45,651 bases of DNA from Methanobrevibacter sp. GTDB taxonomy: Archaea > Methanobacteriota > Methanobacteria > Methanobacteriales > Methanobacteriaceae. The translations under genes and the position numbers were made by a program. The DNA lies in contig NZ_JAGAXX010000078.1 of assembly GCF_017940815.1 (NCBI RefSeq), positions 1 through 45,651 of the forward strand. The letters are read 5' to 3'. Under the pieces are notes generated by a model. That model was given only the letters and a program-made list of their open reading frames with translations. It searched no databases and was not told the origin of the DNA. Positions 1 to 45,651 of this stretch are shown here, one piece after another (positions within the stretch are counted from its first letter, which is position 1; each line of letters begins with the position of its first letter).

Positions 1-254
1 AAATAAGAAGCAAATATTAAAAATAAAAATAACTAAAATAAATTAATTTGTGGATTTTAAATTTAAAATAAAATCCCATTATTGCTTGAAATTAAAAAAT
101 AAGAGTTTTAAATTGAAGATTCAATATTCAATTTTTCCCTTGCAAAAAAAATTCCAAAAATACAACACCCCTCTTAAAAGTGCAATTCATCTCCCGGCTT
201 AAAGAAGCCGGAGAATTCTTGCACAATAATGTTAAAATAAAATAAATAAAATAA
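1..254. other. AT-rich intergenic stretch at window edge
   Basis: No credible gene is visible here. The stretch is very AT-rich. It contains a weak inverted repeat (arms 52-59 and 69-76) and the strong hairpin at 180-224 described separately. Reading outwards from the minus-strand gene cluster that ends at 300, this is 3' untranslated or intergenic sequence. Confidence 0.6.
180..237 (+). repeat. IS200/IS605 right-end-like hairpin, copy 1
   Basis: Positions 180-224 form a long imperfect hairpin: outer arms GTGCAA/TTGCAC (180-185, 219-224) and an inner stem CTCC(C)GGCTT/AAGCCGGAG with one bulged C and an AAAG loop. This layout, with ATTCATCTCCC before and GAATTCTTGC after the loop, is what I recall of the subterminal hairpin at the right end of IS200/IS605 (tnpB-type) elements. 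Positions 195-237 recur as the reverse complement at 31240-31282 with two mismatches. No tnpA or tnpB is present beside it. It may be a transposon footprint or a solo end. It also lies downstream of the minus-strand operon, where it could help terminate transcription. Confidence 0.55.
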
Positions 255-278
255 TTATCAAATCAAATTATTTGATAA
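255..278 (-). terminator. Probable terminator of the dapL-linked operon
   Basis: A 9-bp perfect inverted repeat (255-263 with 270-278, loop of 6) lies 22 bases downstream of the stop codon of the minus-strand gene ending at 300. On the minus strand it is followed by a T-rich tract. Archaeal termination depends mainly on U-tracts, so the function is inferred. Confidence 0.5.
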
Positions 279-299
279 ATATTAAAAAAATAGAATAAA

Positions 300-890
300 T
301 TATTTTTTAGGATACAACGGATGATTTTCACACATTGGATCCTTAATCAAGTTCCGTTTCATGTGATACCTTAAGAAATAAAGCATCCATTGATTGGACA
401 ATTCCCTTAATGAAGCATCATCAAGCCTTTCGAATGGGGAGAAAAAGTCCATTTGATCTCCGCCGACAACAAAAGCTATGTCCTTTGTTTCAACCAACAT
501 AAAAAAGTCATTGCGAATGTTGTGAATGTCGAAATCATCCATGCTGGAAATTGTTTTTTCCTTTTTGTAATCATGGAAAAATGTATTCAGATATTCGAAA
601 TCAATGAATTTGAGTTCCTTAACTTCAAAATACACCTCTTCACTCAACAGCTGAGTTTTAAAGTTATAATTGGATAAGAAATCCACATCCCAAATGTTAT
701 TGTAAAATGCTGTGAAAAATGAATCTCCAGCAAATCTGACGGTTAAAGAGAAATCTTCATCATGTTTAGGAGTTCCAAGTTCGACATCCTTGAACTCAAC
801 ATATACAGAATCCTGGGAAATCTCTATTGATGCCCATTTACCTGAATTGATTATCACATCACGGATTAATTTTAAAGATCTTACATTCAT
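300..890 (-). CDS. Hypothetical protein, last gene of the dapL-linked operon
   Basis: A soluble protein of 196 residues that I do not recognise. It has no signal peptide or membrane segment and is rich in aromatic and acidic residues, with several F/Y/D clusters in the middle. Two ATG codons lie side by side at 893 and 890. The second is better placed behind the AGGTG ribosome-binding site and is chosen here. The upstream gene stops at 899, so the two are almost certainly co-transcribed. Together with the two preceding genes it forms a small unknown-function group trailing dapL. Its size and composition resemble small cytoplasmic proteins that travel with DUF6882/DUF6891 families, but no function can be assigned. 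Confidence 0.75.
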   Translation of the reverse strand: MNVRSLKLIRDVIINSGKWASIEISQDSVYVEFKDVELGTPKHDEDFSLTVRFAGDSFFTAFYNNIWDVDFLSNYNFKTQLLSEEVYFEVKELKFIDFEYLNTFFHDYKKEKTISSMDDFDIHNIRNDFFMLVETKDIAFVVGGDQMDFFSPFERLDDASLRELSNQWMLYFLRYHMKRNLIKDPMCENHPLYPKK

Positions 891-898
891 CATAACAC

Positions 899-1483
899 CT
901 AGTTAGTTGTAAACACTTCATATGCTCCTTCAATTTCATATTCCTTTTCACTATCATAAGATTTATCCCAATTAAAAGGATTAATTTCAATTTGGTTGTT
1001 AACTGTTTCATCCCAAACGATAGTGAAACCTTCATTTTTCAAATATTCGGCAACTGTCTTTCCGATTTCCAATGCCTTATCCTCATCGTTTTCAAAATCG
1101 CCGAAAGTGATTTTTAACCTATTTTCCCAAATAGACTCCTCAACATCATCAAAAGTGTAAAAGCAAAACCCTTCTACTTCAAATTTGTTATTTCTCAAAT
1201 GAACTTCAAGCTCAAAAGCGTCACTTACACCTTCTTCAATATCAAATCCGCAATTGTGAATGGCCACAATCTTTTCTTTTGACAAATTCTTAAATGCATT
1301 TTCCAATTTGGAGAAGTCATCATTTGAGAAATCACTTAATGAGATATCATAATTGGAAAAATCAATTTCCTCTTCAATAAACTGGTCTTCCAAGATTTCA
1401 AGAATTTCATCAACGGAAAAAAATCCGGATTTAGTCAACACCTCTATCAAATAATCTATCTCATCAACTAAATCCTGGTCCAT
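899..1483 (-). CDS. DUF6891-like protein
   Basis: An acidic soluble protein of 194 residues. The central phrase VAIHNCGFDIEEG and the C-terminal block, in which an FGDF strand is followed by a helix and VWDET...IEINPFNW, match my recollection of DUF6891 proteins, whose ends read roughly 'AL..AGL.v.WDG....RI.v..W'. Function of that family is unknown. The ATG at 1483 is preferred over one at 1507: it follows a GGTGA site at ideal spacing, and that site overlaps the stop of the upstream gene (1488-1490), a sign of coupled translation. The family name was recalled, not searched. The existence of the gene is well supported by the compact operon. Confidence 0.7.
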   Translation of the reverse strand: MDQDLVDEIDYLIEVLTKSGFFSVDEILEILEDQFIEEEIDFSNYDISLSDFSNDDFSKLENAFKNLSKEKIVAIHNCGFDIEEGVSDAFELEVHLRNNKFEVEGFCFYTFDDVEESIWENRLKITFGDFENDEDKALEIGKTVAEYLKNEGFTIVWDETVNNQIEINPFNWDKSYDSEKEYEIEGAYEVFTTN

Positions 1484-1487
1484 ATTC

Positions 1488-2180
1488 TCACCTTTCATCA
1501 TCACCAAAGATTAAAAGTCTGGTAACGTTTCCTCTTTCAGTAAATCCGGACATTACTCTAGCTTCACCAATTTTTGCAAGTGCAAAGTCATCATGAGGCT
1601 TGAATCCATAGCCTTTAAGCTTTGTATATGACTCAAAAGCTATTTTTGGATAAATATTGAAATTCTTTTGGAAGGTGTAGAATGTATCTCTGAATTTTTT
1701 AGGAGAGTTGTTTTCCACAATCAAATCAGACTTGATTAAAACAAAAATATCCAATCCTTCCTCTGCAATACTGTAATACGCATCCATGTCTAAAACGCTA
1801 CTAGCCACCATGGCCAATGTGTGACAGTCATTGTAATTCGCATTGAGAACAGGAGAGATTAATTCCTGAATTTCAAATCCTTCGCCAATTGTCTTGAGTT
1901 CATTTGAAGAAACAATTAAATCACTACCAAAGATATCTTCATTATCCCATGCCCAAGACCATTGGTTGGCATCTTCCATATAAAATCCTAAGACTTGAAC
2001 TGGAAATTCAACATCGCCAAAGGTCAATGTACCTTTTTCAATGTCCAAATCCCCAACGGTTTCACCAATTAACTCTGATAAGTTTTCTTGCTTGTCAAGT
2101 GCCAATGCACCATATTTTGATAAAATTGTTTTAAATGAATCCCCTTGTTCAATTTCAACTGGTTTTTCTATTACTTTCAA
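1488..2180 (-). CDS. DUF6882-like protein
   Basis: A soluble protein of 230 residues that resembles DUF6882: an N-terminal 'GALAL..QE.LSELIG' segment, a 'GTLTFGD' strand, the aromatic signature QWSWAWDN (about residues 73-80), then a 'HTLAMVAS..L..DAYY' helix. Members have no established function; the W-rich motif suggests a binding fold rather than a classic catalytic site. Translation appears to begin at a TTG (2180) six bases after an AGGTG site. The gene starts only 9 bases after the dapL stop codon, so it is probably in the dapL transcript. It is followed at once by the DUF6891-like gene. Confidence 0.75.
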   Translation of the reverse strand: MKVIEKPVEIEQGDSFKTILSKYGALALDKQENLSELIGETVGDLDIEKGTLTFGDVEFPVQVLGFYMEDANQWSWAWDNEDIFGSDLIVSSNELKTIGEGFEIQELISPVLNANYNDCHTLAMVASSVLDMDAYYSIAEEGLDIFVLIKSDLIVENNSPKKFRDTFYTFQKNFNIYPKIAFESYTKLKGYGFKPHDDFALAKIGEARVMSGFTERGNVTRLLIFGDDER

Positions 2181-2189
2181 TTATAACAC

Positions 2190-3425
2190 CTAAAATTCTA
2201 ATTTAGAAATTCTATCCATTGCTTCTTTAGTATTTTCTAATGTATTGAATGCAGTAAGTCTTAAATATCCTTCACCACTTGGACCAAATCCTGAACCTGG
2301 AGTTCCAACCACATTAGCTTCATTCAACAATATGTCGAAGAAGTCCCAGGAATCCATGTCGTTTGGAGTTTTTACCCAGATGTAAGGGGAGCTTACTCCA
2401 CCGTAAACTTCAAGGCCAATGTCGGTTAAGCTTTCACGGATGATTTTTGCGTTTTCCATGTAGTAGTCAACCACTTCGCGAATTTGTTTTTGGCCTTCAG
2501 GTGAGTAAGTTGCCTCAGCGGCCCTTTGTACAGGATAGGATGCACCGTTGAATTTAGTGGTTTGTCTTCTGTTCCATAATGGGTTGATTTCCACTTCATT
2601 TCCTTCGGAGTCGTATCCTTTCAATTCTTTAGGAACAACTGTGTATGCGCAACGTGTACCTGTGAATCCTGCGGTTTTGGAAAAGCTTCTGAATTCAATA
2701 GCCACTTCTTTTGCTCCTTCAATTTCATAAATACTGTGTGGAACGTTTTCTTCACTTATGAATGTTTCGTATGCTGCATCAAATAAGATCACTGCTTTGT
2801 TTTCTTTTGCATAATCAACAAACACTTTCAATTGGTCTTTTGTTAATGTTGTACCTGTTGGGTTGTTTGGATAGCATAAGTAAATGATGTCAACCGGTTC
2901 TGATGGAAGTTCTGGAACAAATCCGTTTTCTGCATTACATTTGAGGTAGGTTAAACCTTCATACATTCCATCGTCACCCATTTCACCTGTTCTTCCAGCC
3001 ATAACGTTTGTGTCAACATATACTGTGTAAACAGGATCGGTCACTGCAATCTTATTGTCAATTCCAAAAATCTCTTGGATGTTACCTGTGTCACATTTTG
3101 CTCCGTCACTGATGAAGACTTCTGAAGTGTCAAGGTCTATTCCGTACTTGTTGAAATCATTTTTAATGATAGCTTCTGCTAAAAACTCATAACCTTGTTC
3201 TGGACCATATCCCATGAATGTTTCACCATCTGCCATTTCATCTACTGCTTTTCTAAAAGCGTCAACTACTGCTGGCACTAAAGGTTTGGTTACGTCCCCA
3301 ATACCCATTTTAATGATATCAGCATCAGGATTTGCTTTTGAAAATTCTGCTTCTCTTCTAGCTACTTCCACAAAGAGGTAACTGCTTTTTAATTTAAGAT
3401 AGTTTTCATTAATTTTAACAACCAT
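2190..3425 (-). CDS. dapL: LL-diaminopimelate aminotransferase
   Basis: A class I/II fold-type I PLP aminotransferase of 411 residues, the usual DapL length. It converts tetrahydrodipicolinate directly to LL-2,6-diaminopimelate, using glutamate as amino donor, in the lysine pathway of methanogens, plants and chlamydiae. Visible features are the N-terminal 'YLFVEVARR' and '[10 protein letters not shown]' segments typical of DapL, NNPTG at 187-191, Asp216 with Tyr219 contacting the cofactor, and the Schiff-base Lys250 in SFSKTAG. Start: ATG at 3425 with a GAGGAT site. A TATA-like TTTATATATTG lies about 50 bases upstream (near 3473-3483). It heads an operon with three small unknown genes (2180 to 300). 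Confidence 0.95.
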
Positions 3426-3740
3426 GATTAATCCTCATAAATATTAATCTAATTTATATTTTATTTTCGCAATATATAAATTAACTGATTAACATTCAAC
3501 TATTAAAAATGCCCATTATTATAAAATAATATTAAATTAACTGTCAATAACCCAATAGGGGAAAAACCAACTTTAATTTTAAATAAAATCAAATTATAAA
3601 AGAAAAATTAAATAATACAATTTAATGATTACCACATGACCATTTTGAGGCAACATTTCAAAAATTAGAAATCTTATAAAAATATTTAAATTAATGAAAA
3701 TAACATAAATAATAATAGACTAAATAAGGGTTGGGAAATA
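3426..3740. promoter_or_regulatory. Divergent promoter region between dapL and a membrane-protein gene
   Basis: A 315-base AT-rich intergenic stretch with no gene. Toward dapL (minus) it contains a TATA-like element near 3473-3483. Toward the plus-strand gene it contains CTTATAAAAATATT (about 3672-3685), which is TATA-like, and the ribosome-binding run AAGGGTTGGG just before 3741. I see no repeat or RNA gene in the middle part. Confidence 0.5.
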
Positions 3741-5231
3741 ATGAATGACATTACCATAATACTTTGGATAACAATAGCTCTCATCGCTATTATAGCAATT
3801 ATTTTAGTCAAATTGCATTATAAAGGCGTTGAGTTAGAGAAAGATGAAGGATCAATACTGCCAAGTAGTGAAAGCATAAACAATGCTCTTAATGCAGGTA
3901 AAAATACAATTAGTTCACTCAGTGGCAGCAGCAATAAAAACAAACCTTCAACTCAACGACGCAGTTTATCCCCGCAAAACTCCCAACAAAGTTCTATAAA
4001 TCACAACTTATTTAGAAAGTCAACACAAGAAACATCCCCTCAAAATGATGTTTACATAGTACCAGAAGTTGAAAGTAAAAATACCATGACAAACTTCGAA
4101 TACGAATCTCAAAATCAAGTTTTAATTAATTATGATAATAAAGTTGAAAAATTCCAAGAACCAATAAAACAAAGCCAGATTGATATTATGACTCAAAATA
4201 ACAAAGATACAACCGAATTAAAAGATTTATTCACTATTGACGAATTAATCAAAGAATCCAAAAGAAAAGATAGTGAAAGAGAAAAAGAATCTCAAAAAAT
4301 TAAACGTGAAGAAGATTCTGAACTTGATGCAATTAAAGAAAGCATCAAAAATAAAACCGAAGAACCATTAATTGAAGAAATAATTAATGAAGAAAAAGAA
4401 GAAGAAAAAATCAGTGACCTAATCAAAGAGAGCGAAGCTAGTGAAGAAACTGAAGATATTAAAGAAACCCCCTCAGTTGCAACACAAAAAGATGTTGATG
4501 AAGCCATTAGTTCCGCTGCAAAAGAAAGCGAAGAAACCGTCGAAAGCATTTCTGAAGATAAGGACATCACTGAAACATTATTAAAAGAAGAAATTGCAGA
4601 ACCTGCTCTTAAAACTCCAAGTAAAGTTGATGAAACCAAAGATTACAAGTTAGGCGCTTCCATTGATGACGCTAACTTATTTGGAGATTCAGAAGAAGAA
4701 GGAATGGATTTAGATTACAGAAAAGACTTGGACAAATTCACAAACAAAATTAAAGGATCCAAACTATTCCAAGAAGTTAAGGAAAAACTCACTCCTGAAA
4801 CTGAAGAGCTTACTCCAGAACAAGAATCATACATCAGAAACGTTAATGAGTATGATGAATACGAACCAATCATAAATGAAACCCATTTAGACTATGATGC
4901 TGATTACGAAGAGTATCACATGATTGACAATGATGAAAGCTTAAGGCAAGCTAATACAAGAAGAATATTCAACATGACTAAAAAGTCACCTGAACCTGAA
5001 TTAGCTACACAAAGGGTTGCTCCAATTAAAAGCAAACCTGAAAGAAACAATATCAAGATACAAATTAGCAATGGTGACTATGTACTTAAAAAAGGAGATG
5101 AAATTATCTTCAATCACTTAGGCGAAACATATTCAAGCCAAGTTTATGCAATAAACGGTGATGACATTTCCGTTAGGTACAGAGGTAAAAATATTACTAT
5201 CAAACCAAGTGATGTTAAAAAGATATACTAA
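3741..5231 (+). CDS. Membrane-anchored acidic low-complexity protein with C-terminal beta domain
   Basis: A protein of 496 residues with three visible parts. Residues ~3-27 are one strongly hydrophobic helix followed by lysines, a membrane anchor with the bulk probably cytoplasmic. The middle (~35-430) is low-complexity, first Ser/Asn/Gln-rich, then dominated by Glu, Lys and Ser (many E-E/K runs, 'SEASEETEDIKE'-type), probably disordered or coiled coil. The last ~60 residues look like a small SH3- or KOW-like beta barrel (KKGDEIIFNHLG...VRYRGKNITIKPSDV). I do not recognise a named family. The start has a good ribosome-binding site. It stands alone between dapL (divergent) and convergent minus-strand genes, and ends in a hairpin terminator. 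Confidence 0.85.
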   Translation: MNDITIILWITIALIAIIAIILVKLHYKGVELEKDEGSILPSSESINNALNAGKNTISSLSGSSNKNKPSTQRRSLSPQNSQQSSINHNLFRKSTQETSPQNDVYIVPEVESKNTMTNFEYESQNQVLINYDNKVEKFQEPIKQSQIDIMTQNNKDTTELKDLFTIDELIKESKRKDSEREKESQKIKREEDSELDAIKESIKNKTEEPLIEEIINEEKEEEKISDLIKESEASEETEDIKETPSVATQKDVDEAISSAAKESEETVESISEDKDITETLLKEEIAEPALKTPSKVDETKDYKLGASIDDANLFGDSEEEGMDLDYRKDLDKFTNKIKGSKLFQEVKEKLTPETEELTPEQESYIRNVNEYDEYEPIINETHLDYDADYEEYHMIDNDESLRQANTRRIFNMTKKSPEPELATQRVAPIKSKPERNNIKIQISNGDYVLKKGDEIIFNHLGETYSSQVYAINGDDISVRYRGKNITIKPSDVKKIY

Positions 5232-5272
5232 AATATCTTTTTACAAAACTTTTCTTTTTTTAAAAAAAAAAA
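5217..5272 (+). terminator. Hairpin and T-tract terminator spanning a stop codon
   Basis: A perfect 10-bp inverted repeat, AAAAAGATAT (5217-5226) with ATATCTTTTT (5233-5242), overlaps the stop codon of the preceding gene. It is followed by a run of T and then A (about 5251-5272). The T/A tract could serve both convergent transcripts. Confidence 0.6.
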
Positions 5273-5737
5273 TTATTCATGATTTATTCTGTATTCGCCA
5301 TTTTCAACAATGTATTTAGGCACACTGATTTTTAAAGAGCGAATAATATTCAAATAGAAATCATCCAATTCCCTGTCAGCATAAGGATAGGTAAATTCAA
5401 AGAGATAGAGGTTGTTATCCTCTACATATAAGAATTCGTTACGTCTAACTCCATTTTCACCATCTGAAAATGATGATACAATCATATAGTAAATATCATC
5501 ATTTATAGGCAAAAAGTCTGAAGCGATCAAATTGATTCTATCATTGTTTTCCAAATTCTTTTCAATATCGGCCCTTATTTCAGGAAGTCCAACCAATGTA
5601 GGTGTTGTTGAAAACTTTATGGACATTGGAATTTTGGTGTTCACAAGGTACAGTTCTGTGAATTCATCCTTGGCTTTAACTGGTTCAAAGTCCTTTGGCA
5701 TTTGAAGTGTTGAAAATCCATTTGTAAACATTGTCAT
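5273..5737 (-). CDS. Hypothetical small soluble protein
   Basis: A protein of 154 residues with no signal peptide and no membrane segment. The predicted fold alternates strands and helices (N-terminal FSTLQMPKDFEPV, then repeated short beta strands, then a C-terminal helix before SLKISVP). It is reminiscent in layout of PsbP/DUF1795-like small proteins, but I see no diagnostic motif, so I leave it unnamed. It starts 8 bases after the gltX stop codon behind a GGTGATAC site, so it is probably co-transcribed with gltX. Its 3' end faces the convergent acidic membrane protein. Confidence 0.75.
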   Translation of the reverse strand: MTMFTNGFSTLQMPKDFEPVKAKDEFTELYLVNTKIPMSIKFSTTPTLVGLPEIRADIEKNLENNDRINLIASDFLPINDDIYYMIVSSFSDGENGVRRNEFLYVEDNNLYLFEFTYPYADRELDDFYLNIIRSLKISVPKYIVENGEYRINHE

Positions 5738-5745
5738 TGTATCAC

Positions 5746-7416
5746 CTATTTGTGGGCATAGTAGAATATCATTTCATCATCAGCAATCTCATCGAGTCTT
5801 GCAAATCCAACCCTTTCGAATTGCACGATGTCACCAACTTTCAAGTCCTTGAGTGCACTTTCACCGAGACCGGTTTTAACAGATGCATCATCCATGACTA
5901 TTTTAACATTAACGTTTTCATCAACTGGAACCCATTGGATGATTCTTGCTTTAGCTTCACGTGCATCCTCAAAGGAAGTTGAGTGATAATTTACATTATC
6001 TCCAGCAATCTCGACATTAACTGCATCCATCAATCTGAATAATCCATCTGCAATGTCTTCTTTTGCAAGGTATGCACTGCCGTCAAATGGCAAGTGTCTG
6101 TTTCCCCTGTCAATATGGTCTGCGTGGAGAGGTCTTTCAATGTCCACCTTACCATCCTGATAACCTTCAACTTCAATTTTTACCGGTTCTTCACAGAAGA
6201 AATACCTGTTTGCAACAGGTTCAAGGAAATTACGATTTAAACCGTAGATTTTCTTCCAGCTGATAGCTGAATCTGCCATTTTAACACCGATTTCAGTAAT
6301 CAAGTTATAGATGGTTCTTGGGTCAATTCCACGTCTTGCAATGGCTCTTAAAGTTCCAAGTCTTGGGTCGTCCCATCCGGAATATGTTCCATCCTCAATT
6401 CCAGCCATAGCTTTTGAAGTACTTAATGCGATATCTTCCATCTTAAGTCTTCCGTAATGGATGAATTCAGGCAAGTCCCATCCCATGTGGTCATATAGGT
6501 ATTTTTGTTTTTCAGAGTTAGCCAAGTGATCTTTTCCCCTTAAAACATGAGTCATTCCCATCAAGTGGTCATCGACCGCTACAGAGAAATTCATCATAGG
6601 ATAGATTCTGTATTTGTTTCCCAGTCTTGGGTGGGTTTCGTCAACCAATCTCATTGCAACCCAATCACGTATTGCAGGGTTTTTATGGTTTATGTCGGTT
6701 TTTACTCTAAGTACCGCTTCACCAGCTTCCATAGTATCGAATTTTTCCCATAATTCAAGGTTTTCCTCAACACTATTGTCACGGCATGGGCAAGCTTTGC
6801 AGTTGTCTTTCAATTCCTTAAAGTCTCCACCGTCACAGGTACACATGTAAGCTGCGCCTTTTTCAATCAATTGGCGAGCATAATCGTAATATGTTTCAAA
6901 TCTGTCGGATTGGTAAATGATTTCATCAGGTTTGATTCCTAACCATTCCAAATCTTCAGGAATCATTTCATAAGCAGGTTCAAATACCCTTTTTGGATCT
7001 GTATCTTCAATCCTTAAAATTAACTTACCGTTATGTCTTTTAACGTATTCAGCATTTGGAACCGCTGCACGAGAGTGTCCAATGTGTAATGGTCCACTTG
7101 GGTTTGGAGCAAATCTCAATACAATGTTTTCATGAGTTCCAGGCAATTCCTGAAGTCCTTTCTCTTTTGCTTTTGGTTTTTTGTCTTGAACTTCAACACC
7201 TAATTTTTCCATTTCACTAGCCTGTTCCTCTGGACTTAAAGCATTTACTTTTGCTACAATTTTACCAGACATAGGACCTATTTCTTTAGCCTTACTTCTG
7301 AGTTCAGGTTCGTTTGACATGATTGAACCCATTACAGCTCCAGGATTTGCACTTCCCTTATGTTTAGCTGCATTGAGTAAAGCGTGCTTGTAAATAATTT
7401 CTTCTAAATCATTCAT
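5746..7416 (-). CDS. gltX: Glutamyl-tRNA synthetase (archaeal, non-discriminating type)
   Basis: A class I aminoacyl-tRNA synthetase of 556 residues that charges tRNA-Glu and, in archaea, usually also mischarges tRNA-Gln for later amidation by GatDE. An N-terminal extension of about 95 residues precedes the Rossmann domain, as in archaeal and eukaryotic GluRS/GlnRS. The HIGH motif is at 111-114 (PNPSGPLHIGH). The KMSKS equivalent is the variant STSK at 332-335. Cysteines 192, 194, 206, 209 and 211 form a possible zinc site in the connective region. The C-terminal part is beta-rich, fitting the archaeal anticodon-binding barrels. A downstream unknown gene follows by 8 bases. Confidence 0.95.
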   Translation of the reverse strand: MNDLEEIIYKHALLNAAKHKGSANPGAVMGSIMSNEPELRSKAKEIGPMSGKIVAKVNALSPEEQASEMEKLGVEVQDKKPKAKEKGLQELPGTHENIVLRFAPNPSGPLHIGHSRAAVPNAEYVKRHNGKLILRIEDTDPKRVFEPAYEMIPEDLEWLGIKPDEIIYQSDRFETYYDYARQLIEKGAAYMCTCDGGDFKELKDNCKACPCRDNSVEENLELWEKFDTMEAGEAVLRVKTDINHKNPAIRDWVAMRLVDETHPRLGNKYRIYPMMNFSVAVDDHLMGMTHVLRGKDHLANSEKQKYLYDHMGWDLPEFIHYGRLKMEDIALSTSKAMAGIEDGTYSGWDDPRLGTLRAIARRGIDPRTIYNLITEIGVKMADSAISWKKIYGLNRNFLEPVANRYFFCEEPVKIEVEGYQDGKVDIERPLHADHIDRGNRHLPFDGSAYLAKEDIADGLFRLMDAVNVEIAGDNVNYHSTSFEDAREAKARIIQWVPVDENVNVKIVMDDASVKTGLGESALKDLKVGDIVQFERVGFARLDEIADDEMIFYYAHK

Positions 7417-7544
7417 TTAATCATCACAATTTTAAATTAATAAAAATAAGTAATATTATTTATTTAACTAAAAATATATAAATATAGTGAGAGTAGTTAT
7501 TGATTAGATTTATAGGAGATAGATAAAAAACTTAGGTTGATATA
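7417..7544. promoter_or_regulatory. Divergent promoter region gltX / TPR operon
   Basis: 128 AT-rich bases separate the divergent gltX and TPR-protein starts. TATA-like runs such as AAAATATATAAATATAG (about 7471-7487) are present. TTAGGTTGAT just before 7545 serves as the ribosome-binding site of the plus-strand operon. Confidence 0.4.
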
Positions 7545-8552
7545 ATGAGCGAATATGTTGAAAAAGCAAAGCAATATATCGAGGAAGACAATATTGATGA
7601 AGCTCTTAAATTAGCTAGAAAAAGACACGGGAAAGATGATATTGAATCATATCTTGATATTTTAAACTTATTGATTGAGAATGGTCATTTACCTGCTCTT
7701 GAAGAAAAGGGCATGTATTATCAGTATTATGACCCCACACACGGCGATGGGGATTACGGTGAAAAGTACTTTGACGAATACCTAGAAAAGCAACCACGTT
7801 CCATCAATGCCATTTGTGACAAGGCAATGTCCAGGTTCAATAAGGGCCATGTTGATGAAGCCATCAGCTATATGGACAAGGCAGAAGAAAAATACAGTTC
7901 ATATTCCAAAATCGAAAAGCCTCGCATTTCAAAAAAAGAACTTAAGATGGCTAGAATCGAGCTTTTGATTCAGGCAAAAAAGTATGAAGATGCACTGAAA
8001 AGCATTGAAGCCTACGAAAATCAGTTCGGTTCCGATCAAAAAACCGACCTGTACAAGGGACAGATGCTTCAAAAAAATGGAAAAAACCGTGAAGCGCTCG
8101 AATACCTAGACAAGTCATTACTTCAAGAAGATACTTTAATCGCTTTTAATGCCAAAGGTGATGCATTGTATGAATTGAAAGAATATAAAGAGGCATTGAA
8201 ATGTTATAAAAACTGCTTACAATATGAAGGTAAAATCGAGGACGATTTGGAACTTAAAACCAATTTTAATTACAAGGCAGCATTCTGTTGCGTCAAACAG
8301 GGAGATGACCAAGAGGCTGTCAAATACCTGAATAAGACAATCAACATGCTAAACGAATATGGTAGACTTCCAAATGACCTTGAAAAAATATATCAGAAAT
8401 GTTCCTTTGAAAAAGAAAGAATTATGAAAACAGGAGAAGTCAAAGACAAAGAATTCAAGAAGACAAGATTCTTTTCAGCCAGAACTTCCATCATAATCTT
8501 AATCATAATTATAATCTTATATGTTATTTTAAAAATGAACGGTTATGGATAA
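7545..8552 (+). CDS. Tetratricopeptide-repeat protein with C-terminal membrane anchor
   Basis: A protein of 335 residues made of TPR-like helix pairs (clear copies around 'KYEDALKSIEAYENQFG', 'KNREALEYLDKSLL', 'EYKEALKCYKNCL' and 'DQEAVKYLNKTINML'). A hydrophobic C-terminal helix rich in Ile/Leu follows (about 312-331), so it is probably tail-anchored with the repeats facing the cytoplasm. TPR proteins act as scaffolds; the partner is unknown. It is the first gene of a four-gene plus-strand operon and overlaps the next start by 8 bases (ATGGATAA), indicating coupled translation with the aldo/keto reductase. Confidence 0.88.
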   Translation: MSEYVEKAKQYIEEDNIDEALKLARKRHGKDDIESYLDILNLLIENGHLPALEEKGMYYQYYDPTHGDGDYGEKYFDEYLEKQPRSINAICDKAMSRFNKGHVDEAISYMDKAEEKYSSYSKIEKPRISKKELKMARIELLIQAKKYEDALKSIEAYENQFGSDQKTDLYKGQMLQKNGKNREALEYLDKSLLQEDTLIAFNAKGDALYELKEYKEALKCYKNCLQYEGKIEDDLELKTNFNYKAAFCCVKQGDDQEAVKYLNKTINMLNEYGRLPNDLEKIYQKCSFEKERIMKTGEVKDKEFKKTRFFSARTSIIILIIIIILYVILKMNGYG

Positions 8553-9561
8553 CTTGAGACTTGGAAAAACTAATCTAGAAGTAAATAAAATAGGATTTGG
8601 CGCATTGCCAATTCAAAGAAGAAACATAGAAGATTCTCTTGCGATATTGAATATGGCATATGAATCAGGCATTGACTTTTATGATACTGCACGTTTTTAC
8701 ACAGACAGTGAAGAGAAGTTAGGCAGAGCCTTTGAAAATGTTAGAAGTGAAATCTATCTTGCCTCCAAAACTGCCGCCGAAACACCGGAGGACTTTTGGA
8801 ATGACTTGGAAACTTCCCTTAAGGAATTGAGAACCGACTATCTGGACTTGTATCAACATCACAACATTTCATTCTGCCCAAAAGAGGGTGATGAAATGGC
8901 AAAGGCAATGGCTGAAGCAAAAGAAGAGGGATTAATTAAACATATTGGAATTACAACCCATAAGGTCACAATCGCAAATGAAGCACTTGACAGCGGATTA
9001 TATGAGACACTCCAATATCCATTTTCATATTTAAGTGGAGAAGAGGAATTGAAACTGATTGAAAGATGCAAACAACTGGATGTGGGATTCATTGCAATGA
9101 AAGCAATGGGTGGAGGATTGCTGAAGAATGCAAAGGCCAGTTTCGCTTACATGAATCAGTTTGACAATGTCCTCCCAATTTGGGGAATCCAACATATGAG
9201 CGAACTTGGAGAATTCCTGTCTTTCCCATATGATTTGCTTGTGGACGATAGCCTAAAGCCTGTCATCGAAAAGGACAAAAAGGAATTGGGCGAAAACTTC
9301 TGCAGAGGCTGCGGATACTGTATGCCATGCCCTGAAGAAATCAACATCAGCCTATGCGCAAGGATGTCACTTTGGATTAGACGTTTCCCAACAGAACCTA
9401 ACATGGATGAAAGGACACAGGAAATCATGCAAAAGACAAAAGACTGCATAGAATGCTATGCATGCGTGGACAACTGCCCTTACGAACTGGACATTCCTGA
9501 GCTTTTAAAAGAAAATTACGAAGATTACATGAACGTTTTAGAAGGAAGAACAAAAATCTGA
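8545..9561 (+). CDS. Aldo/keto reductase fused to a 2[4Fe-4S] ferredoxin-like domain
   Basis: A protein of 338 residues. Residues 1-~245 are a TIM-barrel aldo/keto reductase with the usual tetrad in place: Asp47 and Tyr52 (DTARFY), Lys75, and His105/106. The C-terminal ~85 residues carry two iron-sulfur motifs: Cys253-256-259-262-Pro and Cys301-304-307-311-Pro. This architecture is widespread in anaerobes ('aldo/keto reductase, 4Fe-4S containing'); the physiological substrate is unknown and ferredoxin-type electron transfer is likely. It overlaps the preceding TPR gene by 8 bases and is followed 5 bases later by an acetyltransferase gene. Confidence 0.93.
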   Translation: MDNLRLGKTNLEVNKIGFGALPIQRRNIEDSLAILNMAYESGIDFYDTARFYTDSEEKLGRAFENVRSEIYLASKTAAETPEDFWNDLETSLKELRTDYLDLYQHHNISFCPKEGDEMAKAMAEAKEEGLIKHIGITTHKVTIANEALDSGLYETLQYPFSYLSGEEELKLIERCKQLDVGFIAMKAMGGGLLKNAKASFAYMNQFDNVLPIWGIQHMSELGEFLSFPYDLLVDDSLKPVIEKDKKELGENFCRGCGYCMPCPEEINISLCARMSLWIRRFPTEPNMDERTQEIMQKTKDCIECYACVDNCPYELDIPELLKENYEDYMNVLEGRTKI

Positions 9562-9566
9562 TAAAA

Positions 9567-10010
9567 ATGAAAAGCGTTTTAACTAATCAGGACGATGAAA
9601 GATTTCTAAAACTTGTAGATGAATTGGATCAAGGATATTATGAACTGATTGGTGATGAACTTTCCAAATATGAAAAATACAACGAGTTTAAACAACACCA
9701 TACCGTAATTCTTGCCCTTGATTCGGATAAACCTATAGCATGTGCCAGCTATAGGGTTTGCAGTGAAAACAGCATTGAATTCAAAAGGGTTTATGTCAAA
9801 AAGGAATATCGAAAAAAAGGAATTGCATATGATTTGATAAAACAATTGGAAGGCAGTTTGGATGCAGATTACAGATATTCATTCATCGTTACCGGAAAAC
9901 ACAATCATGCAGCAATTAAATTATATGAAAAATTAAATTATGAGGAAATTCCAAAATTTGGCCAATTCAAAGATGATGAAACTGTTATTTGCATGAAAAA
10001 AGAATTTTAA
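9567..10010 (+). CDS. GNAT-family N-acetyltransferase
   Basis: A protein of 147 residues, the typical length of a single GNAT domain. It shows a strand 'IEFKRVYVKKEYRKKGIAYDLI' split by the acetyl-CoA pyrophosphate-binding signature (Y-R-K-K-G-I-A, about residues 80-86). Later come the FIVTGKHNHAAIKLYEKLNY region, where an Asn/His and the 'A..LYEKL.Y' helix are standard GNAT features. The acceptor (small molecule or protein N-terminus) cannot be told from sequence. It lies 5 bases after the reductase gene and 8 bases before the methyltransferase start, as the third gene of the operon. Confidence 0.9.
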   Translation: MKSVLTNQDDERFLKLVDELDQGYYELIGDELSKYEKYNEFKQHHTVILALDSDKPIACASYRVCSENSIEFKRVYVKKEYRKKGIAYDLIKQLEGSLDADYRYSFIVTGKHNHAAIKLYEKLNYEEIPKFGQFKDDETVICMKKEF

Positions 10011-10018
10011 GGGATATT

Positions 10019-10825
10019 ATGAAACAATGTATAGAAAATCCAAATGAGGTTGACTGGGAAAGTTTTTGGGCCGAAAGGCTTGAAGGAAAGGTCAACAAGG
10101 ATTGGGACAAGGCAGCACCAGGTTTTTTTAAAAGAACTAGAAAAGAAGATTATCAGGATGCATTGTTCGACAAATTAATACTAGATAAAAACGATACTGT
10201 ACTTGATGTGGGATGCGGCGAAGGATCAATTACCATACCCTTGGCCAAGAAAGTCAAAAAGGTCATTGGACTGGACTCATCCCCTAAAATGCTGGAATAT
10301 CTGGAAAAGAGAGCTGATGAAAACAATGCTAACAACATCAAAACCATTTTAAAACCTATTGAAGAGATAAGCTATGATGAGATAGGGGACGTTGATGTTG
10401 TTGTCTGCTCAAGATCACTGAATGGAATCATCCCTATTAAAGATGTTTTATGGGAACTGAATAAAATAGCCAATAAGTATGTTTTCATAACTATTTTCGG
10501 ACCTGAAAACAAAAAGATAGAGAAGGACTTCGATAAGGAACTTGGAATCAAAACAGAGGATTTCCCAGACTACAACTATTTTTTCAACATACTATTCAAC
10601 ATGGGAATCTATGCAAACATCGAAAGGTTTGACTTGAACAACTACAGGGAATATGACAATATCGAGGAAGCCATGGACAACGGCAAGTTCCGACTTGACT
10701 TGTATTCAGATGACGAAAAGGAAATGTTAAAAGAATACCTCGAAAGAATATTGACCTTTGAAAATGGCAAATATTTCAACGTAAAGGATAAGGCCGACTG
10801 GGTCATGGTTTGGTGGAAAAAATAA
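10019..10825 (+). CDS. Class I SAM-dependent methyltransferase
   Basis: A protein of 268 residues from the ATG at 10019. That ATG is chosen because AAGGGAT lies just upstream and it leaves the previous gene intact; an in-frame start at 9989 would overlap that gene by 22 bases. SAM-binding motif I is VLDVGCGEGSITIPLA, followed by VIGLDSSPKMLEYL (motif II acid), and DVVVCSRSLNGI stands where motif IV/V is expected. The fold is thus a Rossmann-type methyltransferase; the substrate is unknown. The N-terminal 'DWESFWAERLEGKVNKDWDKAAPGFFKRT' region, read in short segments, resembles small-molecule methyltransferases of anaerobes. It is the last gene of the operon, with a hairpin terminator immediately after it. 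Confidence 0.9.
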   Translation: MKQCIENPNEVDWESFWAERLEGKVNKDWDKAAPGFFKRTRKEDYQDALFDKLILDKNDTVLDVGCGEGSITIPLAKKVKKVIGLDSSPKMLEYLEKRADENNANNIKTILKPIEEISYDEIGDVDVVVCSRSLNGIIPIKDVLWELNKIANKYVFITIFGPENKKIEKDFDKELGIKTEDFPDYNYFFNILFNMGIYANIERFDLNNYREYDNIEEAMDNGKFRLDLYSDDEKEMLKEYLERILTFENGKYFNVKDKADWVMVWWKK

Positions 10826-10826
10826 T

Positions 10827-10854
10827 GTTTTTAGAGGCATTAGCCCCTAAAAAC
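10827..10854 (+). terminator. Hairpin downstream of the TPR-reductase operon
   Basis: A 12-bp stem with one mismatch, GTTTTTAGAGGC (10827-10838) and GCCCCTAAAAAC (10843-10854), with an ATTA loop. It begins one base after the methyltransferase stop codon and is followed by a T-containing tract. It may act in both directions, because the cupin gene converges on it. Confidence 0.65.
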
Positions 10855-10903
10855 CTATTTTTGATTATTTGAAACTAAAAAAAAATAAGATTATAAAATG
10901 AAA

Positions 10904-11230
10904 TTAATCACTTTTTATCATGGTTAAAATCATTTTATATGGAGATTTTACAGCTTGAAGAGCATGTGGCTCGTTTGCAGGCATGATGATTATTTCACCT
11001 GCTTTGACAGTGTGCTTTTCACCGGAAATTGTGATTTCAGCTTCACCGTCAATGATTTGAACCATTGCATCGAAAGGAGCTGAGTGTTCAGACAATCCTT
11101 GACCTTGATCAAAGGCGAAGAATGTGACTGTACCTAACTCTTTTTTGATTACTTCACGGCTGACTACGGTATCGTCCTGATACTCTACTAATTTTTGGAT
11201 ATCTAACGCTTTGGATTTAATGTCTTCCAT
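10904..11230 (-). CDS. Cupin-domain protein
   Basis: A single-domain cupin of 108 residues. The conserved beta-barrel motifs are visible: the first around 'EHSAPFDAMVQIIDGEAEI' (with His and Glu-like ligand candidates) and the second around 'PANEPHALQAV' (His). Such small proteins bind a metal and may act as an enzyme or sensor. The gene starts two bases after the hybrid-cluster-protein stop codon (11233), so the two form an operon. The pairing suggests a role in the same stress response, for example handling reactive nitrogen or oxygen species, but this is inference from position. Confidence 0.88.
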   Translation of the reverse strand: MEDIKSKALDIQKLVEYQDDTVVSREVIKKELGTVTFFAFDQGQGLSEHSAPFDAMVQIIDGEAEITISGEKHTVKAGEIIIMPANEPHALQAVKSPYKMILTMIKSD

Positions 11231-11232
11231 AA

Positions 11233-12540
11233 TTATTCTCCCATAATTCTTTTAATGTCGACTAAAGCATTGCCAGAAGTAGGGGTTAAATTATAGTTTC
11301 CAACTAAAACGTTTAAGATATCATCGTTACACCATGCAGGAAGCACTGGTCCAATCCACATGTCTGTTTTACCTAAGTAGAGTAAAGCCCAGAGAACTGC
11401 TGCTGCTTTTTGTTCCATCCATGAGAGAACAATTGTTAATGGTAATTCATTTAATTCCATTTCGAATAAGTCGCATAATGCTAATGCCACATCAACTGCA
11501 ACAATGGTGTCGTTACATTGACCTACATCTAATAATCTTGGAATTCCTTCAATGTCACCTAAATCTAAGTCATTGAATTTGTATTTACCACATGCTAATG
11601 TTAAGATGACTGTGTCCTCAGGCAAGTTTTGCACGAACTCTCTGTAGTAATCATTGTGTTTTGCAGCTTTGTCACATCCGCCGACTACGAAGAATCTTGA
11701 GATTTTACCGTCTAAAACCAATTCTTTGATCTTGTCAGCGTGTTCAACAATAGCTCCTGCACTCCAACCTGTTGTGATTGTGGTTAGTTCTTCTGCTTCT
11801 AATCCTCCTAAGGATTTTGCGCATTCGATTACTTCGGAGAAGTCATAGTCTTCTACAGTTTTGACTCCTTCAAGTTTAGCTACATCCATTGTGAACATTC
11901 TTTCTTTGTATGCATCGAGTGCTGGTAAAACACAGTTACTGGTTCCAACGATTGCTGCATTGTATTTTTTAAAGACTGTTCTTTGGTCGTGCCATGCTCC
12001 ACCTAATTGACCTGCTAAGTTTTCGTATTTGTTGAGTCCTGGGTATCCGTGAGCTGGCAACATTTCAGAGTGAGTGTAAACTTTAATGTCAGTGCCTTCA
12101 ACTTGTTTTAATAATTCTTCTAATGCTTTTAAGTCGTGACCGGTTACAATAATAGCTGGTCCTTCTTGTGCTCCAACTTTTACTTCAACAGGTTGAGGTT
12201 CTCCGTATGCTTCGATGTGAGCATCTTTGAGTAATCTCATTACATCCACACTGACTTTACCTGCTTCTAATGCTAATGCAACTAAGTCATTAACGTCGAA
12301 GTTTACGTTGGTTAATGTGGTGTATAATCCTTTGGTCAAGAATGCGTCGATTTCAGGATCGTTTTTACCTAAAACGTTTGCATTGTAGTTGTATGCACTG
12401 ATTCCTTTCATAGTAAAGATTAAGTTATCTTGTAATCTTGCTACGGTCGGTTTCTTACCACAAACTCCACTTACGGTACATCCGGTACCTTTAGCGGTTT
12501 GGGAACATTGATAACAAAACATATCTAATCCGTCTGTCAT
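11233..12540 (-). CDS. hcp: Hybrid cluster protein (hydroxylamine/NO reductase type), short form
   Basis: A protein of 435 residues. The N-terminal cysteine motif is Cys9-x2-Cys12-x8-Cys21-x5-Cys27 for a [4Fe-4S] cluster. The hybrid Fe-S-O cluster ligands are expected in the regions [16 protein letters not shown] and QCND. Hcp proteins reduce hydroxylamine or NO and protect anaerobes from nitrosative stress. The length is about 100 residues below the classical ~550, fitting the shortened form known from thermophiles and archaea that lacks part of the region after the N-terminal cysteines. The ATG at 12540 is supported by GAGGTT seven bases upstream. It is divergent from a TrmB-type regulator and followed by a cupin. 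Confidence 0.93.
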
Positions 12541-12659
12541 AATAATAACCTCATATAATTATCAATAATAGATTACTTATGAAGAGTATTTAAAGATTTT
12601 GTCACTTTTTAAGGGTTAAAGTGGCAAATATATATACTATCAACTAGATAACCATAAAC
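12541..12659. promoter_or_regulatory. Divergent hcp / TrmB-type regulator promoters with inverted repeat
   Basis: A compact 119-base divergent region. Toward hcp, GTATTTAAAG on the plus strand (12586-12595) is the complement of a TATA-like CTTTAAATAC. Toward the regulator, AAATATATATAC (12626-12637) is TATA-like and lies about 25 bases before the ATG at 12660, which has no ribosome-binding site, so that mRNA is probably leaderless. Between the two boxes is an inverted repeat (12603-12623: CACTTT...AAAGTG, extended by GTC/GGC), placed where a regulator could touch both promoters. Confidence 0.6.
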
Positions 12660-13442
12660 ATGGACGAGAATATAGCTACCCTTAAGGGAATTGGATTGAC
12701 AATGTATGAAGCGCAAGCATATGTAACACTCACTTCATTAATATCTGCAACTGCAGTCGAAGTATCTGAAAAATCAGACATTCCTCGAAGCAAAATATAT
12801 GATGTTTTGAAGAAGCTTGCCGAGAAGAATTTCATTGACATCGAGGACGGAAGGCCATTGACATATAATGTGAAATCACCGGTGGAAGTGCTATCAAGGG
12901 AAAAGGAAAGGCTGAACTCCAAGATAGATGATGCCATTACAAGGCTAACCTATGTCTATGAAAACGGTATGAGCCAGGTCCAAGCGCCAATATGGAGAAT
13001 ATATGGTGTCGAAAAGATTATTGCTCAGGAACTGGAAATCATCAAGAGAGCCAAGACCTCCATCAACATGAGAATAGGATTCCTGTTTGAAGGCGAAGGC
13101 GAGGCCATCCTAAAGGAATTGAAAAAGAGGCCAGATTTGAGAATAAACATTTTGGCATCACCGACATGCTACATCAACAATGAGGAAGTCAACATCATAA
13201 AACTGTTTAAAGAGGAAGACATCAACATTCAAAAGGCAGACATTCCTTTCGTTAAGTTAATAATATCAGATTCCAGGGAAATGATGCACACATACACAAA
13301 ATTTACAGCGGACAAACGTGAAGTTATTCCCGAAACTGCAATCGGAATCTGGAACAAATACGAGGACATCGCCAAAAATTATGATGAAAGATTCATGAAC
13401 CAGTTAAAAAAATTAAAAAAAAGAAATAAGAAAAAATTATAA
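12660..13442 (+). CDS. TrmB-family transcriptional regulator
   Basis: A protein of 260 residues. Residues ~1-75 form a winged helix typical of TrmB proteins ('LKGIGLTMYEAQAYVTL', then 'SDIPRSKIYDVLKKLAEKNFI' as the recognition helix, then a beta wing 'DGRPLTYNVKSP'). A helical linker follows (~80-105), then a phospholipase D-like C-terminal domain ('IWRIYGVEKI...AKTSINMRIGF') as in many TrmB members. It most likely controls the divergent hcp-cupin operon; the inducer is unknown. Its stop codon overlaps the convergent secreted-protein gene by 6 bases. Confidence 0.92.
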   Translation: MDENIATLKGIGLTMYEAQAYVTLTSLISATAVEVSEKSDIPRSKIYDVLKKLAEKNFIDIEDGRPLTYNVKSPVEVLSREKERLNSKIDDAITRLTYVYENGMSQVQAPIWRIYGVEKIIAQELEIIKRAKTSINMRIGFLFEGEGEAILKELKKRPDLRINILASPTCYINNEEVNIIKLFKEEDINIQKADIPFVKLIISDSREMMHTYTKFTADKREVIPETAIGIWNKYEDIAKNYDERFMNQLKKLKKRNKKKL

Positions 13443-14981
13443 TTTCTTAAAGTTTAGTAAAGCGGACAACCCGAATCTGAATAAAACAACTCCGGTAGCT
13501 CCTCCTTTCTTAGCATTTTTAGCATCCTTTAAAAGAGAATTGTAAGAGAGCTTGCTGATATCCCAGTCGGAATGGTAACTTTGAAGTCCAGACCATATTG
13601 CAGATCCCTTGGATTGCTTAACAAATTTCTTTGTAGTTTTCTTGATCCATTTGGAACTGGCCTTGTAATTGCCTTTATAAATCATTGGGATAACAACGTC
13701 CAAATACTTTGAGATTGTAGGAACGTCCTGCCCATAGTAGTATTTCATGGAAGTTGGTTCAGGCATTACCGCAGCGGAAATTATGCAATTCGGATTCACG
13801 CCTCTGATTTTGATGCATGCTTCCTTGACAAAATAGTTGACTGCACTAACCGCATTCTTATATTTATATGCATTGCCTCCAAATCTCAAATAGTCAAAAT
13901 GGATTCCATCCACTTCCTTAAAGGAAGCGTAGTATTTAGCCAAGTTGATTTTTTCATTCATAAAAGCGTAATTGTAAACTCCTTTCTTGTTAGAAGCATG
14001 GACAAATTTTCCATCCTTATAAAATACAGCCATCCAAATGTGAACCTTGATGCCATACTTGTGAGCTTTTTTAATCCATTTTATTACTTTTGTGGAACCG
14101 TACTTTGAGAAAACAGTATGCTGAAGGAATATCTGTTTAGTTCCTTTTTTTGAAAGCTTCTTGAGGCTGACTTTCATCATGCCCCATTTATCAACCCAGT
14201 ATCCGTTACCCTTGGCCAATTTGGATTTAACGGTAATCTTAAATGTTCCTGAAGAATGCAAATACAATCCAGAACCTTCAAATGAGTATGCAACAGTATA
14301 AGTTCCTTTTTTAAGGTTTAAATAACATGATGCAATACCATAATCGTTGGTCTTGACTGTATAAGTCACTCCATTAACTTTAATTTTTACATTCTTGCCT
14401 TTGACTGGATTATTATTTATGTCAACTAATTTCAGTTGGAATATTGTTTTTGAACCTTGACGATAATTAATATTCTTATCCGCAACCGTGAGATAGGTCA
14501 CCAGGTCAGGATTGACCTTAATTATTGCAGTCCCATTGGATTCTGCATAATCGTCATCACCTTCAAAGAAATATTGAACATTATATGTTCCGGTTTTGAG
14601 TTTAAAGTTTATACTATATTTACCATTATCATTAGTGATTCCATTATACTTCACACCATTTAGAATGACTTTAACTGACTTATTTGCCAATGGAGTTCCA
14701 TTGGATTTTAATTTGACAGTGAATGTATCCTGCAAATTAGTGTATGTTTCCACATCCGATGCGGTGAATTTCACAGCAGACTTATTTTTCTCAATTTCAC
14801 CATCATCAGAGGAGTCGTTTTTAAGTATTTGTGAATCAGAATTCAAATCGATGCCCATATCCTGTGATGAGACATCATCCAAACAGACAGCGTCAGTAAC
14901 ATTTTCATTCGCTGAGACATAAGAAATAGTTAAAAATAATGATAAAAATATTATAAAACCAAATATGATTTTCTTATTCAT
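13437..14981 (-). CDS. Secreted Ig-like protein with glycoside-hydrolase-like (GHL10/DUF4015-type) domain
   Basis: A protein of 514 residues. Residues 1-~25 are a signal peptide (MNKK then a long hydrophobic stretch ending YVSA). Two Ig-like repeats of ~85-90 residues follow (each with 'VKV.LNGV.Y...TND.G' and 'L..GTY.V.Y.FEG'), as found in Methanobrevibacter adhesin-like proteins. From about residue 255 there is a TIM-barrel-like region with 'GIKVHIWMAVFY', 'EVDGIHFDYLRFGG' and 'YLDVVIPMIYKGNY', the pattern of putative glycosidases of the GHL10/DUF4015 group. It probably acts on or in the cell wall. No C-terminal anchor is visible. It starts 38 bases after the ADP-ribosylglycohydrolase gene and may share its transcript. 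Confidence 0.88.
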   Translation of the reverse strand: MNKKIIFGFIIFLSLFLTISYVSANENVTDAVCLDDVSSQDMGIDLNSDSQILKNDSSDDGEIEKNKSAVKFTASDVETYTNLQDTFTVKLKSNGTPLANKSVKVILNGVKYNGITNDNGKYSINFKLKTGTYNVQYFFEGDDDYAESNGTAIIKVNPDLVTYLTVADKNINYRQGSKTIFQLKLVDINNNPVKGKNVKIKVNGVTYTVKTNDYGIASCYLNLKKGTYTVAYSFEGSGLYLHSSGTFKITVKSKLAKGNGYWVDKWGMMKVSLKKLSKKGTKQIFLQHTVFSKYGSTKVIKWIKKAHKYGIKVHIWMAVFYKDGKFVHASNKKGVYNYAFMNEKINLAKYYASFKEVDGIHFDYLRFGGNAYKYKNAVSAVNYFVKEACIKIRGVNPNCIISAAVMPEPTSMKYYYGQDVPTISKYLDVVIPMIYKGNYKASSKWIKKTTKKFVKQSKGSAIWSGLQSYHSDWDISKLSYNSLLKDAKNAKKGGATGVVLFRFGLSALLNFKKL

Positions 14982-15019
14982 TAATTCACAACCAATTACT
15001 ATTTAATGCATTAAAATAC

Positions 15020-15817
15020 TTAAATATTTGGCTTAATGAATTCTTCCTCAAAGGCTTTATAAACATTTAATAGAAAGTCATCAAGGAATTCCAATGTGGT
15101 TTCATATATGTCTTCTGGAACGCTCCAATATGCAGATGCAATACTTCCGGCAATTGCCGCTTGAGTGTCTGCATCACCACCAAGTGAAACAGCATTTCTA
15201 ACTGTATCCTCAAAGTCATCTGCTTCTAAAAAACATATTATGGATTCCGGAACACTGCCCGCACAAGAAACATCAAACGAATAGCTTGGTCTAATATCAT
15301 CAAGCTTTCTGGACAGGTCATAACCGTATGTTTGTTCGATGTACTGTTTAATCTCATCCTTTGTCGAACCGGTTCTTGCTAGATAAATCGCATCCGCTGT
15401 TGATTGAGCTCCCTTTATCCCTTCCGGATGGTCATGTGATATGATGGCAGACAACTTGGCGAGTTCCTGTGTCTCTTCAAGTGAATCCGCAACCCAGGCA
15501 CAAGGTGAAACTCTCATTGCTGAACCATTAGCCCAACTTCCGTAAGGTTTCGGAGGGTTTTCAACTAGCCAAGAGATGAATCTACCCCCATATCCTGCAT
15601 TAGGATACATATTACCGTAATACTGTACAGTATCAATCAGATATTGCTTTGAGTTTTTATTGCCCATTAACCAGTCTGCAATAGCCAAAGTCATTACAGT
15701 GTCGTCAGTGAAAATTGACCTTGGAGGAAACAGATCAAAATCCTTGGTTTTTATCGGCCAATGCTCTTTTGTAGATCCTATAACATCTCCTGAAATAGCT
15801 CCAATTATTCCTTTCAT
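15020..15817 (-). CDS. ADP-ribosylglycohydrolase (DraG/ARH family)
   Basis: A protein of 265 residues. It shows the metal-binding signatures of the family: GDVIGS with Asp11, TDDT at 37-40, NGSAMR at 97-102, and GGDADT at 213-218, which places the second pair of Asp ligands. Such enzymes remove ADP-ribose from proteins or small molecules with two Mg or Mn ions. No ADP-ribosyltransferase is visible nearby, so the substrate is unknown. The ATG at 15817 lies about 25 bases after a TATA-like CTTATAAATAAC and has no ribosome-binding site, suggesting a leaderless mRNA. An 8-bp inverted repeat sits between promoter and start. Confidence 0.92.
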   Translation of the reverse strand: MKGIIGAISGDVIGSTKEHWPIKTKDFDLFPPRSIFTDDTVMTLAIADWLMGNKNSKQYLIDTVQYYGNMYPNAGYGGRFISWLVENPPKPYGSWANGSAMRVSPCAWVADSLEETQELAKLSAIISHDHPEGIKGAQSTADAIYLARTGSTKDEIKQYIEQTYGYDLSRKLDDIRPSYSFDVSCAGSVPESIICFLEADDFEDTVRNAVSLGGDADTQAAIAGSIASAYWSVPEDIYETTLEFLDDFLLNVYKAFEEEFIKPNI

Positions 15818-15818
15818 G

Positions 15819-15848
15819 AACTTAAATTATGTTTAAGTTATTTATAAG
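15819..15848 (-). promoter_or_regulatory. Promoter and inverted repeat of the ADP-ribosylglycohydrolase gene
   Basis: On the minus strand a TATA-like CTTATAAATAAC (about 15836-15847) is followed by the perfect 8-bp inverted repeat AACTTAAA/TTTAAGTT (15819-15826 and 15832-15839, 5-base loop), which ends two bases before the start codon. The position over the expected transcription start fits an operator. Confidence 0.45.
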
Positions 15849-16182
15849 ATTTTTCATATTGCTTTCAAAAAATTGTGTTTAATGTGAAAAATTGCTTTAG
15901 ACCCGAAATATTGTTCCCAAATCTAAGAAAAAAGATTTATAATAGATTAAATAAAATTAATTCTGATAATACAACGTATTATCAACAATACAGAAATTTC
16001 TATAACATTTCATTAAAAACATTCAGATACTCGCTTCTATGAATAAAATTAAAACAACATGTTACAACAAATATAGAAATTTCAACTACATTAACGGCTA
16101 ATGTAAAAACCGTATTAATACCCAAAAATGTGATTCCATGCAACCCATGGAATCATAAAAAAAAGTTAAAAAATGAGAGAAT
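15849..16182. other. Gene-free region with several perfect hairpins
   Basis: No convincing gene is present. Visible structure: GATAATAC-AAC-GTATTATC (15965-15983, 8-bp stem), a 12-base inverted pair GAAATTTCTATA (15993-16004) and TATAGAAATTTC (16072-16083) enclosing 67 bases, ACATTA/TAATGT (16088-16104), and the terminator-like hairpin at 16131-16155. It lies downstream of the long isoprenoid/ribosomal operon. A structured non-coding RNA is possible but unproven. Confidence 0.45.
16131..16155 (-). terminator. Terminator hairpin after the prenyl synthase gene
   Basis: A perfect 10-bp stem TGATTCCATG/CATGGAATCA with a 5-base loop, 27 bases past the prenyl synthase stop codon (16183). On the minus strand a run of eight T precedes it and ATTTTTG follows. 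It plausibly ends the very long transcript that begins upstream of S13. Confidence 0.6.
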
Positions 16183-17163
16183 TTAAGAGTTTCTCCCAAG
16201 TACGAAATCTGCAATATCTGAAAGTACCTGTTTAGATGAAGAGTCAGGTAATATTTCAAGCACTTCTTTTGCTTGGTCCACAGATTCTAATGCCAAATTA
16301 CGAGCATATTCAATAGCACCGCAATCTGTTAAAATTTGAATCGCTTCAGCTATATCATCATCTGAATTATTATCATCTTTTAAGATTTCAAGTAATCTTC
16401 CAGAGTCATCACTAGCTAAACCTTTGATTGCAATGATGGTCATTTTTCCTTTTCCAATATCGGAACCGATAGGTTTACCTAAGGTTTCCTCATCGGATGC
16501 AAGGTCAAGATAGTCATCCTGAATTTGGAAAGCAAGACCAATCAATCTACCGTATTCATACATTGCTTCAATCACTTCGTCATCTGCTCCGCCCATAATA
16601 GCTCCAGCTTTGGTAGCAGCAGCAATTAAAGCACCGGTTTTCTTGAAGATCATTTCCATGTACTCATCTTCGGTAACATCGAATCTTTCTTCAAAGCCCA
16701 TGTCCAATGCTTGGCCTTCACAGATTTTTACACATGCATCAGCAACAGTAGCCAATGCCTTGTTGTTTTGTTCGGAAGTGGTTCCTTCTGAACCTATAAT
16801 TATCTCAAATGCCTTTGAAAATAATGTGTCACCAGCAAGAATAGCAACGTCATCTCCCCAAACCTTATGGACAGAAGGCATTCCTCTTCTCATATCATCC
16901 TGATCCATAATATCATCATGGATTAATGAAAATGTGTGGATTAATTCAATGGCTGCACCGGCCTTACGAGCAGATTCACGTTCTCCACCAACAGCTTCAG
17001 CAGTGATTAATGTTAAACCTGGCCTGAGCATTTTTCCTCCAGCTCTTGTAAGATAAATTGATGCTTCCGCAAGATTATCTGGAGTAATAGTGGATAATTC
17101 TTCTTCAATTGTTTTTGTAATATCAGTTGAATAGTTTCCAAGTACTTCTTTTACATCACTCAT
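16183..17163 (-). CDS. idsA: Short-chain polyprenyl (geranylgeranyl/farnesyl) diphosphate synthase
   Basis: A trans-prenyltransferase of 326 residues that condenses IPP with allylic diphosphates to make the C15/C20 precursors of archaeal ether lipids. Both aspartate-rich motifs are present: DDIMD at 83-87 and DDYLD at 216-220, along with GGKMLRP near residue 42-48. The ATG at 17163 is chosen because GAGGGT lies just before it; an in-frame start at 17205 would run into the RNase J gene. This is the last gene of the MEMO-MVK-IPK-IDI2-RNase J-IdsA run, so the product uses IPP/DMAPP made by its upstream neighbours. Confidence 0.94.
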
Positions 17164-17176
17164 TTTTAACCCTCTT

Positions 17177-18520
17177 CTAACTTTTAAAAACTTGTGCTTG
17201 AGCATTTCTTAAAATATGAATATCATATCCTATTCTGTATCCTTCTTCTTCTGCAAGTTCAGCATAAGCCGCAAGCATTGATAAGTCTCCGTGTGCCGGA
17301 ATGATATGTTGAGGTTTCAACATTCTGAGGAACTCCCTGTGGTCCTCCCTTCCAGCGTGTCCGGAAACGTGAGCATTAGGATAAATTCTAGCACCTTTCA
17401 ATTTTAATCTCCTTTCCATAATGTGCCTGTTTGCAGCATTGGTTGGATTTGGAATAATTGGTGCAGAAATAATAACATTGTCTCCTTTTTTAATGTTGAA
17501 TGGTGTTCTACCATTGGCAATTCTTGGAAGCAATGCGTCAGGTTCACCTTGGTGTCCTGTTGTTACAAGCAGGTAATTAGCCCTATCCTCATCCGCTTTC
17601 ATTAATGCCTTATTCACTGCCTTTGGAGATCCGTAAATGCTAGCGTTCTTAGGCAATTTCAATATTCCTAATTTCTGTGCAATACCACAGAACCTTTCCA
17701 TGGACCTTCCGAGGAAAAATATTTCCCTATGGCTTTTCTTAGCAATGTCAGCAATAGCTTGTACACGTTCTACGTGAGATGAGAAAGTGGTAACAATCAT
17801 TCCTGTTTTTTCATGTAGAGGTCCTCTCATTACATCCTCTAAAATATTTCTAGCGATTCTTTCAGAATGAGTTTTAACCTCACCGTAATTTTTGGCATTA
17901 GTTGTTTCAACTATTAATGCAAGCACACCTTTCCTACCTAACTCTTTTAGCCTTTTATAATCAGGTGGAGGTGATACTTTTTGATGGTTATCAAATTTAA
18001 AGTCCAATGCATAGACGATGACTCCTTCAGGAGTGTGCAATACTGGGAATACTGCTTGAGGAATACTGTGTGTTGATTGTACAAATTCCAATGTTATGTC
18101 TTTTGAAAGTTTAACCTTACTTCCAGGGTTTAGGACCTTAATTGGATTTGTTACTTTAAACTTACGTTCCCCTTTAATTTGTTTTTCAATTAACGCTGCA
18201 GTATAAGGTGTTCCAATCAATGGCGCATCATATCTGTGAGCCAATTTTGCAACAGCACCTATGTGATCTAAGTGACCGTGGGAAAATACAATTCCTTTAA
18301 CTTTACCATCAACATCCTTCATTAATGTGTCGTCTGGAATTACTCCCCTTTCAATTAGATCTAGACTATGCATCCTGTCGATATCAGTGTCCTCGTGCAT
18401 GCTAATCCTGTCTAGGTGAATCCCCATATCAAAAATAACAACATCATCACCTATGCGGATAGCAGTCATGTTCTTCCCGACTTCCTGATATCCACCAATA
18501 GCGATTACTTCAACGCTCAT
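17177..18520 (-). CDS. rnj: Archaeal RNase J (metallo-beta-lactamase/beta-CASP exoribonuclease)
   Basis: A protein of 447 residues. The zinc-binding HxHxDH motif is at 81-86 ([11 protein letters not shown]), further metal ligands lie around '[10 protein letters not shown]' and 'ALDFKFD', and the beta-CASP region ends with '[13 protein letters not shown]' and 'IIPAHGD'. Archaeal RNase J acts as a 5'-3' exoribonuclease in RNA turnover. The gene lies 3 bases after the IPP isomerase stop and 13 bases before idsA. Its place inside an isoprenoid operon is conserved among Methanobacteriales as far as I recall, and need not mean a shared pathway. Confidence 0.93.
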
Positions 18521-18523
18521 GTT

Positions 18524-19572
<1,049 letters not shown>

Positions 19573-19573
19573 A

Positions 19574-20377
19574 TTAATTTCCCCTTGAAATTACTGTTCC
19601 TTTAACTTCCATGTTTTCCAATACTTTAAAAATGTTATCTTCAACTTCAGCATTTATTATTTTAGATTCGATTCCTAAATCTGCTAAATATAAAAGTTCT
19701 TTAATTTTACCGACCATTCCACCGGTCACATCAACGTTTGTGGTTCCTTCCAATGTGTCTAAATCCTTAAGGGATGTGAATTTATCAAAAAATATTGCAT
19801 CATCATGTGTTTTAGGATTCTTATTGTAAACGCCATCAACATCAGTTCCCAAAATAACCTGTTCAGGATTGAGATTCATAGCAAGATATTGGATTATCTG
19901 ATCTCCGGAAATAACGCAAAATTCCAAATCAGTGTCCAGAACAACATCCCCGTAGATAACTGGAATAAAACCCTTATCCAGATATCTTTTAAACAAGTCC
20001 AGACTACCTTCAGTTATTCTTTTATCGGTAGCTGAAATGAAACTTGAAGCGGGAAGCGCAACGGTTGGCAATCCCATCTTGATAAACTCCTCACATATGA
20101 ACATGTTTAGCTTTTTGACTTCATTTTGAATTTCACAAAATCCTAATCTCTTTTCAGGGTATTGGGATTTGTCAAATTCCTCTCCAATCTTATGTTTTTT
20201 AGCTGGAGGATGGCCAAATGAACCCGCACCATGGACAATTATCAAATCTTTTGGAGAATTATCTAAAGACCTTTTTATTTCAGATGCAATTCTTTTAAGG
20301 CTGATAGCGTCAACTTCACTTGTTTGTGAATCTTTATTTGTTAATATACTACCGCCAATTTTTAAAATAATCATCAA
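19574..20377 (-). CDS. ipk: Isopentenyl phosphate kinase
   Basis: An amino-acid-kinase-fold protein of 267 residues that phosphorylates isopentenyl phosphate to IPP, a step of the archaeal mevalonate route. It shows ILKIGGSILTNKD at the N-terminus (ATP phosphate loop), HGAGSFGHP with the signature His56 that marks IPKs, and 'LGTDVDGVYNKNPK' near the nucleotide site. It starts one base after the mevalonate kinase stop and precedes the isomerase gene. An AUG pair at the start (MM) leaves one residue of uncertainty. Confidence 0.93.
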   Translation of the reverse strand: MMIILKIGGSILTNKDSQTSEVDAISLKRIASEIKRSLDNSPKDLIIVHGAGSFGHPPAKKHKIGEEFDKSQYPEKRLGFCEIQNEVKKLNMFICEEFIKMGLPTVALPASSFISATDKRITEGSLDLFKRYLDKGFIPVIYGDVVLDTDLEFCVISGDQIIQYLAMNLNPEQVILGTDVDGVYNKNPKTHDDAIFFDKFTSLKDLDTLEGTTNVDVTGGMVGKIKELLYLADLGIESKIINAEVEDNIFKVLENMEVKGTVISRGN

Positions 20378-20378
20378 A

Positions 20379-21350
20379 TCACTTATAAACCCTTGAAGAA
20401 ACTCCTTTTCTGGTAAATCTGATTTTTAAGACATTGTCATCACGACTAATTGCACGAGCCACTTCTTCAACCTTACCTGGGCAAAGTGCAATGATACTGC
20501 CTCCACCACCAGCGCCAGTGGTTTTGGAACCAATAGCCCCGGCTTCCCTAGCATTATACACCATACGAGACAATTCCAAAGTGTTAACGCCTAAAACATC
20601 AAGGAATCCATGATTAATATTCATCAATTCGCCAATCTTATCGAAATCCCTTTTCAAGATAGCCTGTTTAGCATAATTTGTTAAGTTTCCCATTGAAGTG
20701 ATGACAGGATTGATGATTTTTGGATTTCTAGCTTTGAGATTTTTAACATCCTTAACCATTTTGCCTGTATTCCCATGCTTGGTTGTATAACCCACAACAA
20801 ATGGTACATTAAAATTAACATTGAAATGCTCAACTTTCTTGTTTCTGGACAAATAGACAAGACCTCCATATGTGGAAACTAATGTATCAAGAGGGCTTGC
20901 AACTCCTTGAACTGCCTGCTCAACCATATGAGCATCATGTGCAAGAGATTTCTTATTAAAACGAATATTATGATAACGATAAAGAGCAGCTAGAGTAGCT
21001 ACTGTAACCGCTGCTGATGAACCTAATCCAGATCCAATAGGAACATTGGAATTTAATGTGATGTCAATTGGACTGTGGTCATGAACTTTATAAAGAGCTT
21101 CTAAAATGTATCTAATAATACCTGGTTTTCCCTTTAGTAAAATATATTTTTTATGCTCTGTAAGTAATTCAGCTTCAAAACCTATATCTGGAGCTCTAAA
21201 AATAGTTTTACCATCTTCAGACTCTTTAATTGTAACATAAGCTCTTTTATTTACAGCTCCCGCTATTGCAGGTTCGCCATAAACAACAGAATGTTCCCCA
21301 AATAAAATAGTTTTTGCCGGAGCAGAAGCTTTAGCTATCAAATAACTCAC
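20379..21350 (-). CDS. mvk: Mevalonate kinase
   Basis: A GHMP-family kinase of 323 residues that phosphorylates mevalonate. Motif 1 is 'APAKTILFGEHSVVYGEPA' (residues 10-28), motif 2 the ATP loop PIGSGLGSSAAVT at 104-116, and motif 3 'TTGAGGGGSIIALC' near the C-terminus. Start at 21350 directly abuts the MEMO stop (21351), so the two are translationally linked. It opens the isoprenoid block of the operon; the enzymes between mevalonate phosphate and isopentenyl phosphate are not in this window. Confidence 0.95.
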   Translation of the reverse strand: MSYLIAKASAPAKTILFGEHSVVYGEPAIAGAVNKRAYVTIKESEDGKTIFRAPDIGFEAELLTEHKKYILLKGKPGIIRYILEALYKVHDHSPIDITLNSNVPIGSGLGSSAAVTVATLAALYRYHNIRFNKKSLAHDAHMVEQAVQGVASPLDTLVSTYGGLVYLSRNKKVEHFNVNFNVPFVVGYTTKHGNTGKMVKDVKNLKARNPKIINPVITSMGNLTNYAKQAILKRDFDKIGELMNINHGFLDVLGVNTLELSRMVYNAREAGAIGSKTTGAGGGGSIIALCPGKVEEVARAISRDDNVLKIRFTRKGVSSRVYK

Positions 21351-22199
21351 CTATTTAAAAACACCTGAAGCATAACCTACTACTGATGTTAAATCACCAG
21401 TAACATCTCCACTAGTCCCATAAGCCAATATATCACAATCACTCTTACCGCATCTCTTTGAAAGAGAAATGGCAGTCATTACAGGACCATAACCACACAT
21501 TGTAATATTATACTGAACTACCTCTTCAAAAAGCTTGAACTCATTCATCTCATCAATGTCCTCCAGAACAAAGCCATCAACTTTATTTGCTTTCTCTTGA
21601 TTGTTGAAATGAGATAAATCAGTGCTTGCAATTACGCAATAAGACTTGTTTAACTTATTTCCAGCTTCATAAATTGCATTTGCAAGATCATTTGAAGTCA
21701 CAAATGTTTGTTTGCCCATAGTTATAGGCACTATTTTAAAATCAGCAGAAAAGTATTGTAGGAAAGGTAGCTGAACTTCAATACTGTGTTCTCTTAAATG
21801 AGCAGTGAATTCCGCACAAGCAATGTCTGAAAATTCGATTATGCTATCCGCAAACTCGTTGTCAACATGAACATTGCCTAATGGAGTAATCCATTCACCC
21901 TCATTGAATACTGAAATTTCACTACCGAATCCAGTATGGTTTGGACTTAAAATTATAAAAACTTCAGGAAAACCATTCTTAACGATTTCACAATAGCCAT
22001 GAGAGGCTATTGCACCAGAATATTGATAACCTGCATGAGGAACCATAACATTGATTGGGTAATCATTACCTTCAAATGAATTCAATTCCGGCACATATCC
22101 AACGCCAGAGTCATCTAAAAAACAGCTTTCAATAAGCTTTTTTAGATTTTCAGGGTCATTTGGATAAAATGCCCCAGCCACAGCAGGTTGTCTTAACAT
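21351..22199 (-). CDS. MEMO family protein
   Basis: A protein of 282 residues with the MEMO signatures: 'RQPAVAGAFYP' at the N-terminus, 'VMVPHAGYQYSGAIA' with a metal-ligand His, 'ILSPNHTG', 'REHSIEVQLPFLQ' and 'IASTDLSHF'. The fold is related to class III extradiol dioxygenases with a metal site; the archaeal function is unsettled. It sits between S2 and mevalonate kinase, and linkage of MEMO to mevalonate genes has been noted in archaea, so a role tied to isoprenoid synthesis is possible. The gap to S2 is 9 bases. Confidence 0.9.
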   Translation of the reverse strand: MLRQPAVAGAFYPNDPENLKKLIESCFLDDSGVGYVPELNSFEGNDYPINVMVPHAGYQYSGAIASHGYCEIVKNGFPEVFIILSPNHTGFGSEISVFNEGEWITPLGNVHVDNEFADSIIEFSDIACAEFTAHLREHSIEVQLPFLQYFSADFKIVPITMGKQTFVTSNDLANAIYEAGNKLNKSYCVIASTDLSHFNNQEKANKVDGFVLEDIDEMNEFKLFEEVVQYNITMCGYGPVMTAISLSKRCGKSDCDILAYGTSGDVTGDLTSVVGYASGVFK

Positions 22200-22208
22200 T
22201 TAACTCAC

Positions 22209-22811
22209 TTAAAATTTAAGTTCGAATTCAGTTGCATCAATATCAAGGTCACCGTCTTCTGGGATGTCTCCTCTTTCTCTTAAGATTTGTCTTGCGAGTA
22301 ACCAGTAAACTAAAGCGATAGCTTTTCTACCTTTGTTGTTAACAGGTACAGCAATGTCAACAAAACTGAGTAAGTTTTCAGTATCACATAATGCAATAAC
22401 TGGAATACCGTTTTGTTTGGATTCTAAGATAGCTTGAGCGTCAGATCTTGGGTCAGTTACTACAATAATTTTTGGTTCAATGAATTTAGCATAATTTGGG
22501 TTGGTTAAGGTACCAGGGATGAATCTACCAGGAATGGTTTTAGCACCGGTTAATTCACCGAATTTTTTAACAGGAGCTTGACCGTATTGACGGGTTGCTA
22601 CTACTAAAATGTCTTCTGGGTCGTATTTTGCTAATAATTTTGCGATTTGTCTGATTCTTTCATCAGTTTTTTGAATGTCTAATACGTATAAACCATCAGA
22701 TCTTACTCTGAATATGTATTTTTCCATGTCACTAGTTTTTTGCTGGGTACCAATGTGTAATCCAGCAGCTAAATAATTATCTAAGTCTATTAAAAGTTCT
22801 TCATTTACCAT
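22209..22811 (-). CDS. rps2: 30S ribosomal protein S2
   Basis: A protein of 200 residues, the usual archaeal S2 length. Characteristic phrases are '[14 protein letters not shown]', '[20 protein letters not shown]', '[11 protein letters not shown]' and '[14 protein letters not shown]'-like text followed by '[10 protein letters not shown]'. It assembles into the small subunit near the mRNA exit. It lies 15 bases after the ferredoxin gene and 9 before MEMO in the long minus-strand operon. Confidence 0.96.
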
Positions 22812-22826
22812 ATTTTCACCTACAAT

Positions 22827-23021
22827 TTAAAAATCATCTTCAATTTGAATACATTCATTAGGACAAACGTCCATACATACTTCACAATAACTACAGTCCT
22901 CAGGATTTTGAATTACAATTTTGTCTCCTTCAAGAACTAATACTTCCATAGGACAAACATCAGCACATTCTGCACAGTCTGCGCCGTCACATTTATCATA
23001 GTCTAAAATTACTTTTGACAT
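22827..23021 (-). CDS. Small 2[4Fe-4S] ferredoxin
   Basis: A protein of 64 residues with two cluster motifs, Cys11-x4-Cys16-x2-Cys19-x3-Cys23-Pro and Cys43-x2-Cys46-x2-Cys49-x3-Cys53-Pro, plus an extra Cys57. The first motif has four rather than two residues between the first cysteines, which is unusual but still allows a cubane cluster. It is a likely low-potential electron carrier. It sits between enolase and S2, the position where Methanobacteriales encode a small ferredoxin. AGAG-type ribosome-binding sequence precedes the ATG. Confidence 0.92.
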   Translation of the reverse strand: MSKVILDYDKCDGADCAECADVCPMEVLVLEGDKIVIQNPEDCSYCEVCMDVCPNECIQIEDDF

Positions 23022-23041
23022 AATTCTCTCCCCAATAATTT

Positions 23042-24286
23042 TTAAAATTTGCCCATTCTTGAATTTGGAAGTTCTTCCTCAATACGAATTAACTCATTAA
23101 GTTTAGCTATTCTTTCACCACCGATAGCTCCGGTCTTAATCATTGGAGAGTTAAAACCAACAGCCAAGTGAGCAATAGTTTCATCAGTAGTTTCACCGGA
23201 TCTGTGGGAAACAACTGGTACAATACCATTTTCTTTTGCTAATTTTACAGTAGCATGAGTTTCAGATAATGAACCAATCTGATTAGGTTTGATAATAATA
23301 GCATTTGCAGCATTCATGTCAATACCTTTAGCTAAAAGTTCCTTGTTAGTTACAAACAAATCGTCTCCACAAATGAGACACTTGTCTCCAACCTTACTAG
23401 TTAACTGAGCAAATCCATCAAAGTCAGATTCATCAAATGGGTCTTCTACATAAAACATATTATAAGTATCAATAATATCTTTTACGAAATCTATTTGATC
23501 ACCGGTATCTCTTTTGATACCATCTTGAGCATAAACATATTTTTGCTCATCAGCATCCCATAACTCGGATGCCGCCATATCCAAAGCAGGTCTGATTTCA
23601 AGTCCTAACTCATCACCAACCTCTTCACATGCTTGAGCTTGAATCTCTAAAGCATCAGCATTAGTGATATTAGGCACCCATCCACCTTCATCTCCTTTTC
23701 CACCAGTAAAAGCAGAATCTTTAGACTGGATTAATTCTTTTAATTTTTTGTGAATAGAAGCATTTGCAAAAATTCCTTCAACCATGTTGTTTGCTCCAAT
23801 AGGAACAACAAGGAATTCCTGAATATCAGGAGCATTAACACCTGCATGAGCACCGCCATTCATCATGTTACCTAATGGGTACGGCAATTCATTTACCAGA
23901 CTGCCTCCAAGGTATTGATATAACGGCATATTATAAGATGATGCAGCCGCTTTAGCAGTAGCCATAGAAATAGCAACAGTAGTATTGCCTCCAATAGCTG
24001 CCAAGTTATCGGTACCATCTATTTCTCTAAGCACTTCATCAATTGTCTTAATATCACATGCATCCATCCCAATAAGCTCTGAAGCGATTAAATCTTCCAT
24101 TTCACTTACTACGAGATCGACCCCACCTTCTGGGAATGATACCACTTCTCTTGATCCTGTGCTCGCTCCACTTGGTGCAGCAGCTCTACCGTAACCACCC
24201 CAAGTTTTTACATCAACTTCAATGGTTGCGTTTCCTCTGCTGTCCAAAATCTTTCGAACTCGGACGTCTTCTATTATACTATCCAA
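23042..24286 (-). CDS. eno: Enolase
   Basis: A phosphopyruvate hydratase of 414 residues that interconverts 2-phosphoglycerate and phosphoenolpyruvate. It shows '[16 protein letters not shown]' and '[11 protein letters not shown]' at the N-terminus, metal ligands in 'YVEDPFDE' and '[10 protein letters not shown]', the catalytic lysine in 'IIKPNQIGS', and 'SHRSGETTD' near the end. The start is a TTG at 24286, supported by GAGGTG five bases upstream; no ATG fits. A gap of 138 bases to RpoK upstream contains TATA-like sequence, so eno may also have its own promoter inside the superoperon. Confidence 0.95.
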
Positions 24287-24424
24287 AAAAACACCTCAGT
24301 GTCTATTCAATTTATTACCAATTAACCTATACTCTTAAAAAAATTAGTAAGTTTCTTTATAGAGTTATATTGGTATTTACTATTTTTTTTAAATAAATTA
24401 TGAGAATAAATAAATAAAAAATAT

Positions 24425-24607
24425 TTATTCATCCCTAATAACATCTAATGGTAAAACTCCAGCTTTGAGTTCTTCATAAGCTATATCAATTGGATCTAAG
24501 GAATCAGAAATTTCCACTAAAGGTCTTGCTCCCATAGATATTTGAATTGCTCTAGCTCCAAGAAGTCTAGCTTTTTCAAACCTTGTTAATTTTTTTTCAA
24601 CATCCAT
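24425..24607 (-). CDS. rpoK: DNA-directed RNA polymerase subunit K
   Basis: A protein of 60 residues, the archaeal counterpart of eukaryotic Rpb6 and bacterial omega, which stabilises the polymerase. The text '[27 protein letters not shown]' (in two adjacent halves) is the family core. Start at 24607 follows GGAG eight bases upstream; an in-frame start at 24643 would add a 12-residue tail not seen in the family. It sits between RpoN and enolase. Confidence 0.94.
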
Positions 24608-24680
24608 GAATATTACTCCATTTTTAGGCATATATTTTACCAAGATTATATTTTATCAAAAAAATATCCCTACAAATTGT

Positions 24681-24851
24681 TTACTCCCAGGTTTCCACGT
24701 GGGAAATTAACATTCTTCTACAACAGTATCTAGTTAAACCTAAATCGTCTAAAACATCTTTAGACTTTTCACCAGCTGCAACTCTTTTATTGTATTCATC
24801 AAAGTAAGCTGATACAGGTTTTCCACAACTTAAGCATCTTATAGGAATCAT
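24681..24851 (-). CDS. rpoN: DNA-directed RNA polymerase subunit N
   Basis: A protein of 56 residues, starting [14 protein letters not shown] and ending ISHVETWE. It is homologous to Rpb10. The zinc site is Cys6-x2-Cys9 with the paired Cys43-Cys44 (YCCRRML), exactly as in other RpoN/Rpb10 proteins. It helps anchor the RpoD/RpoL assembly platform. It lies between S9 and RpoK in the conserved order. Confidence 0.96.
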
Positions 24852-24899
24852 TTATATCATCTTTTTTAATTTAAATAAAATATAAAATTACAGATGAAT

Positions 24900-25301
24900 T
24901 TATCTGTAACTTTTTTGTTTACGAGCTCTTGCTCCAGGACCACCATATTTTTTAGGTTCTGAACGTCTTGGGTCACCTACTAACATGGTTCTGTCATATT
25001 GAGTGAATTTTTCTTTTAAATCCATATCTTGAGACCATTGTACGAGTCCTTTTGCAATTACCATACGTGCAGCTTCAGCTTGACCCATTACTCCTCCACC
25101 AATAACATGGATATTGATATCCACTTCATTAGCTAAGTCTCCAGCTAAAGTTAATGGTTCTTGTAATTTTAATTGAGCAAGCTCTGGAGAATAAAGTTCT
25201 AAAGGAACTTTGTTGATTCTTACTTTACCAGTTCCTTCACGAACAGTACCTCTTGCGATAGCTGTTTTACGTTTTCCACTAGTATGAATAACTTTAACCA
25301 T
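24900..25301 (-). CDS. rps9: 30S ribosomal protein S9
   Basis: A protein of 133 residues with the standard '[17 protein letters not shown]' start, the '[20 protein letters not shown]' core (read as short segments) and the highly basic C-terminal tail ending '[10 protein letters not shown]', which reaches the P-site tRNA. It is 17 bases after L13 and 48 bases before RpoN. Confidence 0.97.
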
Positions 25302-25318
25302 AATTACACCTTACTCAT

Positions 25319-25744
25319 CTAAAAGGTAGCTCCTAAAAGTTTGGAGATTTCTCCTAATTCGATACCTTTTTTAATATTTTTGTATTCTGCTTCAGGAACT
25401 GCGGTGAGTTCAGCATCAGCATATTCAGCAGGTACGCCAACGAAAGCTTTTAAACCTTTGAATGCTGTTTTACCTTTGGATTTTTTGAAAGGTAACATTC
25501 CTCTTACAGTTCTTCTAAATATGTCATCTGGTCTTCTAGGATATTTAGGACCTAAATCACGAGGGTTAGAGATACTTGCTCTGTCCACTCTTTGTTTGTA
25601 TTTAGCATAAGCCCAATCTTTGTTACCAGTTAACATGATTTTTTCAGCATTAAGAATTACTACTTCTTCGCCTTCTAAGAGATTTTTACTAGTTACACTA
25701 GCTAATCTTCCTAAAACGCATCCTTCTCCGTCAATAATCATCAT
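25319..25744 (-). CDS. rpl13: 50S ribosomal protein L13
   Basis: A protein of 141 residues with '[15 protein letters not shown]' at the start, '[13 protein letters not shown]', '[14 protein letters not shown]' and 'LRVFVGVP'-type text here as '[12 protein letters not shown]'. The ATG at 25744 is favoured by AGGAG spacing; an ATG three codons earlier would abut that site too closely. Positioned between L18e and S9. Confidence 0.96.
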
Positions 25745-25759
25745 AACACACATCTCCTC

Positions 25760-26125
25760 TTATTCCATAATCCTGATGTTTGATCCTTTAGGATTACTTT
25801 CCATGATTTCTTCAATTGAGATGCATTCTCCACCAGCACTTTCGATTTTTTCTTGTGCTTTTGCTGAGAATTTTAATGCTACAACATCTACTTTGTTTTC
25901 TAAATCACCATTTGATAAAACTTTACCAGGTACTAAAACAGTTTCATCTGCTTCTGCATATCTAGCAATGTCTGATAAATTTACTTCAGCAGTTCTTCTG
26001 TTAGACCTTTCAAGTCTTTGTGCAACATCTTTCCAAATAGCTGCATCTTCATTTCTTGATTGTTCATAAAGTTTATTAATAAGTTCAATAAGGTTAGGAT
26101 TTGTTTTTACTACTTTCTTAACCAT
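25760..26125 (-). CDS. rpl18e: 50S ribosomal protein L18e
   Basis: A protein of 121 residues, the archaeal/eukaryotic L18e (related to bacterial L15). Characteristic: 'NPNLIELINKLYEQSRNEDAAIW', read as two halves, 'VNLSDIARYAEADETVLVPGKVL' and 'VALKFSAKAQEKIE'. Its start overlaps the rpoD stop by one base, indicating translational coupling. Confidence 0.96.
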   Translation of the reverse strand: MVKKVVKTNPNLIELINKLYEQSRNEDAAIWKDVAQRLERSNRRTAEVNLSDIARYAEADETVLVPGKVLSNGDLENKVDVVALKFSAKAQEKIESAGGECISIEEIMESNPKGSNIRIME

Positions 26126-26928
26126 TATTTACTTCCTCCTTCTTCACTAAATCTGATAAACTTATCCGCTTTTTCACCTAATACGTCACAAGCTTTTAAT
26201 AAAACTTCTTTAGGAGGCATAGCACCATCAGTTTCGATTCTGAATATGAAATCATTTTCACGATATCCAACATTGATGTAGCCATTTTCAGAAGCTCTTA
26301 CACAGCTTTTACACATGGCACAATCTTCGATATCTAAGATTTTGATTTTTTTAGATCTTCTATCTGATTTTAAAATACCTCTTGGACATGCTTGAGCACA
26401 ATCATAATCGATTTCAACATCCTCATTGAAAGTGATTTCAGGATATTGTTTGTAAGCACATACAGTAGTTGGCATCCATTTAGCATGTTCTTTTCCGTAT
26501 CCAACTTTTGCTACTGCTTCAATGTTGAGCTCTTCACCGTCTTTAAGTTTTACTAAAGGAATAGTGTCGTAAACTGGTTTAATTTTTGAGTCAGAAGATT
26601 TCAAATCTTTAGAATAAACTACTTTAGGTCCAACTTCATTCAAAGTGAACATGATTCCGTTTGAATACTCCTCCCAGTCATCATCTTCAGGTAATGACAA
26701 TCCTTCAAGAGCATCTAAATCAGAAACTAAAGGAGTTAAACCAAGTCTATGAGCAAGCACCTCATTAAACATAGCAGAATCATTTCTGATAATATTAACA
26801 TCTTCAATTGCTATTTTAGGTACGTTTACCATTGCACATCTTCTAATAGCATTAACAAAAGGCACTTCTGCATCACGGACAATGAAAATCATTTCATCAT
26901 CGCTTTGACTTTTTACTTCTATCTCCAT
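26125..26928 (-). CDS. rpoD: DNA-directed RNA polymerase subunit D (Fe-S form)
   Basis: A protein of 267 residues, homologous to the Rpb3/alpha subunit and partner of RpoL in polymerase assembly. The dimerisation part begins 'FIVRDAEVPFVNAIRR'. An inserted ferredoxin-like domain carries Cys177, Cys181-Pro, Cys203, Cys206 and Cys209. The last three plus Cys181 suit one [4Fe-4S] cluster, while a complete second cluster motif is not retained. Subunit D of many methanogens carries such clusters. It lies between S11 (15 bases) and L18e (1-base overlap). Confidence 0.96.
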   Translation of the reverse strand: MEIEVKSQSDDEMIFIVRDAEVPFVNAIRRCAMVNVPKIAIEDVNIIRNDSAMFNEVLAHRLGLTPLVSDLDALEGLSLPEDDDWEEYSNGIMFTLNEVGPKVVYSKDLKSSDSKIKPVYDTIPLVKLKDGEELNIEAVAKVGYGKEHAKWMPTTVCAYKQYPEITFNEDVEIDYDCAQACPRGILKSDRRSKKIKILDIEDCAMCKSCVRASENGYINVGYRENDFIFRIETDGAMPPKEVLLKACDVLGEKADKFIRFSEEGGSK

Positions 26929-26943
26929 ATTAAACCCTTCCGC

Positions 26944-27336
26944 TTATACTCTTCTTCCTCTTTTACCACCAGGTCTTCCAGTACCGTCGTGAGGAATAGG
27001 AGTGATATCTTCGATTTTTCCTATTTTAATTCCAGCTCTTGCTAAAGCACGGATAGTAGCTTGTGCACCAGGTCCTGGACTTCTAGGTCCATTTCCACCA
27101 GGAGCTCTAACTTTAATATGTAATCCAACAAATCCTTTTTCTTTAGCATCATCAGCGATTCTGGTTGCTGCAGCCATTGCTGCGAATGGTGAAGCTTGTT
27201 GTCTGTCTGCACGAACAACTTTTCCACCAGACCATTGTGAAATAGTTTCAGCACCAGTAATATCGGTTACAGTAATAATAGTGTTATTAAATGATGAGTA
27301 AATATTAGCTATACCCCATTTTTCATCTTTTGCCAT
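26944..27336 (-). CDS. rps11: 30S ribosomal protein S11
   Basis: A protein of 130 residues with '[24 protein letters not shown]', read as two halves, '[19 protein letters not shown]' and the C-terminal '[17 protein letters not shown]', all typical of archaeal S11. It lines the platform of the small subunit. Between S4 and RpoD. Confidence 0.97.
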
Positions 27337-27347
27337 AGTTACACCTT

Positions 27348-27887
27348 TTATTCTTCTGTATTAGCTTTATTATCCTTACCTTTGTTGTACTCTTCAATTT
27401 GTTTTGCTACAGGTGAAGAACGGTAGAAACCGATTTCATCTTCTTGACCATCTAATACTACATAACTTGGTGAGTTGATTTTCTTACCGTTTAAAGCTAT
27501 GTGACCGTGTACAACAAACATTCTTGCTTCTTTAGGAGTACGAGCTAAACCTTTTTTATATACGATAGTTTGTAATCTTCTTCTTAAGATATCTTCAACG
27601 TTTAAGTCTAAAATATCTTCAAGAGCTGCACCTTCTGGCAAAACACCGGTTCTAGCTAAGTGTCCTAATAATTCTAATTTTTCTTTTACCATTTGATCAG
27701 TACCGAAACCAAGTAAGTATCTTGCTTCCCTACTGTATCTTCTGACTAAAGTATCAGCTTTCCAAATTTCTTTTTTGTTTTTTAAACCGTATTTAGTCAT
27801 TAATTTATTTTCATTTTTAATTCTTTCCGCATTCCAAGGATGTGGTGGTGTATTATACTTTTTCCTTGATTTTCTAGGTTGTCCCAT
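27348..27887 (-). CDS. rps4: 30S ribosomal protein S4
   Basis: A protein of 179 residues. Archaeal S4 features: '[19 protein letters not shown]' at the start and an S4 RNA-binding domain in '[20 protein letters not shown]' followed by '[19 protein letters not shown]'. A primary 16S rRNA binder. Separated from S13 by 60 AT-rich bases. Confidence 0.97.
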
Positions 27888-27947
27888 TAAAACATCTCCT
27901 TATAAAATTGAATTTAAATATTTTAATTTGCAAAAAAAAGCTCTTGC

Positions 27948-28397
27948 CTATCCTCTTGAACGTTTTACACCAACTGAAGAACTTTTTCTGAAAGTAGATT
28001 TGGTTCTTTGACCTCTAACAGGTAAACCAACTTCATGTCTTCTACCTTTGTAACTTCTGGTCTTTTTCATTCTGTTTAAATCATCTCTTAAAGTCATATC
28101 AAGATCAGATTCGATTAAGTGAATGTCGTCACCAGTTTCATAGTCTTCTCTTCTGTTTAACATCCAGGAAGGAATGCCAAAGTCGAGAGGATTTTCTAAA
28201 ATTTCTTCAATTTTTAAAACATCTTCGTCAGCAATGTATCCAATTTTAGCATCTAAATCTAAGTCTAAAACACGACACATAGTTTTAGATAAAGAGATTC
28301 CAACACCTTTGATTTCAGTTAAAGCTTGTTCAATGGTTTTGTTACCACTAACGTCCTTTCTTGAAATACGTACTAAATGTTTGAATTCGTCTTCCAT
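27948..28397 (-). CDS. rps13: 30S ribosomal protein S13
   Basis: A protein of 149 residues with the '[25 protein letters not shown]' helix-two-turns region (read in two parts), '[23 protein letters not shown]'-like text here as '[20 protein letters not shown]', and a basic tail. The ATG at 28397 follows GGAGG. It is the first protein gene of the S13-S4-S11-RpoD run and is preceded by a leader with two perfect palindromes and by tRNA-Ser. Confidence 0.97.
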
Positions 28398-28452
28398 TAA
28401 ATAACCTCCATTTATAGAGCGAACCTACGAGACGTAAAATATAGATTCGAAT

Positions 28453-28510
28453 GTTTTGAATTTCAAAACACAGTTCTTTCAACAGTTATAAACTTAGCAT
28501 ATAAGCTAAG
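28453..28510 (-). promoter_or_regulatory. Paired hairpins in the S13 leader
   Basis: Two perfect palindromes lie between tRNA-Ser and S13. GTTTTGAA-T-TTCAAAAC is at 28453-28469, and CTTAGC-ATATAA-GCTAAG is at 28493-28510. Both fall in the probable 5' leader of the ribosomal operon. They may be a tRNA 3' processing or termination signal, or a regulatory element. No specific RNA family is recognised. Confidence 0.4.
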
Positions 28511-28580
28511 AGTGCAATAAATATCAGTTTAACAAGTATTTTTGTAATAAATCAAAAAAATATAGTTAAAAACTAATAAA

Positions 28581-28665
28581 CGCCGAGACTGGGATTTGAA
28601 CCCAGGAGGGCTGAACGCCCACGAGATTTCCAGTCTCGCGCCTTACCAGGCTAGACTATCTCGGC
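28581..28665 (-). tRNA. tRNA-Ser (anticodon GGA)
   Basis: The minus strand gives an 85-base cloverleaf. The acceptor stem GCCGAGA pairs perfectly with TCTCGGC (28582-28588), and 28581 supplies the discriminator G. The anticodon loop is CTGGAAA within GAGA-CTGGAAA-TCTC, giving GGA for UCC/UCU serine codons. A long variable arm (GTGGGCGTTCAGCCC region) marks a class II tRNA, and the T loop is GGTTCAAATCC. CCA is not encoded. No intron is present. Confidence 0.97.
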
Positions 28666-28738
28666 ATTAAAATAGTTAGCAATACTTGCACATCATATTC
28701 TCTAGAACAATATGATAAAATAATATTTCTATGTTACA

Positions 28739-28753
28739 CTATATAAAGGTTTG
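28739..28753 (-). promoter_or_regulatory. BRE/TATA promoter of tRNA-Ser
   Basis: On the minus strand AAACCTTTATATAG matches a strong methanogen BRE/TATA element. It would start transcription near 28715-28720, leaving a leader of about 50 bases before the tRNA. That leader contains the 8-bp inverted repeat ATCATATT/AATATGAT (28692-28699 and 28709-28716). Confidence 0.6.
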
Positions 28754-28874
28754 GATAAAAGCAGGATTTTCATTAAAATACCATGATTATATAAAATATT
28801 ATATTTTCCAGTTAATAAAACTAAAAGGCAAAATATAATTTTAAGATATATGATATTATTATGTAGGTGATAGA

Positions 28875-29438
28875 ATGGATAATTTAATTATATGGATCAT
28901 CATTATAATTTTAGTGATTTTTGCAATCGTGACAATAGTACACATGTACAATAACTTAGTTGGACTCAGAAACCGTGTTCAAAACAGTTATGCACAAATT
29001 GATGTTCAGCTTAAGAGAAGAAACGATTTAATACCTAATCTTGTCGAAACAGTGAAAGGGTATGCAAGTCATGAGAAAGGAGTTCTTGAAGAAGTGACAA
29101 AAGCAAGAACCGGCGTTATGAATGCAACAAACATTGAAGAAGCAAGTGCTGCAGACAACCAACTGACTGGAGCTTTGAAAACATTGTTCGCAGTTGCTGA
29201 AAACTATCCTGACTTAAAAGCTAACAGCAACTTCCAGCAATTACAATCTGAATTAACAGATACCGAGGACAAAATCTCATACGCAAGACAATTCTACAAT
29301 GATGTTGTTTTAAAATACAACAACGCTTGCCAAATGTTCCCAACAAGCATGTTAGCAAAACTGTTCAGATTTAAACAAGAATCATTTTACAAAGCACCTG
29401 AAGCAGAAACCGCAGTACCTGAAGTGAAATTTGATTAG
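28875..29438 (+). CDS. LemA family protein
   Basis: A protein of 187 residues. One N-terminal membrane helix (about 3-24) is followed by the LemA helical-bundle domain: '[51 protein letters not shown]', read as consecutive short segments, and a C-terminal '[14 protein letters not shown]...[10 protein letters not shown]'. These are textbook LemA motifs; the function is unknown. In bacteria lemA is often next to genes for Gly-rich-tailed membrane proteins, and here it overlaps or abuts a DUF2207 gene with such a tail. A GGTGATAG ribosome-binding site precedes the ATG. Confidence 0.94.
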
Positions 29439-29448
29439 AGGAAATTAT

Positions 29449-31221
29449 ATGAATGTTAAAAACGCATTTACTATAATTTTACTTTTTTTAATATTATTTT
29501 CCACAATATCAATAGTATCTGCAGATGATGACAGAAGCTATTCCATAACAGATGCGTTCGTTAACCTTACTGTCAACAGCACCGGCCTTCTCCATGTTGA
29601 TGAACAGTACGACTACTCCTTTGACGGTAAATTCAATGGAGTCTATAGGGACATCCCACTAAAATCCGGGGAAAGCATAGAAAACATTAAGGTCCATGCG
29701 GATGGAGCGTATGCAGTCCTTCAGGAAAGCAACGACAATGGGTATAAGCATCTAAAGATTTACCTATACTCCGATGCGGCACATACCAAAGGAATCCATG
29801 ACTGTAACGTGAAAGTCTATTTAAGTTATGATTTGAAAAACGTCGTAACCCTTTTCAATGATGTTGGAGGACTTCAATATAAACTTTGGGGAGACGAATG
29901 GGACGTTGGAGTTGGAAAGATTCATGCAAAAGTGAACTTGCCTGGAAAAACAGGAAATGAATATTTCCTTAATCCTCAAGAATTCAACGTAACCAGTGAA
30001 TTGAAAGGAGACACCATTACTGCAGAGACAACCTCGATTCCAAAAGGGGATTTCTATGAATTGCTTGTCCTGATGCCAATAAGTGATTTTGATGATGCAA
30101 CCAATGCGAAGCATGTGAACCAAAACGGCCGGGACATGATAATGAAAAACCTCAATGACAGTGTTAATGGACGTAACTTCTGGAACACATCTTATCTTAT
30201 AATGGGACTGTTGTCCATATTAAGTCCAATTGGAGCAATTCTGACCTATTTGAGATATGGAAGAGAGCCAAAGGTCAACTATGATGGAATTTATGAAAGG
30301 GACCTTCCAACAAATGACCCTCCGGAGGTAATCAATGCATTGATTGAAGACAGAACTGATCTTGGAACCCCAAACATGAAGGGATTCGAAGCCTCAATCA
30401 TGAATCTCATTGACAAAAAGGTATTTAAGCTGTTCACTGAAGAGGATGCAGACACAAGCATGAAGGATTTGATTTTGACATTCAATTATGAAAAATTATC
30501 TGAATTAAGCGAAAGTGAGAAAATAGTGTTCAAGACTCTGGAAAACTTTGCGCAGGACAATACCTTGAATCTTTCAACATTAAATTCAAAGTTGTCCTAT
30601 GAGTTAAATGCCAAATGGTTCATGAGCCAACTTGAGGATTGGGAAGAAAGCGTTAAGAATCAGATAAACATTTCTGAATACTTTGATGATAGAGGTTCAA
30701 CTGTAATATCTGCCATTTCAATAGGCGGACTTATATTTGGAGTCATTTTTGCAGCATTAGGTTTCATGACTGAACTTAAAAGTGGAATGTATGCAATTGC
30801 AGGAGGAATATTCCTAATCATATTTTCAATAGCAATAATGAGGCTTAATGAAGATATTTTTGGAAAATGGACTGAAAAAGGTAGAGTCTTCTATCTCAAA
30901 TGGAGAAACTTTAAGAAATTCTTGAAAGACAATAGTTTAATTAACGAACACCCCCCAGAATCAATAGTTGTTTGGAGGAAGTACCTGATTTATGGTGCGG
31001 CTCTTGGAGTAGCCGATAAGGTCTATGAGAACATGAAACTCCAAGTTCCAAACTACCTGGATTATGATGATGACATTTTCATGTATCATTACTACGGAGG
31101 ATACACAATGATGTATTCCGCATTCAGAACAGGTGAAAGTGCAGCAATGCCTTCATCCGACTCAGGTGGCTTCGGAGGCCTCGGAGGAGGATCTGGTGGT
31201 GGAGGTGGAGGAGCATTCTAG
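29449..31221 (+). CDS. DUF2207 membrane protein with Gly-rich C-terminus
   Basis: A protein of 590 residues. Residues ~1-25 are a signal peptide (ILLFLILFSTISIVSA). The extracytoplasmic DUF2207 domain follows ('VNLTVNSTGLLHVDEQYDYSFDG', 'GVYRDIPLKSG' in short segments). A membrane helix lies near 247-267, two more near 420-470, then a soluble segment. The tail is GGFGGLGGGSGGGGGGAF. The ATG at 29449 follows GAGGAAA; a TTG at 29431 would overlap lemA and is rejected. DUF2207 proteins have no defined role, but the LemA partnership suggests one envelope complex. The gene ends in an unusual repeat-bearing intergenic spacer shared with a convergent secreted protein. Confidence 0.92.
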   Translation: MNVKNAFTIILLFLILFSTISIVSADDDRSYSITDAFVNLTVNSTGLLHVDEQYDYSFDGKFNGVYRDIPLKSGESIENIKVHADGAYAVLQESNDNGYKHLKIYLYSDAAHTKGIHDCNVKVYLSYDLKNVVTLFNDVGGLQYKLWGDEWDVGVGKIHAKVNLPGKTGNEYFLNPQEFNVTSELKGDTITAETTSIPKGDFYELLVLMPISDFDDATNAKHVNQNGRDMIMKNLNDSVNGRNFWNTSYLIMGLLSILSPIGAILTYLRYGREPKVNYDGIYERDLPTNDPPEVINALIEDRTDLGTPNMKGFEASIMNLIDKKVFKLFTEEDADTSMKDLILTFNYEKLSELSESEKIVFKTLENFAQDNTLNLSTLNSKLSYELNAKWFMSQLEDWEESVKNQINISEYFDDRGSTVISAISIGGLIFGVIFAALGFMTELKSGMYAIAGGIFLIIFSIAIMRLNEDIFGKWTEKGRVFYLKWRNFKKFLKDNSLINEHPPESIVVWRKYLIYGAALGVADKVYENMKLQVPNYLDYDDDIFMYHYYGGYTMMYSAFRTGESAAMPSSDSGGFGGLGGGSGGGGGGAF

Positions 31222-31239
31222 CTTCCCACTTCATTTAAT

Positions 31240-31282
31240 TTTTAACATTATTGTGCAAGAATTCTCTGGCTTCTTTAAGTCG
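31240..31282 (-). repeat. IS200/IS605 right-end-like repeat, copy 2 (degenerate)
   Basis: These 43 bases match the reverse complement of 195-237 with two mismatches, including the flanking AACATTATTGTGCAAGAATTCTC. In this copy the distal arm of the hairpin is lost (GGCTT-CTTT-AAGTC only), so it is a decayed or truncated form. It fills most of the 77-base space between the convergent DUF2207 and secreted-protein genes. In both copies the element has the same orientation relative to the upstream gene. Confidence 0.55.
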
Positions 31283-31298
31283 AAAAGGTTCAACAAAA

Positions 31299-33644
31299 TC
31301 AGAACGGCAAACTAGCATATTTAGCATTGATTTTATAGGATTTAGTATTCCAGTTTGCTATTTTTCCTAAAGAATTCTTATAGCTAGTTGCATCAGCACA
31401 AACCCAATTTTTACCTATTAAAACCTGAGTCCAAACGTGACCTACAACATCCCCGTCACTGAACTTGCATACTCCGTGAACGTATCTTGCCTTAAATCCT
31501 GCAGTCCTAAACATGGAAACCAGCAAGTGAGAATGGTCGACACAGTTTCCCTTTTTAACCTTTAATGTGGTGACTGCACCATATTTGGTATCATAATAAT
31601 AGCTATATGCTAAGGTATCCCTTACATAGTTGTAGATTACCCTGGCCTTATCCTCATTTGTTGTCAAACCTTTGGTTAGGGACTTTACCAATTTCTTAAT
31701 CTTTTTAGTTCCAACCTTACAATGGCTGGATGACTTGATATATGCCTTGAGATAAGAAATGGAATTCTTCTGGTTAATTCCATTTTTAAATAATGAAAGT
31801 GTCACCTTCACGGATTGAGAGGACAAGCTGGAAAGGTAATTATTGTTTCCATCAAATTTAAACGAAACCTTATAGGTTCCCAATGCGACACTTGTCTTGA
31901 ATGTTGCATAACCCTCAGAGGAAGTTTTTGCACTGTAAGTTGCACCGTCTATTGTCAGCTTTACAGTTTGGCCAGAAATTGGCTTTCCATTAGAATCTGT
32001 CAATAGAATCTTGAAAGTTTGCAGATTATCCTTGAATGAAGTTCCGCTTTTCCAGCTCAATTTGGAAGCGCTTCTTTTAAATACATCTATATCAAAGGAC
32101 CCGGATGTTCCATAAACATAAGAGTCATTGCCTGTTTGATAATCAACAGAATAATTTCCGACATTCATATTAATTGGCAGATATGCAAAACCGTTATAAT
32201 CTGTAGTTTTAGTATAAGTCTTGCCGTTGACATTCAAGGAGACTGCCTTTTTCACCAGAGGAACACCTCCCGCTGTGTACTTGACTTTTAGAGAAGTTCC
32301 TGCACCATAACCAAAACTGGTGATTCCATTAGGAGCCAGTTTAGTATTTTTCTTGCTCAATATGGTTACATAATTTGTTGAAGTTGCCTTTTTAAAGAAT
32401 TTATTTCCCCCATAGACATATTGAACTTTATAAAGTCCTTTATCCAATGAAGGCAATTGAAGGTAAACCATTCCATTAGAGTCAGTTGTCCTTGAGTAGG
32501 TAACTCCATTAATATTAATTTTAATTGTCTTTCCTGACTTTGAGTAATCCCCTAATGCTGTGGATAATTTCACTTTTATTTGCTTGGACTGATTTGTATA
32601 GAATGTATACATATTGGTTGTTAGTCCAGTGGAAGCTTTTCTTTTGAAAACCTTGATAGTGTAAGTCTTAGAAAGCCCATCCTTATTATAGCAAATTACT
32701 TTATATGTGCCCTTTTTAAGATCTTTAACATTAAGGTTCACTATTCCCCAGGAATTTGTCTTATACTTCTTGGTTTTTCCCTTGAACTTAATCTTGACAT
32801 ACTTTTTGGATAACGGATTGCCGTTACTTTTGAAAAATTTTACTGTGAACTTCCTGCTGTCTCCCTTAACCTTATTAAGATTACTGGAGCTGACTGTTGA
32901 GAGAATCTTGAATGAGGTAGTTAGCTTGTATCCAGTGATTGGATCTTTGGAAACAATCTTATAGGTGCCTGGTTTTAAATTGACATCTAAACTTAAAACA
33001 CCCTTACCATTGGTTTTTTTAGTGTAAGATTTTCCATTAACACTCACAACAACATTACGATTAGCTAATGGGTTTCCATGGCTGTCATAAAATGTGGCCG
33101 TGTATTTTGTAGCTCCTTTATAATATTTTGTAATGTCACTTGCCTTAATTGTTGGCAAAATGGAAAATGAGGAAGTGAAATTACTTGACCCATAATCACA
33201 ATCCCCTTCAAAATAAGCGGCAATATCATATTTGCCTGGATCTAATTTTAAGTTGACAATAGCAACTCCGTCGTTGTCAGTTGTGGCCGTATAATTAACA
33301 TTATTTATTGTAAAAATGATTGTCTTATTAAACAAGGCGGTATTTGAATTTGAATCCTTTAAAACTACTTTGTAATCACCATGGTAGTAAACTTTTGATG
33401 ATTGTGAAGACAGTTCCGTAGCGTTAGTTTCCCCATCTTGAGGCAAATCGTCTGAATCATCTGATAACACATCTTTATTATCCAATCCGACTTCATCAAA
33501 ACCGGATGCATCACCTAAAGAAATATTATTATCACAAACAGTTACCACAGCAGTTGAATTAATATCCTGCGCTTGAATTGCACTAATTGAAAAAATAAGA
33601 ATTAATCCTAAAAATATAGTGAAAACAAAATTTCTGTTTAAAAT
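31299..33644 (-). CDS. Secreted Ig-repeat protein with transglutaminase-like cysteine peptidase domain
   Basis: A protein of 781 residues if translation starts at the ATT at 33644. From there the reading frame gives a clear signal peptide (LNRN, then VFTIFLGLILIFSISA). The frame has no ATG, GTG or TTG between an upstream stop (TGA) and a GTG at 33548, which lies beyond the signal peptide. AGGAGG ends 8 bases before the ATT. The mature part has six Ig-like repeats of ~85-95 residues ('G..L.G..V.....G..Y...T...G'), then a transglutaminase-like domain whose predicted triad is Cys701 (GNCVDHSH), His736 (GHVW) and Asp751 (ADAT). This resembles pseudomurein endoisopeptidases and other wall-acting enzymes. 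No C-terminal anchor is visible. Confidence 0.88.
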   Translation of the reverse strand: MLNRNFVFTIFLGLILIFSISAIQAQDINSTAVVTVCDNNISLGDASGFDEVGLDNKDVLSDDSDDLPQDGETNATELSSQSSKVYYHGDYKVVLKDSNSNTALFNKTIIFTINNVNYTATTDNDGVAIVNLKLDPGKYDIAAYFEGDCDYGSSNFTSSFSILPTIKASDITKYYKGATKYTATFYDSHGNPLANRNVVVSVNGKSYTKKTNGKGVLSLDVNLKPGTYKIVSKDPITGYKLTTSFKILSTVSSSNLNKVKGDSRKFTVKFFKSNGNPLSKKYVKIKFKGKTKKYKTNSWGIVNLNVKDLKKGTYKVICYNKDGLSKTYTIKVFKRKASTGLTTNMYTFYTNQSKQIKVKLSTALGDYSKSGKTIKININGVTYSRTTDSNGMVYLQLPSLDKGLYKVQYVYGGNKFFKKATSTNYVTILSKKNTKLAPNGITSFGYGAGTSLKVKYTAGGVPLVKKAVSLNVNGKTYTKTTDYNGFAYLPINMNVGNYSVDYQTGNDSYVYGTSGSFDIDVFKRSASKLSWKSGTSFKDNLQTFKILLTDSNGKPISGQTVKLTIDGATYSAKTSSEGYATFKTSVALGTYKVSFKFDGNNNYLSSLSSQSVKVTLSLFKNGINQKNSISYLKAYIKSSSHCKVGTKKIKKLVKSLTKGLTTNEDKARVIYNYVRDTLAYSYYYDTKYGAVTTLKVKKGNCVDHSHLLVSMFRTAGFKARYVHGVCKFSDGDVVGHVWTQVLIGKNWVCADATSYKNSLGKIANWNTKSYKINAKYASLPF

Positions 33645-33728
33645 AAATTTTTCCTCCTTGCCTAATGTTCATTTAATATTTAAATAAAATTATAAATATA
33701 AACCTTTAGGTAATGGAAATCAAAAACA

Positions 33729-34694
33729 TTACTTCCAGAATCTTGGATAGGTGTCCGGTTTCATGAATACCTTAGAGACATTAACTGCAAAACCTGAATC
33801 AGCTTCAAGAATCTCATTAGAAGTCAATAAAGAATTTCCAGCTGCAACCAATTCACCTTTCATGGTTTCAATTGCCACTATGTCATTCTTTTGGATGCTG
33901 TCAGCCAACTCGACAATTCCACCGTTAGCAAGGTCTGCACCGTGACATACCGCATCTACAGCGGAGTCTTTAATAATTATTTTTGGCAAGTAATCTGCAG
34001 CCCTTTCCATAGGCATTATTGCATCGCGTAAAAATGATTCGTCACCATCCTCTTTCCAGAAATGATATGCATCAGTCACATCCTGCAAGGTTACCAGTTT
34101 ATTCTTTTCATTGAAAGAACCAACCTGTGTTCTTCTAAGTTCCGCCATATGAGCCCCTACGCCCAACGCTTCACCTATATTGTGACAATAGGTTCTAACA
34201 TAAGTTCCAGCTTCACAACCTATTCTGAAAAGCACATCCCTACCTTCAATTTCATAAATTGTGGAATAATAAATGTTACGAGTTCTAAGCTCACGTTTTA
34301 CTGCGGACTTGACCGGAGGCAATTGAAAAATTTTACCGGTAAATTCAGCGAACACTTCACGAATTTTGTCCTCTTCCACATCCTGATGGAATGTTAAAAG
34401 ACAAACATACTCCTTAGGAGCAGTTAACAATAATTGAATAGCACGAGTAGCATCATTAAGCCCAACCGGCAGGATACCTGTTACCTTAGGGTCCAATGTT
34501 CCACCGTGACCGGATTTTTCTAAGTTTAAAATACGTTTAACCCAAGAGTCTATTTCATGTGATGTTGGTCCGGAAGGCTTATCCAAATTGATAACACCTT
34601 TTGAGATATAATCATTAATTTCACGATCTTCTGGCTTGCAACCAAATTCAGAACTAGTAAAACTTTGAGATTTTTTAACCATATTGAATTTCAT
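33729..34694 (-). CDS. cbf5: tRNA/rRNA pseudouridine synthase (Cbf5/TruB archaeal)
   Basis: A protein of 321 residues. The catalytic motif is GGTLDPKVTG with Asp68; later come 'GTYVRTYCHNIGEALGVGAHM' (short segments) and a C-terminal PUA domain ('ADLANGGIVELADSIQKNDIVAI'). Archaeal Cbf5 is the catalytic part of the H/ACA guide-RNA particle and also makes pseudouridine 55 in tRNA. It follows L14e by 71 bases containing a terminator-like hairpin, so it may be transcribed partly on its own. In related archaea the next gene is S13; here an accessory block intervenes. Confidence 0.95.
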   Translation of the reverse strand: MKFNMVKKSQSFTSSEFGCKPEDREINDYISKGVINLDKPSGPTSHEIDSWVKRILNLEKSGHGGTLDPKVTGILPVGLNDATRAIQLLLTAPKEYVCLLTFHQDVEEDKIREVFAEFTGKIFQLPPVKSAVKRELRTRNIYYSTIYEIEGRDVLFRIGCEAGTYVRTYCHNIGEALGVGAHMAELRRTQVGSFNEKNKLVTLQDVTDAYHFWKEDGDESFLRDAIMPMERAADYLPKIIIKDSAVDAVCHGADLANGGIVELADSIQKNDIVAIETMKGELVAAGNSLLTSNEILEADSGFAVNVSKVFMKPDTYPRFWK

Positions 34695-34733
34695 GAAAAA
34701 GACCTTTTAAAAAAATAGTAAATAAAAAAAGTT

Positions 34734-34759
34734 ATGAATAATTTTTTTTAATTATTCAT
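34734..34759 (-). terminator. Terminator-like hairpin between L14e and Cbf5
   Basis: A perfect 10-bp stem (34734-34743 with 34750-34759) has a loop of six bases. On the minus strand it is followed by AACTTTTTTTATTT. It sits a few bases past the L14e stop codon and could end or attenuate the ribosomal transcript before cbf5. Confidence 0.5.
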
Positions 34760-34765
34760 TTAAAT

Positions 34766-34987
34766 TTATAAGTCAGCTAAAGCTGCTTTGATAGATTCTG
34801 CATCACCGGAAACATCGATGGAGTCTTCGGTTGGTTCTAAGTGAGCGATGTTACATCTTCTGTTTTTTACAGCTTCACCAATTACTTCAACATAGTTTTC
34901 ATCGATAATTTCAACGATTGCGCATTTTTCGCCTGCTTCTCTACCAGCAGTTTTAACACATACTCTACCTACTTCGATTGATGCCAT
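34766..34987 (-). CDS. rpl14e: 50S ribosomal protein L14e
   Basis: A protein of 73 residues with a KOW-like beta domain beginning 'IEVGRVCVKTAGREAGEKCAIVEI', read as two halves, and 'RRCNIAHLEPT', typical of archaeal L14e. Start directly abuts the Cmk gene (34988). In the conserved order Cmk-L14e-Cbf5. Confidence 0.94.
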   Translation of the reverse strand: MASIEVGRVCVKTAGREAGEKCAIVEIIDENYVEVIGEAVKNRRCNIAHLEPTEDSIDVSGDAESIKAALADL

Positions 34988-35509
34988 TTATATCACCTTT
35001 AATGTTTGAATAATGATTTCTGATACACTTTCAGGATCAAAAGTGTCAGTGTTTATAATTAAATCATAGATATCCATATTGGAAATATCAATATTATGGA
35101 TTTCCATGTATCTTAAGGCTTCGCTTTTTTCACGAACAATGATTTCGTCTTTAGCCACATCAACAGACTTCTCTTCCCTTTCGGATATTCTTTTTGAGCG
35201 AACATCAAATGGAGTTACTAACCAAAGTCTTAAATCAGCATTGTCAACAAAGTATGCTGAAAGTCTTCCTTCAATTATGAGATTTTCTGCTTCCTTAGCT
35301 TTTTGAGCTTGCCTTCTGTCAATTTCTTTATCAATATCATCATTACCTTCAGCAAATTCACTGAATTCAAGAACACTCATTCCTTTTTCAGCAGCCATTT
35401 CCCTAAAAACAAATCCTGCAGAAATATATGGAATATCTAACTTTTCACTGAGCAATTCAGCGGTGGTTGTTGTTCCGGTCCCAGCTAATCCACCGATAGT
35501 AATTATCAT
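34988..35509 (-). CDS. cmk: Cytidylate kinase (archaeal type)
   Basis: A P-loop NMP kinase of 173 residues. The nucleotide loop is GGLAGTGTTTTAELL near residues 6-20, and 'YISAGFVFREMA' and 'IIEGRLSAYF' follow as substrate-binding parts. It phosphorylates CMP/dCMP. The start overlaps the L34e stop by one base, and the end abuts L14e. Confidence 0.93.
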   Translation of the reverse strand: MIITIGGLAGTGTTTTAELLSEKLDIPYISAGFVFREMAAEKGMSVLEFSEFAEGNDDIDKEIDRRQAQKAKEAENLIIEGRLSAYFVDNADLRLWLVTPFDVRSKRISEREEKSVDVAKDEIIVREKSEALRYMEIHNIDISNMDIYDLIINTDTFDPESVSEIIIQTLKVI

Positions 35510-35775
35510 TATTTTCTAGCCTCGTTTTTGAAATGTTTACGAGCACAGCTTGAACATAAGTACCCACCATATGGACGGTTAGGTCTTTTAGCTGTTTTGG
35601 ATAATTTTCCTATTTCATATGGACGTCCACGAGGAACTCCATGTAAGACTGCACCACATTCAGCACAAACATGCTTAGATGGTTTTTTCTTTTTATATCT
35701 TAAAACATTTTCCCCACCGGGAGTGTTTTTGTGAACTCTTTTATATGATCTTGATCTAAACCTATTTGCAGGCAT
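35509..35775 (-). CDS. rpl34e: 50S ribosomal protein L34e
   Basis: A protein of 88 residues. It is basic, with a zinc-binding pattern Cys-x2-Cys (CAECG) and Cys-x2-Cys (CSSCARKHF) as in archaeal L34e, and starts '[20 protein letters not shown]'. It overlaps Cmk by one base. An AT-rich gap of 119 bases with TATA-like sequence (TTATTATATAATTT) separates it from the membrane-protein gene upstream. Confidence 0.95.
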
Positions 35776-35884
35776 TTAATCACCTTAATTAATTTTTTAA
35801 TAAATTATATAATAATTGTGTAATAGCGTATTCAAAATAGAATACTACAATATATCTTTTTCATTATTAATAAATGTATGTAAA

Positions 35885-35905
35885 AAGGGTTGAATTAGAA
35901 CCCTT
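35885..35905 (-). terminator. Hairpin over the stop codon of the EMC3/DUF106 gene
   Basis: AAGGGTT/AACCCTT (35885-35891 and 35899-35905, 7-base loop) spans the stop codon of the DUF106 gene (35895). On the minus strand it is followed by TTTTTA. Probable terminator before the separately promoted L34e-Cmk-L14e group. Confidence 0.5.
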
Positions 35906-36473
35906 GTTTAAATCCTAAGAATTTTCTTAATATCTGACTCATACCGAAAGTACAAATCATATACCATAATAACCAACCGATACCATAAGGGATAGTCGCC
36001 TTACCACCATAAATGACACTACCAATAGCATGCCATACCGGTGTTAAAGTAACCCAATAAACAGATGGAGGCAATAACACAACCAAATTACTAATTGTAG
36101 AAGTCCTCATCCAGAAGAATATCAAAATAATTGGAACGAATGTTACAATCATTGGTTTGAATTGATTGGACATCATTTTACTTTGGTCTTGCATCATTTC
36201 AGTTTGTCTAGCTTGAAGTTCTGCAATTTTTTTACCGTCACCTTTCTTCTGAGCTTCACGTAACTCACTGGTTAACTTTTTGCTTCTAGCCTGAATTTCA
36301 TTCATCTCATCTTGGTCGACTAAATATTTATTTGCAATAGTTGTGATTAATGAAACAATAAATGCAATAATCAATACAGTTAAAGCAGGATTAGTTGGAT
36401 TTGGATCCAAAGCTAAAATAGGATTGAAAACTGTATTTAATGCTTGATAAATCACTCCAAATGGATCAGCCAT
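35895..36473 (-). CDS. DUF106/EMC3-TMCO1-like (YidC/Oxa1 superfamily) membrane protein
   Basis: A protein of 192 residues. An N-terminal membrane helix (about 25-45) is followed by a cytoplasmic helical hairpin rich in Lys, Glu and Gln ('ARSKKLTSELREAQKKGDGKK', 'MMQDQSKMM'), then two or more membrane helices (around 105-135 and 160-185). This is the layout of archaeal DUF106 proteins, now grouped with the YidC/Oxa1/Get1/EMC3 insertases. The position right after SecY and Adk supports a role in membrane protein insertion. Confidence 0.9.
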   Translation of the reverse strand: MADPFGVIYQALNTVFNPILALDPNPTNPALTVLIIAFIVSLITTIANKYLVDQDEMNEIQARSKKLTSELREAQKKGDGKKIAELQARQTEMMQDQSKMMSNQFKPMIVTFVPIILIFFWMRTSTISNLVVLLPPSVYWVTLTPVWHAIGSVIYGGKATIPYGIGWLLWYMICTFGMSQILRKFLGFKQGF

Positions 36474-36483
36474 AATTATACCC

Positions 36484-37044
36484 CTATAAGTTTAATACAT
36501 TTACTAATTTTTTAACTGAAGAATCTAAATGATTGTCATGATTTGCAACAATTTTAACAGTAGCGCCAGTTAAAGTAGCGTAAGCCATTGAGGTAGCTCT
36601 GTTCATTTGTTGGTGTAAATCAATCTCTTTCACTTTTTGAACATCTCTTTCACGAGTATCATCATTTAATCTTCTGTAAATAATCTCATCAGGATTTGCT
36701 TCAATTAAAACAAAAAGATCTGGTTGTAATTGTTCTAAAACCCAAATTGGAAGTCCTGGTAAGAATCCTGCAGGAGTGTTGATTGTACAATGAGTATCTA
36801 CAATAACATTGTCCTTTTCAGATCTTGCTTTGATTTCTTTAGCTGCTTTAGCTTGAATTTCTTTTTGTGTTTCAGCAGGTAATTTTCTTAAAGCGTCCCT
36901 ATCATCTACAATTTCTTCTTTAATTGCAATTTCAGTCATTATGTCTCCATAATTTAAGTGGACATAATCAACTTCGTCTAATGCTTTTCCAAGTAATGTT
37001 GTACTTCCAGAACCTGGAATACCAGTTAATACTACTAATTTCAT
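36484..37044 (-). CDS. adkA: Adenylate kinase (archaeal AdkA type)
   Basis: A protein of 186 residues that interconverts ATP + AMP and 2 ADP. The P-loop is 'VVLTGIPGSGSTTLLGKAL' at the N-terminus; 'LNYGDIMTEIA', 'IVDTHCTINTP' and 'NDDTRERDV' are further parts of archaeal Adk. Between SecY (39 bases) and DUF106 (10 bases). Confidence 0.95.
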   Translation of the reverse strand: MKLVVLTGIPGSGSTTLLGKALDEVDYVHLNYGDIMTEIAIKEEIVDDRDALRKLPAETQKEIQAKAAKEIKARSEKDNVIVDTHCTINTPAGFLPGLPIWVLEQLQPDLFVLIEANPDEIIYRRLNDDTRERDVQKVKEIDLHQQMNRATSMAYATLTGATVKIVANHDNHLDSSVKKLVNVLNL

Positions 37045-37083
37045 TTTAATCCCTCACTTTATTAAAAGAGAAAAAGGAGAAAA

Positions 37084-38445
37084 TTAATCTCCTCCTAAAA
37101 CTTTCCTAAGAACTGGATTTGCGGACATGAGTTGTTCTTCAGCCATTTCTTCGTATAACTTGTGAAGAATACCTACAGTAAGCAATACACCAGTACCTCC
37201 ACCTAACGCACCGGTTAAATCTGCAAGGAAAGCAATAAGACCTACATAGATACCACTGATAATGGTAAGTGCAGGAATATATTTTTTCAAAATCTTATAT
37301 AATTGACGTTTACTACTTCTAAAACCAGGTATTTGAATACCGGATTTGTAAAGTTGCTCTGAAATCTTTTTAGCATTTAAACCACTGATTTCAACCCATA
37401 AGTATGAGAATAACATACAACATGCAATAAAGAATATTGCATAGATTAAAACATGTATTGGTTCAGTGACAAAATTCTGCAAGGTAGGTGTTGTTAACAA
37501 CCATGCGATACCATCAACAGCTTTACCTTTTTCCATGTGACCTAAAATCGGGACCCCGATTTTTTGGAAAACGTTTGCAAATAAAGTAACGTTAACAAGC
37601 AATGCACTTGTCAAAATTACAGGCATGTTACTTGAGTATACAAATTTCAATGGGTATTTACCTACAGATCCTCTGATTCTTCCGTGACCTCTTACACTAC
37701 CATGAGAAATAGGAATTTCCACTCTCATAGATTCACCATAAAGAACAACTAAGAATACAATAATAGTTGCAAACAATGGGATTAAGATTGATAAGTCAGG
37801 AGTACCAGCTGCGATTTGTTGGATAAATTTAGGAATAATACCTGCAAGGAATCCATTTGTACCAGGTAAAATACTGAATGTACCTACCATAATAGCTTGA
37901 CATACACCAGCAGCAATGAATAAACCAATACCACTACTGAATCCCCATTTTGAAACAACTTCATCAAGGTAGATAATTACTAATGCACCAAGAACAAGTT
38001 GTCCGATTAATATTAATGTGTATGAACCATCAATAGGGACTAAATTTCCAGTAAGCACCAAAACACTTGCTTCGAATACTGTAAACACAATTGATAATAC
38101 TTTTTGTGTAGCTTGGAAATGAGATTTATCCTTATGGGATGAAAGATCCAAATCTAAAAGATTTGAACCAACTAATAATTGTAAAACAATAGAAGCGGTA
38201 ACGATAGGACCAATTCCTAAAGTAAGAATTGAACCAAAACTTCCAGCCATAACTGCTCTTAATTGAGCAAAACTGTCAATAGCTCCAGGAGCTAAACCAT
38301 ATAATGGAATTTGAGTTAAAAAGAAATATAATACTAAAACAAGAGCAGTCCATTTAAGTTTTTCATTAAAATCTTCTCTGTGAACAGGAGATTTTACTTC
38401 AGGAATAACTTTAAATATTGGCTCTAAAACTTCTAATGATGACAT
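37084..38445 (-). CDS. secY: Preprotein translocase subunit SecY
   Basis: A polytopic membrane protein of 453 residues, the Sec61-alpha homologue and channel of the Sec pathway. About ten hydrophobic helices can be traced. Motifs: 'QIPLYGLAPGAIDSFAQLRAVMAGSFGS' (read as parts) near the plug, 'ISHGSVRGHGRIRGSVGKYPLKFVYSSNMPVIL' around the cytoplasmic loop, 'TGVLLTVGILHKLYEE' near the end. It receives the secreted proteins encoded elsewhere in the window. Located in the usual L15-SecY-Adk order. Confidence 0.97.
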   Translation of the reverse strand: MSSLEVLEPIFKVIPEVKSPVHREDFNEKLKWTALVLVLYFFLTQIPLYGLAPGAIDSFAQLRAVMAGSFGSILTLGIGPIVTASIVLQLLVGSNLLDLDLSSHKDKSHFQATQKVLSIVFTVFEASVLVLTGNLVPIDGSYTLILIGQLVLGALVIIYLDEVVSKWGFSSGIGLFIAAGVCQAIMVGTFSILPGTNGFLAGIIPKFIQQIAAGTPDLSILIPLFATIIVFLVVLYGESMRVEIPISHGSVRGHGRIRGSVGKYPLKFVYSSNMPVILTSALLVNVTLFANVFQKIGVPILGHMEKGKAVDGIAWLLTTPTLQNFVTEPIHVLIYAIFFIACCMLFSYLWVEISGLNAKKISEQLYKSGIQIPGFRSSKRQLYKILKKYIPALTIISGIYVGLIAFLADLTGALGGGTGVLLTVGILHKLYEEMAEEQLMSANPVLRKVLGGD

Positions 38446-38470
38446 TTTATCCCCTGAGGAAGGAATAAAG

Positions 38471-38908
38471 CTATAATAATATAGCTTCTCCTCCTAATTC
38501 TTCAATTTTTTCAATAGCAGATGCTGAGAATTGAGGTGCTGAAATTTTGTAAGCTTTAGTTATTTTTCCTTTAGCTAAAACTTTGTCATAACCTAATTCT
38601 GTAACATCGATGACAATTGCATCTCCATCTTTGGATGCTTTTCCACTTGCGATTAAATCATCAGCATGTTCTTCTAAGTAATTCAAGTTAACAGCATTGA
38701 TTTTTTTAATCATTTTTTGAGGTCTTTTGAAACCATGTTTACCAAAGTGGTCAGGATCGTGGATTACAGTCCAGGTCCAGTGTTGTTTACCCATACCTGC
38801 TTTACCTTTTCCACCTTTGTTACCTGCACCTCTACGTTTTTTGGTACATCCTCCACCGTTGGATCTAGAACCTCTTTGTTTATTGATTTTACGTTTTGTT
38901 CTAATCAT
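38471..38908 (-). CDS. rpl15: 50S ribosomal protein L15
   Basis: A protein of 145 residues with a Gly/Lys/Arg-rich N-terminus ('RGSRSNGGGCTKKRRGAGNKGGKGKAG', read as parts) and 'HFGKHGFKRPQKM', typical of archaeal L15 (L27A-like). The ATG at 38908 is six bases after AGGTG and is preferred over a GTG at 38917. It lies 15 bases after L30. Confidence 0.96.
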   Translation of the reverse strand: MIRTKRKINKQRGSRSNGGGCTKKRRGAGNKGGKGKAGMGKQHWTWTVIHDPDHFGKHGFKRPQKMIKKINAVNLNYLEEHADDLIASGKASKDGDAIVIDVTELGYDKVLAKGKITKAYKISAPQFSASAIEKIEELGGEAILL

Positions 38909-38923
38909 AATATACACCTGAGT

Positions 38924-39382
38924 TTAAAGCATTCTTTTTGCAAGATCTTTAATTTCTTCTCCCCTGTAACCTAAAGATCCACCTTCTTTAACAGATAAAC
39001 GGATATCTTCGTAACCTTTTCTTGGAGGGTGTAAACGGAATACAGGTTTAATACCTACATCAGCTAATTTAACTTTACCATCAACTAAAGCTTTAGCTAA
39101 TTCTTCAATATTGTTATAATCAGAATTTTCAGCAACATACTCATCAGTAACTTTTACATTACCAGGGAGTCTTCCTCTTTTAGCAATCATTGCTGCAACA
39201 GTTTCAGCGTCGATTTCTCCCCAGGTGATGTAATCCTTAGCTTTTTGAAGCATACCTTCGTAACTAGGATTTTCTTCTACTAATACTGCATGGCTAATTC
39301 TGTTAAGTCTTAACATGTCTAAGGTGTCAGCAATATTTTTGATAACACCAGTAGTTCCTCTAACTCTAATAACTAAAAACAT
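38924..39382 (-). CDS. rpl30: 50S ribosomal protein L30
   Basis: A protein of 152 residues, the long archaeal/eukaryotic L30/L7 form. It shows '[27 protein letters not shown]', read as two halves, and '[26 protein letters not shown]' in the C-terminal extension. Between S5 and L15. Confidence 0.96.
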
Positions 39383-39393
39383 GATATCACCAT

Positions 39394-40035
39394 TTAGTAG
39401 TTAACTCCCATTTTTTTGAGATCTTCTTTGCTTGCTTTAACGTTACTTAATTCTTTTAAAGCATCAAATACAGCATTAGCAAAGTTAACAGTGGTTTGAG
39501 TTTGTCCGAAAGTTTGAGACCATACATCGTGGATACCAGCAAGTTTTAAGATAGTTTTACCTACATCTCCAACTACTAAACCTACACCTGCAGGAGCTGG
39601 CATTAAAGTAACACTTACACTACTGGTTTTACCTTGTACTTTGAAAGGTACAGTGTGTTCTCTTCCACAAACACAACCCCAATCTCCACAACCTCTTCTT
39701 ACTTTAATAAGGTTGTATTTAGCGTTGTCTACAGCTTTTCTAATAGCAGGACCGACCTCTTTAGCTTTACCTTGACCTAATCCTACATAACCATTTTTGT
39801 TACCTACAGCAACAATTACTCTGAAATTAACTTTTCTACCAGATTTATGCATCCTTTGAACTAAGTTAACATCCATTACTTCTTCTTCTAAATCTGGAAT
39901 TAAGGCATCAACTATTTCTAATTCCATAATTGGAAGACCTTTTTCAAAGATTTCATCGATATCAGTAATGGTTCCATCTTTAACTAATTTACCCATTTTA
40001 GTTTTAGGTTCCCATTCATCAATATTAAAACTCAT
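39394..40035 (-). CDS. rps5: 30S ribosomal protein S5
   Basis: A protein of 213 residues with a dsRNA-binding N-domain ('[24 protein letters not shown]', parts) and the archaeal Cys cluster '[19 protein letters not shown]'. The C-domain shows '[20 protein letters not shown]'. A fidelity-related small-subunit protein. Two bases separate it from L18. Confidence 0.97.
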
Positions 40036-40037
40036 AG

Positions 40038-40619
40038 TTATTCCTCTGCCTCATCAATATTCTTAATAGTTTCATCAAAGTTTTCAGGTAAATCTTTAGG
40101 ATTAAGACCTCTTTCAAAGTACTTTGAGAATTTTTTAGCTACTTCTTCAGCATCTAAAGATTCAGCATAATTAGCAACGTGTTCTCCTCTAATACGTTCA
40201 TCTTCTGGGAAAATGAAGTCACCGTGAGGAATTTCTAAACCAGCATCAACAGCACCTTTTAATGCTGCGAAGATTTTAGAACCTTTAATTGGTGATTTTA
40301 AACCAATGTCTAAAATTGCGTTTTCAACACCAGCTGCTAAAGCTCTTTTAGCACATAAGTATGCAGTTAAGTAGAATGCGGAAATATTTCCAGTAGCACC
40401 TAAGTAACCGTAATTAGCTAATTGTTTACTTACTGCTGAAGCTACAGTGATATCTCCTTCAGGAGCGTAATCAATAACTTGAACAGTTGCATGAGCGTTA
40501 GAAACTCTGACAACTAAACGAGATTTGTCGTAGTCGACTAAGTTCATTCTAGCTTTGTAATCAGTTTTTCCTTGTCTTCTTCTTCTGAAAGCTACTTTAT
40601 AGTTAGTTCCTTGTGCCAT
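40038..40619 (-). CDS. rpl18: 50S ribosomal protein L18
   Basis: A protein of 193 residues, the archaeal L18 (L5 in eukaryotes) that binds 5S rRNA. It begins '[21 protein letters not shown]' (parts) and contains '[15 protein letters not shown]' and '[25 protein letters not shown]' in short segments, with a highly acidic tail. Between L19e and S5. Confidence 0.96.
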
Positions 40620-40621
40620 GC

Positions 40622-41077
40622 TTATTCATCTCCTTTAATTAAATCATGGTCACGGGCATAGTTTCTCATGTAAGATTTACTTCTGAATGCGCCACCCTTA
40701 GCCATTTTGTATAATTTACGGTAGGTTGTAGCATCGATAACTTCTTCTTCACGCATTTCTTTAAGATCTTTTCTTAAAGCTCTGATGGTGGTCATCCAAG
40801 CTTTTTTCTTAGGAGTACGTGCTTTTTTAGCTCCTTTTATACTACCTCTACCTTTTCTTTTTCCTTTTGCTTTTTGTTCTTTAATTTTTTTAGACCTGTA
40901 GCTACTAATACCTTTTTGAGGTTTTGCTTTAATAGCTCCATCGTTAATTAACTGCTTTACTCCTTCTCTAGTAATCGCCATAGAGACTTCTTCTAATCTT
41001 TCTGGATCAATCCATACACGATTAAGCCCTACTTTGAGTATACTAGCAGCTAATCTTTTTTGAGTTGTAAGATTCAT
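40622..41077 (-). CDS. rpl19e: 50S ribosomal protein L19e
   Basis: A protein of 151 residues, strongly basic and helical: 'LTTQKRLAASILKVGLNRVWID' (parts), 'KGRGSIKGAKKARTPKK', 'YMRNYARDH'. The ATG at 41077 follows GGAGG. The leader before it carries two hairpins, which is unusual in this otherwise tightly packed run. Confidence 0.96.
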   Translation of the reverse strand: MNLTTQKRLAASILKVGLNRVWIDPERLEEVSMAITREGVKQLINDGAIKAKPQKGISSYRSKKIKEQKAKGKRKGRGSIKGAKKARTPKKKAWMTTIRALRKDLKEMREEEVIDATTYRKLYKMAKGGAFRSKSYMRNYARDHDLIKGDE

Positions 41078-41092
41078 GTATATAATCCTCCA

Positions 41093-41169
41093 TTTAGATA
41101 AATTATCTAAATTCCCTTTTTAATTTAGCAGTTAAATCAATTCAAATAAAAGCCCCGGAATTGATTCAA
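41093..41169 (-). promoter_or_regulatory. Two hairpins in the L32e-L19e spacer
   Basis: In the transcript the first hairpin has arms GTTGAATCAATTC and GAATTGATTTAAC (41131-41143 and 41157-41169, one mismatch) around a GC-rich CGGGGC loop segment. The second is the perfect 9-bp TTTAGATAA/TTATCTAAA (41093-41101 and 41103-41111), which ends next to the GGAGG site of L19e (41087-41091). Either an attenuator or a translational control site is possible. Confidence 0.45.
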
Positions 41170-41183
41170 CTTATAAATATGAT

Positions 41184-41513
41184 TTATTTGTTTAATACTT
41201 TAATTCCGAGCTCAGATGCTTTTTCTAACATCATAGCTTTTTTCCTTTTACCAATAGAAGCGCTTATTCTTGCAGCATCAGTTGCTGGGTCTAAGTCTTC
41301 TAACTCTTGCATATTGTGAACAAGAACATCATTGTACCCTGAAGGGTGTAAGTCCCTTATAGCTCTAGGGGTTCTGTAACCAATAGCTGGCATGTCAGGT
41401 TTTCCTGCTTCATATCTTCTCATTTTACTGGTTTTACCTCTAGGGCGTCTCCATTTGATTCCAAGTTTTTTATAACGAGCATATTCTTGTCTTTTAAATC
41501 TTTTATTAGCCAT
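41184..41513 (-). CDS. rpl32e: 50S ribosomal protein L32e
   Basis: A protein of 109 residues. Archaeal L32e core: 'FKRQEYARYKKLGIKWRRPRGKTSKMR' (parts), 'PAIGYRTPRAIRDLHPSGY', 'SASIGKRKKAMMLEKASELG' in sequence. Between L6 (13 bases) and a 106-base structured spacer before L19e. Confidence 0.96.
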   Translation of the reverse strand: MANKRFKRQEYARYKKLGIKWRRPRGKTSKMRRYEAGKPDMPAIGYRTPRAIRDLHPSGYNDVLVHNMQELEDLDPATDAARISASIGKRKKAMMLEKASELGIKVLNK

Positions 41514-41526
41514 TCAAATCACCAAT

Positions 41527-42063
41527 TTATTCTTTGCTAGTTAAGTATATTCCGTCTTGGAATACTCTAGGATCTCTTCCTTTAATTTTAGTTGCTTGTT
41601 CTAAGTTAGCCATGGTTTGACCAACATGTTCCTTATTAATACCGGTAATTGTTACCTCATCACCTTTAACTGCTACTTTTGCAGATCCTACAATTTTAGC
41701 AGTTCTTGGGTGTCTTTCCCCGAGGAAGTTGTCAATTACTACTGTATCGTTTTGAACTTTCACAGTCATTGGAAAGTGAGCAAATACAATTTTCATATGA
41801 TATTCAAAACCATCGGTTACACCGGTTAACATATTGTTAATGTGTGCTTTTGTGGTTCCGATCATTGCTTTGTCTTTCTTTTTAGGAAATGCTGTTTCTA
41901 AAACAACAACATCATTTTCTTCTTTAATACTTACATTAGGATAAGTAAATTTTCTGGAGTCTTCTCCATTAGGTCCTTTTACAGAAACCTCATTATTTTC
42001 AATTATAACTTCAACGCCTTCAGGGATTTCAATTTCTTCCCTTATAGCTGCAGCTACTACCAT
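41527..42063 (-). CDS. rpl6: 50S ribosomal protein L6
   Basis: A protein of 178 residues with two L6 alpha-beta repeats: '[22 protein letters not shown]' at the start, '[20 protein letters not shown]' in the second domain and '[13 protein letters not shown]' at the end. Between S8 (8 bases) and L32e. Start at 42063 is an ATG followed by a run of Ala. Confidence 0.97.
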
Positions 42064-42071
42064 TTTATCAC

Positions 42072-42464
42072 CTAATACATGTAAGCCAACAAACGTCCAC
42101 CAATTCCTCTTTCTTTAGCCTCATAGTGAGTCATAATTCCTTCAGGAGTTGTGACGATTAATATACCGAAATTTTTTGCTGGCAAATATCTTTTTTCAAA
42201 TTTCTCAAATTCATCTTTCTTAACAGCATGACGAGGTTTAATAACACCACATTTGTTGATGTTACCTTCTAATTCTACTATGAATTTTCCTGCCCTGTTG
42301 TCATCAATATATTCAAAATTACCAATATAATTCTCTTTTTGCATAGTGCTTAAAACTTGTCCAATTAATTTGGAAGCAGGAGAAATAACACAAGAATCGT
42401 TCACTTGTAATTCGTTATTTCTAATGTTAGTTAAAGCATCAGCGAGAGGATCCATAAGACTCAT
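42072..42464 (-). CDS. rps8: 30S ribosomal protein S8
   Basis: A protein of 130 residues. Features: '[16 protein letters not shown]' at the N-terminus, '[36 protein letters not shown]' in short segments, and '[14 protein letters not shown]' at the end, as in archaeal S8 (S15A). Its GAGG ribosome-binding site overlaps the S14 stop codon. Confidence 0.97.
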
Positions 42465-42475
42465 ATTTATAACCT

Positions 42476-42619
42476 CTAATTATATTTTTTAAATCCAATT
42501 TTAGGAGCGATTTCCCTAAAACATTGTCTGCATAAATTTAAACCATATCTACTAATCATAGCGGAGTGGTCACCACAACGACTACATTTTTTAGCAGCTT
42601 TTCCGTATTTTCTTGGCAA
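42476..42619 (-). CDS. rps14: 30S ribosomal protein S14 (zinc type)
   Basis: A protein of 47 residues beginning [15 protein letters not shown] and ending [11 protein letters not shown]. Zinc ligands are Cys12, Cys15, Cys30 and Cys33. No ATG is available; the start is most likely the TTG at 42619 behind GGTGAT, with a GTG at 42628 as an alternative adding three residues. It lies between L5 and S8 as in other archaea. Confidence 0.95.
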
Positions 42620-42629
42620 AACAATCACC

Positions 42630-43142
42630 TTATTCAGTTACATAATTTACTTTGAAATTTTCTTCCATGAATTTCATAGTTTCTTCTTTAGAAATTCTAT
42701 GTTTTTGAGGAACTTTCTTTTGTTGTATTTTTCTTTTAGCAATTCTGTATCCTGGTTTTTCAAAAGTAACAGAAACGTTCATACCGAAAATACCAATATC
42801 AGGATTATATCTCATACCTGGGATATCGATATGTTCTCTAATACCGAAAGAAAGGTTTCCTTGAGCATCAAATTGAGTAGGTCTAATATTTCTATTAATA
42901 CCTTCTAATACCATTTCGATAGCTTTTTCTGCTTTTTCTCCACGTAAAGTTAATTTACATGCGATTGGTTGTCTTTTTCTAATTCCCCATTCTGGGTTAG
43001 TAACTTTAGAGAAAGTTTTTACAGGAGTTTGATCGAACATTTCTTCTAAAAGAGTAATAGCACGAGATAATTTTTCACCTGCTTCACCAACACCGATACT
43101 AACAGTAGCTTTTTCGATACGTACTTCGTTCATTGGGTTCAT
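42630..43142 (-). CDS. rpl5: 50S ribosomal protein L5
   Basis: A protein of 170 residues, the 5S rRNA and tRNA-contacting L5 (L11 in eukaryotes). It shows '[21 protein letters not shown]', '[19 protein letters not shown]' and '[22 protein letters not shown]' in parts. The start overlaps the S4e stop (ATGA), with GGAGG upstream. A second ATG lies three codons on. Confidence 0.96.
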
Positions 43143-43867
43143 TTATTAACCTCCAATAAAGATATTGTTGGTGCATCTTTACCAACTACAAAAGCATAAT
43201 CTTTTAAAGTTAAGAATTCATCTTTTGAACTATTTTCGATAATAATAGTATTCGGATTAGAAGATTTATTTTCAATAATTTCAGATACGGTACCTAATTC
43301 ACCGGTGTGTTTACCACCAGTAACAAGAACGGTAGCTCCTTCTTCTAAAGGATATACTTCAACAATTTCTTGTTCAGGTACTTTTAAACAAATTACATCT
43401 CCAACGGAGTATGCATCTTCATCAATGATAACGTTTTTACCATCGTGAAGGTTTAATTGAGTTTTTCCACCTTTAATGGTAGATTTATTAACAATTTTAG
43501 ATAATTTAGCACTGCCATCTTCAATTAAATCTAATTGTAATCTTCCTTTTCTATCTAAAAGAACTCTATAAGCTTCACCAGTTTTTGGGATTTCTACAAT
43601 ATCCATGAATCCAACTGGGAATTTATAATCTTTAACAACTCTTCCATCTACTAAAACGTTACCGGAGTTGATAATCCTTTTAGCTTCTCTTGCGTTGTCA
43701 GCTAATTTTAATACATCTCTAATAACTAAAGTTAATGGAATAGCTTTATCAATGGAGTGAGAACCTGCGGAAGGTTTTACAGTCCATGTGTCTTCTTTAG
43801 GATGAATAGGCCAAGATTTTGGTGCTTTATATCTTTTAAGATGTTTTCTAGATCCCATTTTAGCCAT
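43139..43867 (-). CDS. rps4e: 30S ribosomal protein S4e
   Basis: A protein of 242 residues with an N-terminal '[24 protein letters not shown]' (parts), an S4-type RNA-binding region ('[25 protein letters not shown]' in parts) and a C-terminal KOW segment ('[13 protein letters not shown]'). Archaea and eukaryotes only. It overlaps L5 by four bases and follows L24 by one. Confidence 0.96.
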
Positions 43868-43868
43868 A

Positions 43869-44219
43869 TTAATTATCTCCTTTATTTTTAATTCTTCTAT
43901 CGTCGCTTAAATCTGCATCAATAATCATTACGTTAGATGGATCTACTGGGAGGAATGTGGAAGTTCCGTCAGGTTTAGCTAAAGTAACTTCTTCAATAGT
44001 TACTTTGTAATTAGTGTAATCTACAGTGAGAACTTCACCTTCATGTTCTTTAAAGTCTCCACGGAGAACTCTAACTTTATCTCCAGCTCTGATAGGTAAT
44101 GATTTTTTACCTACTTTTTCTCTTAAATCTTTACTTAAAGAAGCACTTAGATATTTTCCACGTGCGTGAGCAGGAGCATTATAACGAGCTTTTCTTTGTT
44201 TTCTTGGTTGAATTGACAT
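43869..44219 (-). CDS. rpl24: 50S ribosomal protein L24
   Basis: A protein of 116 residues. Its KOW domain is '[27 protein letters not shown]' (parts), preceded by the archaeal basic extension '[20 protein letters not shown]'. An assembly initiator of the large subunit. Between L14 (9 bases) and S4e. Confidence 0.97.
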
Positions 44220-44228
44220 TTTTTCACC

Positions 44229-44627
44229 TTATACTAAAATACTTGCTGCACTACCAACACTAGGCCATCTGTCAGCTGCTTCTTTAGCAACAGGACCTCT
44301 AATTTCTGATCCTTTTAATACTCCTTCAGGAGTAATAATAACTGCAGCATTATCTTCAAATTTAACACGAAGACCATCAGCACGTCTATATTCCTTTTTT
44401 TGTCTTACTACTACTGCATTAACAACTTCTCTTCTCATGTCAGCAGTTCCTTTTTTAACTGATGCAACAACTAAATCTCCAACACCAGCAACGTCGAGTC
44501 TTCTTCTTACACCTTTGAATCCTTTTACGGAAATGATTTCGATTTCACGAGCACCAGTATTGTCAACACATTGGAGTCTTGCTCCAATAGGTAATGCTTT
44601 AGTCATGCTTGAGGTTAATGGTTTCAT
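44229..44627 (-). CDS. rpl14: 50S ribosomal protein L14
   Basis: A protein of 132 residues. L14 signatures: '[21 protein letters not shown]', '[20 protein letters not shown]', '[12 protein letters not shown]' and '[13 protein letters not shown]' (each read in parts). Five bases separate it from S17. Confidence 0.97.
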
Positions 44628-44632
44628 AATAA

Positions 44633-44950
44633 TTACTCTCCTTTAACTTCAACTAAAACAAAATGTTTAGTTTTACTTAATGGTCTACATTCTGCAACTT
44701 TCACAGAATCACCAACATTCACATTTAAGCAATCAGGTTTGTGAACATTGATTTTAGATTTCCTCTTTTCGTATCTTTCATATTTTTTAATGAATTTATA
44801 GTAACTACGTTCAACAGTAATAGTCCTTTCTGCTTTGTTACTTACAACAACACCTTCAAGAACTTGACCTCTTACAGGCAAGGTTCCGTGGAAAGGGCAG
44901 TTAGGATCATCACATGTAGTTTCTGGTTCTTGAACGTTAAGCCCAACCAT
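44633..44950 (-). CDS. rps17: 30S ribosomal protein S17
   Basis: A protein of 105 residues, with the archaeal N-terminal extension '[21 protein letters not shown]' (parts, two Cys), an OB-fold core '[25 protein letters not shown]' and '[22 protein letters not shown]'. Between Rnp1 (11 bases) and L14. Confidence 0.97.
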
Positions 44951-44961
44951 ATTATCACCAT

Positions 44962-45240
44962 TTATATTTTTTTAAATCTTTTTTTTATTCTATCTTCAGG
45001 ACGAATAGACAAAATATTACCATCAACTTCTATTTTTTCCCCGTTAGGAATTTCAAAGACAAATATAGAACCTTTTTTAGGAATAACCCTTTCTATATTG
45101 TCATTTCCTTCAATTTTAATGGTATTTTTTGTCTCATCAATTATAGTTCCTTTTAAATTAAGAGATTCATTCTTATTACTTGTTACATGAACATTCAAAC
45201 CGATGAATTCATGATGAACTAAGTTTTTTGATGTAATCAT
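44962..45240 (-). CDS. rnp1: Ribonuclease P protein component 1 (Rpp29/Pop4)
   Basis: A protein of 92 residues. The Rpp29 beta-barrel features '[21 protein letters not shown]', '[14 protein letters not shown]' and '[16 protein letters not shown]' are visible. It is one of the protein subunits of archaeal RNase P, which processes the 5' end of tRNAs. It sits between aIF1 and S17, the usual archaeal site. Confidence 0.93.
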
Positions 45241-45323
45241 AATCCCAATCTCTTAATGTAACATTTACAATAAATTATGCAGTAAAATTACAAAATTATT
45301 GAAAAACATATCGAATAGATGAA

Positions 45324-45651
45324 TTACCTTCTTTTCTTATTGTTCTTCTTAGATTCACGAATCTCAATAGTGTCGGAAGAGAAACCCATATCAGATAAAA
45401 CTTGTTTCACTTTAACTTTGTGATCACCTTGAAGTTCTATTTGACCGTTTTTAGCTGTTCCTCCACAAGCACATTTTGCTTTGAGAGTTTTAGTGAGCTC
45501 TTTAATATCAATATCGTGTTCATCTATACCTTCGATAATAGTCATGAGTTTTCCGAATCTTCTTCTAACTGTAAAAACTTTTAGAGTTTGAACTTCACGT
45601 GCAATTTCTTCACAAACACAAAGTTCTTCAGGAAGCCCACATACATCACAG
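45324..45651 (-). CDS. Translation initiation factor aIF1 (SUI1 family), 5' end beyond window
   Basis: The visible 109 codons run past the window edge at 45651. The first residues seen are [21 protein letters not shown] (in parts), with four cysteines, followed by '[20 protein letters not shown]'. The SUI1 core is '[30 protein letters not shown]', then a basic tail. aIF1 guards start-codon choice on the small subunit. An in-frame ATG at 45545 is internal and must not be taken as the start, because the cysteine-rich and RRRFGK parts are family features. Only a few N-terminal residues should be missing. Next upstream in related archaea are L29 and S3. Confidence 0.93.

Follow-up and report, generated by a model that had tools for sequence, protein, structure and literature searches.

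The closest described counterpart of the start site considered here is the bacterial gene infC, encoding IF3, which has an AUU start in Escherichia coli and ATC in Streptomyces (PMC5472188). Besides, sigR of Streptomyces starts at GTC and is repressed by IF3, a start which keeps the amount of protein low (PMC5472188). For archaea, discrimination of aIF1 against non-canonical starts has been described in Sulfolobus (work cited in PMC6237735), and an ATT start was inferred for the tubulin AtubA of a Kariarchaeaceae (Asgard) MAG (PMC13394414). A study covering 36 groups of prokaryotic genomes for start-codon switches recorded AUU as a possible start, with only single switches to AUU among approximately 61,000 AUG and 5,000 GUG ancestral starts (PMC5622118). 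Reports on AUU starts in methanogens were not found in the literature searched, and one elsewhere is possible.

The genes described below share with infC an AUU/AUC initiator which has been kept through evolution. While infC is bacterial and its autoregulation by IF3 has been demonstrated, the present examples are genes of secreted proteins as well as nadE, and they are known from sequence. As in sigR, a non-canonical start is found in a working gene, but the codon and the domain of life are different, and the case of sigR was tested experimentally. The AtubA start resembles ours in being an archaeal ATT start inferred by homology and RBS distance; as described there, however, it concerns a single gene with no ortholog series reported, whereas a series of orthologs was compared here. 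Unlike in the survey of start-codon switches, AUU is conserved across whole families. Our best reading is that AUU represents a rare but regular start in Methanobrevibacter, with the genome under study and about 30 related species apparently using it for other genes as well. It is very likely that AUU truly serves as a start codon in Methanobrevibacter.

The window, i.e., the whole stretch of 45,651 nucleotides that was analyzed, belongs to a draft genome of 2.03 Mb in 88 contigs, of which it is number 41, and 67 searchable Methanobrevibacter genomes were available for comparison. In a first-pass annotation, an AUU start behind a perfect Shine-Dalgarno (SD) sequence had been proposed for a secreted protein encoded in this window. 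Its coordinates, the SD sequence, the ATT, the signal peptide and the lack of any ATG, GTG or TTG ahead of the GTG at 33548 were all confirmed to the base. The features concerned are as follows.

31299..33644, minus strand: open reading frame from ATT, 781-aa secreted protein with signal peptide, Ig-like repeats and transglutaminase-like domain (translation and Pfam)
33653..33658, minus strand: Shine-Dalgarno sequence AGGAGG (sequence)
33642..33644, minus strand: ATT, the putative start, 8 nt behind GGAGG, the mode of ATG genes being 7 (sequence and spacing)
33639..33641, minus strand: TTA where most orthologs have their TTG start, at GGAGG+11 (ortholog alignment)
33570..33644, minus strand: signal peptide ILNRNFVFTIFLGLILIFSISAIQA with a cleavage site placed by eye, homologous to the signal peptides of TTG-started relatives
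31389..31694, minus strand: transglutaminase-like core, PF01841, E 3e-22 (Pfam)
33546..33548, minus strand: GTG, first in-frame canonical start, behind the signal peptide and with no SD seen; rejected (sequence)
33669..33671, minus strand: in-frame TGA stop closing the upstream end (sequence)
33670..33672, minus strand: ATG, out of frame and upstream of the SD; rejected (sequence)
33729..34694, minus strand: cbf5, the neighboring gene upstream, for a TruB-type pseudouridine synthase; marks synteny in several orthologs (Pfam, synteny)

Beyond the in-frame TGA (33671-33669), the frame is open all the way to its stop at 31299. Read on the minus strand, AGGAGG (33658-33653) is followed by 8 nt and then by ATT (33644-33642), behind which TTA AAC AGA and the signal peptide are encoded. 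Translation from this ATT gives ILNRNFVFTIFLGLILIFSISAIQA followed by QDINST..., which is a normal signal peptide, and a product of 781 aa with Ig-like repeats and a transglutaminase-like core. All Pfam scores of the protein exceed the curated cutoffs (Big_3_5 86 bits, Big_1 78 bits, Transglut_core 79 bits), and three residues of the core were spotted by eye, namely Cys (GNCVDHS), His (GHVWTQ) and Asp (CADATS). With signal peptide, Big-type repeats and Transglut_core all present, the gene fits a secreted Ig/transglutaminase-like surface protein. An mRNA hairpin was not detected at the start of the gene (z = +1.15). The same window also encodes a paralog (13443-14984, minus strand), a secreted Ig-type protein that starts at an ordinary ATG.

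From the ATT up to the GTG at 33548, which lies 32 codons downstream and behind the signal peptide, the frame contains no ATG, GTG or TTG, and no in-frame AUG, GUG or UUG of the gene is able to give the full conserved protein. As the first canonical codon in frame, this GTG could in principle start a protein devoid of signal peptide. Such a start is very improbable, however, since no SD precedes it and since it would remove from an Ig/transglutaminase surface protein a signal peptide that is conserved with the TTG-started relatives; moreover, one ortholog (L016 in genome G040) runs for 54 codons without any canonical start. Alternatively, a one-base indel might conceal an ATG start, a situation with a precedent in the same genome, where an A7 run separates ATG and signal peptide of gene L198. 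For the window gene, this frameshift can be practically dismissed, as no out-of-frame start is located within 14 nt of its SD. The upstream ATG at 33672, the only ATG in the vicinity, which according to the first-pass annotation an indel might join to the frame, precedes the SD, and its frame is without signal peptide and has no similar protein in the relatives.

Spacing supports the ATT as well. In genes with ATG as first start, the distance from GGAGG to ATG has a mode of 7, a distance of 8 is among the common ones (8/66), and distances of at least 11 occur in 3% of ATG genes; for GGTGA, the mode is 4 (97/167). The ATT of the window is located at GGAGG+8 and the subsequent TTA at +11, while in the family ATT is mostly found at 6 and TTG at 9.

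Alignment of the 5' regions revealed that the usual start of the orthologs is a TTG one codon after the ATT (GGAGG-TAAATT-ATT-TTG-AAC-AAA), whereas the window reads ATT-TTA-AAC-AGA. The leader of the ortholog in genome G055 (L030; GGAGGAAAAATTTATTTTGAAC), which has ATT TTG, differs from that of the window (GGAGGAAAAATTTATTTTAAAC) by a single base between GGAGG and the third codon. The proposed ATT start is supported for the window gene, while most relatives start one codon further downstream, and in most of them TTG alone explains translation. The TTG is missing in 8 of 31 scored orthologs, being replaced by TTA in the window, TTT in L016, L017, L018 and L026, TTC in L152, CTT in L021 and TCA in L014. 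In 8/8 of these, ATT directly precedes the replaced codon at 6-8 nt from the SD. Overall, 22/31 orthologs carry ATT at this codon (8/8 without TTG vs 14/23 with TTG; Fisher P=0.04), and an ATG in its place, a state considered in the first-pass annotation, was not seen in the orthologs compared. Initiation at the former TTG codon, now TTA (33641-33639), by mispairing is unlikely. While TTA corresponds in position to the TTG start of the homologs and is only one base away from TTG, the eight TTG-less orthologs display five codons there (TTT, TTC, TTA, CTT, TCA) with no common initiator pairing, only the preceding ATT being common to them, and at 11 nt from GGAGG the TTA lies beyond nearly all ATG genes.

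About 13 family members possess TTG without ATT (GTT, GAT, TAT, AAT, ACT, TTT or TTA before TTG). Members lacking both codons were not found except for L154, where in-frame ATGs occur further upstream, and L015, L025 and L038 with an ATG start at a shifted place. TTG and ATT may thus both serve as starts in this family. The notion of ATT instead of TTG being the true start in all members is favored by spacing (ATT 6, TTG 9), but these approximately 13 genes speak against it. The family would rather carry a tandem of potential starts, ATT-TTG, of which the change from TTG to TTA in the window leaves the ATT alone. As a separate observation, the leaders of paralogs L005, L150-L176 and L249-L348 are nearly identical (TTGTTATGGAGGTAAAWTATTTTGAACAAA) and more alike than the coding parts, for which recent copying, gene conversion or a common control element can be offered as explanations.

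Concerning INDEPENDENCE and selection, the TTG state needs at least seven independent changes among the 31 scored rows when mapped on a maximum-likelihood tree built from 35 full-length orthologs. In six phylogenetically independent pairs, a number too small for significance, ATT agrees in 1-3, is opposite in none and is uninformative in 3-5. The 8/8 finding is therefore weakly informative once kinship is counted, ATT being already common before TTG in the family. A silenced gene or a sequencing error had been named as the alternative to an AUU start, and in favor of an assembly or sequencing error reading TTG as TTA, it may be noted that the genome is an 88-contig draft and that the near-identical leader of L030 has TTG. 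Still, silencing or such an error is improbable given that the TTG is missing in eight orthologs from separate assemblies with at least seven changes on the tree and that all eight genes have open frames of about 780 codons. Besides, dN/dS amounts to 0.21 (L023-L026), 0.13 (L014-L020) and 0.11 (L014-L149) in the closest pairs including a TTG-less gene, compared to 0.11-0.26 in other pairs. The TTG-less genes hence look like working genes under purifying selection, and base-call errors would be untenable as a general cause of TTG absence. Furthermore, the evidence for AUU from other families holds even if the base in the window is wrong.

This evidence was obtained by scanning 1.40 of the 2.03 Mb of the genome (a 69% sample with 1212 ORFs) for slots, defined as in-frame codons that follow a strong SD at suitable spacing and have no canonical start nearby; scans limited to GGAGG or to hydrophobic N-termini were both too narrow. 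Among 36 SD-optimal slots without canonical start, ATT was found eight times (expected 1.5, P=1.2e-4), ATC once and ATA never, while control motifs gave ATT in 3/52 cases in the same genome and in 7/53 at the loci of relatives. Signal-peptide proteins account for 7/8 of the ATT slots, and with a slightly wider search range, 8/10 ATT genes vs 35/256 canonical genes encode a signal peptide (P=9e-6). Out-of-frame starts near the SD which an indel could recruit were absent from the eight ATT slots, except for a GTG inside nadE. Weaker cases are L202 and L226, where an ATG in the same frame lies no more than 5 codons behind the ATT. Hence, of the statement that such a start would be a rare case in an archaeon, the rarity of the codon stands, but it is not an isolated one, as AUU starts recur in the genus, nadE included. 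A dedicated AUU initiator tRNA was not apparent in a non-exhaustive scan of the genomic DNA, which yielded one tRNA-Met(CAT) and nothing odd.

Secreted proteins of this genome with ATT at an SD-optimal slot further include L374:4500(-), L376:10068, L202:12854, L226:6458 and L362:13056. A possible AUC start is seen in L247:1573 on contig C74, a TMEM175-like channel gene in which ATC occupies GGTGA+4 and 11 codons pass without a canonical start. The very large repeat protein L198 (1598-7219, contig C22) was considered as a further AUU case and rejected, its ATG and signal peptide being one base out of frame near the A7 run, either by homopolymer error or as a phase-variable switch. In the same 1.40 Mb, TTG starts are enriched in signal-peptide genes (11/36 vs 23/204 for ATG; P=0.005), and weak starts might be a common trait of secreted proteins.

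A second secreted family is represented in the genome by a gene on the minus strand of contig C8 (C8:10656-12488; L183:10656-12473), which encodes Ig repeats and DUF4015 without usable canonical start. Its orthologs share AGGTGA-AAAA-ATT-TCG-ATA-AAA-AAT, and in 27/27 orthologs with recognizable SD, the codon 4-5 nt after the SD is ATT (24) or ATC (3), which corresponds to the modal GGTGA-to-ATG distance. The absence of ATA, as well as of ATG, is notable in view of the isoleucine codon usage of the genome (ATT 13312, ATC 7433, ATA 7198). Three orthologs (L384, L387, L388) have an ATG two codons downstream at GGTGA+10, a distance used by 2/167 ATG genes. Together with L359:3136(-) on contig C5, L183 belongs to the secreted Ig-type proteins of this genome with an ATT-TCG start behind GGTGG.

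The third example, the gene nadE of the core enzyme NAD synthetase (L229:13936 on contig C55; Pfam NAD_synthase 293 bits), likewise occupies an ATT slot. Across 32 species, the codon 4 nt after GGTGA is ATT in 28, ATC in 2 and ATG in 2 (G047, G048), counted as pattern matches located on nadE coordinates with two mismatches allowed, which favors ATT over GTG and TTG but admits ATG, ATC and ATA equally. The ATG in G047 and G048 marks the slot codon as the nadE start, and 10 different codons precede it across the 32 loci. Draft quality is not the cause of the ATT, as the one-contig genome G008 is among the matches. In many species, the open frame starts only about 4 codons before the ATT (open frame of 266 aa, match from residue 2). 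Pooling nadE with the Ig/DUF4015 family gives ATT 52, ATC 5 and ATG 2 in 59 sequences, and this preference for ATT/ATC over ATG, only one base change away, suggests selection for a weak start.

Directly seen for the AUU starts are their sequence anatomy, recurrence, codon conservation, spacing and purifying selection. In the window, AUU 33644 is probably the start of the gene; SD spacing, ortholog conservation and recurrence in the same genome support the AUU start as the best explanation. Mechanistically, the strong AGGAGG 8 nt upstream would set this codon as start, the initiator tRNA-Met presumably pairing with AUU at two positions with the help of the strong SD. We infer that ribosomes start at AUU with Met, inserted by the ordinary initiator tRNA, and less efficiently than at AUG, so that output from AUU would be lower. 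To our knowledge, archaea are without IF3 and use aIF1, to which AUU genes could be sensitive. Tuning of expression in the manner of infC appears plausible, as ATT/ATC rather than ATG persists in two other families. More tentatively, and rather doubtful at present, AUU (rarely AUC) might be a selected weak start of secreted Ig/adhesin-type and NAD synthetase genes, kept against the one-step change to AUG, with synthesis being tuned by start-codon discrimination, presumably through aIF1. This would constitute an archaeal counterpart of infC acting on many genes.

Gene finders usually accept only ATG, GTG and TTG. Consequently, proteins with AUU start are probably annotated without signal peptides or with wrong N-termini, and dozens of gut methanogens probably contain mis-annotated starts. 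Should selection indeed maintain AUU starts, the setting of protein levels by start-codon discrimination in archaea becomes testable, for which NAD synthetase, with 28 AUU vs 2 AUG species compared at a single codon, would offer a clean natural comparison.
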